DNA of 64,000 nt. Origin: Rhodococcus rhodochrous (GTDB taxonomy: Bacteria > Actinomycetota > Actinomycetes > Mycobacteriales > Mycobacteriaceae). The position numbers were made by a program, and so were the translations under genes. The notes below the pieces were generated by a model, which had not been told where the DNA came from, did not search any database, and saw nothing but the letters and a program-made list of their open reading frames with translations. Shown piece after piece: positions 1 to 64,000 of the stretch (positions are counted from its first letter, which is position 1; each line of letters opens with the position of its first letter). The stretch is from positions 1,169,444 through 1,233,443 of the forward strand of contig NZ_LT906450.1 in the NCBI RefSeq assembly GCF_900187265.1, in the 5' to 3' direction.

Positions 1-1
1 G

Positions 2-1186
2 CTGATGAGCCCGCTGGTGTGGGATCTCGCGCACATCGCCAACCAGGAGGAGCGCTGGCTCGTGCGGGTCGCGGGCAGGCGCCCTGCGGTCCGCGGCGAC
101 ATCGACGATCTCTACGACGCGTTCCGGCATCCCCGCGCGACCCGCACGGGGCTGCCGCTGCTCGACCCCGAGGCCGCCCGCGGCTACGCGCGTGCCGTCC
201 GTGATCTCACCTGGGACGTGCTCGAGCACAGTGCATTCGACGACGAGCTGACCCGCGAGGGTTTCGTCTTCGCGATGGTCGCGCAGCACGAACAGCAGCA
301 CGACGAGACGATGCTCGCGACACACCAACTGCGACAGGGTCCGCCGCTGCTCGACGCGCCGGAAGCGCCGCGCACCGGAACCGTCCGCGACACCGAACGC
401 GTCCGGATCCCCGCCGGCGCATTCGAGATGGGGACGTCCACCGATCCGTGGGCCCTCGACAACGAACGCCCGGCGCATGTCGTGGAGGTGCCGGAGTTCG
501 AACTCGACGCCGTGCCCGTCACCAACCGTCGGTACCTCGAGTTCATCGAGGACGGTGGCTACGAGCGGCCCGAACTGTGGAGCGAGGTGGGCCGGCAGCA
601 CCGCCTCGACGCCGGTCTCGAGGCCCCGCAGTTCTGGAGTCGCGACGAAACCGGATGGAGCCGAACGGCCTTCGGTCGTACCGCGCCGCTGAACCCGGAC
701 GAGCCGGTCGTGCACGTGTGCTTCCACGAGGCCGAGGCGTTCGCCCGCTGGGTCGGTGGGCGTCTTCCGACCGAGGCCGAATGGGAGAAGGCGGCGCGCT
801 GGGATCCGGCCACCGGACGCAGCCGCCGATTCCCCTGGGGCGACGAGGATCCCGGTCCCGGACACGCCAATCTCGGTCAGCGTCATCTCGGTCCCGCCGT
901 GGTCGGCGCGTATCCGGAGGGGGCGTCGCCGCTCGGGGTGCATCAGCTGATCGGCGACGTGTGGGAGTGGACGTCCACGCCGTTCACCGGCTATCCGGGC
1001 TTCCGTGCGTTCCCCTACCGCGAGTACTCGGAGGTCTTCTTCGGCGACGGACACCGGGTGCTGCGCGGAGGATCGTTCGGGACCGACGAGGTCGCGTGCC
1101 GCGGAACCTTCCGCAACTGGGACCTGCCCGTCCGTCGTCAGATCTTCGCCGGGTTCCGCGTCGCATACGGGACGGGCGATGTGTAG
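2..1186 (+). CDS. egtB: EgtB, ergothioneine sulfoxide synthase (5' truncated by window)
   Basis: Non-heme iron enzyme that joins gamma-glutamylcysteine (or cysteine) to hercynine with oxygen in ergothioneine synthesis. The frame is open to the window edge, so perhaps 40 N-terminal residues lie outside. An N-terminal DinB-like part carries the iron-binding pattern H-x3-H-x-E (HEQQHDE, about residue 95 of the visible part). From about residue 135 a formylglycine-enzyme/sulfatase-modifying fold follows, with typical motifs RLPTEAEWEKAAR, GDVWEWT and RGGSF. It overlaps the next gene by 8 bp, and egtC and egtD follow, which confirms the pathway. The assignment to EgtB is firm; which thiol donor is used cannot be read here. 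Confidence 0.95.
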   Translation: MMSPLVWDLAHIANQEERWLVRVAGRRPAVRGDIDDLYDAFRHPRATRTGLPLLDPEAARGYARAVRDLTWDVLEHSAFDDELTREGFVFAMVAQHEQQHDETMLATHQLRQGPPLLDAPEAPRTGTVRDTERVRIPAGAFEMGTSTDPWALDNERPAHVVEVPEFELDAVPVTNRRYLEFIEDGGYERPELWSEVGRQHRLDAGLEAPQFWSRDETGWSRTAFGRTAPLNPDEPVVHVCFHEAEAFARWVGGRLPTEAEWEKAARWDPATGRSRRFPWGDEDPGPGHANLGQRHLGPAVVGAYPEGASPLGVHQLIGDVWEWTSTPFTGYPGFRAFPYREYSEVFFGDGHRVLRGGSFGTDEVACRGTFRNWDLPVRRQIFAGFRVAYGTGDV

Positions 1187-1928
1187 ACACCTGGCGTACA
1201 TCGGGCCGGAGACGAACGTCGCCGCACTGCTGTCCACCGGAACCAATTCGCTGCTCCGCCAGTCGTGGTCGCCCACCGACATGCGTGGGGGAGGCACGAT
1301 CAACGCCGACGGTTTCGGTGTCGGATGGTGGAGTGCCGAGGGCACCTTCGGGCGTTACCGGTCGGCGTTGCCGATCTGGTCCGATCCCTTCCTCGGTGAG
1401 GGTCTGACGTCGATACGGTCGCGCACCGTCGTCGCCGCGACCCGCTCGGCCACCGAGGGGATGCCCGTCGAACGGTCGGCGGCCGCGCCCTTCTCCGACG
1501 ACCGGTGGGCGTTCAGTCTCAACGGTGTCGTCCGGGGCTGGCCGGGATCACTCGTCACCCTCGCCGCCGCACTGCCCGTCGCCGAACTGCTGCGGCTCGA
1601 ATCGCCGACCGACGCCGCCACGCTGTGGCTCCTGCTGCAGTCGCGGCTGCGCTCGGCCGACCCCGAACCGGCGCTGATCTCACTCGTCCACGACGTGCTC
1701 GAACTCGCACCGGACTCGCGGCTGAACATGTTGCTGTGCAACGAGTCCGGGATCTGGGCGACCGCCTGGTACCACTCGCTGTGGACGTTCGTCGACGAGC
1801 AGGTCGCGATCGTGGCATCCGAACCGTTCGACGACGACAGCCGCTGGAAACCCGTACCCGACCGGCATCTCGTCGCCGCGATGCCGGGCAAACTCATCGT
1901 CTCACCACTGGAGGTCGGCTCACCGTGA
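1179..1928 (+). CDS. egtC: EgtC, gamma-glutamyl hercynylcysteine sulfoxide amidohydrolase
   Basis: Class II glutamine-amidotransferase-like (Ntn) hydrolase that removes glutamate from the EgtB product. The start ATG at 1179 is chosen because it places the catalytic cysteine at residue 2 (MCRHLAYIG), as required in this family, and because it overlaps the egtB stop. Further family blocks seen are NADGFGVGWW (about residue 45) and FSLNGVV (about residue 110). 249 residues, close to mycobacterial EgtC. Its stop overlaps the egtD start by 4 bp (GTGA), so translation is probably coupled. Confidence 0.95.
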   Translation: MCRHLAYIGPETNVAALLSTGTNSLLRQSWSPTDMRGGGTINADGFGVGWWSAEGTFGRYRSALPIWSDPFLGEGLTSIRSRTVVAATRSATEGMPVERSAAAPFSDDRWAFSLNGVVRGWPGSLVTLAAALPVAELLRLESPTDAATLWLLLQSRLRSADPEPALISLVHDVLELAPDSRLNMLLCNESGIWATAWYHSLWTFVDEQVAIVASEPFDDDSRWKPVPDRHLVAAMPGKLIVSPLEVGSP

Positions 1929-2881
1929 TCGTCGACGTGCACCTGCGCCCCGAGGACCTCGACGCCAAACTGCGCGAGGACGCACGGCGCGGACTCACGT
2001 CCGATCCCAAGTACCTGTTGCCGACCTGGCTGTACGACGCGCGGGGCAGCGAACTGTTCGACGAGATCACGCGACTGCCCGAGTACTATCCGACGCGCAC
2101 CGAATTCGCACTGCTGCGACAGCACGCCGCCGACTTCGCCGACGCCGCCCGCCCCGAGATGCTCGTCGAACTCGGCTCCGGGTCGTCCGAGAAGACGCAC
2201 GTGCTGCTCGACGCCCTCGAGCCGTATCTCCACACCTACGTACCGCAGGACGTCTCCGAACCGGCGTTGCGGTCGGCCGTCGCCCGCTTGGCGGCGGAGT
2301 ATCCGAACCTGACGGTGCACGGGGTGGTCGGCGACTTCACCGATTCGCTCGCGCATCTCCCTGCCGGCGGGAAACGCGCGATCGCGTTCCTCGGCGGCAC
2401 GATCGGCAACCTCGTCCCGAGCGAACGCGCACAGTTCCTCGCCGGGACCGCCGCGATCCTCCACCCCGGCGAGTGGCTGCTGCTCGGGGCGGGGCTCGTT
2501 ATCGACCGCGACACCCTGATCGCCGCCTACGACGACGCGGCCGGCGTGACGGCGGAGTTCGACCGGAACGTCCTGCGGGTGCTCAACGCCCGGCTCGGCG
2601 CCGACTTCGATCCCGCCCGGTTCGTACACCGCGCCGTCTGGGACCCGGAGAACGAGTGGATCGAGATGCGCCTCGAGGCGACCGAGGCGATGGACGTGAC
2701 GATCCCGGGCCTCGATCTGCAGATCTCCTTCGCGGAGGGTGAGCAGATCCGGACCGAGATCTCCGCGAAGTTCCGTCTCGTCGGTATCTCGCAGGAACTC
2801 GCCGATGCGGGATTCGTCGTCCGGCACGAATGGGTGGATCCGGACGGACGGTTCGTCCTGCTCGCCGCCTCCCGGGAGTAG
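1925..2881 (+). CDS. egtD: EgtD, L-histidine N-alpha-trimethyltransferase
   Basis: SAM-dependent enzyme that trimethylates histidine to hercynine, the first step of ergothioneine synthesis. 318 residues with a GTG start inside the GTGA overlap with egtC. The N-terminal region (KYLLPTWLYDARGSELFDEIT) and the SAM-binding loop VELGSGSSEKT (about residue 80) are characteristic of the DUF2260/EgtD family, as is FLGGTIGN near residue 155. In mycobacteria egtE normally follows; here the next gene is a transporter, so the final lyase step must be encoded elsewhere. Confidence 0.95.
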   Translation: MIVDVHLRPEDLDAKLREDARRGLTSDPKYLLPTWLYDARGSELFDEITRLPEYYPTRTEFALLRQHAADFADAARPEMLVELGSGSSEKTHVLLDALEPYLHTYVPQDVSEPALRSAVARLAAEYPNLTVHGVVGDFTDSLAHLPAGGKRAIAFLGGTIGNLVPSERAQFLAGTAAILHPGEWLLLGAGLVIDRDTLIAAYDDAAGVTAEFDRNVLRVLNARLGADFDPARFVHRAVWDPENEWIEMRLEATEAMDVTIPGLDLQISFAEGEQIRTEISAKFRLVGISQELADAGFVVRHEWVDPDGRFVLLAASRE

Positions 2882-2945
2882 TCCTCGAAAGGCGGCCGAC
2901 GAGCCGATTCGACTTCCGCCGCGCCCACACGGGACGCTGGAGGAC

Positions 2946-4172
2946 ATGGCGTCCTCCCGTCCCGTCCTGACGACCCCGGTCCTGTTGCTCATGGCCGTGG
3001 CAACGGGTCTGTGCGTGGGTGGCAACTACTTCAACCAGCCGCTGCTCGACTCCATCGCCGAAGCACTGGACACCTCCCGATCGGCCGCCGCCTCCACCGT
3101 GACGGTCGCGCAGGTCGCCTACGCTCTCGGCCTGCTGTTCCTCGTGCCGCTCGGCGACATGTTCCCGCAGCGGCGGCTGGCGGTGATGCTCATGCTGGCC
3201 GCGGCGGCGGGGCAGGGGCTGAGCGGATTCGCGCCGAACATCGGGGTGCTCGTGGTGGGCACCGCTGTCGCCGGTCTGTTCTCGGTGGCCGCGCAGGTGC
3301 TGGTGCCGTTCGCGGCGACCCTCGCGACGCCGGAATCGAGGGGTCGCGCGGTCGGCACCGTGATGAGCGGGCTGCTCGTCGGGATCCTCGTGGCCCGGAG
3401 CGTCGCGGGCATCCTCGCCGAACTCGGCGACAGCTGGACGACGGTCTACCAGGTGAGCGCGGTCGCGATGGTGCTCGTGGCGCTCGCGTTGTGGCGGGTG
3501 CTGCCGGCGACACCACCGGTGGTCCGTCAGGGTTACGGCAGCACGCTGCGATCCCTCGGGACGTTGATCGTCACGCATCCTCGCCTGCGCACCCGGACCC
3601 TGCTCGGCGGGCTGGGTTTCGCGTCGGTGGGCGCGCTGTTCTCGACGATGGCGTTCCTGCTGTCCGACCCGCCCTTCGGCCTCGACGACCTGCAGATCGG
3701 TCTCGTGGGGCTGGCCGGGGTGGCCGGTGCGTTCGCCGCGACCGCGGCGGGCCGGCTCGTCGACCGCGGCTACGGACCGCCGACGACGGCGGTGGGAGTG
3801 TTCACGCTGATCGCGTCGTGGGCGGCCCTCGCGGCGGGTGCGAGCTCGCTGGTGTGGTTCGTCGTCGGGATGCTCGTCGTCGACCTCGCGCTCAACCTCG
3901 TGCACATCACCAACCAGAACATCGTGTACGCCCTCGACCCCGAGGCCCGCTCGCGCGTCAATTCCGTCTACATGACGGGCTATTTCATCGGTGCGGCGTC
4001 CGGTTCGGCGCTCGGCACGATGGCGTGGAGCGCCGGCGGGTGGACCGCGGTGTGTGTGCTCGGTGTCGGATTGGCGGCGCTCGCGGGCGTCGTGTGGGCG
4101 CTCGATCTTCGGCTCGCCGCCCGGATGCGTGCGCGTTCGGCTACAGCGACCGGCGGACCGGCAGGAGCCTGA
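2946..4172 (+). CDS. MFS transporter (DHA1-like, 12 TM)
   Basis: Major facilitator superfamily membrane protein of 408 residues. The ATG at 2946 gives an N-terminus that enters the first membrane helix directly (VLLLMAVATGLCVGGNYFNQP). The loop 2-3 signature is present as PLGDMFPQRR, and about twelve hydrophobic segments alternate with short loops. The NYFNQPLL motif near the N-terminus recalls YnfM/arabinose-efflux-like transporters. It lies 64 bp after egtD on the same strand, so it could be read with the ergothioneine genes, but the substrate cannot be inferred. Its last 32 bp overlap the 3' end of the convergent regulator gene. Confidence 0.85.
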   Translation: MASSRPVLTTPVLLLMAVATGLCVGGNYFNQPLLDSIAEALDTSRSAAASTVTVAQVAYALGLLFLVPLGDMFPQRRLAVMLMLAAAAGQGLSGFAPNIGVLVVGTAVAGLFSVAAQVLVPFAATLATPESRGRAVGTVMSGLLVGILVARSVAGILAELGDSWTTVYQVSAVAMVLVALALWRVLPATPPVVRQGYGSTLRSLGTLIVTHPRLRTRTLLGGLGFASVGALFSTMAFLLSDPPFGLDDLQIGLVGLAGVAGAFAATAAGRLVDRGYGPPTTAVGVFTLIASWAALAAGASSLVWFVVGMLVVDLALNLVHITNQNIVYALDPEARSRVNSVYMTGYFIGAASGSALGTMAWSAGGWTAVCVLGVGLAALAGVVWALDLRLAARMRARSATATGGPAGA

Positions 4173-6729
4173 GATCGCGCGCCCGGCCGATCGCTTCCAC
4201 CCGCGTGTGCACGCCGAGCTTGCGGTAGATGCTGCGCAACTGGGTCTTGATCGTGTTGTGCGAGACGAACAACTTCTTCGCGATGTCGGCGTGCGTCGAT
4301 CCCAGCGCCAGCAACTCCAGCACGTCCGTCTCCCGCCGGGACAGTTCGACATGGGTGACCGGTTCGGTGAAGACGGACCCGATCGCCTCGTCCGGGACGG
4401 TGAGACCGCCGAGCTCCGCGAGACGCCCGGCGGCACCCTCGGCCAGAGTGGTGAAGGCGCGGCGGTTGCCGAGGGCCTCGGCGAGCGTGCAGGCCCGCTG
4501 CCAGCTGCGGACCGCGGCGTCCTTCTCGTCGAGATCGAGGTGGGCGCTCGCCTCGACGAGCAACGCCTCGACATGTGCGCGCGGGAAGCCGCACTCCGTC
4601 CACGGAACACGCTTGAGCTTCTTGAGCGCGACCTCCGGATGACCGGTGAACAGTTCGACACGCGCGTTCGTCACCACGAGCATCGGATGGTTCTGTGGCG
4701 ACTCCTCGGCGAGGGCGCGCGCGAGGTTGCCGTTGCCGAGCGCCAGCTGCAGGTCGATCTCGGCAGCCCCGAGCAGGATGCGCGAGAACGCGCCGCGGTC
4801 GAACAGATCGTGGTGCGAGGCGATGAGCCGGTGCAGTTCGGTGAGTCCGTCGTAGGCGTTGCCCGCCGCCAGGTTGTAGTAGGCCCGGCAGTAGGCGACG
4901 AATCCCCAGAGTTCCTCCGAGACCCGCGGGACACCGAGCTCGTCGAGATATTCGACGGCACGGTCGAGCTCGAGCGAGTCGAGGTGGACGAGCGCGGACG
5001 CCACGCGGCCACCCACCTTGACCATCTCGCCCCAGCGACCCTCGGTGGGCTCGGCGTTGCTCTCGATGCGCAGCCATTCCCGGGCGCGCGGATTGTCGCC
5101 CGTCACCGCCCAGTTCAGCGCCGAGCTGCCCGCGGCGTTCTGGATGACGAAGGCGATGTTCGCGGCGTACGCACCGCGGTAGGCGCGGCGGAAGACGGTG
5201 GTGGACTCGGTCAGATGTCCGGCGAGCTGGAGCGTGATCGCCCACTGGACGCGCAGCAGCGGCAGCTGCGGACCGAGATCGTCGGGCCGGTGTTCGAGGA
5301 TCGAATGGACGAGCGGACGCAACAGCAGCGTCAACCGCGCGGCCTCACCGAATTCGCCCGAGACCCGCAGGGTCAGGGTCTGCACCGTCGCGACGTAGAC
5401 GGCCTGCGCGGCGCCGGGTGTCTTCCCGAGCTCGGTGAGTTCGTCGGGATCCGCGGGCAGGGAGGCGTGCAGGATCGAATGTTCGTCGAGCATCTGTGTG
5501 AACAGCGCGCGACCGGCCTGGACCGACGGATGGTCGCCGAGCTCCTGGTCGGGGATCTGCCGGAGGACCTTGACGAGAACATCGAAGGAGCTGTCGACCA
5601 TGCGCGCCCAGGATTCCTCGACGATTGCCACGGCGGTCTCCCAGTCGCCGGCCTCGACGGCATAGATCGACGCCTCGGCGGGCCTGCCGGCGTCGCGGTG
5701 GGCCTGGGCGAGTTCGACGAGCAGGGCGTCGACACGTCCGGGATGTTCCCGGCGGGAGATGTCGAGCACGCAGGAGCGGACGGCGTCGGGCCACCGCCAG
5801 GTCCGGGGATCCTGGAAGGGCGAATCGATCACGAGGCCGGCCGCGGCGAGCGTCGCGACTGCGGCCTCGGGGTCCGCCGCGCCCGTCAGTTCGGCCGCCC
5901 GCTCGGCGGTGACGCTGTGGGCCGCAGCGACGGAGAACGCGAACTCGCGGTGCGCGTCGTCGAGTTCGTCGAGCCGGTTCTCCACATACGTCCGCACGAG
6001 GCGGGCCGATGCGGGAGTCGGCAGTCCCCGGGAGTCGATCAGACGCTGGGGCCGGCTCCGGGCGACGGCCGTGGCCGCAGAGACGAGGGTCGGCACACCA
6101 CCGAGCGCACGGCACACGGCCTCGCACTCGCTGTCGGAGCGCTCCGGTCCGGCGTCGCGCAGCAGTGTCGTCGTCTCCTCGACGGTGAACGCGAGATCGG
6201 CGGCCGGGACGTACGTGGAGTCGATCCCGCGGAGGACGACCTCGGTCATGTCGGTGCTGTTTCCCGGCAGGCAGACGATCGCATCGAGCCGGGGGCACCG
6301 GTCGAGCAGCCGAAGGGTTGCTTCGAGTACGTCGGCCGAGTTCTGCGGCGACACACAGGCGAGCACGAGCAGGCAGGGCGACCCCAGATCGCGGAAGGTA
6401 CGGACCACGCGCTCGAACGGGGAATCGTCGGGACCGTCGCCGGCGACCTCGACGGCCGGGTGATCGGCGAGGACCGCGAGCACATGCTCGGGCAGGTCGC
6501 CGTCGCCGGACGCGGAGAGTTCGGGAACCCAGACGATCGTGTGGTCGGGTGCGCCGCCCCGATGGAGCCATCCCGCGACGAGTGTCCGCTTGCCGAAGCC
6601 CGGGGGAGCGTCGATCACCGTCAGCGTGGAGCACCGGTCGAGACACGCGAACAGTCGGGGTCGCGCCAGAGCCGAGGACAAGGAACGCCACGCGGGTGCA
6701 CCGACGCGAGGGGAGTCGGAAACACTCAC
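4141..6729 (-). CDS. LAL-type LuxR family transcriptional regulator
   Basis: Large (862 residues) ATP-binding LuxR regulator of the MalT/LAL class. It has an N-terminal P-loop region, a long alpha-helical TPR-like middle, and a C-terminal LuxR helix-turn-helix at about residues 795-855 (LSRRETDVLELLALG, then HNTIKTQLRSIYRKLG). GTG at 6729 is preferred over the GTG six bases upstream because it leaves AAGGAG at a good distance. The Walker A motif reads APPGFGKRTL: the residue after the catalytic lysine is Arg instead of Ser/Thr, so ATP binding may be altered. It converges on and overlaps the MFS gene by 32 bp. Target genes are not evident. Confidence 0.9.
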   Translation of the reverse strand: MSVSDSPRVGAPAWRSLSSALARPRLFACLDRCSTLTVIDAPPGFGKRTLVAGWLHRGGAPDHTIVWVPELSASGDGDLPEHVLAVLADHPAVEVAGDGPDDSPFERVVRTFRDLGSPCLLVLACVSPQNSADVLEATLRLLDRCPRLDAIVCLPGNSTDMTEVVLRGIDSTYVPAADLAFTVEETTTLLRDAGPERSDSECEAVCRALGGVPTLVSAATAVARSRPQRLIDSRGLPTPASARLVRTYVENRLDELDDAHREFAFSVAAAHSVTAERAAELTGAADPEAAVATLAAAGLVIDSPFQDPRTWRWPDAVRSCVLDISRREHPGRVDALLVELAQAHRDAGRPAEASIYAVEAGDWETAVAIVEESWARMVDSSFDVLVKVLRQIPDQELGDHPSVQAGRALFTQMLDEHSILHASLPADPDELTELGKTPGAAQAVYVATVQTLTLRVSGEFGEAARLTLLLRPLVHSILEHRPDDLGPQLPLLRVQWAITLQLAGHLTESTTVFRRAYRGAYAANIAFVIQNAAGSSALNWAVTGDNPRAREWLRIESNAEPTEGRWGEMVKVGGRVASALVHLDSLELDRAVEYLDELGVPRVSEELWGFVAYCRAYYNLAAGNAYDGLTELHRLIASHHDLFDRGAFSRILLGAAEIDLQLALGNGNLARALAEESPQNHPMLVVTNARVELFTGHPEVALKKLKRVPWTECGFPRAHVEALLVEASAHLDLDEKDAAVRSWQRACTLAEALGNRRAFTTLAEGAAGRLAELGGLTVPDEAIGSVFTEPVTHVELSRRETDVLELLALGSTHADIAKKLFVSHNTIKTQLRSIYRKLGVHTRVEAIGRARDLRLLPVRRSL

Positions 6730-6843
6730 GCGCACTCCTTCGGACAGGCTTCGGCCGGATCCGCGCAGGCGAGAATGCCCGAGCAGTGCCCCCCGACGGC
6801 CCTTGGTCGATCACAGACTACCCGGTCCGTTGTCGTGAGGTGG

Positions 6844-6932
6844 GGTAACGACACCTACTGTGACGTGCGGTAACGACCGCAGCCCCGCACCGGACCGTCG
6901 AGCGGACTCGACGGAGCGGGACGGGGCTGCGG
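6844..6932 (-). terminator. Hairpin terminator of the zinc-ribbon gene, plus a short repeat upstream of the LAL gene
   Basis: An inverted repeat with arms CCGCAGCCCCG (6877-6887) and CGGGGCTGCGG (6922-6932) encloses a second hairpin (GTCGAG/CTCGAC, 6897-6912). It lies just after the stop of the 6949-7626 gene and has no T-run. To its left, two copies of GGTAACGAC at 6844 and 6869 (25 bp apart) lie in the leader or promoter region of the LAL regulator. Confidence 0.6.
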
Positions 6933-6948
6933 TGGTGTGAGCCGGCGA

Positions 6949-7626
6949 CTAGCTGCCGGATGCGCTCAGACGTGCCTTCTCGAGTGCGGCGAGGGTGCGC
7001 AGGATCGTGGCCTTCTGCTTCTCCAGATCGCTGCGGCGGGCGCGAGCAGCGAGGCCGCTCTGCTCGGCGACGAGCGCGAGCTGCGCGTCGATCGCGGAGA
7101 GCTGATCGAGCAACGCGAGGGCCCGGGTCTGGATCTCCTCGACGTCCACGGCACCCGTCCGGACCGGAGCCGCGGACTTCGCCGGCTTGGACGAAGAGGA
7201 CGAGCTCCGGGCCGCGGAGGCCGGACGCGTCGACGTCTGCGCGGAGGAACCGGTGTGGCCCTCCGTGATCGCGGCGGCGCGGGGACGCAGTGCCTTGCGC
7301 ACGAGTGCCGGGTCGGGCTGCTCGGCGAGGCGGATGTCGTTGAGGGCGCGGCGCGCCTCGCGAGCGGCGAGGCGGTGCTCGTACTCCTCCTCGTCGTCGG
7401 ACTGCAGGGTGCCGCCGATGGGCCGCAGGCCGTACATGCCCATGAACTTGCGGGCCTCGTCGATGACGGCTTCGTGCTTACGGCATGTGGCACAGCGAGG
7501 TTCGTTGCGGAAGACCTCGACCGAGTCGGTGTCACCACACCAGACGCACGCACCCGGCGACCATCGTCGGACCGTTCGGATTGTCGCGTTTTCCATAGGG
7601 GCTTCGAGAGTTTGCGCGTCGGTCAC
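6949..7626 (-). CDS. Hypothetical zinc-ribbon/coiled-coil protein
   Basis: I do not recognise the family. The 225-residue product starts with two CxxC pairs (CVWC near residue 27, CATC near residue 45) that look like a treble-clef or zinc ribbon. A serine/proline-rich linker follows (about residues 125-150), then a C-terminal helical segment rich in Leu, Ala and charged residues that may be a coiled coil. The GTG start lacks a Shine-Dalgarno sequence, but TAAAGT lies 8 bp upstream, the geometry expected for a leaderless transcript. An alternative start is the ATG at 7596 (MENATIRTVRRW). It is transcribed away from the LAL regulator's promoter and ends at a strong hairpin. Confidence 0.7.
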   Translation of the reverse strand: MTDAQTLEAPMENATIRTVRRWSPGACVWCGDTDSVEVFRNEPRCATCRKHEAVIDEARKFMGMYGLRPIGGTLQSDDEEEYEHRLAAREARRALNDIRLAEQPDPALVRKALRPRAAAITEGHTGSSAQTSTRPASAARSSSSSSKPAKSAAPVRTGAVDVEEIQTRALALLDQLSAIDAQLALVAEQSGLAARARRSDLEKQKATILRTLAALEKARLSASGS

Positions 7627-7781
7627 GAGGTGCCACTTTAGGTGAAAGCCGAGTTACGCAGGGGAGGGGGGTCTCGTACGACCTGCGACGATTCGTGCGG
7701 CGTGACGAAGATCATCCCCGTCCCGGCGCGTCCTTCAAACCATTGCGCCACACAGCATTCCATACCACCCGGTCTGCCGCA

Positions 7782-8411
7782 TCACGTTGCGGTGGCAGCG
7801 GTGAGCCAGCGCACCAACGGCCGGAACTCACGCCACGCCGAACGCACCTCCTCGAGGGTGCGCGGACTGTCGATCCACGGCGGGGAGATCTCCGTCCGGC
7901 CGGCCCACAGGGACCGGTGACGCATGAGTTCGATGCGGGGATGATCGGCGTCCACGCCCCGCGGCCGGGACTTCAGCCGGTCGCCACCGATCTCGTATCC
8001 CGCGCGCTCCAGCCTGCGCACGATCCTCCGGAGCTCGGGGCCGCGACGGCCGTGGTCGACCCCGGCCCGGTAACCGGCGATCTGATCGGACGAACCGTGG
8101 AACAGGCCGGCGGCGACCCGCAACCCGGCGGCGTTTATCTCGACGTAGTAGCCGACGCTCTGCGCGACGGAGACGAATCCGCCCTGATGGGTCTTGTACG
8201 GCAGCTTGTCCTTGCTGAACCGCACGTCACGGTACGGGCGGAATGCCTTGCCCTCCCCGAACTCCTCCTCGAGTTCCGCGAGCAGGGCAAGCATCGGGCC
8301 GCGCACGCAGTCGTCGTAGACGGCCTTGTGCGCGGCCCAGAATGCTTTGCTGTTGTCGGCCTCGAGATCGTCGTAGAAGTCGAGGGCCGCGACGGGAAAT
8401 CCGGTGAACAC
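7782..8411 (-). CDS. DUF2461 family protein
   Basis: 209-residue cytoplasmic protein of the DUF2461/TIGR02453 family, recognised by the N-terminal block FPVAALDFYDDLEADNSKAFW and the central RPYRDVRFSKDKLPYKTHQG. Members are widespread and have no settled biochemical function. GTG start at 8411. It lies 33 bp downstream of prs on the same strand and could be a distal member of the glmU-prs transcript. About 155 bp between this gene and the zinc-ribbon gene hold nothing I can assign. Confidence 0.85.
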   Translation of the reverse strand: MFTGFPVAALDFYDDLEADNSKAFWAAHKAVYDDCVRGPMLALLAELEEEFGEGKAFRPYRDVRFSKDKLPYKTHQGGFVSVAQSVGYYVEINAAGLRVAAGLFHGSSDQIAGYRAGVDHGRRGPELRRIVRRLERAGYEIGGDRLKSRPRGVDADHPRIELMRHRSLWAGRTEISPPWIDSPRTLEEVRSAWREFRPLVRWLTAATAT

Positions 8412-8444
8412 CCGGACAAGTCTGCCCCGTCGTCGAGCGGTGGG

Positions 8445-9422
8445 TCAGGCGACCCCGTTGAACAGCGAGGTGACCGAGCCGTTCTCGAAGACCTCGCGGA
8501 TCGTCTGCGCGAGCAGTGGAGCGATCGACAGCACGGTGAGGCAGTCGAACTGCTTCTCCGGCGGGATCGGCAGCGTGTTGGTGACGATGACCTCCTTGGC
8601 GCCGCACGAAGCGAGGCGCTCGGCGGCCGGGTCGGAGAGCACACCGTGGGTGGCGGCGATGATGACGTCGCCCGCGCCGGCCTCCTTCAGGATCTTCACG
8701 GCACCGGCGATGGTGCCGCCGGTGTCGATCATGTCGTCGATCAGGATGCAGGTGCGACCGTCGACGTCACCGACCACGCGGTTCGACTTGACCTGGTTGG
8801 GCACCAGCGGGTCGCGGGTCTTGTGGATGAACGCCAGCGGCGCGCCACCGAGGGTGTCGGCCCACTTCTCGGCGACACGCACACGACCGGAGTCGGGGGA
8901 GACCACGGCGATGTTCTCGACGCCGTACTTGCCGCGGATGTACTCGGCGAGCTGGCCCTGGGCGTGCATGTGGTCGACCGGACCGTCGAAGAAACCCTGG
9001 ATCTGATCGGTGTGCAGGTCGACCGTGATGATGCGGTCGGCGCCGGCGGTCTTGAGCAGATCGGCGATCAGGCGGGCGGAGATGGGCTCGCGGCCGCGGT
9101 GCTTCTTGTCCTGACGGGCGTAGGGGTAGAACGGCAGGATCGCGGTGATGCGCTTGGCCGAACCACGCTTGAGCGCGTCGATCATGATGAGCTGCTCCAT
9201 GACCCACTGGTTCAGCGGGAACGGATGGCTCTGCAGCACGAAGGCATCCGAACCGCGCACCGACTCCTCGAAACGCACGAACGTCTCACCGTTCGCGAAG
9301 TCCCGTGCCGTCTGCGGGGTGAGGGGGACGCCCAGTTCCTTCGCGACCTGCTCCGCCAGCTCGGGATGGGCCCGGCCGGAGAAGAGCATCAAGTTCTTCT
9401 GGTTGTCGATCCAATTGGTCAC
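8445..9422 (-). CDS. prs: Ribose-phosphate pyrophosphokinase (PRPP synthetase)
   Basis: Makes PRPP from ribose 5-phosphate and ATP for nucleotide, histidine and NAD synthesis. 325 residues, with [18 protein letters not shown] at the N-terminus, the FANGE loop, the ATP-site pattern [16 protein letters not shown], the metal-binding [12 protein letters not shown] and the PRPP loop [11 protein letters not shown]. The GTG start at 9422 lies in a 4-bp GTGA overlap with the glmU stop, so the pair is translationally coupled, as in mycobacteria. Confidence 0.97.
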
Positions 9423-10894
9423 TGGTTCTGGCCGTCCTTCTGGCGATCGTGGTCGTGCGGCTGCTGTGCTCTCGATGCTGCCTCGGCAGCGGGGGTACCG
9501 GCGCGATTTCGCTGGACCCACCCTTCAATATTGCGCTGTGGCGTACCCGACACCGCCAGCGCCCCCGGAGGAACGTCGCGACGGAGTACTGTTCCGGCGC
9601 CCGTGTAGGCGCCGTCGCCCACCGTGAGGGGAGCGACGAACATGGTGTCCGACCCGGTCCGGACGTGCGATCCGACGACCGTGCGGTACTTCTTCACCCC
9701 GTCGTAGTTGACGAAGACGCTCGACGCTCCGATGTTGGAGTGCTCGCCGATCTCCGCGTCGCCGACATAGGTGAGGTGGGGGACCTTCGAATGCGCCCCG
9801 ATCTGCGCGTTCTTCGTCTCGACGAAGGCACCGAGCTTGCCGCACGCGCCGAGTTCGGTGCCGGGGCGCAGGTAGGTGAACGGGCCGACAGTGGCCTCCG
9901 CGCCGATCACGGCGTCGGAGCCGTGGGTGCGCACCACGGTGGCGCCGGCGCCGACCTGCACGTCGGTCAGCGTCGTGTCGGGGCCGACCTCCGCGTCGTC
10001 GGCGATCACCGTGCGGCCGCGCAACTGCACACCCGGGTGGATGGTGACGTCGGTGCCGAGCACGACGTCGACGTCGATCCACGTCGAGGCCGGGTCGATC
10101 ACCGTGACACCCTCGCGCATCCAGTGCTCGAGCAGGCGCCGGTTGAGTTCGGTGGTCAGTGCGGCGAGCTGGACGCGGTCGTTGACGCCGGAGACCTGCA
10201 CCGCGTCGTCGGTGTGGAGTCCGCGGACGGTGTGGCCCTCGTCGCGGGCGATCTTCACGACGTCGGTCAGGTACAGCTCGCCCTGCGAGTTGTCGGCACT
10301 CAGCTTGCCGAGCGCGGATCGCAGCGCGGCCGCGTCGAAGGCGTACACGCCCGTATTGATCTCCTGGATCGCGCGCTGCGTCGGCGAGGCGTCCTTCTCC
10401 TCGACGATCCCGGCGACGTCGCCGTCCGTGGTGCGCACGATGCGTCCGTAGCCGGTCGGCTCGGACACCGTCGTGGTGAGGACGGTGACGGCGGCAGGCT
10501 CGGTGTCGAGGTGCGCGTCGAGCAGTTCCTGCAGGGTGTCGGAGCGGAGCAGCGGGACGTCGCCGGCGGTGACGACGACCGTGCCGTCGAAGTCGTCGGG
10601 GAGGGCACCGAGGCCGCACTCCACGGCGTGGCCGGTGCCGAGCTGTTCCTCCTGGACGGTCACCCGGATCTCGCGGTCGAGACCCGCGGCGACGGCGCTC
10701 ACCTCGGCGGAGACCTCCTCGCGGCGGTGCCCGACGACGGTGACGAGATGGGCGGGTTCGAGTGCGGCGGCGGTGTACAGGGAGTGCGCGAGCATCGTGC
10801 GTCCACCGAGGGTGTGCAACACCTTCGGTGTCTTCGACCGCATCCTTGTTCCTGCTCCGGCTGCCAGCACGACGATCGCGGTCTGCACCTGCAT
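9419..10894 (-). CDS. glmU: GlmU, bifunctional GlcNAc-1-P uridyltransferase / GlcN-1-P acetyltransferase
   Basis: Makes UDP-GlcNAc for peptidoglycan and mycothiol. The N-terminal pyrophosphorylase domain has the signature [18 protein letters not shown] (residues 10-27), then GTGHAVECG and AGDVPLL. The C-terminal half is a left-handed beta-helix of hexapeptide repeats containing [16 protein letters not shown] and NYDGVKK, with the acetyltransferase site. 491 residues, near the mycobacterial length. A tRNA-Gln gene lies 80 bp upstream in the same orientation. Confidence 0.97.
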
Positions 10895-10974
10895 GTAGCT
10901 CCCTCGACACGTTTCTGCACGCCGGTCCGTGCGTGCACCGGGAAAGCGCTGAGGCTCCCCGGGACGGTTCCCGC

Positions 10975-11045
10975 TCCGCCGCCAGGACTCGAACCTGAAC
11001 TATCTGAACCAAAATCAGAGGTGCTGCCGATTACACCACGGCGGA
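10975..11045 (-). tRNA. tRNA-Gln (anticodon TTG)
   Basis: A 71-nt cloverleaf on the minus strand. The acceptor arms TCCGCCG/CGGCGGA pair perfectly over 7 bp. The anticodon stem TCTGA/TCAGA holds the loop TTTTGGT, giving anticodon TTG. The T arm contains GGTTCGAGTCC. CCA is not encoded. It lies upstream of glmU, the arrangement I recall for mycobacteria. Confidence 0.96.
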
Positions 11046-11189
11046 CTGCCACACCTCCGCGGCGGAACCGGCGGACGTGCGCCCCCGATCCTCGCACGAG
11101 ACGGCGTCGACGTCGAACCTGGGGTGGCGCGATCGGGAATGGATAGGCTGTCGAACGTTCGAGTACGTCCCGCCGCCGAAGGAGGACCT

Positions 11190-11843
11190 GTGTCGCAGGC
11201 GTCGCAGAAGCGAACCGAGCGCACTCCGCGGATCCGGATGACGGGCACGCAGCGTCGGGAACAGCTCATCGAGATCGGTCGCGCCCTGTTCGCCGAGCGC
11301 GGCTACGAGGGCACTTCCATAGAGGAGATAGCCCAGCGGGCGCAGGTCTCCAAGCCGGTCGTCTACGAGCACTTCGGCGGTAAGGAAGGCCTCTACGCGG
11401 TGGTCGTGGACCGCGAGATGACCGTGCTGATGTCGATGGTCACCGAGAGCCTCACCCGCAACCGGTCGAGGATCCGCGTCGAGCGGGCCGCGCTCGCTCT
11501 GCTCACCTACATAGAGGAGCGCACCGACGGCTTCCGCATCCTCGTGCGCGACTCGCCGATGTCCGCCGAGGAAGGCACCTATTCGAGTCTGCTCAACGAG
11601 GCGATGCGTCAGGTGGGGGAGCTGTTGACCGGCGACTTCTCCCGGCGGGGGCTCAACCCCGAATTCGCTCCGCTCTACGCCCAGGCTCTCGTCGGCATGG
11701 TCGCCACCACCGCGACGTGGTGGCTCGACCGCCGCACCCCGTCGAAGGAGGACGTCGCGGCCCACCTCGTGAACCTGTGCTGGAACGGCCTCATCGGTCT
11801 GGAAGCGGACCCGAAGCTCGGGGAACCCCCGGTTTCCGAATAG
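11190..11843 (+). CDS. TetR family regulator (Rv1019-like)
   Basis: 217-residue DNA-binding repressor. The GTG at 11190 follows GGAGG. The N-terminal helix-turn-helix is clear (IGRALFAERGYEGTSIEEIAQ, then VSKPVVYEHFGGKEGLY); the tyrosine-containing recognition helix fits the TetR family. The C-terminal ligand domain is not diagnostic. Position between glmU and mfd matches Rv1019 of M. tuberculosis, which lies next to mfd there. It ends about 80 bp before a second TetR gene of the same strand. Confidence 0.9.
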   Translation: MSQASQKRTERTPRIRMTGTQRREQLIEIGRALFAERGYEGTSIEEIAQRAQVSKPVVYEHFGGKEGLYAVVVDREMTVLMSMVTESLTRNRSRIRVERAALALLTYIEERTDGFRILVRDSPMSAEEGTYSSLLNEAMRQVGELLTGDFSRRGLNPEFAPLYAQALVGMVATTATWWLDRRTPSKEDVAAHLVNLCWNGLIGLEADPKLGEPPVSE

Positions 11844-11923
11844 TCCTCTCGTTTTCGGGACCGTCTGCTCTCTGCTTTCAGGTAAGTGGCGTTATCGTTG
11901 GGATACCCGTGAGAAGGCAGGCT

Positions 11924-12568
11924 GTGGTGGGACGACAAGTACGCGCAGAGGTGACACGCGAATCGGTGCTGCAGGGCGCAGCGACGATCTTCGTGCGCGA
12001 CGGGTACGCGGACGCGAACCTGGGCGACATCATCGAGGAGGCCGGCGTCACCAAGGGTGCGCTGTACTTCCACTTCGGTTCGAAGGAAGAACTGGCGCGC
12101 GGGGTGATCGACTCCGGCTATCTCCGCTTCGAGGCCGCCGCCGAGTCCAAGATGGACCGCCGTTCCCCGGCGCTCGAGACACTGATCGACCTGTCGGTCC
12201 TGCACGTCGACATGTCCGAGACCGATTCCGTGGTGCGGGCGATGTTCCGGCTGCTGGTCGAGATCGGCGACTACCAGGGCACCGAGCACCGGCCCTACGA
12301 GATCTGGCAGAACAACCTGCAGGAACTCGCGACCCGGGCCGCCGACGAGGGCGACCTCGTCGAGGACGTCGACGTCCACGCGGTCTCCCTGCTGCTGCTC
12401 GAACAGGCGATGGGCGCCCGGATCATGGCGAACGCACTCAAGGCGACCGAACGGCTCGCAGAGCAGACCGGCGCGATGTGGCGGATGATCCTGCCCGCGC
12501 TGGTGCCGGCGAACAAGCTCGAATACTTCCGGCAGTTCGTGGAGCGCCGTCTGCGGCTGCAGTCGTGA
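11924..12568 (+). CDS. TetR family regulator resembling gamma-butyrolactone receptors (ScbR/ArpA-like)
   Basis: 214-residue regulator. The N-terminal block (ESVLQGAATIFVRDGYADANL, then DIIEEAGVTKGALYFHFGSKEELA) has the KGALYFHF signature and the long preceding helix common to ArpA/ScbR-type receptors of signalling butyrolactones. No synthase (AfsA/ScbA-like) gene is visible in the window. Start uncertain: GTG at 11924 or 11927 fits the AGAAGG upstream best; GTG at 11909 is also open. Its stop overlaps the next gene by 4 bp, tying it to the HTH/PIN pair. This gene is absent from the mycobacterial glmU-mfd interval as I remember it. Confidence 0.8.
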   Translation: MVGRQVRAEVTRESVLQGAATIFVRDGYADANLGDIIEEAGVTKGALYFHFGSKEELARGVIDSGYLRFEAAAESKMDRRSPALETLIDLSVLHVDMSETDSVVRAMFRLLVEIGDYQGTEHRPYEIWQNNLQELATRAADEGDLVEDVDVHAVSLLLLEQAMGARIMANALKATERLAEQTGAMWRMILPALVPANKLEYFRQFVERRLRLQS

Positions 12569-12894
12569 CCTTCGGGCCGTTCTCCGCCGAGGAGGCCCCC
12601 GCAGCGCTGGCGGGTCTGCTCGACCGGTTCGGGCCCGCCACCGCCGTGACGGTCGGTGTCGTGCCGCCGTTGCTGACCATCGCCCAGGCCGCCGACGTCC
12701 TCGGCTGCTCACGCCGACACGTCGCCCGCCTCGTCGACACCGGCGCGCTCGCCGCCGACTTCCACGGCCTGCACCGGCGGGTCTCGCGCGCCGATGTCCT
12801 CGAACTCGCGAAGCAGCAGGCGGAGGTGGTCACGACGGTCCTCGACGGACTCGCCGACCTCACACGACGCGAAGGACTGTACGACCCGTTCTGA
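12565..12894 (+). CDS. Helix-turn-helix (excisionase-like) protein, putative antitoxin partner
   Basis: 109-residue protein with a MerR/excisionase-type HTH in its C-terminal half: LLTIAQAADVLGCSRRHVARLVDTGAL, followed by a wing (FHGLHRRVSRADVLELAKQQ). The first 40 residues are Ala/Pro-rich. GTG start in a GTGA overlap with the TetR gene, with the PIN-like gene 43 bp downstream. HTH of this type followed by a PIN-domain gene is a common toxin-antitoxin arrangement in actinobacteria, so an antitoxin or autoregulator role is inferred, not shown. Confidence 0.75.
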   Translation: MTFGPFSAEEAPAALAGLLDRFGPATAVTVGVVPPLLTIAQAADVLGCSRRHVARLVDTGALAADFHGLHRRVSRADVLELAKQQAEVVTTVLDGLADLTRREGLYDPF

Positions 12895-12937
12895 CGACAC
12901 GGTACGGTCCGTTCCGACGATTCGACGAAGGGTGACG

Positions 12938-13516
12938 ATGCCGGTTCGAGTGGTGCTCGGTGCGACGGTCCTCGCGCGCCCCCGCCTGCGCGATGTGGCA
13001 CTCGCCCTCGCCGAAGACGGCCTCTGCCAACCCTTCTGGAGCGACGGGATCATCGCGGAGGTGGATCGCCGACTGCCGCAGGAACTGCTGCGTCCCGCCC
13101 GCGACTTCCTCTTCGCCGAACTCGACCGAGCCTTCCCCGACGCCCGGGTCGTCTGGCCCACGGCCGTGCTCCGCGAGGTGCCGCACGTGACAGGGCCGAG
13201 GGAGGCGCACGTGACGTCGGTGGCGCTGCTGTGCCACGCCGACGCCGTCGTCACCGCCGACCCCGAGCTCACCGGAGCGCTGGAACGATCGGGCATCGAA
13301 GCGTGGACCCCCGACGCCTTCGTCACCTTCGCCCTCGACGCCGATCCCGCCCGCACCCGCGCGGCACTGCTGAGAATGGTGCGCCGCCGCTGGCTCGCCG
13401 ACGGCGACACCCGGCGCGAGGCGGGCGACGACGAACTGCTCGCCGGGCTGGCGGGGTGGGCCGCCCGCGAACTCGGTGCCAACAGTGCCGACCTCCTCAC
13501 GCCCCCGGCGCGGTAG
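12938..13516 (+). CDS. PIN-domain-like protein with altered active site
   Basis: 192-residue protein of the PIN_3-type layout: strand 1 (VRVVLGATVL), a helical pair (RDVALALAEDGLCQPFWSDGIIAEVDRRL), then ADAVVTADPEL near residue 105, and a C-terminal helical extension. In active PIN ribonucleases the first strand ends in Asp (D-A-N/S-V-L); here the codon encodes Gly, giving LGATVL, while the Glu of IIAEV and the later Asp residues remain. The ATG at 12938 has AAGG six bases upstream. Either a catalytically weakened toxin or a relative with another role. The stop codon lies in the first copy of a 25-bp repeat. Confidence 0.75.
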   Translation: MPVRVVLGATVLARPRLRDVALALAEDGLCQPFWSDGIIAEVDRRLPQELLRPARDFLFAELDRAFPDARVVWPTAVLREVPHVTGPREAHVTSVALLCHADAVVTADPELTGALERSGIEAWTPDAFVTFALDADPARTRAALLRMVRRRWLADGDTRREAGDDELLAGLAGWAARELGANSADLLTPPAR

Positions 13517-13574
13517 CGCCCTTCGCGCCCCGGCGCGGTGACGATCCTCGCGCCCCGGCGCGGTGACGCCCGAG
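13500..13574. repeat. Three-copy 25-bp-period repeat at the PIN gene stop
   Basis: Copies begin at 13500, 13525 and 13550. The second and third share 19 bases beginning GCGCCCCGGCGCGGTGACG; the first is diverged and holds the TAG stop. The core CGCGCC-CC-GGCGCG is itself a small inverted repeat. A 20-base word CCTCGCGCCCCGGCGCGGTG from this array recurs at 26079-26098. Confidence 0.85.
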
Positions 13575-13629
13575 GGAACAGCGGAATAGACTCGACAAGG
13601 TTCTCGTCCCACACTCAGGAGCGCCTTCC

Positions 13630-16600
13630 TTGTCTGCTGTGCCCCCGGCCGCTGTCCCACTGTCCGGATTGGCGCGGATCGCGCTGGCCGACGACCGACT
13701 GCGCAGGATCGGCGAGCTCGCCGGTTCCGCCGAACAGGAGATCGTCGCCCCACCCGCCGCGCGGCCGTTCGTCGCCGCGGCGCTGGCCGAGAAGACGCCT
13801 CTGCTCGTGGTCACCGCCACCGGACGCGAGGCCGACGATCTCACCGCCGAACTCACCGAGATGCTCGGCGAGGGCGTCACGCAGTTCCCCTCGTGGGAGA
13901 CCCTGCCGCACGAGCGCCTGTCGCCGAGCGCCGACACGGTCGGCCGCCGTCTGCACGTCCTGCGCCGGCTCGCCCGTCCCGACGATCGTGATCTCGGCCC
14001 CGAACTGAGGGTCGTCGTCGCCACCGTGCGGTCGCTGGTGCAGCCGATGGCGCCCGGACTCGGCGAGATCGACCCCGTCACGCTGCGGGTCGGCACCGAA
14101 CACGACTTCGAGGAACTCGTCGAGCGCCTCGTCGAACTGGCGTACACCCGCGTCGACATGGTCGGCAAGCGCGGTGAGTTCGCGGTGCGCGGCGGCATCC
14201 TCGACGTCTTCCCGCCCACCGCCGACCATCCGGTCCGCGTCGAGTTCTGGGGCGACGAGGTCACCGAACTTCGCTGCTTCTCCGTCGCCGACCAGCGTTC
14301 GATCTCCGAGGTCGACGTGCCGGTGCTCGTCGCGCCGCCGTGCCGCGAACTGCTGCTCACCGACGAGGTCAAGGCCCGCGCCGCGCAGCTCGCCGAGGAC
14401 AACCCGGCCGATGCGGCGCTCGTCGAGATGCTCGACAAGATGGCCGGCGGCATCCCCGTCGAGGGCATGGAAGCGTTGCTGCCGGTGCTGCAGCCCGGCG
14501 AGTTGCAGTTGCTCACCGACGTTCTGCCCGCCGGGGCGCACGTGCTGATCTGCGACCCGGAGAAGGTCCGTACCCGTGCGAGCGATCTCGCCCGCACCGG
14601 GCAGGAGTTCCTCGAGGCGTCGTGGACGGCCGCCTCGATCGGTGGTGCGGCGCCGCTCGACACCTCGAACCTCAACGGGGTGGACGGCCGGAAGCTCGAT
14701 CTCGGCGCGTCGGCCTACCGGTCGCTGCGTCAGGTGCGCGAGGCCGCGCAGGCCGCGGGCAGACCGTGGTGGACGCTCAGCCCGCTCGCCTCCGGTGCCG
14801 ACACCGAACTCGTCCTCGACGTGCAGCCGGCCCCCGAGGTCCGCGGCTCCGAGGACCTGCTGTCGATGCTGTTCGTGAACCTGCGTGCCCACGTCACCGC
14901 CGGTGGCCGTGCGGTGATCGTCGTCGCCGGTGCGGGCACCGGACAGCGCATCCTCGAGCGGCTGAAGGAGAACGAGGTCCCCGCCGCGAAGCTCGAACCG
15001 GGCACCGAACCGGTGCGCGGGCAGGTCGGCGTCATGCGCGGCTGCCTGCACGAGGGCGTCGTCCTCCCCGGCAACGACGACAACGTGGTGCCGGGACTGG
15101 TGATCGTCACCGAGGCCGACCTCACCGGCAACCGCGTCGTCACCGAGGGCCGCAAGACCCCCGTCAAGCGCCGCAACCAGGTTGATCCGCTCGCCCTGAA
15201 CGCCGGCGACTTCGTCGTCCACGACCAGCACGGCATCGGCAAGTTCGTCGAGATGGTCGAGCGCACGGTCGGTGGTGCCCGCCGCGAATATCTCGTCATC
15301 GAGTACGCGCCCGGCAAGCGGGGCCAGCCCGGCGACAAGCTGTTCGTGCCGATGGAACAGCTCGACCAGCTCTCCCGGTACGTCGGAGGTGAGCTGCCGT
15401 CCGTCAGCAAGCTCGGCGGATCCGACTGGGCCAACACCAAGCGCAAGGCGCGCAAGGCGGTTCGCGAGATCGCCGGCGAGCTCGTACGGCTGTACGCGGC
15501 GCGGCAGGCATCACCCGGCCACGCGTTCGCGCCCGACTCGCCGTGGCAGAAGGAGATGGAGGACGCCTTCCCCTTCACCGAGACGCAGGACCAGCTCACG
15601 GTGATCTCCGAGGTCAAGACCGACATGGAGAAGCCGGTGCCGATGGACCGCGTCGTGATCGGCGACGTGGGGTACGGCAAGACCGAGATCGCGGTGCGCG
15701 CGGCGTTCAAGGCCGTGCAGGACGGCAAGCAGGTCGCGGTGCTCGTCCCCACGACCCTGCTCGCGCAGCAGCACCTGCAGACCTTCACCGAGCGGATGGC
15801 GGCCTTCCCCGTCACGGTGAAGGGACTGAGCCGGTTCACCGACGCGTCCGAGTCGCGCGCCGTCACCGAGGGCATGGCCGACGGTACCGTCGACATCGTC
15901 GTCGGTACCCACCGCTTGCTCCAAACCGGGATCCGCTGGAAGGACCTCGGTCTCGTGATCGTCGACGAGGAGCAGCGTTTCGGCGTCGAGCACAAGGAAC
16001 ACATCAAGGCGCTGCGCACGCACGTCGACGTGCTCACGATGTCGGCCACACCGATCCCGCGAACCCTCGAGATGAGCATGGCCGGGATCCGCGAGATGTC
16101 GACCATCCTCACCCCGCCCGAGGAACGGCACCCGATCCTCACCTATGTGGGTGCGTACAACGACAAGCAGGTCGCCGCGGCGATCCGCCGAGAGCTGCTG
16201 CGCGACGGCCAGGTCTTCTACGTCCACAACCGGGTGAGCTCGATCGACAAGGCCGCCAAGCGACTCCGCGATCTCGTCCCCGAGGCGCGGATCGCGGTCG
16301 CGCACGGGCAGATGAACGAGGAGACGCTCGAGAAGACGGTGCAGGGGTTCTGGCAGCGCGAGTTCGACGTGCTGGTGTGCACGACGATCGTCGAGACCGG
16401 CCTCGACATCTCGAACGCCAACACGCTCATCGTCGAACGTGCGGATTCGCTCGGCCTGTCGCAGCTGCACCAGTTGCGCGGCCGTGTCGGGCGTTCGCGT
16501 GAGCGCGGTTACGCGTACTTCCTGTATCCGGCGGAGAAGCCGCTGACGGAGACCGCCTACGACCGGCTCGCCACGATCTCGCAGAACTCCGATCTCGGCG

Positions 16601-17283
16601 CGGGTATGGCCGTGGCCATGAAGGACCTCGAGATCCGTGGCGCCGGTAACGTTCTCGGCGCCGAGCAGTCCGGTCACGTCGCCGGCGTGGGCTTCGACCT
16701 GTATGTGCGGCTCGTCGGCGAGGCCGTCGAGGCGTACCGGGCCGCGGCCGACGGCCGGACGGTCACCACCGACGAAGCGCCCAAGGAGGTGCGGATCGAC
16801 CTTCCCGTCGACGCGCACATCCCGGCCGACTATGTCGCATCCGACCGGCTGCGCCTCGAGGCGTACCGCAAGCTCGCCGCCGCGAACGACGACGCCGCGA
16901 TCGCCACGGTCGTCGACGAACTCGTCGACCGTTACGGTCCGCTGCCCGAGGAGGTGCAGCGGCTCGTGTCCGTCGGCCGGTTGCGGTTGCTGTGCCGCGA
17001 GTACGGCCTCGAGGAGGTCGCGGTCACCGGCACCCAGATCCGGATCTCACCGATGGAGCTGCCCGACTCGAAGCAGATGCGGCTCGAGCGGTTGTACCCG
17101 GGAGCGCAGTACCGCGCGACGAGCGGTCTCGTGCAGCTGCCGATCCCGCGGACCGGCGGGGTCGGATCGGATCGGGTGCGCGACGTGGCGCTGCTGCAGT
17201 ACATCGCCGACTTCCTGCTCGCCCTCGACGGCAAGCCGCAGGGCTCGGTGGATCTGAACAGCGCGGCGACGGTGAATGCATGA
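13630..17283 (+). CDS. mfd: Mfd, transcription-repair coupling factor
   Basis: DNA translocase that removes stalled RNA polymerase and recruits UvrA. 1217 residues. The N-terminal UvrB-like modules carry [14 protein letters not shown] near residue 90. A CarD/RID polymerase-interaction domain starts near residue 515 ([16 protein letters not shown]). The helicase core has Walker [10 protein letters not shown] (about residue 678) and box II DEEQRFG (about 778), and the TRG region follows. The TTG start at 13630 has AGGAGC seven bases upstream; GTG at 13639 is the alternative. The stop overlaps the mazG start. Confidence 0.97.
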
Positions 17284-18026
17284 CCGACTACACCGCTCTC
17301 GCCGAGGCGGCGGCCGTGATGGACAGACTGTGGTCGTTCGGGGGATGGGAGGTCACCCAGACCCACGAGAGTCTGCGCCGCTATCTGATCGAGGAGACCT
17401 ACGAGGTTCTCGACGCCGTCGAGTCGGGTGATCCGGACGAGCTCCGCGAGGAACTCGGCGACCTGCTGCTGCAGGTGCTGTTCCACTCCCGGATCGCCGA
17501 GGCGAACGGGCAGTTCACGGTCGACGACGTGGCGGCGACCCTCGTCGCCAAGCTCGCCGCGCGCAGCCCGCACCTGACCAACGGTCACACCGGTCCGCTC
17601 GACGTCGCGGAACAGGAAGCGGCGTGGGAGATCGCGAAGAAGGCGGAGAAGGCACGGGCGTCGTGCCTCGACGGGATCGCGATGGCGCAGCCCGCACTGT
17701 CCCTGGCCGACAAGGTGATCGAACGTGCGATGCGGGCGGGTTTCCCGGCGGACCTGGTACCCGACGCCTTGCGCGTCGTCCGGATCACCGGCACGGGCGA
17801 CACGGAGTCGACGCTCCGATCGGAGATCCTCGCGTTCGCCGGATCGATCCGGGCGGCGGAGAAGGCCGCGCACACCGACGGTGTTCCGCACGGTGGGCTC
17901 GACGAGGATGCGTGGCGTCGCTACTGGACTCCGATGGACCGGCCCCGCGGGGGACCCGCAGACGAACACCGCGGGGGACCCGCCGACGAGCACCGCGGGG
18001 GATCCGCAGACGAACACCGCGGTTGA
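17280..18026 (+). CDS. mazG: MazG nucleoside triphosphate pyrophosphohydrolase with repeat tail
   Basis: Hydrolyses (damaged) NTPs to NMP and PPi. The single MazG domain shows [20 protein letters not shown], then [18 protein letters not shown] with the E-x2-E...E-x2-D metal ligands. ATG at 17280 within a 4-bp overlap with mfd. 248 residues. The last 25 residues consist of an in-frame tandem repeat, (P/S)ADEHRGG three times, encoded by 24-bp DNA repeats. This tail is not part of the MazG fold and is probably unstructured. Confidence 0.92.
17945..18023 (+). repeat. 24-bp tandem repeat at the 3' end of mazG
   Basis: Three copies beginning CCGCGGGGGACCCGCAGACG at 17945, 17969 and 17993, and a partial fourth at 18017 running into the TGA stop. 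The period is a multiple of three, so the reading frame is kept and eight residues are added per copy. Copies differ by a few bases (C/A, G/A, C/T). Confidence 0.9.
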
Positions 18027-18033
18027 GTGTGGC

Positions 18034-19146
18034 TCACCCTGCCCGCCGGACCCCGTGCCGGCTGTCGGGTGGGAGATACCAGCGGCCCTCGAACTCCGGA
18101 AACTGTGCCCGTACCTCCGGGAGGAGGTCGGGCACAGTGAGCAGGATGCAGTCGGGGGACGCGTCGCGCAGGGCGTTCGGGTCGACGATCGGGACGTCCG
18201 TTCCCGGCATGCGCCGTCCGGCCTTCGCCGGTGAGCCGTCGGCGACGGCCTCCATGACGGCGCGGTCGACACCCGCACGAGCGAACAGTGCCACGGCCCG
18301 GGAGGCCGCGCCGTAGGCGAACACCCGTCGGTGTTCGGTGGCCGACTTGCGCAGCCAGGAGACGAGTTCGTCCACCTGGCGGTCGGCCTGCCGTTGCAGG
18401 GTGCGGAGTGTCGCAGCGCTCGTAATGCCGGTCGCCCGTTCGGCGGCGAGGATCCGGCGTGCACTCAGTCCCGCATTCGTCCACGGATCCCGTTCGGCAG
18501 CGACCAGCACGGTGTCGCCGTAGAGGTCGAAGGTCCAGGCCTCGGAGATGTGCAGTCCCACGTCCTCGAGCAGTCGCCGCAGTGCGGTCAGCGAGTAGTA
18601 CGCGAAATGACCGTGCCGCAGGGCGTTCCACTGGCCCTGCGACACGATGGCGGAGAGGGTGTGGAACTGGAGCAGCAGCACACCGTCGGGGGAGAGCGCC
18701 GCCGCGCGTTTGAGGAATGCCGCGCGCTGATCGGCTTCGTGCATGATGCCGAAGCTGTCGAGGACCAGGGACGCGGCGGCCCCGGGGAAGGCGGGCCGGA
18801 AACCGCGTTCGATCAGCAGGGGGAGCCAGGTGCCGCCGTGCGGACTGCCGAACTCGATCACCGTGCGGCCCTTCAGCCTGCCCGCCCGCTCGACGACCTC
18901 GACGGCCTCGCGGGCCTGCTCGCGCAGCGCCTCCGGCTCGATGCCGGGGGGCTCGTCCGGGACGGTGTCGTCGTCCGCCAGCTGCGCCAGTCCGCAGCCG
19001 GTGCACAGAACCATCGCCAGTTCGTGGGCTGATTCGGCGGGTGAAGGAGGCGAGTCCCCGGGTGGAAAGAAATCGGCGGGCGGGACCGCTCCGAGATCGA
19101 GGACTCGCTCGAGGCGATCGTGGCCGCACGCGCGGCACCTGTTCAT
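18034..19146 (-). CDS. Class I SAM methyltransferase with N-terminal zinc domain (C-methyltransferase type)
   Basis: 370-residue enzyme with the three-part layout of sugar C-methyltransferases (NovU/TylC3-like). An N-terminal zinc-binding domain has two CxxC pairs (CRACG at residues 4-8, CTGCG near residue 55). A Rossmann SAM domain has VIEFGSPHGGTWLPLL. A C-terminal Methyltransf_14-like domain has VFAYGAASRAVAL. The glycine-rich loop reads EFGSPHGG, not the canonical E-x-G-x-G-x-G. ATG at 19146 is chosen because it begins the zinc domain; the reading frame continues upstream without homology. It lies convergent to mazG with a 7-bp gap. The substrate is unknown, but a sugar-transferase remnant next door hints at a former polysaccharide or glycoside locus. 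Confidence 0.8.
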   Translation of the reverse strand: MNRCRACGHDRLERVLDLGAVPPADFFPPGDSPPSPAESAHELAMVLCTGCGLAQLADDDTVPDEPPGIEPEALREQAREAVEVVERAGRLKGRTVIEFGSPHGGTWLPLLIERGFRPAFPGAAASLVLDSFGIMHEADQRAAFLKRAAALSPDGVLLLQFHTLSAIVSQGQWNALRHGHFAYYSLTALRRLLEDVGLHISEAWTFDLYGDTVLVAAERDPWTNAGLSARRILAAERATGITSAATLRTLQRQADRQVDELVSWLRKSATEHRRVFAYGAASRAVALFARAGVDRAVMEAVADGSPAKAGRRMPGTDVPIVDPNALRDASPDCILLTVPDLLPEVRAQFPEFEGRWYLPPDSRHGVRRAG

Positions 19147-19242
19147 TCGCGGGACACGCCCGCCGGCCGTGGCCGCAGCGTCGGGTCGAGGCGTCCCGCA
19201 TCGGACAGCCGCCGCAGATGTGCCAGACGCGTGAAGCGCTGG

Positions 19243-19428
19243 GTGAAGTCCTCCTTCGTGAGGCCGTCGGCGACGGGACTGTGGCAGGTCAGCGGACGCA
19301 GCAATCTGTCCTGGGACGAATCGGTACGGGCCGATCTGCGGTACGTCGAGAACTGGACCTTCATGCTCGACCTGTCCATCCTGCGTCGCACGATTCGAGC
19401 CGTTCTCAGCGGCGACGGTGCATATTGA
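19243..19428 (+). pseudogene. 3' remnant of an exopolysaccharide polyprenyl-glycosylphosphotransferase
   Basis: Only the last 60 or so residues of a WbaP/WcaJ-type bacterial sugar transferase remain: RPSATGLWQVSGRSNLSWDE, then VRADLRYVENWTFMLDLSIL and a normal C-terminus ending GDGAY. In intact members this stretch follows about 400 residues of membrane and catalytic sequence; here the upstream DNA codes for the methyltransferase on the other strand. No start with a ribosome site is seen. It ends 6 bp before the 14-bp tandem array. Confidence 0.8.
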
Positions 19429-19434
19429 GAAGGA

Positions 19435-19546
19435 CCGCGTAGAGACAACCGCGTAGAGACAACCGCGTAGAGACAACCGCGTAGAGACAACCGCGTAGAG
19501 ACAACCGCGTAGAGACAACCGCGTAGAGACAACCGTGTAGAGACAA
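19435..19546. repeat. Eight-copy 14-bp tandem repeat
   Basis: Unit CCGCGTAGAGACAA repeated head-to-tail eight times without spacers. Copies 1-7 are identical and copy 8 has one C-to-T change. The period is not a multiple of 3, so it is unlikely to be a coding repeat. Position: between the sugar-transferase remnant and the lytic transglycosylase. No Cas genes and no spacers, so it is not CRISPR. Confidence 0.97.
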
Positions 19547-19630
19547 CGGTGGAGTCCGACCCCTCGCGGATTCCACCCTCCGAGGCCGGCGCCGACGATC
19601 AGGCGGGATCGTCGGCGCCGGTGCGTCTAC

Positions 19631-20425
19631 ATGGGGTTTTCGTCCCGTATGGAATATGGAGGGGTGCCGTCCGATCGAGAACCCCGACGCTGGCTGTGGC
19701 CGGTGGTCCTGCTCAGTGCGCTCGTCGCCGTCGTCTTCGTGGCGGTCGAGTCCGCGCTGCACTCACCCCGGCGGCCTTCCGTCGAGATCCCCGACGGTGT
19801 TCCGCCGGCACCCGGCCTGCCCGTTCCGCCCATCGACGTGAACGGCCCCGGCCGCACAGCGGCGCAGCTCGCCGACTGGGCCGAATCACAGTCCCGCGAG
19901 TTGGGCATCCCCACCACTGCCCTCGAGGCGTACGGGCACGCGGCGGCCGTCCTGACGGTCAGCACCCCCGGGTGCGGCCTGTCGTGGACGACCCTCGCCG
20001 GCATCGGCAACGTGGAGAGCAGTCATGGCCGGTTCGGCGGTGCCTCCCTCGGGCCCGACGGCAGCGTCTCCCCGCCCATTCGGGGTGTCCCGCTCGACGG
20101 CACCCGGGACAACGCCGAGATCCGCGACACCGACGGTGGCCGCCTCGACGGCGACCCGGTGCTCGACCGGGCGGTCGGGCCGATGCAGTTCATCCCCGAG
20201 ACCTGGGAACGGTGGGGTGTCGACGCGAACGGCGACGGCATCGCCGACCCCGACAACATCGACGATGCGGCCCTGACCGCGGGTCGCTATCTGTGCGACC
20301 GCGGGGGCGACCTGACCACCGCGGAGGGCTGGACGAACGCCCTGATGGCCTACAACCGCTCCACCGAATACCTGATGCTCGTCCGCGACCGTGCCGCCGC
20401 CTACGGCGTGGGAGTGCGGCCGTAG
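19631..20425 (+). CDS. Membrane-anchored lytic transglycosylase (LpqU-like)
   Basis: Cleaves peptidoglycan glycan strands at the cell surface. After a short Arg-rich N-terminus, one membrane segment (WPVVLLSALVAVVFVAV) is followed by a Pro-rich linker. The SLT domain has the catalytic-Glu region LAGIGNVESSHGRFGG (about residue 125) and the motifs AVGPMQFIPETWERWG and MAYNRS. The gene lies before eno, as lpqU (Rv1022) does in M. tuberculosis; unlike LpqU there is no lipobox cysteine. Starts at 19631 and 19649 are both open, and neither has a clear ribosome site. Confidence 0.88.
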   Translation: MGFSSRMEYGGVPSDREPRRWLWPVVLLSALVAVVFVAVESALHSPRRPSVEIPDGVPPAPGLPVPPIDVNGPGRTAAQLADWAESQSRELGIPTTALEAYGHAAAVLTVSTPGCGLSWTTLAGIGNVESSHGRFGGASLGPDGSVSPPIRGVPLDGTRDNAEIRDTDGGRLDGDPVLDRAVGPMQFIPETWERWGVDANGDGIADPDNIDDAALTAGRYLCDRGGDLTTAEGWTNALMAYNRSTEYLMLVRDRAAAYGVGVRP

Positions 20426-20484
20426 ACCACACCGCGCCGGGCCTCGAGCGCGCCTGTGCCTCACGCGCAGGTCGCGACCGTTAG

Positions 20485-21828
<1,344 letters not shown>

Positions 21829-21836
21829 TCGCCGGC

Positions 21837-22544
21837 ATGAGTCAGCGCGGTAGATCCCGTCCCGGAGCGAGGCGCACCCGCACCGAGGGTGTGTCGGGCG
21901 TCCGGCGTCCGGGCCGGGTCCGGCCCACGGGATCTACCGCCCCGGCCGAACACGCGGCCGAGAACGCGGGTGCGCGGCCCGCCGGCCGCGAGGACCCCGT
22001 TCATTCGTCGCCCGGTCGCGGCCGGCCCGGTGGTTCGGGGCGAGCCCGCCCCACCAGGGTCGGCGCGCCCCGCGACTCCCGACGTACCCGCACCGAACGC
22101 ACCGTCCTGGGCCTGTCCACCGGCCGCGCCGTGGTGCTCGCCCTCGTCGTGTGCGGTCTCGCCCTCACCCTCGCCGTGCCGCTGCGCACCTATGTGAGCC
22201 AGCGTTCCGAAGCCGAGCAGCTCGCCGCCGAACGCGTGCAGCTCGAACAGGAGATCGCGGCGCTCGAGGAACAGAAGGCCCGCATGGAGGATCCGGCCTG
22301 GGTCCGCGCCCAGGCCCGCGAGCGACTGCGGTTCGTCGTCCCCGGCGACATTCCCTACCAGGTACAACTCCCGGGCGATGCCCCGCCCGAACGCGAGGAG
22401 CGCGAACCGGAGCGGCCGACGACCGGCGCCTGGTACAGCGACCTGTGGTTGTCGGTCTCAGAACCGGCACCCGAACCCGAGCCCGAACCCGTGCCGCAGC
22501 AGATGCCTGTGGCACCCCCAGAACCAGGAGATGTTCCCGGGTGA
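21837..22544 (+). CDS. FtsB/DivIC-type septum formation initiator protein
   Basis: Bitopic division protein of the divisome FtsQ-L-B subcomplex. The 235 residues hold a long basic, Pro/Gly-rich cytoplasmic tail (1-92), one membrane helix (VVLALVVCGLALTLAVPL), a periplasmic coiled coil (EAEQLAAERVQLEQEIAALE), the conserved MEDPAWVRAQARERLRFV block, and an acidic Pro/Glu tail. It starts 9 bp after eno and corresponds to Rv1024 by position. Its stop overlaps the next gene by 4 bp. Confidence 0.92.
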   Translation: MSQRGRSRPGARRTRTEGVSGVRRPGRVRPTGSTAPAEHAAENAGARPAGREDPVHSSPGRGRPGGSGRARPTRVGAPRDSRRTRTERTVLGLSTGRAVVLALVVCGLALTLAVPLRTYVSQRSEAEQLAAERVQLEQEIAALEEQKARMEDPAWVRAQARERLRFVVPGDIPYQVQLPGDAPPEREEREPERPTTGAWYSDLWLSVSEPAPEPEPEPVPQQMPVAPPEPGDVPG

Positions 22545-23068
22545 CCGATCACGTCACGCAAGAAGACCTCGACGCCGTCGCCGCCCAGCTCGGGCGCGAA
22601 CCCCGCGGTGTCCTGGCCATCGCCTACCGTTGCCCCGACGGTGCGCCCGGAGTGGTGAAGACCGCGCCCAAGCTGCCCGACGGCACGCCCTTCCCGACGC
22701 TCTACTACCTCACCGACCCGCGCCTCACGGCCGAGGCGAGCCGGCAGGAATCCGCCGGGGTCATGAAGGAGATGACCGAGCGTCTCGGCACCGACGAGGA
22801 GCTGGCGGCGGCCTACCTGCGCGCCCACGAGTCGTACCTGGCCGAACGCGACGCGATCGAGTCGCTCGGCACCGACTTCACCGGCGGCGGCATGCCCGAA
22901 CGCGTCAAGTGCCTGCACGTGCTGATCGCGCACTCCCTGGCGAAGGGGCCGGGCGTCAACCCGCTCGGCGACGAATCCGTCGCACTCGCCGCCGATGCCG
23001 GCCTGCGTGGCACGGCGATCCCCGCCGACTGGCCCACCTACGCCGAGCTGCGCGGAGAAGAGCAGTGA
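22541..23068 (+). CDS. DUF501 family protein
   Basis: 175-residue protein of the DUF501 family, placed between the FtsB-like gene and ppx exactly as Rv1025 in M. tuberculosis. Conserved features seen are GVLAIAYRCPDGAPGVVKTAPKL near the N-terminus, FPTLYYLTDPRL, and the later MPERVKCLHVLIAHSLAKG with its Cys and His residues. No tested function is known to me. GTG start in a 4-bp overlap, and its stop overlaps the ppx start by 4 bp. Confidence 0.88.
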   Translation: MTDHVTQEDLDAVAAQLGREPRGVLAIAYRCPDGAPGVVKTAPKLPDGTPFPTLYYLTDPRLTAEASRQESAGVMKEMTERLGTDEELAAAYLRAHESYLAERDAIESLGTDFTGGGMPERVKCLHVLIAHSLAKGPGVNPLGDESVALAADAGLRGTAIPADWPTYAELRGEEQ

Positions 23069-24009
23069 GGGTCGCGGGAATCGACTGCGGCACCAACTCC
23101 ATCCGCCTGCTGATCGCCGACATCGCGGAGGACGGCAGCCTCACCGACGTCACCCGCCTCATGAAGGTCGTGCGGCTCGGGCAGGGTGTCGACGCCACCG
23201 GTCGTCTCGCACCCGAGGCGATCGAACGCACGCGGGTCGCGCTGGTGGAGTACGCCGACCTGATCCGCGAGACCGGCGCCACCGCCGTCCGCATGGTCGC
23301 CACCTCGGCCACGCGCGACGCGAGCAACCGCGAGGACTTCTTCGCGATGACCCGCGAGGTGCTCGGTGCCGTCATCCCCGGCGCCGAGGCCGAGGTCATC
23401 ACCGGCGACGAGGAGGCGCGCCTGTCCTTCGCCGGTGCTGTCGGCGAACTCGACTCCGCGCGCGGGCCTTTCGTCGTCGTCGATCTCGGCGGTGGGTCCA
23501 CCGAGGTCGTGCTCGGCGACGCCGACGGCGTGCACGCCGCCTATTCCACCGACATCGGCTGCGTCCGGCTGACCGAGCGGTGCCTGCACGACGATCCGCC
23601 GACCGCCGAGCAGGTCGCTGCGGCACGGGAGGTCGCGGCGGACAAGATCCGCGAAGCGCTCGAGCAGGTGCCGGTCGAGCAGGCGCACACCTGGGTGGGT
23701 GTCGCGGGCACCATGACCACCCTCGCCGCGCTCGCCCTCGAACTCGACGAGTACGACTCCGAGAAGATCCACCTGTCGTCGGTGCCGTTCGACCGCCTGC
23801 GCGAGGTGTGCGACGGTCTCGTCGCCGCGACCCGCGAGAAGCGCGCGGCGCTCGGCCCGATGCATCCCGGCCGCGTCGACGTCATCGGCGGCGGCTCGAT
23901 CATCACCACGGTCCTCGCCGAGGAACTCGGCCGCCGAGCCGGCATCACCGAGCTGGTCGTGAGCGAGCACGACATCCTCGACGGCATCGCCCTGTCCGTC
24001 GCCCGCTAG
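23065..24009 (+). CDS. ppx: Ppx/GppA exopolyphosphatase
   Basis: ASKHA-fold phosphatase acting on polyphosphate or pppGpp. The 314 residues match the short mycobacterial Ppx proteins. Motifs: AGIDCGTNSIRLLIAD (phosphate 1 loop), VRMVATSATRDASN, VVDLGGGSTEVVLG (phosphate 2) and VIGGGSIITT. GTG start at 23065 in a GTGA overlap with DUF501. It ends the eno-ftsB-DUF501-ppx run, and a large hairpin follows. Confidence 0.93.
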   Translation: MRVAGIDCGTNSIRLLIADIAEDGSLTDVTRLMKVVRLGQGVDATGRLAPEAIERTRVALVEYADLIRETGATAVRMVATSATRDASNREDFFAMTREVLGAVIPGAEAEVITGDEEARLSFAGAVGELDSARGPFVVVDLGGGSTEVVLGDADGVHAAYSTDIGCVRLTERCLHDDPPTAEQVAAAREVAADKIREALEQVPVEQAHTWVGVAGTMTTLAALALELDEYDSEKIHLSSVPFDRLREVCDGLVAATREKRAALGPMHPGRVDVIGGGSIITTVLAEELGRRAGITELVVSEHDILDGIALSVAR

Positions 24010-24068
24010 TTCTCCGATCGGTGTGGGGTCCGTCCCGTTTCGGGGCTCGATCCACACGGAGCGGAGAA
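24010..24068 (+). terminator. Long hairpin after ppx
   Basis: Nested inverted repeats: TTCTCC (24010) with GGAGAA (24063), GTGTGG with CCACAC, and a central CCCG-TTT-CGGG. It is probably the ppx terminator. It also forms the start of a 228-bp gene-free stretch before cspA, which contains a possible -35 (TTGACT at 24076) and may give a long structured cspA leader. Confidence 0.55.
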
Positions 24069-24237
24069 TGTGTGGTTGACTGTGTGTCAGGTCGAAGTTT
24101 TTGTTCGCGTCTAGTCCACGCTCGCAAATCCTTGTTGCGGGCGGTTGGTTCTTCTTTCGGAAGTCACCGCATGTGATGGCGGCCTCGCTCCACCGAACAC
24201 TCGGTCGAGTTCGAGTACACGAAAGAAGGAGACAGAC

Positions 24238-24441
24238 ATGGCACAGGGAATCGTGAAGTGGTTCAACGCCGACAAGGGATTCGGCTTCATCGCCCCCGAG
24301 GACGGCAGCGCTGACGTGTTCGCGCACTACTCGGAGATCCAGTCGGGCGGCTACCGCAGCCTCGACGAGAACCAGCGCGTGAGCTTCGAGATCGGCCAGG
24401 GCGCCAAGGGCCCCCAGGCCACCGGTATCACCGTGATCTGA
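24238..24441 (+). CDS. Cold-shock protein (CspA family)
   Basis: 67-residue single-strand nucleic-acid-binding protein. Both RNA-binding motifs are intact: [10 protein letters not shown] (RNP1) and DVFAHYSEI (RNP2), with the N-terminal [24 protein letters not shown] gives a strong ribosome site 5-6 bases before the ATG. It follows 228 bp without a gene, which suggests a long 5' leader of the kind that controls cold-shock mRNAs; this is inferred. A 15-bp-stem hairpin lies 36 bp downstream. Confidence 0.96.
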
Positions 24442-24477
24442 TTCGATCTCCCGTCCCCGCAGGGGATATGAGACGAC

Positions 24478-24512
24478 ATCGGGCCCGCCTCGTTATTCGA
24501 GGCGGGCCCGAT
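24478..24512. terminator. Bidirectional terminator between cspA and lipase
   Basis: Perfect 15-bp stem (arms ATCGGGCCCGCCTCG and its complement) with a 5-nt TTATT loop, between convergent genes. No T-run. Confidence 0.85.
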
Positions 24513-24529
24513 GCATGTCCACAGGTCGG

Positions 24530-25783
24530 TCAGAGTGCTCCGCAATCCGACGACGGTGCAGCACCGGCGAAGCGGCCGTCGAGGAAGTCCAGCGCACCCG
24601 GCAGGCCGATCACGGCGGCGGTGATGTGATCCGGGCTCGGCACGAGTTCGGTCCGCACCGGCACCCCGGCGTCGCAGTACCTACGCAGGGTCGTGGAGAT
24701 CGCATCGAGGGGGATCAGCACGTCGGTCGGTGAATGCCACTCGTACACCGGGGCATTCGGTACCGTCGGAACCTTCTCGACGCTGTTCTCCATCAGCACC
24801 TCCTGCACGGTCGGGCTGTCGAGCAGGGCGAGACCCACCGCGGCGTCGGCGACGTCGGCCATGCTGCGACCGGCACCGGCGAGCAGGATCTCGTTGGTGC
24901 ACGCGTTGGCGATACGGTCGCGCAGTTCCTGTCCCACACCGTTGAGCTGCTCGGTGATCGGCATACGGTCCGGGTACTCACGTTCGAGGCCGAGGGCGGC
25001 CGCCATCGCCAGTCCGAAGGCAGGGTGTGCGGATTGGCCGAGTTCCCTGGCCATCTCGCCGATGTCCATCGGGACGCCGCCGTAGGCGGAGCCGACGATC
25101 GGGATCTCGGGCGCGTAGGTCGGGGCGAGTGCCGCCGCCATCGCCGTCGCCATCCCGCCGCCGGAGTAGCCGGCGATGCCGACCGGGCTGTCGGCGAGTT
25201 CGAGCGGGGCGTAGCGTTGCGCGGCCCGGATGCCGTCGAGGGTGATCTGCCCGCCGACCTTCGCGGCACCGTAGGCGCTGTTCGGTCCGAGATGGTCGGG
25301 AACGGCCAGCGACCAGCCGCGCTGGATCGCGATGAGCAGACCGGGGGATTCCCGGATCCCTCGCAGCGGGTTCGGCGCGTACAGCGCGGTCGACGGGGCG
25401 CACTCGAGACCGAGCGCGTTGATGATCGCCTGGTACGAGACGAGCGGACGACCCGGCGCCCCACCCTGAGGGGACAGCACGGTCGTCACGGCGGAGATCG
25501 GTTCGCCGGCGGAGTTCGTCGACCGGAACTTCAGCTGGACGGCATCGGTGCCGGGGAATCCGAGCGGCGGCGGAACGACGCGTGCGGCGAGGACGTCACC
25601 GGGCTGCCGGTCGGCGATGTCGTCGGGGGTGCTGTAGAAGGAGTCGTTCACGGACGCGGGGTAGACGATGCCCTCGGCCTGTGCGGAGGGCGCGGCCACC
25701 AGACTCGGCGTCGCGGCCAGGGCTACGACGGCCACCGCGGTGGCGAGTCGCCCGATCAGTGGTCGTGCGGTCGTGAAGCGCAT
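24530..25783 (-). CDS. Secreted lipase/esterase of the LIP family
   Basis: 417-residue secreted alpha/beta-hydrolase of the secretory-lipase (LIP) family. The signal peptide is MRFTTARPLIGRLATAVAVV and the following ALAATPSLVAAPSAQA-E. The nucleophile elbow is AGYSGGGM (Ser near residue 198), and YEWHSPTDVLIPL and SPDHITAAV near the C-terminus supply the likely Asp and His. The family includes actinobacterial lipases active on triglycerides and esters. The ATG at 25783 is chosen for the signal peptide; the open frame upstream is not needed. It is transcribed alone. Confidence 0.9.
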   Translation of the reverse strand: MRFTTARPLIGRLATAVAVVALAATPSLVAAPSAQAEGIVYPASVNDSFYSTPDDIADRQPGDVLAARVVPPPLGFPGTDAVQLKFRSTNSAGEPISAVTTVLSPQGGAPGRPLVSYQAIINALGLECAPSTALYAPNPLRGIRESPGLLIAIQRGWSLAVPDHLGPNSAYGAAKVGGQITLDGIRAAQRYAPLELADSPVGIAGYSGGGMATAMAAALAPTYAPEIPIVGSAYGGVPMDIGEMARELGQSAHPAFGLAMAAALGLEREYPDRMPITEQLNGVGQELRDRIANACTNEILLAGAGRSMADVADAAVGLALLDSPTVQEVLMENSVEKVPTVPNAPVYEWHSPTDVLIPLDAISTTLRRYCDAGVPVRTELVPSPDHITAAVIGLPGALDFLDGRFAGAAPSSDCGAL

Positions 25784-25929
25784 CCATGGTCCTTCTCTTC
25801 GAGCCCGGTCCACCACCCGGCTGTCCGCTTTGTACTTGTCTCCCCGCAGGATGTCGGCCGGAAATCGAGGCGCGTTACAGCCGGGGCGAGGAGCACACTC
25901 GAAGTCGGATCCGAGGAGGTCGAGGGGCA

Positions 25930-26111
25930 ATGAGGATCGAACCTTACACGGCCGAACGACGAAGCGACGTACTCGATCTCTCCCTCCGGGCGTGGCGTCC
26001 CGTCCTCGGGCTGTACCGGCCTTCGTCTACGAGGGGACAGGATACGAACGCCGTCCCGTCGCACGGTACTTCGAGAACCTCGCGCCCCGGCGCGGTGGTG
26101 GACAGTCGTGA
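25930..26111 (+). pseudogene. GNAT acetyltransferase remnant with internal deletion and frame change
   Basis: Two pieces of an acetyltransferase are fused. The ATG at 25930 begins a normal GNAT N-terminus (MRIEPYTAERRSDVLDLSLRA). Around 26015 the homology jumps to another frame, which encodes a typical C-terminal end (FVYEGTGYERRPVARYF). The acetyl-CoA-binding core of some 90-100 residues between them is missing. Read straight from the ATG the frame ends at 26118. It lies 20 bp before tRNA-Leu and is surely non-functional as an acetyltransferase. Confidence 0.7.
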
Positions 26112-26130
26112 ACGCTAATGTGATCCCCAC

Positions 26131-26204
26131 GCCCCTATAGCCCAATTGGCAGAGGCAGCGGACTTAAAATCCGCCAAGTGTGGGTTCGAGTCCCACTGGG
26201 GGCA
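26131..26204 (+). tRNA. tRNA-Leu (anticodon TAA) with short variable loop
   Basis: 74-nt cloverleaf. The acceptor GCCCCTA/TGGGGGC has one G-T wobble. The D arm has AATTGGCAGA, the anticodon stem GCGGA/TCCGC holds the loop CTTAAAA (anticodon TAA, reading UUA), and the T arm GTGGG/CCCAC holds TTCGAGT. Discriminator base A; no encoded CCA. The variable loop is only 5 nt (CAAGT), a class I form, whereas bacterial leucine tRNAs are class II with a long arm. By anticodon and A73 it is leucine, but the shape is atypical. Confidence 0.9.
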
Positions 26205-26228
26205 CAGGGCCGGGGTCGTCCCCGATGC

Positions 26229-26294
26229 ATCCGCTACCTCTCTCGCCATCCGCTACAGCAATTGCCGTAGCGGATAGCGAATCTTGTAGCGGAT
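26229..26294. repeat. Symmetrical four-site repeat (ATCCGCTAC) with 19-bp spacing
   Basis: The 9-mer ATCCGCTAC occurs at 26229 and 26248 and its complement GTAGCGGAT at 26267 and 26286. All four start exactly 19 bp apart, with two-fold symmetry about 26261/26262. The central pair is part of a 28-bp near-perfect palindrome (one mismatch). It sits between the convergent tRNA-Leu and the ABC-transporter ATPase gene, so a bidirectional terminator or a cooperative protein-binding site are both possible. Confidence 0.9.
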
Positions 26295-26323
26295 GTACTG
26301 GTGGCGAACAGTTCGGCCGGTGA

Positions 26324-27094
26324 CTATCCCGAGGGCAACCTCCGTTGCGCCTCGTGTCGTGACCGGTGCAGGACCTCCATGAGCTCGTGTTCGAGCGCCA
26401 CGAACTCGCTCGACGCGCACGCCTCCAGGGTTCGGGGTCGGGGCAGGTGCACGCGTACCTCGTGCCGGACCCGCGCCGGTCGCGGACCGAGGACGACGAC
26501 CCGATCGGACAACAACACCGCCTCGCGCACGTTGTGCGTCACCATCAGCACTGTCCACCGGTGCTGCTGCCACACCTGTTGCAGCCACAGCTGCATCTCG
26601 GTGCGGGTGAGCGAATCCAGGGCGCCGAACGGTTCGTCGAGCAGGAGCACGTCGCGCCCCTGCAGCACCGTGCGTGCGAGCGACGCGCGTTGACGCATAC
26701 CGCCCGACAGTTGGTGCGGGGCAGCGTCCTCGAAGCCTGCCAGGCCGAAGGTCGGCAGCAGTTCGCGGGCGCGGGCGCGAGCGTCGGATCGTTGCACACC
26801 CTGCACCTCGATACCGAGGGTGCAGTTGTCGAGCACCGTCCGCCACGGGAACAGCAGATCCTTCTGCGGCATCAGCGCGACCCGCCCGGGTGCCGCGGGG
26901 GAGTCGCCGACGAGAACCTCTCCGGCGTCGGGCTGTTCGAGTCCCGCGACGATCGAGAACAGCGTCGACTTGCCGCACCCGCTCGGCCCGATGAGGGACA
27001 CGAACTCGCCGGGCTCCACAGCACAGTCGATGCCGTCGATCACCGCCCGGTCGCCGTACGACTTGTGGACCGAGGCCACCGTCACCGCATTCAT
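26324..27094 (-). CDS. thiZ: ABC transporter ATP-binding protein of a thiamine-precursor uptake system
   Basis: 256-residue ATPase of the nitrate/sulfonate/HMP type. Walker A GPSGCGKST (about residue 37), Q-loop MPQKD, signature LSGGMRQRASLA, Walker B VLLLDEPFGALD and the switch His in VTHNVREA are intact. The start lies in a 4-bp overlap with the permease stop. It is the third gene of a minus-strand operon controlled by the TPP riboswitch at 28921-29005, which points to hydroxymethylpyrimidine or a related thiamine precursor as substrate. The thiXYZ naming follows from this context. Confidence 0.88.
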   Translation of the reverse strand: MNAVTVASVHKSYGDRAVIDGIDCAVEPGEFVSLIGPSGCGKSTLFSIVAGLEQPDAGEVLVGDSPAAPGRVALMPQKDLLFPWRTVLDNCTLGIEVQGVQRSDARARARELLPTFGLAGFEDAAPHQLSGGMRQRASLARTVLQGRDVLLLDEPFGALDSLTRTEMQLWLQQVWQQHRWTVLMVTHNVREAVLLSDRVVVLGPRPARVRHEVRVHLPRPRTLEACASSEFVALEHELMEVLHRSRHEAQRRLPSG

Positions 27095-27885
27095 CTCTCA
27101 CCCCTCGTGAGCGCCCACGGCGCGACCACCCGTTCGACGACGAACGTCAGCGCGTACAACAGGAGTGACAGAGCAGCGGTCACCACTACGGCAGCGAGCA
27201 CGAGATCGGTGCGGAACGAGTTCTTCTGCGTGCTCATGTAGATGCCCAGACCGGATGTCGCGCCGACGTATTCCGCGAACACCGCACCCACTACGGCGTA
27301 GGTGATGCCGATCCGCAGGGCGGTGAAGAAGCGGGGGAGCGCGGACGGCAGGCGCACGTAACGGAACTGCTGCCACCGCGACGCGCCCATACTGCGCAGC
27401 AACGCGCCCGCCTCCCGGTCGGCCGCCGCGAACCCTTCGAGCAGCCCGATCGCGACGGGGAAGAACGTCACCAGCGCGATGACGAGGATCTTCGGCAGCA
27501 GTCCGAAACCGAACCAGATGATCATCAACGGCGCGATCGCGATGATCGGCAGGGTCTGCGACACCACGAACAACGGCACGAGGGCCCGCCGCAACCACGG
27601 CGAGAAGTCCACGACGATCGCGAGGGCCCACGCCAGTGCCAGCGACACGGCGAACCCGACGAGCGTGACCTGCAGTGTGGACCAGGCGTGCCCGGCGATG
27701 TCGACGCGATGCGCCCATCCCTGTGTGAGGACGCGCGCGGGAGAGGGCAGCACCTGCGGTCGGATACCGCTCACCACGACGTATGTCTGCCAGATCCCGA
27801 CCAGCACCCCGGCGACGAGCAGGGAGGGTAGGAATCGACGTGCGTGGCCGGTGTCAGCGGTCTTCGAGGTAGTCATCGGTGACAT
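27091..27885 (-). CDS. thiX: ABC transporter permease of a thiamine-precursor uptake system
   Basis: 264-residue inner-membrane permease with about six helices and the EAA loop in the form EGFAAADREAGALLRSMGAS. First helix at residues 18-38. Two in-frame ATG starts (27885, 27876) lie inside the end of the binding-protein gene, so the genes overlap by 23-32 bp; neither has a clear ribosome site, consistent with translational coupling. Family: BPD_transp_1, SsuC/TauC/ThiX group. Confidence 0.88.
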   Translation of the reverse strand: MSPMTTSKTADTGHARRFLPSLLVAGVLVGIWQTYVVVSGIRPQVLPSPARVLTQGWAHRVDIAGHAWSTLQVTLVGFAVSLALAWALAIVVDFSPWLRRALVPLFVVSQTLPIIAIAPLMIIWFGFGLLPKILVIALVTFFPVAIGLLEGFAAADREAGALLRSMGASRWQQFRYVRLPSALPRFFTALRIGITYAVVGAVFAEYVGATSGLGIYMSTQKNSFRTDLVLAAVVVTAALSLLLYALTFVVERVVAPWALTRGER

Positions 27886-28867
27886 AGGTCGACCAGTCCG
27901 GCTCGGTGGTCAACGGGCTGCCGTCGGGGCCGGACAGCACGCCGTTCTCGTAGAGGAATCGGGCGTAGCCCGACCATTTCCCGGCGTCGAGGACCCCGAC
28001 GGCGCCGGCGGCGTCGCGCATGTAGTCGGCGGCGAGCATGCGCTGGCTCTCGTAGACGAGTTCCTCGTCGGGGAAGGCCCCGGGATTCGCCTCGATCAGC
28101 GCCCGTGCCCCGCGATCGGGGTCGTCGGCTGCGATCCGGTAGCCCTGGTGCAGAGCCTGCACGAAAGCGCGCGCCTGCTCCGGGTTCTCCGACATCCAGT
28201 CCTCGTTGCCGTCGACGACGATCGCGTACGCATCGGGGAAGCCGTGGTCGGTGAAGCCGAAGTACCGCATGGGCAGTCCGCGGTGTTCGGCCTCGAGACC
28301 CTCCCACGCCAGGTACGACACGGTGAAGTCGGCGGTCGACGAGTAGACCGCCTCGTACGACGACGTCCCGAGCGTCACGCTCTCGAACTCACCGCGACCA
28401 CCATCGTTGCGGATCACCTCGGCGAGCATCTCGTCCTCGCCGGGGTTCGCGAAGCCCGCGAAGGTCTTGCCGTCGAGATCCGCGGGCCGCGTGATCTCGG
28501 CGTTGTCGGCCCGCACGGCGATTCCCGTCGCCCAGTGCTGCAGCGGTGCGAGGACCGCGACGGTCCGGGAACCCGCAGCTCTGGCGATGGTCGACGTGGC
28601 GTGCGTGGAGATCCCGAACTCGGCGCTACCGGCGTCGACGAGGGTGTCGGGCGTCGCGTTGTTGTACGGCAGGATCTCGACGTCGAGACCCGCCTCGGCG
28701 AACAGGCCCTCCTGCTGCGCCACGTACAGGCCGGTGTGGTTGGTGTTGGGCGTCCAGTCCAACGCGAATCGGATGGTGTCGCTCCCGGAATCGGACGAGC
28801 ACCCGACGACCGCGGAGAGTGCGGCGACGAGGGTGATCAGTCCGGCGAGAGTCCGCCGCGCGTTCAC
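27854..28867 (-). CDS. thiY: Substrate-binding lipoprotein, NMT1/THI5-like (HMP-type)
   Basis: Extracytoplasmic receptor of the transporter. The NMT1/THI5 fold is recognised from FALDWTPNTNHTGLYVAQQEG, then FGISTHATST and LAWEGLEAEHRG. The GTG at 28867 gives a compact lipoprotein signal (VNARRTLAGLITLVAALSA) ending in the lipobox VVGC; the upstream ATG at 28921 would add 18 residues without signal character and touches the riboswitch. 337 residues. Related yeast and bacterial proteins bind pyrimidine precursors of thiamine, which agrees with the riboswitch. Confidence 0.88.
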   Translation of the reverse strand: MNARRTLAGLITLVAALSAVVGCSSDSGSDTIRFALDWTPNTNHTGLYVAQQEGLFAEAGLDVEILPYNNATPDTLVDAGSAEFGISTHATSTIARAAGSRTVAVLAPLQHWATGIAVRADNAEITRPADLDGKTFAGFANPGEDEMLAEVIRNDGGRGEFESVTLGTSSYEAVYSSTADFTVSYLAWEGLEAEHRGLPMRYFGFTDHGFPDAYAIVVDGNEDWMSENPEQARAFVQALHQGYRIAADDPDRGARALIEANPGAFPDEELVYESQRMLAADYMRDAAGAVGVLDAGKWSGYARFLYENGVLSGPDGSPLTTEPDWSTYVTDDYLEDR

Positions 28868-28920
28868 TGCGCCGGCAGGGGACGGATCGATGTGGGGGCA
28901 GGCACGGTCATATCGGGACA

Positions 28921-29005
28921 TCCCTTCGTCAGCATTACCTGATCAGGTTCGACGGGTGTGATCTCAGCCCCGCTCGTGCGGAGCACCCCGTGTCACGGGC
29001 GACCC
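28921..29005 (-). promoter_or_regulatory. TPP (THI-box) riboswitch
   Basis: On the minus strand the leader contains the thi-box elements in order: CGGGGTGC, then GGCTGAGATCACACCCG, then GAACCTGATCAGGTAATGC and GACGAAGGGA at the 3' end. It ends about 50 bp before the chosen thiY start. Binding of thiamine pyrophosphate is expected to turn off the thiYXZ operon. The AAGGG of the last helix adjoins the ATG at 28921, so control of translation is possible. Confidence 0.95.
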
Positions 29006-29219
29006 TAGCACCATGCCCTCCGAGATCACCGGGGCGGCCGCAGAACGGAAGATGTGACCCGAAGTTACGGAAATGCCCAGGTCGGGACGTCACCCTCACA
29101 TTTCACCCGTAACGGAAGGGTCGAAGGTCCCGACTATTCGAGTGATCGTCCCTGTCACCTCCCCCCCAACGACAGGGGCCATCGGTCTGCGCACGTCTCC
29201 CCCTTGCGTGGACGATGAA
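29006..29219. other. Gene-free stretch between riboswitch and IS30 element
   Basis: Expected to hold the thiYXZ promoter (minus strand); TAGGGT near 29005 could be a -10. Inverted repeats (GTCGGGA/TCCCGAC; GTTACGG/CCGTAAC) are present, but no gene is seen. The left end of the insertion element begins at 29220. Confidence 0.5.
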
Positions 29220-29268
29220 GGGCCCGTCGGTGAACTGGCGGTTTCCAGGGGTCGACGCAACACCGCTG

Positions 29269-30814
29269 TTAGTTGGTGGTGATTAGATCACGCAGACGCT
29301 CGGCTGGGGTATCCCAGCCGAGCGTTTTGCGTGGCCGGCCGTTGAGTTCCTGGGCGACGTGCTCGAGGTCCGCCGGGCTGTAGACACTCAGATCGGTGCC
29401 CTTGGGGAAATACTGCCGCAGCAGTCCGTTGGTGTTCTCGTTGGTGCCGCGTTGCCAGGGGCTGGCCGGGTCACAGAAGTACACGGCCATATCGGCAGCG
29501 ATACCGAACTGCTTGTGCCGGGCCATCTCGGCGCCTTGATCCCAGGTCAGCGAGCCACGAAGATGCGTGGGCAGGTCTTTCATCGCGGCGATGAGCGCGT
29601 CCCGCACGGATTCGGCGTCGTGCCCGTTCGGCAGGTGCAGCAGCATCGTGTAGCGGGTGGTGCGTTCGACGAGGGTGCCGATCGCGGTCTTGTTCAGCTC
29701 ACCGGTGATCAAATCGCCTTCCCAGCGTCCGGGCACCGCACGGTCGGCGACCTCGGCGGGCCGGTCACTGATCATCACCATCGGATCGGTGAATCGCTGA
29801 TACCGTTCGCCGTCCGCGCGGTGCGGTTTACGTCTCGCCCGACCGGTCCGAAGCGCCTGTTGCACTTGCTTTTTGAGCCCCCCTCGGGCTTGGAAGTAGA
29901 GGGCTTGGTAGATCGTTTCGTGGCTCACCCGCATACTTTCGTCGTCGGGATGATCCCGGCGTAGACGGTGCGAGATCTGCTCCGGCGACAACTGTCCGGG
30001 ACAGGCCTTCCTCGACCGCTGCCCGCAGGACCGTGTTCACCACCAGTTTGGACTGCTTCGGCCGCGCCCGGGCGGCAGCGGCGGCCCGATCGGCCCGATA
30101 CGGCAGGTACCTGCCCTCGATGCTGTGCCGACGAACCTCCCGCGAGACGGTCGAGACGTTCTTGCCGATCCGAGCGGCGATGGTCCGCAACGAATCCTCG
30201 ACGAGCAGGCCGTCGGCGATCGCGATCCGGTCCTCGGTCGACAGATACCGGTCGCTGATCGCCGGCCGTCCGCTGCCCTCACAGGCCACACTGGTCACAG
30301 ACTGTGTGTAGACGGTTCCGTGGTGGTAATCCACGACCCGCCCATCGGGATGAATCCGCTTGCTGTTCGAGCGCCGGATTCCCTGACGCCAGTCCCGTGC
30401 GGTGCGTTCGTTGACCCCGACCTCACGGGCTGCTCGTCTGGCCGACCAGCCCGCTGCGATCAACTCCAGACAACGACGCTTGGCTTCGGGTTTTCCCTTC
30501 GGTGAGATCTTCCCTTTGCCGACCAGTCCCTCGTCCACCAGGATCCGGCGGGCTACCGAGTGCGCGACCTTCGATGCCTTCGCCGCCCGGGTGATCGAGC
30601 CCGTCTCCTCGTAGACGGTCACGATCACCCGGCGGTCAGCGGTGCCGGCCGGGCCGCGGGACTTACCCATCGGCCGGCCGATGGCCCTCAAGATCGCGTA
30701 ACACCGCTGCCGGGGCAGCCCGAACGCGGCCGCGGCCTCCTTGACCGGAATCCCGGCATCGATCAGTCGTGCCAGTTGGTCACCGAACCGGTCGCAGTCC
30801 TCCGTAAACGACAT
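29269..30814 (-). pseudogene. IS30-family transposase, frameshifted
   Basis: The first frame (start at 30814) encodes two helix-turn-helix regions typical of IS30 (PVKEAAAAFGLPRQRCY; LSTEDRIAIADGLL then IAARIGKNVSTVSREVRRH) and reaches VEEGL. The frame then changes near 29992 (one extra base) and continues as SPEQISHRLRRDHPDDESM with the complete DDE domain: WEGDLITG, LTWDQGAEM and the Glu of QRGTNENTNGLL. Both halves are otherwise well preserved, so the break is recent, a sequencing slip, or less likely a programmed shift. It reads on to 29269. Confidence 0.88.
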
Positions 30815-30854
30815 GATCGTCGCAACCTCTCGTTGAGAGTGTTGCGACGATCAT
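30813..30854. repeat. Hairpin over the transposase start codon
   Basis: Arms ATGATCGTCGCAAC (30813-30826) and GTTGCGACGATCAT (30841-30854) pair perfectly, with an inner CTCTC/GAGAG pair. The transposase start codon (30812-30814) lies at the foot of the stem and the likely ribosome site (GAGAGG) in its upper part. In mRNA this could hide the start when transcription enters from outside. Confidence 0.85.
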
Positions 30855-30953
30855 GTGAACCCGCCACTCCGACGGGCCCTTTCTTCTGTCGTTTCCGTGG
30901 ACCCGACTCCCGCAGCGGTGTTCAATACGCACGAACCGATCGGGGGATGGGGA

Positions 30954-32642
30954 ATGCGCGCAATGATGGGTGCCGCACTGGCTGCGGCAGTGATGGGAAG
31001 TGTGCTCACGGCGCCGGTGGTGTCGGCGGAGACGAGCGGACGCACCGAAATGCCGTATGACTCGTCGGCGCCGCTGGCCGGCGAGGTGCTCGGGTCCGTG
31101 GTGTCGATACCCGCACCGCTACCGCCGGTGGCCGGACCGCGACCTGCCGCGTGCGACCGGCTGTCGTATCTGCGGTGGCGTTCGGCAGACGGACCGGAGA
31201 ATTCGGCCGACGCCGACCGGATCCTCGTCGCCCAACCGGGAATCTTCGAGGGAGCGGGTGCATTCGAGAGCGTCGCGCGCAACACCGTCGTCGCGGCCGC
31301 GACTCGCGGTGCCCACATCGAGTTCTGGGCACTCGACCGGCGATCGAACTGCCTCGAGGACCACACCGGTACCCGGGCGGCATTGCGGACGGGTTCGCTC
31401 GACACCGCGACCGACTACTACTTCCACGGTGCCGAAGTGGACGGGCGACGATTCGCCGGCCACGCGAGCGGCGCCGACGTCGCATGGCTCTCGCATGTCG
31501 GTCTCGAACAGACGCTGCGCGACCAGTACGACCTGCTGCGTCACGAACTTCCCGACCCGGCGCTGCGGAAGCGGAAGGTGTTGTGCGGCGGGCATTCTCT
31601 CGGCGGTTTCATCACCGGCTACTTCGCGGAATGGGACTTCGACGGAGATCCCGCCACCACCGACGACACAGGTTACAACCAGTGCGGCGGGTACTTCGCG
31701 CTCGATACGGTGATCGAGGCGGGCGCGCCGTTCCCGGGGCGGGGTGCCCTCCCGGATCTGCCCGACACGGTCTCGGCACCGCTCGATGCGATCTCCGGCT
31801 CCATCTCGACGGCATCGCCGGTGCTGGCACTTCCTGCGGTCATCAATCCCGAGACGACGAATCTGCTCGCACTCACGGGACTCGCCGCGCGATTGGACCC
31901 GGACAGCACCGACGGCATCGTCCCGCGCATGCCCGACAACCCGAACGTCGACTGGACGTTGCGCACTCTGTTGTCGGGGGACTACGCGATGTTCGCGACG
32001 CGCGACCCGGATGTGCGGACGTTGAACGCGACCAACGAGGCGGTGCTCGGTGCGATCCTCGACGACAATTCGCAACCGCTGGGATTCCTGCAGGCGAGCG
32101 TCGGATTCATCACCGGTGCGCCCGTGCGCGACAAGCTGTTTCCTGTTCCCGGTACGCCGGAGGTGCTCGGGTCGGGATTCTTCGGCGATGCGCCCAAGGC
32201 GTCGCCGGCGGTGTTCGCGGATCCGGGAGTCGTCTACCGGTGGCTCGACTACGACGAGGTGGGTACGGCGGCGTCGTCATCCGACGAGGCGCGGTACACC
32301 GATCGGGGGAGCGAGGTGACGTCGATCGCGGAGCTGGCGCGGAATCTGTCGGAGCCCCCACTGGATTTCACCGAGTGGTACTTCCCGTCGAAGCTTCCGT
32401 TCGACCTGGCGTCGGCAACCCGCTTCGAAGGTCATCTCCACCGCGACGGGGTCACCCGCAATCCTGTGGTGACGCTGGTGGCGAGCGGCGGGATCTCGTT
32501 GCCGGAGACGGACCATCCGAACGAACGCAGGTGGGTGCTGCCCGGATACAACCACATCGATGTACTCGCTGCGGCCGCCGATCAGAACGACGGGCGGCCC
32601 GAGCAGGTGTCGCAGGCACTGGCCGACTTCGCGGCCGGGTGA
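30954..32642 (+). CDS. Secreted alpha/beta-hydrolase-like protein
   Basis: 562-residue exported protein. Signal peptide MRAMMGAALAAAVMGSVLTA, then PVVSA-E. A nucleophile elbow CGGHSLGGFITGY lies near residue 210, with acidic and His residues (for example PGYNHIDVL near the C-terminus) placed as in alpha/beta hydrolases. I do not recognise a named family or substrate. The ATG at 30954 is chosen because it starts the signal peptide and follows a G-rich ribosome-site-like stretch. The frame is open back to 30855, inside the end of the IS30 element, so the original promoter may have been displaced by that insertion. Confidence 0.8.
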   Translation: MRAMMGAALAAAVMGSVLTAPVVSAETSGRTEMPYDSSAPLAGEVLGSVVSIPAPLPPVAGPRPAACDRLSYLRWRSADGPENSADADRILVAQPGIFEGAGAFESVARNTVVAAATRGAHIEFWALDRRSNCLEDHTGTRAALRTGSLDTATDYYFHGAEVDGRRFAGHASGADVAWLSHVGLEQTLRDQYDLLRHELPDPALRKRKVLCGGHSLGGFITGYFAEWDFDGDPATTDDTGYNQCGGYFALDTVIEAGAPFPGRGALPDLPDTVSAPLDAISGSISTASPVLALPAVINPETTNLLALTGLAARLDPDSTDGIVPRMPDNPNVDWTLRTLLSGDYAMFATRDPDVRTLNATNEAVLGAILDDNSQPLGFLQASVGFITGAPVRDKLFPVPGTPEVLGSGFFGDAPKASPAVFADPGVVYRWLDYDEVGTAASSSDEARYTDRGSEVTSIAELARNLSEPPLDFTEWYFPSKLPFDLASATRFEGHLHRDGVTRNPVVTLVASGGISLPETDHPNERRWVLPGYNHIDVLAAAADQNDGRPEQVSQALADFAAG

Positions 32643-32648
32643 TGCGGA

Positions 32649-32795
32649 TCAGGCGCCGCGCGCGGAGAAGATCGAGGAGTAGTCGTGGGGGGCGGTCACC
32701 TCTGCGACAGCGGCCACGTGCTCGATCTCGGCCTCGGCGTCGGGAGAGGTGGGGGCGAGAAAAAGAGGGTTGTCGAATTCTTTGTGCTGGCTCAT
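32649..32795 (-). CDS. Small acidic peptide of unknown function (48 residues)
   Basis: I do not recognise it. The product begins MSQHKEFDNPLFLAP, continues with an acidic helix-like middle (DAEAEIEHVAAVAEV) and ends in a short tail HDYSSIFSARGA. AAAGGA lies at a good distance, and a second ATG two codons upstream (32801) is also possible. The leader-plus-short-tail pattern resembles RiPP precursor peptides, but no maturation enzyme is encoded nearby, and there is no Cys. It converges on the hydrolase gene with a 6-bp gap. Confidence 0.6.
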   Translation of the reverse strand: MSQHKEFDNPLFLAPTSPDAEAEIEHVAAVAEVTAPHDYSSIFSARGA

Positions 32796-33015
32796 GGCCA
32801 TCCTTTCGGGGTGCGGCCGGGTAGACCCCGGCCGGGGGCAGTGCGAAGAAGAGGGGCCGCGGTACACGCGGCGGGGAACTCTCACGTCCGGTTCGGAACC
32901 TTCGGGCACCGAGGTGCGAGGTCGCTCATCATGTGCAAGCCGAACGATGACTCCACCCTACACCAGAAGGTTCCCGGAACGTTTGACCGGCGAGTCGCGT
33001 GGGAAGACACTCGGC

Positions 33016-33210
33016 ATGGCTACCTACAGAGTGATCGACCCGACCGGGAACGTCGTGGATACCAAGGAGATCGAGAGCGCGGACGATGCGCACGCCTGGT
33101 TCGTCGACCAGCGCGCCGACAACAGCGAACTCGGCTGGCGCATGGAGGCGCAGAACGAGCAGGACGGTACCTGGCACTTCTTCGACGACACCGAAGGCAC
33201 CTCGAAGTAG
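33016..33210 (+). CDS. Small conserved-looking hypothetical protein (64 residues)
   Basis: Acidic cytoplasmic protein beginning MATYRVIDPTGNVVDTKEIE, rich in Trp, Asp and Glu, with a pattern of short strands and one helix (ADDAHAWFVDQRAD). No family recognised. ATG at 33016; the upstream frame is open but shows no homology. A repeat and a strong hairpin follow the stop. Confidence 0.65.
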   Translation: MATYRVIDPTGNVVDTKEIESADDAHAWFVDQRADNSELGWRMEAQNEQDGTWHFFDDTEGTSK

Positions 33211-33227
33211 AAGTAGTCCTTGCAGCA

Positions 33228-33294
33228 CCCGAACAGCGCGGTGCGGAGCGCCCGAACAGCGCGGTGCCGGTAGTCGTAACTACCGGCACCGCGC
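33228..33294. terminator. Bidirectional terminator with duplicated left arm
   Basis: Perfect inverted repeat GCGCGGTGCCGGTAG (33259-33273) against 33280-33294 with a 6-nt loop, between the convergent genes at 33016 and 33305. The word CCCGAACAGCGCGGTGC, which covers the start of the left arm, also occurs 23 bp upstream (33228 and 33251). Confidence 0.85.
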
Positions 33295-33304
33295 AGTTCA
33301 GGGG

Positions 33305-33502
33305 CTACTTCTTGAAAGCGTCCTTGACGTTCTCTACGGCATCCGAAACCTTGTCGCCTGCCTGCTTCAGACCACTGGAGGTCTGGTCGCCGCGGCCCTC
33401 GGCTTCGAGATCACGATCGCCGGTCGCCTGACCGGTGTTCTCCTTGATCTTGCCGCCTGCTTCTTCTGCCTTGTGCTTTGCCTTGTCGACGAAGTCGGCC
33501 AT
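33305..33502 (-). CDS. CsbD-family stress protein
   Basis: 65-residue, highly charged, Cys-free protein of the CsbD family (MADFVDKAKHKAEEAGGKIK, then ENTGQATGDRDLEAEGRGDQ). Members are abundant under general stress; the mechanism is unknown. The ATG at 33502 has GGGAGGA upstream at normal distance. The frame is open further upstream but without homology. Divergent from the small membrane-protein gene at 33622. Confidence 0.92.
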   Translation of the reverse strand: MADFVDKAKHKAEEAGGKIKENTGQATGDRDLEAEGRGDQTSSGLKQAGDKVSDAVENVKDAFKK

Positions 33503-33621
33503 GGGATCCTCCCGTGTCATCGAACGTTGCCCTGACGGAGTACCCGACCCGAACAGCCTGAAACCGAACACGACCGGCTCGTCCGTGTCAGACTTCGACA
33601 CAGACAGCCAGGAGGAGACCG

Positions 33622-33798
33622 ATGTCGCATCCCACCAGCTCCGGTCCCGAGAACAACGATCCGATCGGGGACGCTCCCGACGCCGATCCCGAGCTCGTCC
33701 GTGACGGGCCGGTGCAGCGCCGGCGTTCGGCAGGTGCGGTGATCGCCGCCGTCGCGGTGGTCGTCGTGATCGTCGTACTGCTCGTCGTCTTCCTCTGA
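33622..33798 (+). CDS. Small single-span membrane protein (58 residues)
   Basis: The product begins MSHPTSSGPENNDPIGDAPD, has a basic RRR stop-transfer at about residue 35 and ends in one long Val/Ile-rich membrane helix (AGAVIAAVAVVVVIVVLLVV). GGAGGAG is five bases from the ATG. Resembles the short tail-anchored proteins of actinobacteria often found near stress genes; no function known. Confidence 0.75.
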   Translation: MSHPTSSGPENNDPIGDAPDADPELVRDGPVQRRRSAGAVIAAVAVVVVIVVLLVVFL

Positions 33799-33842
33799 GC
33801 AGCGTCTTCCTTCCGTCAGCGTTCCCCTGAACGGGGTGGGAA

Positions 33843-34895
33843 TCACAACCAGTCGCGGCGCTTGAACAGCACGTACAGCGCGATCGCAGACACCACCATG
33901 ATCCCGACCCCGCTCATCAGTCCCCACCACTCGCCGACTCCGGGATAGGGCACGTTCATGCCGTACCAGCCGGTGACGGCGGTGGGGACCGCGATGATCG
34001 CGGCCCACCCCGTCAGTTTCTTCATGACGATGTTCAGGCGCGCGTCCTGCAGCGACAGGTTCGTCTCGAAGACGGTGTTCACCATCTCGCGCAGCGAGTC
34101 GGTCCACTCCGCGGCGCGCATCACGTGGTCGTAGAGGTCGTTGTAGGAGCTGTCGAGTTCGGGGTGACGGTGGCTCTCGGCGCGGGTCCGCAGGACGGCG
34201 TTGACGACCTCGCGCATCGGCAACACGACCCGCCGGAGCTGCACGAGTTCCTTGCGGAGCCGGTAGACGCGTTGCTGGATCTGCCGGGTGGAGGCGCCGT
34301 CCTCGAAGAGGCAGTCCTCGAGGTCCTCTGCGGCGTCGTCGAGTTCCTGGATGGTCTCGAACTGCCCGTCGACGACCGTGTCGAGCAGTCCGTGGATCAG
34401 CGCGCCGGGCCCGTACTGCAGCAGGTCGGCGTTCTCGTCCCACCGGCGCACCACTTCGTCGATGTCGAACGGAGTGCCGCGGCGAACGGTGATGATGCCG
34501 CGAGGAAGGACGAAGGCGGAGATCCGCGTGGTGCGGAGCCGGGACTCGTGCGCCTGGTCCTCGTCCTCGGAATCCGGGAACAGGTGTGTCGCGTAGACCG
34601 TCAGGAAGGTGTGGGTGGAGTAACGGGTGGCCTTCGTGCGCTCGCCGTGCGCGAGCGAATCCTCGACTGCGTGCGGGTCGAGGTTCCATTCCTCGGCGAG
34701 TTCGAGCAGAGCCGTGTGCTCGGGATCCCACAGATCCACCCAGACGAGGGCCTCGGGATCGGCGAGATGCTCCGGGACGGCGGAGAGCGGGAACCCCTCG
34801 TCGACGAGTTTCCCCTGGGTCCACCGCCGGGTCCGGATGGAGTTGTCGTATCGGTTCGTCACCTCGGCAGTGTCCCCGAAATCGGCGGGCTTCAC
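33843..34895 (-). CDS. corA: CorA-type magnesium/cobalt transporter
   Basis: 350-residue membrane channel of the CorA family. A long cytoplasmic N-terminal domain and a coiled stalk helix are followed by two C-terminal membrane helices. The signature YGMNVPYPG (about residue 310) holds the GMN selectivity motif. The C-terminus ends in the basic FKRRDWL, as in the family. GTG start at 34895 is the longest; GTG at 34862 is possible. It lies 24 bp after the pknK stop on the same strand and may be cotranscribed. Confidence 0.93.
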   Translation of the reverse strand: MKPADFGDTAEVTNRYDNSIRTRRWTQGKLVDEGFPLSAVPEHLADPEALVWVDLWDPEHTALLELAEEWNLDPHAVEDSLAHGERTKATRYSTHTFLTVYATHLFPDSEDEDQAHESRLRTTRISAFVLPRGIITVRRGTPFDIDEVVRRWDENADLLQYGPGALIHGLLDTVVDGQFETIQELDDAAEDLEDCLFEDGASTRQIQQRVYRLRKELVQLRRVVLPMREVVNAVLRTRAESHRHPELDSSYNDLYDHVMRAAEWTDSLREMVNTVFETNLSLQDARLNIVMKKLTGWAAIIAVPTAVTGWYGMNVPYPGVGEWWGLMSGVGIMVVSAIALYVLFKRRDWL

Positions 34896-34919
34896 ACCAC
34901 GTTCCCGTGACGACCGGGC

Positions 34920-44735: not shown

Positions 44736-46646
44736 GTGACGGACAGCGAACATCCCGAATCGGCCCTGTGGGACACCGTGCTCGACACGGTACGGAGCCA
44801 CGGACCCATGACGATCGACGAGGTGGCCGATCATCTCGAGGAGCACGGATTCGGCTCCGCCGAGCAGGTGATGATCGATCTCGAACAGTCGGAACCGCAT
44901 CCGCTGCTGATGTGGTTGTCCGACGACCGTGTCGCGGCGACAGATGCGCTGTTCGAGGGCAGGACGCTGACACACCGACTCACCGCGGACGAACTCGATC
45001 GGCACGCGATCCCGGTCGACGACATCGAACCGCTCCTGCTGCTCGTCTCCGAGGACGACGAGTTCGATCTCGTGCAGCCCGGTGGATCCGAAGCTGCTGC
45101 CGCGCAGAACGATACGGATTCGGGTGGAATCTTCCGCAAGGAGACGATCGTCTTTCCCGAAGAGGCACTGTCGGGTCACGAGCCGGGAGATCTGCTCGCG
45201 CTCACCGCGCGGGACGGTCGTCTGTCGTTCGCTCCGATCGACGACGAAGTCCGGAGCAGTGAGAGTGAATTCGTGCACGCGCTCGAACAGACCATCGCCC
45301 GCGAGCAGGTGGCGAGCCTCGAGGGCACCTTCCTCGACGTGCTCGCCGAAACGCCGGACGCGTTCTCCGCGCCGTCCCTGCCCCTCGGGGAACTGCTCGC
45401 CGGAGCCGGACTGGTCCGCAGCGGAGACCTGGTGGCACCGAACGGTTTCGACTTCGACGGATACTCCGACCGGGCGATGTTCGAGATCTATGCCGAACAG
45501 CTCGGGATCCCCGTCGACGCCGTGCCCGGCGTGGCCCTGTTCGCGTCGCTGGTCGAAGCCCTCGAACGCGGCGACGACGCCGAACTCGACGAGCGTTTCG
45601 CCGTGGGGAAATCCGGTCTGTACTCGGTGCTGTCCGATCCCGAGATCGCCGAGACCGTCTACGACGAACTGGTGGGGGAGAAACTCGCGCCCGAGGCGAT
45701 CGAACAGGCCGCGCTGTGGCTGCTCGACCATGCGCCGCGACGCGCGGCGGGGGCGGCGCACTGGATCGCCGGTCGCGCGGCCGAATCGACCGGACGCATC
45801 GCGGAAGCCGAACGGCACTACGAGCGTTCGGCCGACCTCGACTCCGCCTTCGACCTGCCGTTGTTCGACCTCGCGCGCTTCGCCTCCGATCGCGGGGACG
45901 CGATCCGGGGGCTGTCCCTGCTCGCCCGGGTGCCGGGCGGTGACGAACATCCCCTCCACGAAGTGCTCGAACGGTACCGGCCGAAGGAGGTCCCGGGGCT
46001 CGGCCGCAACGACCGCTGCTGGTGCGGGTCGGGCCGCAAGTACAAGGCGTGCCATCTCGGGCGCGCCGACCACTCGCTCGAGGAACGCTCCGACTGGCTG
46101 TACATGAAGGCGGCCATGCACGCCCTGGAACCCGGATGGGCGGAACAGCGGGTCGCGCTGGCGGAGGCCCGCTCGGGCTACGGGGACGACGATGCTGTGG
46201 CCGAGGCCGTGGCCGATCCGCTCGTCGAGGACGTCCTGCTCTTCGATGCCGGCGCGTTCGCGGATTTCGTCGAGCGTCGCGGGGAGTTGCTTCCCGAGGA
46301 CGAGGCGGAGCTCGCCCGCTCGTGGCTGGCGGTCGAGCGTTCGGTCTTCGAGGTCGAGGCGAGTGCGCCGGAGGAGTCGCTCACGCTGCGCGACGTGCGC
46401 AGCGATCGGGTGGTCGAGGTGTCCGCGCCCTGGCTCGCAGGTGAGGTGCCTGCCGGTACGTTGCTGTGCGCCCGCGTGATGCCGGTGGGTGAGGGCCGAT
46501 GGGTGATGCCCGGCGGCTGCGAACCGGTGACGGAGGACCAGCGGGACACGCTCGTGGCGCTGCTCGCCGAGGGCACGGTCGATCCGGTGGACATCATGGA
46601 CGTCCTGACCCATCCCGATGCTGCGGACTTCTATCCGGAACCGTAA
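44736..46646 (+). CDS. SEC-C motif protein of unknown function
   Basis: About 636 residues, acidic and mostly helical. Near residue 425 is a clear SEC-C zinc motif, RNDRCWCGSGRKYKACH, as in SecA tails, following TPR-like helices (AGRAAESTGRIAEAERHYE). The N-terminal 70 residues resemble a winged helix. No enzyme domain is recognised. The start is uncertain: GTG at 44733 or 44736, or ATG at 44664 overlapping the frameshifted gene; none has a good ribosome site. Confidence 0.78.
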   Translation: MTDSEHPESALWDTVLDTVRSHGPMTIDEVADHLEEHGFGSAEQVMIDLEQSEPHPLLMWLSDDRVAATDALFEGRTLTHRLTADELDRHAIPVDDIEPLLLLVSEDDEFDLVQPGGSEAAAAQNDTDSGGIFRKETIVFPEEALSGHEPGDLLALTARDGRLSFAPIDDEVRSSESEFVHALEQTIAREQVASLEGTFLDVLAETPDAFSAPSLPLGELLAGAGLVRSGDLVAPNGFDFDGYSDRAMFEIYAEQLGIPVDAVPGVALFASLVEALERGDDAELDERFAVGKSGLYSVLSDPEIAETVYDELVGEKLAPEAIEQAALWLLDHAPRRAAGAAHWIAGRAAESTGRIAEAERHYERSADLDSAFDLPLFDLARFASDRGDAIRGLSLLARVPGGDEHPLHEVLERYRPKEVPGLGRNDRCWCGSGRKYKACHLGRADHSLEERSDWLYMKAAMHALEPGWAEQRVALAEARSGYGDDDAVAEAVADPLVEDVLLFDAGAFADFVERRGELLPEDEAELARSWLAVERSVFEVEASAPEESLTLRDVRSDRVVEVSAPWLAGEVPAGTLLCARVMPVGEGRWVMPGGCEPVTEDQRDTLVALLAEGTVDPVDIMDVLTHPDAADFYPEP

Positions 46647-46796
46647 CTCTGGTCACTCGGGAAACACGGATCCCACTGGTCCCAGTACTAGAACGTGTTC
46701 CTGAATATATGTGATAAGAACATCCGGAAGCCGTACTGGTGATCGAACTCACAGCTACGGTGAGAGCGGTTTGATGGATGGATGTGGGGGTAGCGG

Positions 46797-48158
46797 ATGT
46801 CGGTGGACCCGTCTGCGGTCATCGTGGCAGTGGCTACGGCAGCAAGTGCGCTCGTTCAGGGTGTGGACTTACCAGCAGAGATCAAGGATCAGATCAACGG
46901 GGCGATCGAGTCGTTCGAGGCAACTGCGGAGAACGCCGACACGGACGTGGCGAATTTCGTCGCGTCGTTGCCGGAGCCGATGCAGCAGGGAGCCCAACAG
47001 GCGGTCGCGGATGCGACGACGGCGGTCGCGGGGGCGATCGAGCCGCATCTGCCCGAGGAGGCGGCCGCGGCACTGCACCCCGCCGATCCGGAAGCGGCTC
47101 CGCCCGCGCTGGCGCCCGAACCGCCGGCCGCCCGGCCCGGGCCCTTCGGGATACCGGTCCAACCGCCGGCGAGCGGCGCGGTCGGGAACCCGCAACCGGG
47201 TCCCACGATCCCCGGCACCGGGATCGCACTGCCGTCGATCCCGGCGATCCTTCCCGGAACGCGACTCGCACCCATCGGTGCGATCGCCGTGTTCGCGCCG
47301 TGGCTGAAGAAGGCCGGGGAACTGTGCGACGGGATCTCCGCGCCGGTCCTCGCGGCCCTCTACTCCGCCGAGAACGGTTTCCGGTACGGCCCGACCGCGC
47401 CGGTCTCGCCGGTCGGCGCCCGCGGTCCGGGACAGTTCATGCCCGGCACCTGGGACCAGTACGGCAAGGACGCCGACGGTGACGGCAAGGCCGACGTCCT
47501 CGGTATCGCCGACCCGGTCATGGCATCGGGCAACCTCCTGTGCGACAACTACAAGCTCATCGACGACTGGAAGAAGCGCGGTCTGGTCGAGGGCGACACC
47601 CTCGATCTGACCCTCGCGGCCTACAACGCCGGCGTCGGCGCGGTGAAACGCTCGGGTGGCATGCCGTCCGGTCATCCCGACTACGAGAACCAGACGAAGC
47701 CCTACGTCGCGAAGATCCGCGCGACCGAGCACGTCTTCGCCCGCATGCTCTCGCCGTTCCTGGGTCTGGGCATCGGAGGCGGGGCCGGCGACATCGGCAA
47801 TCGCATCGTCGACCTGGCGTTCAAGTACCTCGGCCTGCCGTACGTCTGGGGTGGCGGCAACATCAACGGGCCGTCCGGCGGCGGTTTCGACTGCTCCGGC
47901 CTGACGTCGTACGCGGTCTTCGCCGCGACGGGCATCACGCTGCCGCGCACGTCCGAGACACAGTGGCACATCGGCACCGAGGTGCCGCTGTACGCGGCGC
48001 GCCCCGGCGACCTGCTGTTCGGCAACTGGCAGGCCGGGGGACCGGGTCACGTCGCCATCTACATCGGCGGCGGGCAGATGGTGCACGCACCCACCACCGG
48101 CGACGTCGTGCGGGTGGGGCCGGTCTTCCCCGACATGAAGGCGCGGCGCATCTTCTGA
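46797..48158 (+). CDS. Peptidoglycan hydrolase: SLT-like domain plus NlpC/P60
   Basis: 453 residues. A Pro/Ala-rich stretch (90-160) is followed by a transglycosylase-like domain (LAALYSAENGFRYGP, GPGQFMPGTWDQYG, LAAYNAGVGAV). A C-terminal NlpC/P60 endopeptidase starts at about 345 with YVWGGGN, catalytic Cys in GGFDCSGLTSY and His in GPGHVAIYIGGG. A TAG lies two codons before the ATG, so there is no longer N-terminus; the start MSVDPSAVIVAVATAASALV lacks basic residues and a clear cleavage site, unusual for a wall enzyme. 150 bp of A/T-richer upstream DNA include GAACGTGTTC. Confidence 0.9.
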   Translation: MSVDPSAVIVAVATAASALVQGVDLPAEIKDQINGAIESFEATAENADTDVANFVASLPEPMQQGAQQAVADATTAVAGAIEPHLPEEAAAALHPADPEAAPPALAPEPPAARPGPFGIPVQPPASGAVGNPQPGPTIPGTGIALPSIPAILPGTRLAPIGAIAVFAPWLKKAGELCDGISAPVLAALYSAENGFRYGPTAPVSPVGARGPGQFMPGTWDQYGKDADGDGKADVLGIADPVMASGNLLCDNYKLIDDWKKRGLVEGDTLDLTLAAYNAGVGAVKRSGGMPSGHPDYENQTKPYVAKIRATEHVFARMLSPFLGLGIGGGAGDIGNRIVDLAFKYLGLPYVWGGGNINGPSGGGFDCSGLTSYAVFAATGITLPRTSETQWHIGTEVPLYAARPGDLLFGNWQAGGPGHVAIYIGGGQMVHAPTTGDVVRVGPVFPDMKARRIF

Positions 48159-48176
48159 TACCTGCCGTGAACAAAC

Positions 48177-48211
48177 GAAATGCCCGACCGGAGAATCCGG
48201 TCGGGCATTTC
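48177..48211. terminator. Bidirectional terminator between the NlpC/P60 gene and greA
   Basis: Perfect 15-bp stem GAAATGCCCGACCGG and its complement with a 5-nt loop; GAAA and TTTC ends flank the stem on both strands, suitable for convergent genes. Confidence 0.92.
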
Positions 48212-48223
48212 GGCTGCGGAGGG

Positions 48224-48265
48224 GATCAGCCGCGGTAGGGTACTCGGCGATCAGCCGCGGTACGG
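48224..48265. repeat. 25-bp-spaced direct repeat at the greA stop
   Basis: GATCAGCCGCGGTA(G/C)GG occurs at 48224 and 48249 (16 of 17 bases identical, spacing 25). The copy at 48249 contains the greA stop (TCA on the plus strand); the other lies just beyond it. Confidence 0.85.
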
Positions 48266-48745
48266 CTCCGCGCTCACCAGGGTCACCTTCATGGTGTTGC
48301 CGTTGGGCAGCGTGTACTCGCGGGTCTCGCCGACCTTCGCGTCGATCAGGGCGCCACCGAGGGGCGAGCTGGGGGAGTAGGTCTCGAGCTCGCTGTTGCG
48401 GGCGCCTTCTTCGCGGGTCGCGATCAAGAACGTCTCCGTGTCGGTCTCGTCGCCGGCGTAGTAGACGGTGACGACGGAACCGGGGAGGGCCACGCCCGAC
48501 TCGGTCGGAGCGACGCCGACCTTGGCGGTGCCCAGCAGCTCCTGGAGCTGACGGATACGGGCTTCCTGCTGGCCCTGCTCCTCGCGGGCCGCGTGGTAGC
48601 CGCCGTTCTCCTTGAGGTCGCCTTCCTCGCGACGCTCGTTGATCTCGGCGGCGATGACAGGACGATTCGCGATGAGCTGGTCCAGCTCGGCCTTGAGTCG
48701 GTCGTACGACTCCTGCGTCAGCCAGGTCACCTGGGTCTCGGTCAT
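48251..48745 (-). CDS. greA: Transcription elongation factor GreA
   Basis: Binds the RNA polymerase secondary channel and stimulates cleavage of backtracked RNA. 164 residues. N-terminal coiled coil with [36 protein letters not shown] (the acidic tip) and [10 protein letters not shown]-terminal FKBP-like domain with [12 protein letters not shown]. Its upstream 247-bp region contains an 8-bp inverted repeat (ATACACGG/CCGTGTAT, 48892-48922) and presumably the promoter. Confidence 0.97.
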
Positions 48746-48992
48746 CCTCGATCACTTCCTTCGGGTTGGAGCCCCCGGCTCCGTGGACAAGTCGTGCACA
48801 TGCAACGACCGCGACAGCACGACCCCCGTCGTCCCCCCTGGTTGTCAGGCTGAACGGAAGTCGTACTGTCTGTTGATGCTCTTATGCAGCAATACACGGC
48901 CCCAAAGGGTGGAACCGTGTATCCGGCTATTTTAGCATCACTACCGTCGCTGCTCCGGAAAAGCGCAGGAAGACGCTGGTCGCGGCAGGTTT

Positions 48993-49421
48993 CTAGGGGG
49001 CGCGGAGATACTCGGGGGCCTCGGTGGCACACCCGTAGGTGTCGCCCATTCCGGGGCGTTGTGACGTCTTGACCGTGGAGGTCAGCACGACCGTCTGCGA
49101 ATCGGACGCCGGGACGAGGACCTCGCGTCGTCCGGTCTCGCTGCCGTCCTTCGACCGGGCCCGGATGATGCAGACGGCGTCCTCGGACGGATCGTCGCGC
49201 GTGACCTTGAGCTGGATGTCGATGGTGCTGTCGTCGATGATCTCGAAGGCGACCACCTCCGACTCGATCGGAGCGGAGTTGTTCTGGAACAGAACGAACG
49301 CCACGACGAGCCCCGCGAGCAGACCGGCGATGGTGAAACCCCAGCGCTTGCCGCGTGTCGACACGCGGGGTCCGGGGTACCGGGAGGAGGGGTACCGGTC
49401 GGTGGGCACGGTGTTGCTCAT
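48993..49421 (-). CDS. DUF4307 membrane protein
   Basis: 142 residues: a short cytoplasmic tail rich in Pro, Arg and Tyr, one membrane helix (WGFTIAGLLAGLVVAFVLF) and an extracytoplasmic beta-rich domain with two cysteines (DAVCIIRARSKDG, TYGCATEAPEY) that may pair. The gene sits between greA and mca as Rv1081c does. No function is established. ATG at 49421. It diverges from mca across about 160 bp. Confidence 0.88.
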   Translation of the reverse strand: MSNTVPTDRYPSSRYPGPRVSTRGKRWGFTIAGLLAGLVVAFVLFQNNSAPIESEVVAFEIIDDSTIDIQLKVTRDDPSEDAVCIIRARSKDGSETGRREVLVPASDSQTVVLTSTVKTSQRPGMGDTYGCATEAPEYLRAP

Positions 49422-49583
49422 CACTTTGCTTTCACAGCGGAACGATGGATCGGGCGTCGCCGCAGGGTCACGGCTGACGTCGGAATTATCAGGTGGAACT
49501 ATAGAGGACGGATCCGTAGCGACCGCGACGCGGGCGCAGGGTCGGTTCCGGCGAAGCAGACGACGTGAGGTGGAGGAATACAC

Positions 49584-50462
49584 GTGAGCGGACTACGGCT
49601 CATGGCCGTGCACGCCCATCCCGACGACGAGTCGAGCAAGGGCGCGGCCACGATGGCCCGGTACTCGGCCGAGGGGCACGAGGTCCTGGTGGTCACGCTC
49701 ACGGGCGGAGAGCGCGGCGACATCCTGAATCCCGCCATGGACGTGCCCGGCATCCGTGAGCGCATGAGCGAGGTGCGCCAGGAGGAGATGGCCGAGGCGG
49801 CCCGCATCCTCGGGGTGCGGCAGCAGTGGCTCGGCTTCGTCGACTCCGGACTGCCCGAGGGCGACCCGAAGCCTCCGCTGCCGGAGGGCTGCTTCGCGGC
49901 GATCCCGCTCGACGAACCGGTCCGCCGGCTCGTGCAGTCGGTGCGCGAGTTCCGCCCCCACGTCATGACCACCTACGACGAGAACGGTGGCTACCCGCAC
50001 CCCGACCACATCCGGTGCCACGAGGTGTCGGTCGCGGCCTACGAAGCGGCCGCAGATCCGGATTTCCATCCCGAGCTGGGCGAACCCTGGGCGGTGAGCA
50101 AGCTCTACTACTCGCACGGGTTCATCCGTAAGCGGCTCGAGCTGTTCCGCGAGGAGTACGAGCGTCGCGGGGAACCGTTCCCGATGGAGCAGTGGCTCAA
50201 CAAGTGGCGCACCGAGCAGGGCGACATCATGGGGCGCGTGACCACCCAGATCACCTGTGGCGACTACTTCCCGAAGCGCGACGACGCGCTGCGGGCCCAC
50301 GCCACCCAGATCGACCCCAACGGATCGTTCTTCGCGGTGCCGTTGGACATCCAGCAGAAGGTGTGGCCGACCGAGGAGTTCGAGTTGGCCAAGACCCGCG
50401 TGAGCACGGAGCTTCCCGAGACGGATCTGTTCGCGGGCATCGAGGACGGACAGGGCAAATGA
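49584..50462 (+). CDS. mca: Mycothiol S-conjugate amidase
   Basis: Zinc amidase that cleaves mycothiol adducts to mercapturic acids for export during detoxification. 292 residues. Zinc ligands in [11 protein letters not shown] (about residues 10-20) and PHPDH (about 147), with [10 protein letters not shown] and the Mca-type long C-terminal part ([20 protein letters not shown]). Its length and this C-terminus favour Mca over the deacetylase MshB. GTG at 49584 with GGAGGA upstream. It overlaps the next small gene by 4 bp. Confidence 0.94.
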
Positions 50463-50782
50463 CGATAGGCACGCTCGCGGTCGATGTTCTGGCCGTCGAG
50501 ATTCTGGCCCAGGAGCCGACCGGCCCCGAGTTCGGTAAGGCGTCCCCGCTCGGACTGGCCATCGTGGTGGTCCTGCTGGTCGCGACCGCTCTGCTGATCT
50601 GGAACATGAACAAGCGGCTGAAGAAGCTGCCCGAGAACTTCCAGCCGGAGCATCCCGAACCCGACCAGGCCGTGGACGACGGCACGCTGCCGGGTGCGAT
50701 CCCGGGTGGGGCCGAGGAGGAGAGGGCCGGCGGCACGAAGGCCACCGGTCCGGAACGTCCGGAAACCACCAAGGGAAGCTGA
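50459..50782 (+). CDS. Small membrane protein downstream of mca
   Basis: 107 residues. A short N-terminal segment, then one membrane helix ([20 protein letters not shown]), a basic stop (NKRLKK), and a Pro/Glu/Gly-rich cytoplasmic tail. It is joined to mca by an ATGA overlap, as Rv1083 is in M. tuberculosis. The partnership with mca suggests a linked role, but none is known. Confidence 0.8.
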
Positions 50783-50825
50783 CGACCGGCCGTCACCGAG
50801 GGTGCTCCTTCCGTAGCGTGGGGGC

Positions 50826-52820
50826 ATGGCGAACCGACTGGCCGACGCCCTGAGCCCTTATCTGCGGCAGCACGCCGACAATCCGGTCCACTGGCAGGAA
50901 TGGGGCGACGACGCGCTCGCCGAGGCGCGCGAGCGCGACGTGCCGATCCTGCTGTCGATCGGGTACGCGGCCTGCCACTGGTGTCACGTCATGGCACACG
51001 AGTCGTTCGAGGACGAGGCCACGGCCGCCGTCATGAACGAGAACTTCGTGTGCATCAAGGTCGACCGCGAGGAACGGCCGGACATCGATGCGGTCTACAT
51101 GAACGCGACCGTCGCCATGACGGGTCAGGGTGGCTGGCCGATGACCTGCTTCCTCACTCCCGACGGTTCCCCCTTCTATTGCGGTACGTACTACCCGAGC
51201 ACGCCGCGCGGCGGCATGCCGTCCTTCGTCCAGCTGCTCGAAGCCATCACCGAGACCTGGCACAACCGTCGCGACGAGGTCGCGCAGGCCGCCGACGCCG
51301 TGGCCACCGAACTCCGTCGCAGCAGCGGGGGACTGCCCGTCGGGGAGGCCGCCGTCGAGGCGGCCCTGCTCGACGCGGCGGCCGCCGCGATCGCCACCGA
51401 CGAGGACCGCGAACACGGTGGCTTCGGGGGCGCACCCAAGTTCCCGCCGTCCAACCTGCTCGAGGGTCTGCTGCGCGGATACGAGCGCACAGGCTCCGCC
51501 GACACGCTCGGTCTCGTCGAACGCACGGCCGACGCGATGGCGCGGGGCGGGATCTACGACCAGCTCGGAGGCGGTTTCGCCCGCTACAGCGTCGACGTCG
51601 CCTGGACCGTGCCGCACTTCGAGAAGATGCTCTACGACAATGCGCTGCTCCTGCGGTTGTACGCGCACCTCGCGCGGGTGACCGGCGCGGGACTGCCGAC
51701 GCGGATCACCCGGGAGACCGCTGAGTTCCTGCTGCGCGACCTGCTCACCACGGACGGCGGATTCGCCTCGGCGCTCGACGCCGACACCGACGGGGTCGAG
51801 GGCTTGACCTACGTGTGGACCCTCGATCAGCTCGTCGAGGTGCTCGGTGCGGACGACGGCCGGTGGGCCGCGGAGACCTTCACCGTCACTCCGGGCGGCA
51901 CCTTCGAACACGGCACCTCGGTGTTGCAGCTGCTCGACGAGCCCGACGATCCGGCCCGTCTCGCCGACGTGCGGGCCCGCCTGTTCGCGGCCCGGCAGGA
52001 TCGCGCGCAGCCCGGGCGCGACGACAAGGTCGTCACCGCCTGGAACGGCTTCGCGATCACCGCACTGGCCGAGGCCGGCGTCGCGCTGGGCGAACCCGCC
52101 TGGATCGACGCGGCGGCGAGGTGCGCGCGGTTCCTGCTCGACCGGCACCTCGTCGACGGACGACTGCGTCGCGCGTCGCTCGGAGGTGTCGTCGGTTCTC
52201 CGGCGGGCGTGCTCGAGGACTACGGAGCTCTCGTCACCGCGTTGCTCGCCGTCCACCAGGGGACGGGGGATCGGAGCTGGGTCGAGCGTGCGAGAGAACT
52301 CGCCGACGTCGCGCTCACGCAGTTCGCGGATCCGGAACGTCCCGGGAGCTGGTTCGACACCGCACACGACGCCGAATCGCTGGTCGCGCGGCCGCGCGAT
52401 CCGGTCGACGGGGCGACGCCGTCGGGGGCGTCGCTGATCGCCGAGGCGCTGCTCGGTCTGTCCGCGCTCGTGCACGACGATCCCCGCTACGCCGATGCCG
52501 CCGCGCTGTCGCTGTCGGCGGCGTCGATCCTGCTCGAGAAGGCGCCGCGTGCGGGAGGGCACTGGCTGACCGTGGCCGAGGCGTCGGTGCGCGGTCCGCT
52601 GCAGGTCGCCGTCGTGGGTGGCGGCGAACTCCTGGAACTTGCACGCCGGATCGCGCCGGGGGGAGCGATCGTGGTGGGCGGCGAACCCGACTCGTCGCCG
52701 CTGCTCGACGATCGGCCGCTCGTCGACGGAGCATCCGCGGCCTACGTGTGCCGGGGCTTCGTGTGTGATCGGCCGGTGACGACGGAGACGGATCTGCGCG
52801 AGGTGCTCGCCGCGCTCTGA
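50826..52820 (+). CDS. Thioredoxin-like/glycosidase-fold protein (YyaL/DUF255)
   Basis: 664 residues. The N-terminal thioredoxin-like domain (DUF255) has the hallmark [20 protein letters not shown] (CxxC near residue 50) and [13 protein letters not shown]. The rest is an (alpha/alpha)6-barrel with [19 protein letters not shown] and the family's [18 protein letters not shown]. Homologues (YyaL, SSP411) are widespread, with no settled activity. It follows the mca pair as Rv1084 does. 43 bp separate it from the small membrane-protein gene. Confidence 0.92.
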
Positions 52821-52885
52821 CTCCTCAGGGCCAGGCGGTGCCGGCGGCGGTGGAATCGGTGCGCTCGATCCTCTACTTCGAGGGT

Positions 52886-53803
52886 CTAGCTGCTCACGGC
52901 AGCTGCGACCGCGAGGTTCGGCGACTCGATGCCGTTCTGATCGAACGCCTCGAGCACCGCGCGGGTGAGGCTGCGGCGGATGGCCCACTGCTTGCCCGCG
53001 CGCACGCGCACGGTCAGCCGCAGCGTCACGGCACCCGCCGTCACGGAGTTGACCCCGAGCAGTTCGGGCTTCTCCAGGACGTCGGGTGCGATGTCCTCGC
53101 GTTCGACGCCGTCGAGCACGGCCCGCAGGGCGATCTGGCAGGCGCGGTCGACGTTGGAGGTCGGTGCGATGGGCACGTCGACCACGGAGACGGAGTGGCC
53201 CTGGCTCATGTTGCCGACGCGCAGGATCTCACCGTTGCGGCAGAACCACAGGGTGCCGTCGATGTCGCGGACGGTCGTCACGCGCAGGCCGACCGACTCG
53301 ACGGTGCCCACCGCGTCGCCGAGGTCCACCACGTCGCCCACGCCGTACTGGTCCTCGAGCAGCATGAACATGCCCGAGATGAAGTCCCGCACGAGGTTCT
53401 GCGCACCGAAACCGAGCGCGACACCGGCGATACCGGCCGAGGCGATGAACGGCGCGACGTTGAAGCCGAGGGTGTCGAGCGTCTGCAGTACCACCCAGAC
53501 GAGAACGACGACCGACACACCGGACTTGAACACCGAGCCGATCGTCTGGGCACGCTGGACCCGGCGTTCGCGCGCGTAGGGATCACCGATGGCGCGTTCG
53601 GCGCGTTCCTGCAGCGGCGCGAGGAACGATCGGCGCGGCTTGCCGGATCTCTCCCGCGGCTTCGTCATGCGGTCGATCAGGCGGTGGAGAACGAACCGGA
53701 GCGCGATCGCGACGACGATGTAACTCACGATCGCCAGCGGCCGGTGGATCAGCCAGTCCCGGTTGGTCTCGGTCAGTTCGAAGGCGAGCAACGGAATAGA
53801 CAT
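52886..53803 (-). CDS. MscS-type mechanosensitive channel
   Basis: 305 residues. Membrane helices at about 20-40 and 90-110, then the pore-lining TM3 with glycine/alanine spacing (ASAGIAGVALGFGAQNLVRD). This is followed by the MscS beta domain (GVGDVVDLGDAVGTVESVGLR, VRDIDGTLWFCRNGEI). Small-type MscS without sensor extensions. It protects against hypo-osmotic shock in the family. It lies between yyaL (convergent) and trhA on the same strand, an insertion relative to the mycobacterial order I remember. Confidence 0.93.
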   Translation of the reverse strand: MSIPLLAFELTETNRDWLIHRPLAIVSYIVVAIALRFVLHRLIDRMTKPRERSGKPRRSFLAPLQERAERAIGDPYARERRVQRAQTIGSVFKSGVSVVVLVWVVLQTLDTLGFNVAPFIASAGIAGVALGFGAQNLVRDFISGMFMLLEDQYGVGDVVDLGDAVGTVESVGLRVTTVRDIDGTLWFCRNGEILRVGNMSQGHSVSVVDVPIAPTSNVDRACQIALRAVLDGVEREDIAPDVLEKPELLGVNSVTAGAVTLRLTVRVRAGKQWAIRRSLTRAVLEAFDQNGIESPNLAVAAAVSS

Positions 53804-53877
53804 CCCTCGCGAGTCTACAAACGGGTGCCGGTTGCTTCAGGTGGTGTGAGAAGTTGCACGAAGCAGCTCGTGAGGTT

Positions 53878-54546
53878 TCAACCGAGAATCACGAGCCACA
53901 CCGCTACCGCGTGACACAGGGCTGCGATCACCGTGGCGGCGTGGAAGAACTCGTGGTGCCCGAAGGTCGCGGGCCAGGGGTCGGGCCAACGGGTCGCGTA
54001 GAGGATCGCACCTCCGCTGTAGAACAGCCCGCCGACCAGCAGGAGCAGCATGGGGGCCAGACCGACCTCGACGCCCAGCTGTCCGGCGACGGGCACGATC
54101 GCCCATCCGAGCAACAGATACAGCGGCACACCGACCCAGCGCGGCGCCGTCGGCCACAGCATCTTCAGGGCCACGCCCGCCAGCGCGCCCGCCCACACGA
54201 CGATCAACAGCGGCCGCCCGGATTCCGGAGGCAGGGCGAGCGTCGCGAAGGGGGTGTAGCTGCCGGCGATGAACACGAAGATCATCGAGTGGTCGGCGCG
54301 CTTCATCCACACGCGGGCCCGGGGGCCCCAGTTCAGGCGGTGGTAGAGGGCACTGACGCCGAACACACCGCACACGGTGAGGCTGTAGACCGTCGCGGGG
54401 AGTACGGCGTCCGGACGGTCGGCGAGGAAAGCCGCGGCCGAGACGAGCGCGGCACCGGCGACGACGGCCACGCCGAACGCCCACGCGTGGATCCATCCGC
54501 GCATCCGCGGTTTGACGGGCAGTTCCTCGAGGCCGAAGGCCGTCAT
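53878..54546 (-). CDS. Hemolysin III/TrhA (PAQR family) membrane protein
   Basis: 222 residues, seven membrane helices. The PAQR ligand set is visible: SALYHRLNW near residue 65, RADHSMIFVFIAGSYTPF near 85 and the C-terminal GHHEFFHAATVIAALCHAVA with paired histidines. In E. coli TrhA affects membrane energetics and lipid homeostasis. Position matches Rv1085c, divergent from uppS across 157 bp that should hold both promoters. Confidence 0.92.
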   Translation of the reverse strand: MTAFGLEELPVKPRMRGWIHAWAFGVAVVAGAALVSAAAFLADRPDAVLPATVYSLTVCGVFGVSALYHRLNWGPRARVWMKRADHSMIFVFIAGSYTPFATLALPPESGRPLLIVVWAGALAGVALKMLWPTAPRWVGVPLYLLLGWAIVPVAGQLGVEVGLAPMLLLLVGGLFYSGGAILYATRWPDPWPATFGHHEFFHAATVIAALCHAVAVWLVILG

Positions 54547-54703
54547 GCGTGCGCTCCTTCCGGTACCGAGCGGTAACCTACGCACCCGTAGGTTTGTTCC
54601 GTCGCTACGTTACAGTCTGTGAGGGCGCTCCGGGAGACTCTGTGACCACCGCCGCGACCGTCCGTACGCCTGGGCGTAATGTGACTCGCGTGGTGATGAC
54701 GGG

Positions 54704-55471
54704 GTGAGCGTCCGCGGACTGCTGTACCGGCTCTACGAACGCCGGCTGCTGAAGGAACTCGAAGGAGCACGGAGTCCGCGACACGTCGCGGTGATGTGCG
54801 ACGGCAATCGGCGCTGGGCGCGCGAGAACGGCTTCACCGACGTCAGTCACGGCCACCGAGAAGGCGCCAAGAAGATCGCCGAGTTGCTGGGCTGGTGCGA
54901 CGCGGCCGGCATCGAGACGGCGACGATCTACCTGCTGTCCACCGAGAATCTCCGGCGCGACCCGGAGGAGCTCGATGCTCTGCTCGAGATCATCTCCGAC
55001 GTGGTGGAGGAGATCTCCGCGCCCGGCCAGAACTGGAGCGTGAAGATCGTCGGCACCACCGACCTCCTCCCGTCCGACCACGCCAAGCGACTGCACGAGG
55101 CCGCGGCCGGCACTGCGGGCCGGACGGGCACGCACGTCAACGTCGCCGTCGGATACGGCGGTCGCCAGGAGATCGTCGACGCGGTGCAGTCGCTCCTGCG
55201 GGTGCGGTACGCGCAGGGGCTGCGCGGCGAGGAGCTCGTCCAGTCGGTGACGGTCGACGGCGTCGACAGTCACCTCTACACCTCCGGTCAGCCCGATCCG
55301 GACCTCGTGATCCGCACCTCCGGCGAGCAGCGACTGTCCGGATTCCTGCTCTGGCAGTCCGCCTACTCGGAGATCTGGTTCACCGAGGCGTACTGGCCCG
55401 AGTTCCGCCGGGTCGACTTCCTGCGCGCGCTGCGCGACTACGCCGCCCGGCACCGCCGGTTCGGCGCCTGA
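54704..55471 (+). CDS. uppS: Z-isoprenyl diphosphate synthase (UppS family, Rv1086-like)
   Basis: Condenses isopentenyl diphosphate into cis-prenyl diphosphate for cell-wall carriers. 255 residues. Conserved regions I-V are present: VAVMCDGNRRWARE (catalytic Asp, residue 33), GHREGAKK, ATIYLLSTENLRR, VAVGYGGRQEIVDA and LVIRTSGEQRLSGFLLWQSAYSE. The closest role by position is the short-chain Z,E-farnesyl diphosphate synthase Rv1086. GTG start at 54704. The stop codon lies in the first copy of an 18-bp word repeated 25 bp further on. Confidence 0.93.
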   Translation: MSVRGLLYRLYERRLLKELEGARSPRHVAVMCDGNRRWARENGFTDVSHGHREGAKKIAELLGWCDAAGIETATIYLLSTENLRRDPEELDALLEIISDVVEEISAPGQNWSVKIVGTTDLLPSDHAKRLHEAAAGTAGRTGTHVNVAVGYGGRQEIVDAVQSLLRVRYAQGLRGEELVQSVTVDGVDSHLYTSGQPDPDLVIRTSGEQRLSGFLLWQSAYSEIWFTEAYWPEFRRVDFLRALRDYAARHRRFGA

Positions 55472-55495
55472 CGACACCCGCCGGTTCGGCGCCTG
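55453..55495. repeat. 25-bp-spaced direct repeat at the uppS stop
   Basis: CCGCCGGTTCGGCGCCTG at 55453 and again at 55478, identical over 18 bases. The last two bases of the first copy belong to the uppS TGA stop; the second lies before the convergent coaA 3' end. Confidence 0.9.
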
Positions 55496-55520
55496 GAACA
55501 GGGCCGAGCGGCGGGGCGCG

Positions 55521-56453
55521 TCAGAGCTTGCGCAACCGGAGCCGGTTGATGGCGTGATCCGAGTCCTTGCGCAGGACCAGGGTCGCGCGGGGACGCGTCG
55601 GCAGGATGTTCTCGACCAGGTTCGGCAGGTTGATCGAGTGCCAGATCTCCTTCGCGGCACTCATCGCGTCCCGGTCCGACAGGTTCGCGTAGTGGTGGAA
55701 GTGCGCCTCGGGATCCGCGAAGGACGTCTTGCGTAGCGCGAGAAAGCGTTCCACGTACCACTTCTCGATGTCCTCGATACGCGCGTCGACGTAGATCGAG
55801 AAGTCGAACAGGTCGGAGACCATCAGTCGCGGACCGGTCTGGAGGACGTTCAGGCCCTCGATGATGAGGATGTCCGGCTGTCGCACGATGTGGTACTGAC
55901 CCGGGATGATGTCGTACGAGATGTGGGAGTAGATCGGCGCCGCAACCTCTTCCGCCCCCGACTTGACCTCGGTGACGAACCGCAGCAGTTTGCGTCGGTC
56001 GTAGCTCTCGGGAAAACCCTTGCGGTGCATGATGTTGCGCCGCACCAGTTCCTTGGTGGGGTAGAGGAAACCGTCGGTGGTCACGAGATCCACCCGCGGG
56101 TGGTGGTCCCAGCGTGCCAGCAACGCCTGCAGCACACGGGCCGTGGTGGACTTGCCGACCGCCACCGAACCGGCCACACCGATCACGAACGGCACCTGCT
56201 GATCGGGATGCTTCTCCCCGAGGAAGGTTGCGGTCGCGGCGAACAACCGCTGCTTCGCTGCGACCTGCAGGTGGATCAACCGGGCGAGGGGGAGGTACAC
56301 CTCCGCGACCTCCGCGAGGTCGATCTGCTCGCCCAGGCCCCGAAGCCCGATGAGTTCGTCCTCGGTGAGGACGAGGGGAGTCGACTTCCGCAGCGTCCGC
56401 CACTGCTTGCGGTCGAACTCGACATACGGGCTCGGTTCGTTCAGACGAGCCAT
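55521..56453 (-). CDS. coaA: Pantothenate kinase, type I
   Basis: First step of coenzyme A synthesis. 310 residues with the P-loop [20 protein letters not shown] (about residue 95), [20 protein letters not shown] and the pantothenate-site [10 protein letters not shown]. The C-terminus [11 protein letters not shown] is typical of CoaA. ATG at 56453 ([13 protein letters not shown]) is preferred; a GTG two codons upstream is open. Matches Rv1092c in order. Confidence 0.96.
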
Positions 56454-56604
56454 CGGCACGGCTTCCCGGTGGCGCGGCGGATGCGGCGTTGCATGTCCAT
56501 GTAACGGATTGTGCTCGCTGACACAGGCGGATGCCTCCCCGGGGTCCCCACTGCGGCGGGTTCTCCCGTGTCGGGTCGCCGACGAGCGACTAGGCTCGTC
56601 CGGT

Positions 56605-57795
56605 ATGGGAGCCGACGACTTCGTGAACGAATATCTGCTGCTGGGCCTGTCTTTCGACCGGCTCGAGGAAGGGTTCGTCGATGCCTACACCGGCGATCCC
56701 GCGCTGCGGCGGAAGGTCGAGAACGCCCCGACTCCCGATCCCCGTGATCTATCACACACCGCGCGACGCCTGCGGGACGAACTTCCCGGTGCGGCATTGT
56801 CCGACGAGCGCACCCGTTTCCTCGACGTGCATCTGCGTGCCCTCGACTGCTCGGCCCGCAAGTTCGCGGGGGAGGAGATCGGTTTCGTCGACGAGGTCGA
56901 GGCGTACTTCGACGTCCGCATCGCGCCCGGCGACGAGGACACCTACCGCGACGCGCACCGTCGCCTCGATGCGTTGCTGCCCGGCACCGGATCGCTCACC
57001 GAACGGATGCAGGCCCACCGCAAGTCCGAGGTGATCCCCGCCGATCGTCTCGCCGAATGCGTCGAGGCGTTCTCGAGCGCTCTGCGGGAGAAAGTGCGGG
57101 CGGTCTACCCGTTGCCCGACACCGAGCGTGTCGAGTACGAGGTCGTCGGCGACAAGCCGTGGTCGGGCTTCAACTACTACCTCGGCGACTACCGTTCGCG
57201 GGTCGCGATCAACTCCGATCTCGAACAGACGATGGCCCACCTGCCGCGGCTGATCGCGCACGAGGCGTATCCCGGGCACCACACCGAGCACTGCCGCAAG
57301 GAGGCCGGTCTCGTCGCCGGCGGTCAGGCCGAGCAGACGTTGTTCCTCGTCAACACCCCGCAGTGCCTCATGGCGGAAGGGCTCGCCGATCTCGCGCTCG
57401 AAGCGATCGTCGGCCCGGGTTGGGGGGCGTGGGCGCAGGAGATCTACGCCGATCTCGGGCTATGGTTCGACGGCGAACTGGCCGAACAACTGTCCGAGGC
57501 GTCCGAGCAGTTGCTCTCGGTGCGGCAGGACGCCGCGCTGCTGCTCCACGACCGCGGGCGCAGCCACGACGAGGTCGTGGAATTCCTGCAGCGCTGGTCG
57601 CTGTCGAGCCCCGAACGTGCCCGGCAGTCGCTGCGGTTCCTGTCGTCGCCGTTGTGGCGCGCCTACATCAGCACCTACGTCGAGGGTTACCGGCTTCTCG
57701 GCGGCTGGCTCGAACAGGTTCCGGCCGGAGCCGAGCGCGCCGACCGTTTCCGGCGCCTGCTCGACGAGCCCCTGGTGCCCAGCAGCCTGCGGTGA
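56605..57795 (+). CDS. DUF885 family metallopeptidase-like protein
   Basis: 396 residues of the DUF885 family. The zinc-binding pattern [15 protein letters not shown] (HExxxGHH form) lies near residue 220, with [15 protein letters not shown] 45 residues later supplying a likely glutamate ligand. Shorter than typical members (about 550 residues); the N-terminal part is reduced and no signal peptide is seen, so it should be cytoplasmic. The natural substrate is unknown. It sits between coaA (divergent) and glyA, an addition relative to M. tuberculosis as I recall it. Confidence 0.85.
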
Positions 57796-57890
57796 ACCGC
57801 AGGTCGCTCGGGGACCGGCTTCCGGAGCGGTAGACGGCCTTCGTAGACTGGAGGTCGTATCCCTGACGCCCTCTGCTTGGAGAAACCTCG

Positions 57891-59186
57891 ATGACCGCTG
57901 CGCCCGGCGCCGACGTGAACACTGCCGCACTGAACGACCTCGACCCCGAGGTCGCCGAGGCCATGGCCGGTGAGCTGTCGCGTCAGCGCGACACGCTCGA
58001 GATGATCGCGTCGGAGAACTTCGTGCCGCGCGCCGTCCTCCAGGCCCAGGGCAGCGTCCTGACCAACAAGTACGCCGAGGGTTACCCCGGCCGTCGCTAC
58101 TACGGCGGCTGCGAGAACGTCGACGTCGTCGAGGACCTCGCCCGTAACCGCGCCAAGGAGCTCTTCGGCGCCGATTTCGCGAACGTCCAGCCGCACTCGG
58201 GTGCGCAGGCGAACGCGGCGGTGCTCATGGCGCTGATGACCCCCGGCGAGAAGCTGCTCGGTCTCGACCTCGCGCACGGCGGTCACCTCACGCACGGCAT
58301 GAAGCTCAACTTCTCCGGCAAGCTGTACGACGTCGCGTCCTACGGGGTCAGCAAGGACGACCACCGCATCGACATGGACGAGGTCCGCGACATCGCGCTG
58401 CGCGAGAAGCCGAAGGTCATCGTCGCCGGCTGGTCCGCCTACCCGCGCCACGAGGACTTCGCCGCCTTCCGCTCCATCGCCGACGAGGTCGGTGCCTACC
58501 TGTGGGTCGACATGGCGCACTTCGCCGGTCTGGTCGCCGCGGGTGTGCACCCGTCGCCCGTGCCCTACGCCGACGTCGTCTCCACCACGGTGCACAAGAC
58601 CCTCGGTGGCCCGCGTTCCGGCCTGATCCTCGCCAAGCAGGAATGGGCGAAGAAGATCAACTCGGCCGTCTTCCCCGGCCAGCAGGGCGGCCCGCTCATG
58701 CACGCGATCGCCGCGAAGGCCGTCGCGCTGAAGATCGCCGCGAGCGACGAGTTCAAGGACCGTCAGCAGCGCACTCTCTCCGGTGCCCGGATCATCGCCG
58801 ATCGCCTGTCGCAGTCCGATGTCGCCGACAAGGGCATCTCGGTGCTCACCGGCGGCACCGACGTGCACCTGGTCCTCGTCGACCTGCGCAACTCGCAGCT
58901 CGACGGCCAGCAGGGTGAGGATGCTCTCCACGAGGTCGGCATCACTGTCAACCGCAACGCCGTGCCCTTCGATCCGCGTCCTCCGATGGTGACCTCGGGC
59001 CTGCGCATCGGCACCCCGGCGCTCGCGACCCGAGGTTTCGGCGACGAGCAGTTCACCGAGGTCGCCGAGATCATCGCGCAGACGCTCATCGGTGGCGCCG
59101 ACGCCGAGTCGCTGCGCACCCGCGTGAGCGCCCTGGCGCAGTCCGTGCCGCTGTACGAGGGCCTCGAGGACTGGCGTCTGATCTGA
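57891..59186 (+). CDS. glyA: Serine hydroxymethyltransferase
   Basis: PLP enzyme converting serine and tetrahydrofolate to glycine and methylene-THF. 431 residues. Motifs: [50 protein letters not shown], the PLP-lysine region [18 protein letters not shown] (about residue 240) and [16 protein letters not shown] 16-bp-stem terminator follows within 20 bp. Confidence 0.98.
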
Positions 59187-59204
59187 CGGTTCTTCTGCTG
59201 TCGC

Positions 59205-59241
59205 CGAGCGGCCCGCACCGATCTCCGGTGCGGGCCGCTCG
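59205..59241 (+). terminator. Terminator after glyA
   Basis: Perfect 16-bp stem (CGAGCGGCCCGCACCG and complement) with loop ATCTC. Confidence 0.93.
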
Positions 59242-59272
59242 CGTATCCGGGGACGAGACATCCCACCGCAGG

Positions 59273-59291
59273 GTTGGTTAGGGTAGCCTAC
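59273..59291 (+). promoter_or_regulatory. Putative IdeR iron box upstream of the isochorismatase gene
   Basis: GTTGGTTAGGGTAGCCTAC matches the mycobacterial IdeR consensus TTAGGTTAGGCTAACCTAA at about 14 of 19 positions by eye, with the core GGTTAG...CCTA kept. It lies about 57 bp before the ATG, where binding of Fe-IdeR would block transcription in iron-replete cells. Confidence 0.7.
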
Positions 59292-59347
59292 ACATGCCGA
59301 CGCTGTCGGTGACCGCACGCGTACCCCGAACCGCAGAAGGAAGTCGC

Positions 59348-60034
59348 ATGGCCATCCCGAGCATCGATCCGTACGAGTTGCCCACCGGCGACGAGATTCC
59401 CGCTGCTCGGGTGGACTGGACGATCGATACGTCCCGCTGTGCACTGCTGATCCACGACATGCAGAAGTACTTCATCGACGCCTACCGGCGCGATGCCGAA
59501 CCCCTCGCGACCGTGGTGCCCAACATCGTCCGCCTCCGCGAGGCGTGCCTGGCCGCCGGTATCCCCGTCGTCTACACGATGCAGCCCGGCGACCAGCATC
59601 CGTCGCGTCGCGGCATCCTCGCCGACTTCTGGGGCGTCGGGCTGAGCACGGGTCGCGACACCGAGGTCATCGACGAACTGACCCCCGGCCCGGACGACAT
59701 CCAGGTCACCAAGTGGCGCTACTCGGCGTTCCAGCGCACAGACTTCCGTCAGCTGCTCGCGCACAACGGCCGCGACCAGCTCATCGTCACCGGCGTCTAC
59801 GCGCACATGGGCTGCATGCTCAGTGCCGCCGACGCCTTCATGAGCGACGTGGCGCCGTTCATGGCCCTCGACGCCACCGCCGACTTCTCCCGCGACGAAC
59901 ACCTGATGGCACTGCAGTACGTCGCCAAGCGGGTCGGCCGGGTCGAGACCACGGATGCACTGATCGAGTCGATCACCGCGTCAGCGCGTCGCCGCGACCG
60001 CGAGACCGAAGAACTCACCGCATCGCTGCGCTGA
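59348..60034 (+). CDS. Isochorismatase (EntB/DhbB-type) without aryl carrier domain
   Basis: Hydrolyses isochorismate to 2,3-dihydro-2,3-dihydroxybenzoate and pyruvate, on the way to the catechol 2,3-DHB. EntB/DhbB-specific blocks are clear: [56 protein letters not shown]. 228 residues: the protein ends straight after the hydrolase domain, whereas EntB and DhbB continue into an aryl carrier protein. The ATG at 59348 has AAGGA upstream. The iron box, the convergent siderophore reductase and the NRPS all fit a catecholate siderophore locus. Confidence 0.9.
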
Positions 60035-60046
60035 CCCGGATACGAC

Positions 60047-60089
60047 TTCGGTGGATCGAGCCCCGCTCAGCGGGGACCGATCCACCGAA
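60047..60089. terminator. Bidirectional terminator between isochorismatase and siderophore reductase genes
   Basis: 12-bp arms TTCGGTGGATCG/CGATCCACCGAA enclosing a second hairpin (CCCCGCTCAGCGGGG). Confidence 0.9.
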
Positions 60090-60100
60090 ATCGTTTCTCG

Positions 60101-60976
60101 CTAGGTGGTGCCGCGACGGCGCGCCTCGAGGGTCTCGACGGCCTGCTCGCGCAGCAGCCGCAGGCGGGCCAGCGGGCGATCGGACTCGGGGCTGCGCCAG
60201 TAACCCGACGCGTCGAGCATCGGCTTGGCGATGCCGAGCCGCTTCGACACGGCGCGCAGTTCCTTAACGATCAATGCCTCACCGGCGATCCACATCCAGC
60301 CCTCACCGCCACGCGGCGCACCCGACTCGACGGCCTCGGCGAGCACGGTGGCGTCGGAGACCCCGGGTCGGCGGTGCACCCACGTCACACCCGCGAGATC
60401 GGACTGTTCCTCCTGCGGACCGTCGACCAGCGCGAAGACGTGCATCGGCACCGTGCCGCCGTAGGTCTCGACGAAGCGTCCCAGCGCGGGGAGCGCGGTC
60501 TCGTCGCCGGCGAGCAGCCACCAGTCGGCGCCCTGCGGCGGGATGATCGCGACCTTGGGTCCCGCGAGGTGGAGCACGCTGCCGGGTTCGGCGGTGCGGG
60601 CCCAGTTTCCGGCCGGGCCGTGGCCGTGCAGGACGAAGTCCAGATCGAGCTCCCCGGCGACGGGGTCGAACCGACGCACCGTGTAGGCACGGGCCACGGG
60701 CGCAGGTTTGCGGGGCCAGTGCAGGTGCCCGTCGTGCTGCTCGGGCAGGGCCGGGGTGTCGCTGCCGGGTTCGGGCAGGAAGATCTTGACGTAGTCGTCC
60801 GCGCCCTCGGTGGTGAATGCCGGGGCGTCGTAGTCGCCGCTGCGGAAGGCGCCGAGTTGCTCACCGCCCAGGGTGATCCGACGCATCCGCGGTGTCACGT
60901 CCACCGCGCGGAGCACGGTCAGGCGCCGCAGGACGATGGGCAGGGAGACGCGGGTCGGGGGCGTCGTCACCGGCAT
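60101..60976 (-). CDS. Siderophore-interacting FAD-binding reductase
   Basis: 291 residues of the SIP/ViuB family. FAD-binding region with MRRITLGGEQLGAF, the flavin motif ARAYTVRRFDP (about residue 95), GPAGNWARTAEPGS, and the NAD(P)-side region WLLAGDETALPALGRFVE. Such proteins release iron by reducing ferric siderophores in the cytoplasm. It is divergent from the NRPS gene with a palindromic iron-box-like element between them. Confidence 0.92.
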   Translation of the reverse strand: MPVTTPPTRVSLPIVLRRLTVLRAVDVTPRMRRITLGGEQLGAFRSGDYDAPAFTTEGADDYVKIFLPEPGSDTPALPEQHDGHLHWPRKPAPVARAYTVRRFDPVAGELDLDFVLHGHGPAGNWARTAEPGSVLHLAGPKVAIIPPQGADWWLLAGDETALPALGRFVETYGGTVPMHVFALVDGPQEEQSDLAGVTWVHRRPGVSDATVLAEAVESGAPRGGEGWMWIAGEALIVKELRAVSKRLGIAKPMLDASGYWRSPESDRPLARLRLLREQAVETLEARRRGTT

Positions 60977-61037
60977 GGTGAGCTCCTTCCGGACGGGACC
61001 GGCCGGACTTTCGGGCGGGCGCGTCGCTGCTGGTATG

Positions 61038-61053
61038 GTTAGGCGGCCCTAAC
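61038..61053. promoter_or_regulatory. Candidate iron-responsive operator in the divergent SIP/NRPS promoter
   Basis: GTTAGGCGGCCCTAAC: perfectly palindromic half-sites GTTAGG and CCTAAC spaced by 4 bp. The half-sites are those of the IdeR box, but the spacing differs from the classical 19-bp site. Located 62 bp from the SIP start and 60 bp from the NRPS start. Confidence 0.6.
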
Positions 61054-61112
61054 TATATCCGGACGGAGGGGTGGATCCGAGGGGGCGGGTCCAGGAATGT
61101 CGAGGAGTACCC

Positions 61113-64000
61113 GTGGAATCGATCGTGCCTCTGCCCCTGACCGCTGCCCAAGCGGGGATGTGGTTCGCGCAGACGATCGACCCGTCGAACCCGACTCCCG
61201 TCACCGGGCACTTCCTCGAGATCGACGGCGCAATCGATCCGGATGTCCTCGCCCGCGCCGTCCACACCGTCTTCACCGAGTCCCCCGAACTGCGCGCCCG
61301 GATCGCCGTCGTCGACGAGATGCCCGTCCAGTTCCCCGATGCCCATCCGGCGCCGGAGGTCGAGGTCACCGACCTCACCGCCGACGCCGACCCGCGGCGG
61401 ACCGCCGTCGACACGATGCGCGCGATCCTGCGAGTACCGATGGATCCGGCGACCGGAGCCGGCATCGGAGCCCAGGTGTTCGTCCTCGGGCCGGACCGCG
61501 TGCTGCTGTTCCTGCGCGCCCACCACGCACTGCTCGACGTCTACGGCTACAGCCTGCTCGAACGCCGTATCGTCGCCGTGTACACCGCGATCCTCCGCGA
61601 CGAGGACGTCCCGCCCGCGACCTTCGGTTCCATCGCGCAGGTCGTCGCCGAGGACGACGAATACCGCAGCAGCGACCGCATCACCGCCGACCGCGACTTC
61701 TGGACCGAGACGCTGCACGGCGCCCCGGACGCGCTGGGCCTCGCGGAGACCGCGGTGCCGGCCGCGTCCTCGCTCGCCCGCGCGGTGGTCACCGAATCGG
61801 TGCAGATCCCCGGGGACGTCGCCGAAGCACTCGACGCAGCGGCACGGCGCGCCGGAGTGGGTTGGCCCGATCTCGTCACCGCCGCGACCGCCGCCTATCT
61901 CACCCGCGTCACCGGCGTCCGCGACGTGGTGCTCGGCTTCCCGGCCATGAACCGGATGGGCAGCGTCGCCGCGAAGGTGCTCACCACCGCCGTCAACGTC
62001 GTGCCCCTCCGCCTCGCGGTCGCCCCGGAGGCGAGCCTCGCGGCGCTCGCCGCCGACGTGCGCGCCACCGTCGCTGCACAAGGGCGCCACAGCCGCTACC
62101 GGGGCGAGGACATCCTCCGCGACCTGCGTCTGCCCGCGACCGGTCCCGGACCGGTGGGCCCGACCGTCAACATCAAGCCGTTCGGCGACACCGTGCGGTT
62201 CGGTGACGCGACCGCCACCGTGCACTCGCTCGCCCGCGGTCCTGTCCACGACCTCGCAGTGGTCGCCCGTCGCGTCGACAGCACCCGCGCACTCGAACTG
62301 ACCCTCGACGCCGACGCCGACAGATACACCCCCGAGGAGGTGGCCGGGCACGCCGCGGCCATCGCGCGACTGCTCGCCTTCGCCGCCCGTGAGGAGGCGG
62401 ACGAACGCCCCCTCGCCCACGCGGACCTGCTCGACCCCGATTTCCGCGCCGAACTCGAAACCCGTTGGCACGGGGCCGTCTCCGAATCCGTCCTGCCCGA
62501 CGCGATGGAACTGTTCGACGCGCAGGTGGCCGCGACCGGTGCCGCGCCCGCGCTCGTCGCCGGCGCCGAACGCCTCACGTACGCCGAACTCGACGCGCGC
62601 ATCGGCTCCGTCGCGGACGAACTCGCGCGGGCCGGTGCGGGACGGGAGGTGACGGTCGCGCTCGCGCTGCCGCGCACCGCCGACATGGTGGTCGCACTTC
62701 TCGCCGTGCTGCGGACGGGCGCGGCGTACCTGCCGCTCGATCCGGCCTTCCCCGCCGAGCGACTCGAGTACATGCTCGACGACGCGCGACCGGCGATCCT
62801 GCTCACCACCGACGACTTCGCCGACCGTCTCGGCACGTCGACCCCGGCCGCCACGGCGATCTTCCGCGACGGCGCCCTGCACTGGCGCGACGACTCCCCC
62901 GTCGCCACCGCACCTGCCGGGCGGCCCACCCCCGGGCAGTCCGCCTACGTCATCTACACCTCGGGGTCGACCGGGCGGCCGAAGGGCGTCGTCCTCTCGC
63001 GCGGCGCACTCGCCCGCTTCGTCGACGCGGCGACCGATCTCGTCGGAATCGGCACGCACACCCGGCTTCTCGCCCTGACCACCCTGTCGTTCGACATCTC
63101 GGTGCTCGAACTGATCGTGCCGTTGTGCCGCGGCGGGGCCGTGGTGCTCGCGGGTGACGACGACGCGCGCGATCCGGCGGCCATCGCCGTGCTCGCCGGC
63201 ACCGAGTCGGTGAACTGCATCCAGGCCACGCCGTCGCTGTGGGGCGCGATCGTCGAGCACGACGGTCCGGACCTCGCAGGTGCGGACGTGCTCGTCGGCG
63301 GCGAGGCCCTGCCCGCCGCCCTGGCGGGAACCCTCGCCGCGCGAGCGCGTTCGGTCGTCAACATGTACGGCCCCACCGAGGCGACGGTGTGGTGCACCTC
63401 CGCCCCGGTCGCGCCGGATCTTCCGTGGACGGGGTCGGTGGGACGCCCCTATCCGGGAACCGGTGTGCGCGTGCTCGACCGGCAGTTGCAGCCCGTGCCG
63501 GTCGGCGCGGCCGGTGAGCTGTACGTCGTGGGGCAGCAACTCGCGCGCGGCTACCGCGGCCGCCCCGGCCTCACCGCGACCCGCTTCGTCGCCGACCCCT
63601 TCGGCGCCGGCCGGATGTACCGCACGGGTGATCTCGTGCGCTGGACCGCCGACGGCACCCTGCAGTACCTCGGACGCGGAGACGACCAGGTCAAGGTTCG
63701 TGGCCACCGCATCGAACTCGGTGAGATCGAAACCGCTGCAACGCAATTCTCCGGTGTGACGCAGGCCGTCGTGGTCGCCCGGCCCGACGCCACCGGCGCG
63801 GCGCGCCTCGTGGGCTACGTGACCGGCACCGACGTCGATACCGCGGCGCTGCACGACTTCCTCCGCACGCGTCTGCCCGAGTACATGGTGCCGTCCGTGA
63901 CGGTCGTGCTCGACGAGTTCCCGCTCACCGCGAATCTCAAGGTCGACCGCAAGGCCCTGCCCACCCCGGAGATCGGCGCCCCCGACACCGGCCGCGATCC
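61113..64000 (+). CDS. Nonribosomal peptide synthetase, first module C-A (continues past window)
   Basis: Open from GTG 61113 to the window edge (962 residues). Condensation domain at 1-430 with the active-site region [15 protein letters not shown] near residue 138; the usual HHxxxDG reads HHALLDV. Adenylation domain at about 455-960 with A3 [12 protein letters not shown]5 [12 protein letters not shown]8 YRTGDLVRW and A10 NLKVDRK. By-eye specificity residues read D-I-L-Q-L-G-M-V-W-K, which I associate with glycine (DhbF-type). The N-terminal C domain implies an acyl or aryl starter loaded elsewhere. With the isochorismatase this suggests a 2,3-DHB-Gly-type start. The carrier domain lies just beyond the window. 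Confidence 0.92.

Follow-up and report, generated by a model that had tools for sequence, protein, structure and literature searches.

A dispersed family of four-site palindromes in Rhodococcus and related bacteria, found on both sides of many genes for predicted AbiEi/DUF559-like proteins

In REP/RAYT systems, as Nunvar et al. (2010, PMC2817692) describe them, the enzyme gene is flanked by two REPs with which it appears to coevolve, it changes faster than its neighbours, and REPs usually number more than 100 copies per genome. REP palindromes are also known targets of insertion sequences (IS), according to Tobes and Pareja (2006, PMC1525189). A further point of comparison is provided by AbiEi-type proteins. 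Rv2827c of M. tuberculosis, an AbiEi relative, binds four repeats and gives four bound species, and the operators of AbiEi and Rv2827c (type IV toxin-antitoxin) consist of 23-bp repeats, in two pairs, at the promoter (both from PMC7319586). Finally, TRIT is a terminator model for Mycobacterium tuberculosis, a single species of the same wider group, and is named in PMC3526491.

The locus analysed here lies in a stretch of 64,000 nucleotides from Rhodococcus rhodochrous (the window) and carries one member of a dispersed family of palindromes of about 68 bp that occurs in Rhodococcus and related bacteria. Like REPs, these palindromes are dispersed and extragenic. The presence of an enzyme gene between two copies, the apparent coevolution of flanks and gene, and a gene that changes faster than its neighbours are further likenesses. 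In place of the Y1 tyrosine transposase there is an AbiEi/DUF559 protein here, each palindrome holds four motifs at a 19-nt step, which is unlike REP/RAYT, and the window's genome (G000) has at least 12 uninterrupted and 7 split copies, against the usual figure of more than 100 REPs in that source. The best reading is that the system works in a REP/RAYT-like way with another enzyme, and we do not file it as a REP/RAYT member. With the AbiEi and Rv2827c operators it shares an AbiEi-type DNA-binding region and four repeats that can be bound together; here, however, four motifs of about 9 nt make up a single palindrome that usually stands behind a gene, and the protein has a DUF559-like region.

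Table 1. The window palindrome and its immediate neighbours (window positions)
Feature	Position	Strand	Source
68-bp four-site palindrome, solo family copy, motif dialect ATCCGCTAC	26228..26295	.	model R1
Motif copy 1, outer left	26229..26237	+	
Motif copy 2, inner left, 19 nt from copy 1	26248..26256	+	
Motif copy 3, inner right, inverted	26267..26275	-	
Motif copy 4, outer right, inverted	26286..26294	-	
Central AATT of the window palindrome	26260..26263	.	
tRNA-Leu (TAA), ending 22 bp before the window palindrome	26131..26205	+	
ABC transporter ATPase gene, convergent with tRNA-Leu; stop-codon side 28 bp from the palindrome	26324..27094	-	

A sequence-only reading of the window had described four copies of ATCCGCTAC at exact 19-bp steps, symmetric about 26261/26262, and this description is exact; the 28-bp near-palindrome that it placed at the centre reads ATCCGCTAC-AGCAATTGCC-GTAGCGGAT, with one mispair. 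The ATCCGCTAC 9-mer occurs 5 times in the window against 0.31 expected, while 100 shuffles reach 3 at most, and the fifth copy, at 46790, is isolated. Positions 1-68 of model R1 were matched on both strands at G000:C1:1195671-1195738. The region folds far more stably than its own shuffles on each strand (z -6.84 and -8.25), and no Rfam family reached its gathering score over the element (best 25.7 bits, with 110 required).

Several neighbouring features were also recorded. A TPP riboswitch (window 28904-29000, minus strand) heads a gene set (26324-28921, minus strand) for a THI5/NMT1-like binding protein, a permease, and an ATPase; since the longest reading frame of the THI5/NMT1-like gene overlaps the aptamer, its true start is probably further downstream. 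A likely transposase (29269-30814, minus strand) comprises two overlapping reading frames, is possibly frameshifted, and has an rve domain in one of the frames (29269-29991). The window's own locus has two palindromes a few hundred bp apart in G006 (L041) and G004 (L042), the first of G004's two being IS-split, and a single palindrome between the tRNA-Leu and ABC genes in G000. Behind the same tRNA-Leu(TAA), G010 (L023) has a palindrome in a different dialect, TTCCCGCGG, and G012 (L007) has, by eye, an ordinary hairpin with a T-run.

When the window region was searched by BLAST against 61 genomes, the element was also found elsewhere in its own genome and genus. A covariance model built from an alignment of 22 copies identified at least 12 uninterrupted palindromes in G000 (24 strand matches) and gave matches in 15 of 18 genomes of the genus. 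A second model, built from 80 genus copies (the 78-nt copy of G002, 1 of 81 sites, was omitted), matched at least 47 of the 151 family genomes searched, from 16 of 31 genera, the own genus included. These searches scored part of the candidates (150 of 2643 in G000; 34 of about 4000 per genome in the family search), so the per-genome counts are lower bounds, and with 7 IS-split copies besides the uninterrupted ones G000 has at least 19 palindromes. All 12 uninterrupted copies lie inside 4.63-5.27 and 0-1.71 Mb, and 3 of the 7 IS-split copies lie outside those ranges (2.00, 2.51, and 4.06 Mb). A pattern scan of named genomes found one bearer, Rhodococcus gordoniae DSM 44689. For positional analyses we compiled a catalogue of 81 sites from 12 genomes among the matches listed, with a contig-end match (G010:C99) dropped. 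The open-licence PubMed Central literature, the only literature covered, gave no description of the four-site palindrome family with its gene partner.

Given that a covariance model might favour its own source copies, we tested the register with a plain, model-free pattern, CCGCTAC-N(2-26)-TCCGCTAC, in six genomes, using the reversed pattern as a control. The gap was exactly 11, corresponding to a 19-nt step, in 37 of 39 matches, whereas the 29 matches to the control were scattered over all 25 gap sizes; the 19-bp pairs that the sequence-only reading had proposed looking for genome-wide and in relatives recur at a fixed step, and the register is no peculiarity of the window copy. Across the 80 aligned genus copies, length changes are confined to the centre, where the inverted inner pair is separated by 10, 11, or 12 nt, and the arms have no internal indel; one copy lacks its outermost base. 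Two-sided changes at paired positions number 263 against 150.8 +/- 11.2 after shuffling (0/500 as high), a covariation that was weak in the first 22 copies and clear with 80. Pairing exceeds permutation in the outer stem, at positions 15-20, and in the inner stem (0/2000 each), and the outer motif copies are paired at 0.747 against 0.688 permuted (0/2000), the inner pair being better conserved than the outer (0.866 vs 0.747 paired). At the four spacer positions (11-14) there is no pairing above chance (408/2000 permutations). With the spacer unpaired and the arms free of indels, spacer sequence is free and spacer length is fixed.

The same register holds beyond the genus. Outer/inner identity in 23 copies from further family genomes is 0.743 at offset 19 and does not exceed 0.374 at any of the offsets 10-18, 20, and 21. 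Where a direct repeat is clear, offset 19 fits best in 42 of 45 palindromes of the genus pool and in 46 of 50 of the family pool, and offset 20 fits best in 3 of those 50; a 20-nt step is also seen by eye in L160 and L166. The 19-nt step is therefore real but not absolute across the wider family. At orthologous places with shared flanks (L034/L047, L036/L046/L052, L038/L045/L053) the outer copies are still recognisable, so reduction to a central hairpin did not occur there. Recurring at the 19-nt step, pairing above permutation, and recognisable at orthologous places, the outer copies do matter, in agreement with the weight they had been given from the window alone.

The motif varies by genome and by locus, and the four copies within one palindrome tend to agree (0.733 within a palindrome vs 0.569 between palindromes of different genomes; 0/1000 permutations, 23 copies). 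Examples of such dialects are CTCCCGCGACC, CTCCCGCTCCC, and TGCCGCTCC, the last from a palindrome with a 20-nt step. G117 and G166 each have two dialects, which are unmixed inside the palindromes seen, with modest support from a within-genome permutation (50/2000). In the window's genus, agreement between a palindrome's own outer and inner copies (0.776) is no better than that between different palindromes of the same genome (0.766). When dispersed dialects were compared with those at the partner genes described below, the own genome was the best match in just 4 of 17 genomes, and several genomes have dispersed dialects for which a matching gene of their own is absent.

Inverted DNA uptake sequences, as in Neisseria and Haemophilus, are lineage-specific dialect motifs that stand as inverted repeats behind genes. 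Here, in contrast, the single motif is not enriched outside palindromes (72 occurrences vs 51 for a reversed control; by strand, 37+35 vs 22+29), and we rejected an uptake motif. By our own count, palindromes, their split halves, or a remnant account for 29 of the 72 occurrences, so that 43 stand elsewhere.

The palindromes stand mostly behind genes. Of the 81 catalogued sites, 77 have the 3' end of a protein-coding gene on at least one side, and in 49 the nearest stop codon is no more than 15 bp away, compared with 0 of 48 flanking gene 5' ends that close; orthologous copies enter these counts several times and are not independent, and gene positions come from our own coding-score script, not from annotation. 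In G000 alone, 7 of 12 palindromes are this near to a stop codon, the window copy being 28 bp away. The hairpins are stable (median -41.1 kcal/mol, 81 copies). The 8 nt past the element hold 1.52 T on average against 1.57 in control windows, at least four T occur there in 7 of 81 copies against 7.7% of control windows, and a terminator scan detected no T-tract at the window copy. The notion of a simple terminator thus stands as regards the hairpin and the 3'-end position, but the T-tract is absent and four equal motifs are unneeded for termination; we rejected a plain intrinsic terminator on these two grounds. Genes flanking the palindromes have mixed functions, and the suggested thi or transport regulon was not borne out; a thi regulon was rejected for this reason.

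We then considered the proteins encoded beside palindromes. In a set of 64 flanking proteins (23 family loci and 9 genus sites), 5 from five genomes are mutually homologous. By sequence comparison, this partner protein, of about 300 aa, is predicted to have an N-terminal AbiEi-type winged-helix region and a C-terminal restriction-endonuclease-like (DUF559/MTES_1575) region. Pfam AbiEi_4 matches L104 at 5.2e-7 and, at E <= 0.01, L104, L099, L156, and L150, and not L135, L166, or L151; the PADLOC AbiEi profile matches 5 of 5 proteins tried (best 1e-19). The endonuclease assignment is weak, resting on DUF559 matches that exceed the cut-off of 20.6 bits in L271 (21.9 bits), fall below it in L104 (12.4 bits), and are missing in L156, L166, L248, and L265; of two distant homologues scanned, L287 passes the cut-off and L284 falls short of it. 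Five residues of the C-terminal region (E194, D227, E238, D240, K244) are invariant in 8 of 8 partner proteins. Single-sequence structure prediction was too poor to use (pLDDT 38.6). No match was found in NCBIfam for 5 of 5 partner proteins or among solved structures by sequence search, and none of 90 pattern-matching stretches in viral contigs was confirmed as a relative.

A homologue search with eight partner proteins found the gene in 24 of 24 genomes, all chosen for having palindromes. Six plasmid records carry relatives of at most 42% identity; the Tsukamurella plasmids NZ_LR134465.1, NZ_LR134451.1, and NZ_LR134463.1 have AbiEi/DUF559 relatives of 37-42% identity. The G000 gene with the window's motif dialect lies outside the window (G000:C1:4060823-4061686), and its left palindrome is IS-split and its right one a remnant. 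A RAYT was also considered as partner and rejected, because the Y1 tyrosine transposase family PF01797 has no match in six element-rich genomes (G000, G002, G004, G006, G012, G015). A PF01797 match occurs in 5 of 18 genus genomes, and the four such loci fetched (L169-L172) gave no palindrome.

Palindromes are enriched on both sides of the partner gene. With model R2, a palindrome was found beside the gene in 23 of the 30 best loci (E up to 0.1). Eight of these 30 loci had been found through their palindrome; 15 of the other 22 have one, compared with 3 of 29 control loci. We also used a motif-free scan whose score takes in architecture only, adding the pairing of the arms to the identity between outer and inner copies at 19 nt, with a threshold of 33 that exceeds the best of 31 window chunks (31) and the best of 60 shuffles (31). 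Being fixed at 19 nt, it overlooks any palindrome whose step is 20 nt, as in L209; left and right refer to contig orientation. It was applied to 90 of 150 homologue matches. Of these, 78 belong to the 80 best and are called close, and 12 come from the remaining 70 and are called distant; 60 of the 90 were added homologues (48 close, 12 distant). Among the 78 close homologues, palindromes lie on both sides in 32, on one side in 16, and on neither in 30; leaving out the 8 loci found through palindromes, the 70 remaining give 25, 16, and 29. None of the 12 distant homologues has a flanking palindrome, and 2 of 29 control loci do, both near tRNA-Leu. The G000 gene (L207) is among the 30 without palindromes, its own being split and cut short. 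The 3' palindrome lies at a median of 2 bp from the stop codon (n=37) and the 5' palindrome at a median of 107 bp ahead of the called start (n=40).

The two palindromes of a gene share a gene-specific motif. Left/right motif identity is 0.75 for the same gene and 0.524 for other genes (0/5000 permutations); the true partner ranked first in 17 of 32 cases, and in 7 it came fifth or lower, after better ones. Protein similarity and motif similarity are correlated across 46 loci (Mantel r 0.25, 0/2000), with motifs more alike above 60% protein identity and no trend below it; common descent may be the source of this correlation. Bracketing by palindromes is not limited to the nuclease-like gene. 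In L103 (G015:C38:44747-46057) two palindromes bracket two genes, one TetR-type and one DUF4442, and G004 and G006 have one palindrome there.

Different units occupy the same locus in sister genomes. The gene runs one way in G015 and G006 and the opposite way in G004 and G002, with flanks 92.7-96.1% identical and proteins 76.6-79.4% identical between the two groups; G000 agrees with G015/G006 on the one comparable flank. At another locus, G166 and G117 have flanks that are 98.6% and 93.9% identical, proteins of 55% identity, opposite gene orientation, and different dialects on both sides. Exchange of whole units is the best explanation for such differences. With the G166 flanks as query, the locus was found in 8 of 8 genus genomes, and it forms an intergenic hotspot (L294-L309, locus of G166:C234:10340-12321). 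Its flanks are about 1.2-1.4 kb apart in three of these genomes and 5.9 to 46 kb apart in another four; in G035 they are 100 bp apart, and the sequence there is read as one degenerate palindrome, a candidate solo site, with a score of 28 that is below the threshold of 33. The 415 flank comparisons, drawn mostly from palindrome-bearing loci and in 268 cases with the palindrome still present, showed no clean empty site and no target duplication of the palindrome itself.

The palindromes are also preferred landing sites for an IS. An IS3-family element is present in 7 copies in G000 and 4 in G004, with none in six other genomes searched, and 11 of the 11 copies found are inserted at the centre of a four-site palindrome (G000:C1, G004:C1; L094, L193-L202); one of them splits the G004 copy next to tRNA-Leu. 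By eye, the target duplication is about 4 bp at the centre (AATT, GATT, CACA, TGCG, CGTA), the 4-bp target being positional and not sequence-specific. This parallels the targeting of REP palindromes in that an IS is highly selective for a dispersed palindrome; the IS, the palindrome family, and the bacterial group all differ here.

With moderate confidence, we read the window palindrome as a solo member of a family that belongs to a palindrome-gene-palindrome unit. The four motifs would be bound by the AbiEi-like regions of as many as four protein molecules; by analogy with Rv2827c, each arm would carry two molecules a fixed step apart, and the centre that separates the arms would be flexible. 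Cutting at or near the palindrome might then fall to the endonuclease-like region, and would move or copy the unit. Solo palindromes would be non-autonomous copies, or remnants after gene loss. Insertion behind a stop codon does little harm, which could account for the palindromes' position there, and a long hairpin at that place may also serve as an RNA 3'-end structure. Against the unit model, the palindrome copy number is low for a transposing repeat, 30 of 78 close homologues have no palindrome above the threshold, other genes are bracketed as well, dispersed dialects seldom find their best match in their own genome, and the flank comparisons gave no clean empty site. The 20-nt steps, the missing within-palindrome excess of motif agreement in the genus, the weak DUF559 matches, and the selection of the 24 genomes by their palindromes also count against it. 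More tentatively, and as a possibility on which we would not insist, the units may constitute a new class of mobile system, in which AbiEi-winged-helix/Vsr-DUF559-like fusions recognise, cut, and spread palindromes of 19-bp register, each paralogue has its own dialect, solo copies are non-autonomous elements behind stop codons, and competing units take each other's place at loci that they share. The earlier suggestion of a cooperative site or recombinase arrangement came close to the unit model in linking a multi-site element with a DNA-processing enzyme, here a predicted one; its tie to tRNA attachment did not hold.

Four other explanations were weighed against the unit model. The palindromes could be bidirectional terminators or RNA 3'-end hairpins that share sequence and are kept for ending convergent transcripts, with the AbiEi/DUF559 flanking incidental. 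The concentration at gene 3' ends (77/81 sites, 49/81 within 15 bp of a stop, 0/48 at 5' ends, orthologues not being independent), the covariation of paired positions, and the T-run hairpin seen by eye behind the same tRNA-Leu in G012 speak for this, but the copies have no T-tract, and neither the four equal motifs at a 19-nt step, with arms free of indels in the genus copies, nor the gene-specific motif that the two flanks of the nuclease-like gene have in common is explained; we regard it as unlikely. Less likely still is an autoregulated AbiEi-type gene, whose upstream palindrome would be an operator and downstream palindrome a terminator, with solo copies as regulator sites elsewhere. AbiEi and Rv2827c do bind inverted repeats at their own promoters, as PMC7319586 reports, and the different placement of 5' and 3' palindromes would suit such roles. 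Solo copies, however, are mostly at gene 3' ends and not at promoters, and the units of sister species at one locus differ in gene, orientation, and both palindromes.

The palindromes might instead be enzyme-free repeats, homogenised by template switching at hairpins and later used as IS insertion targets. Template switching could make two arms complementary, genes other than the nuclease-like one are bracketed as well, and all 11 IS3-family copies found sit at palindrome centres; the 19-nt step and the link to one gene family are nevertheless left unexplained, and we consider the idea improbable. An integrase attachment site at the tRNA-Leu 3' end, which the sequence-only reading had entertained, is scarcely credible: the window copy does lie 22 bp behind the tRNA gene, and G010 has a copy of another dialect behind the same tRNA, but the genome-wide distribution, with 77 of 81 sites flanking protein-coding genes, contradicts it, and an integrase is absent from the Pfam families listed for the flanking genes (25 of 108 families).

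If the unit model is true, these palindromes and their genes would have come to the REP/RAYT arrangement by a second route, unrelated to the first. The multi-copy AbiEi/DUF559 family, present in 24 of 24 genomes that were selected for palindromes, gains a candidate DNA substrate and a testable job, and its locus-specific dialects would offer matched sets of proteins and DNA sites from which a recognition code may be read.
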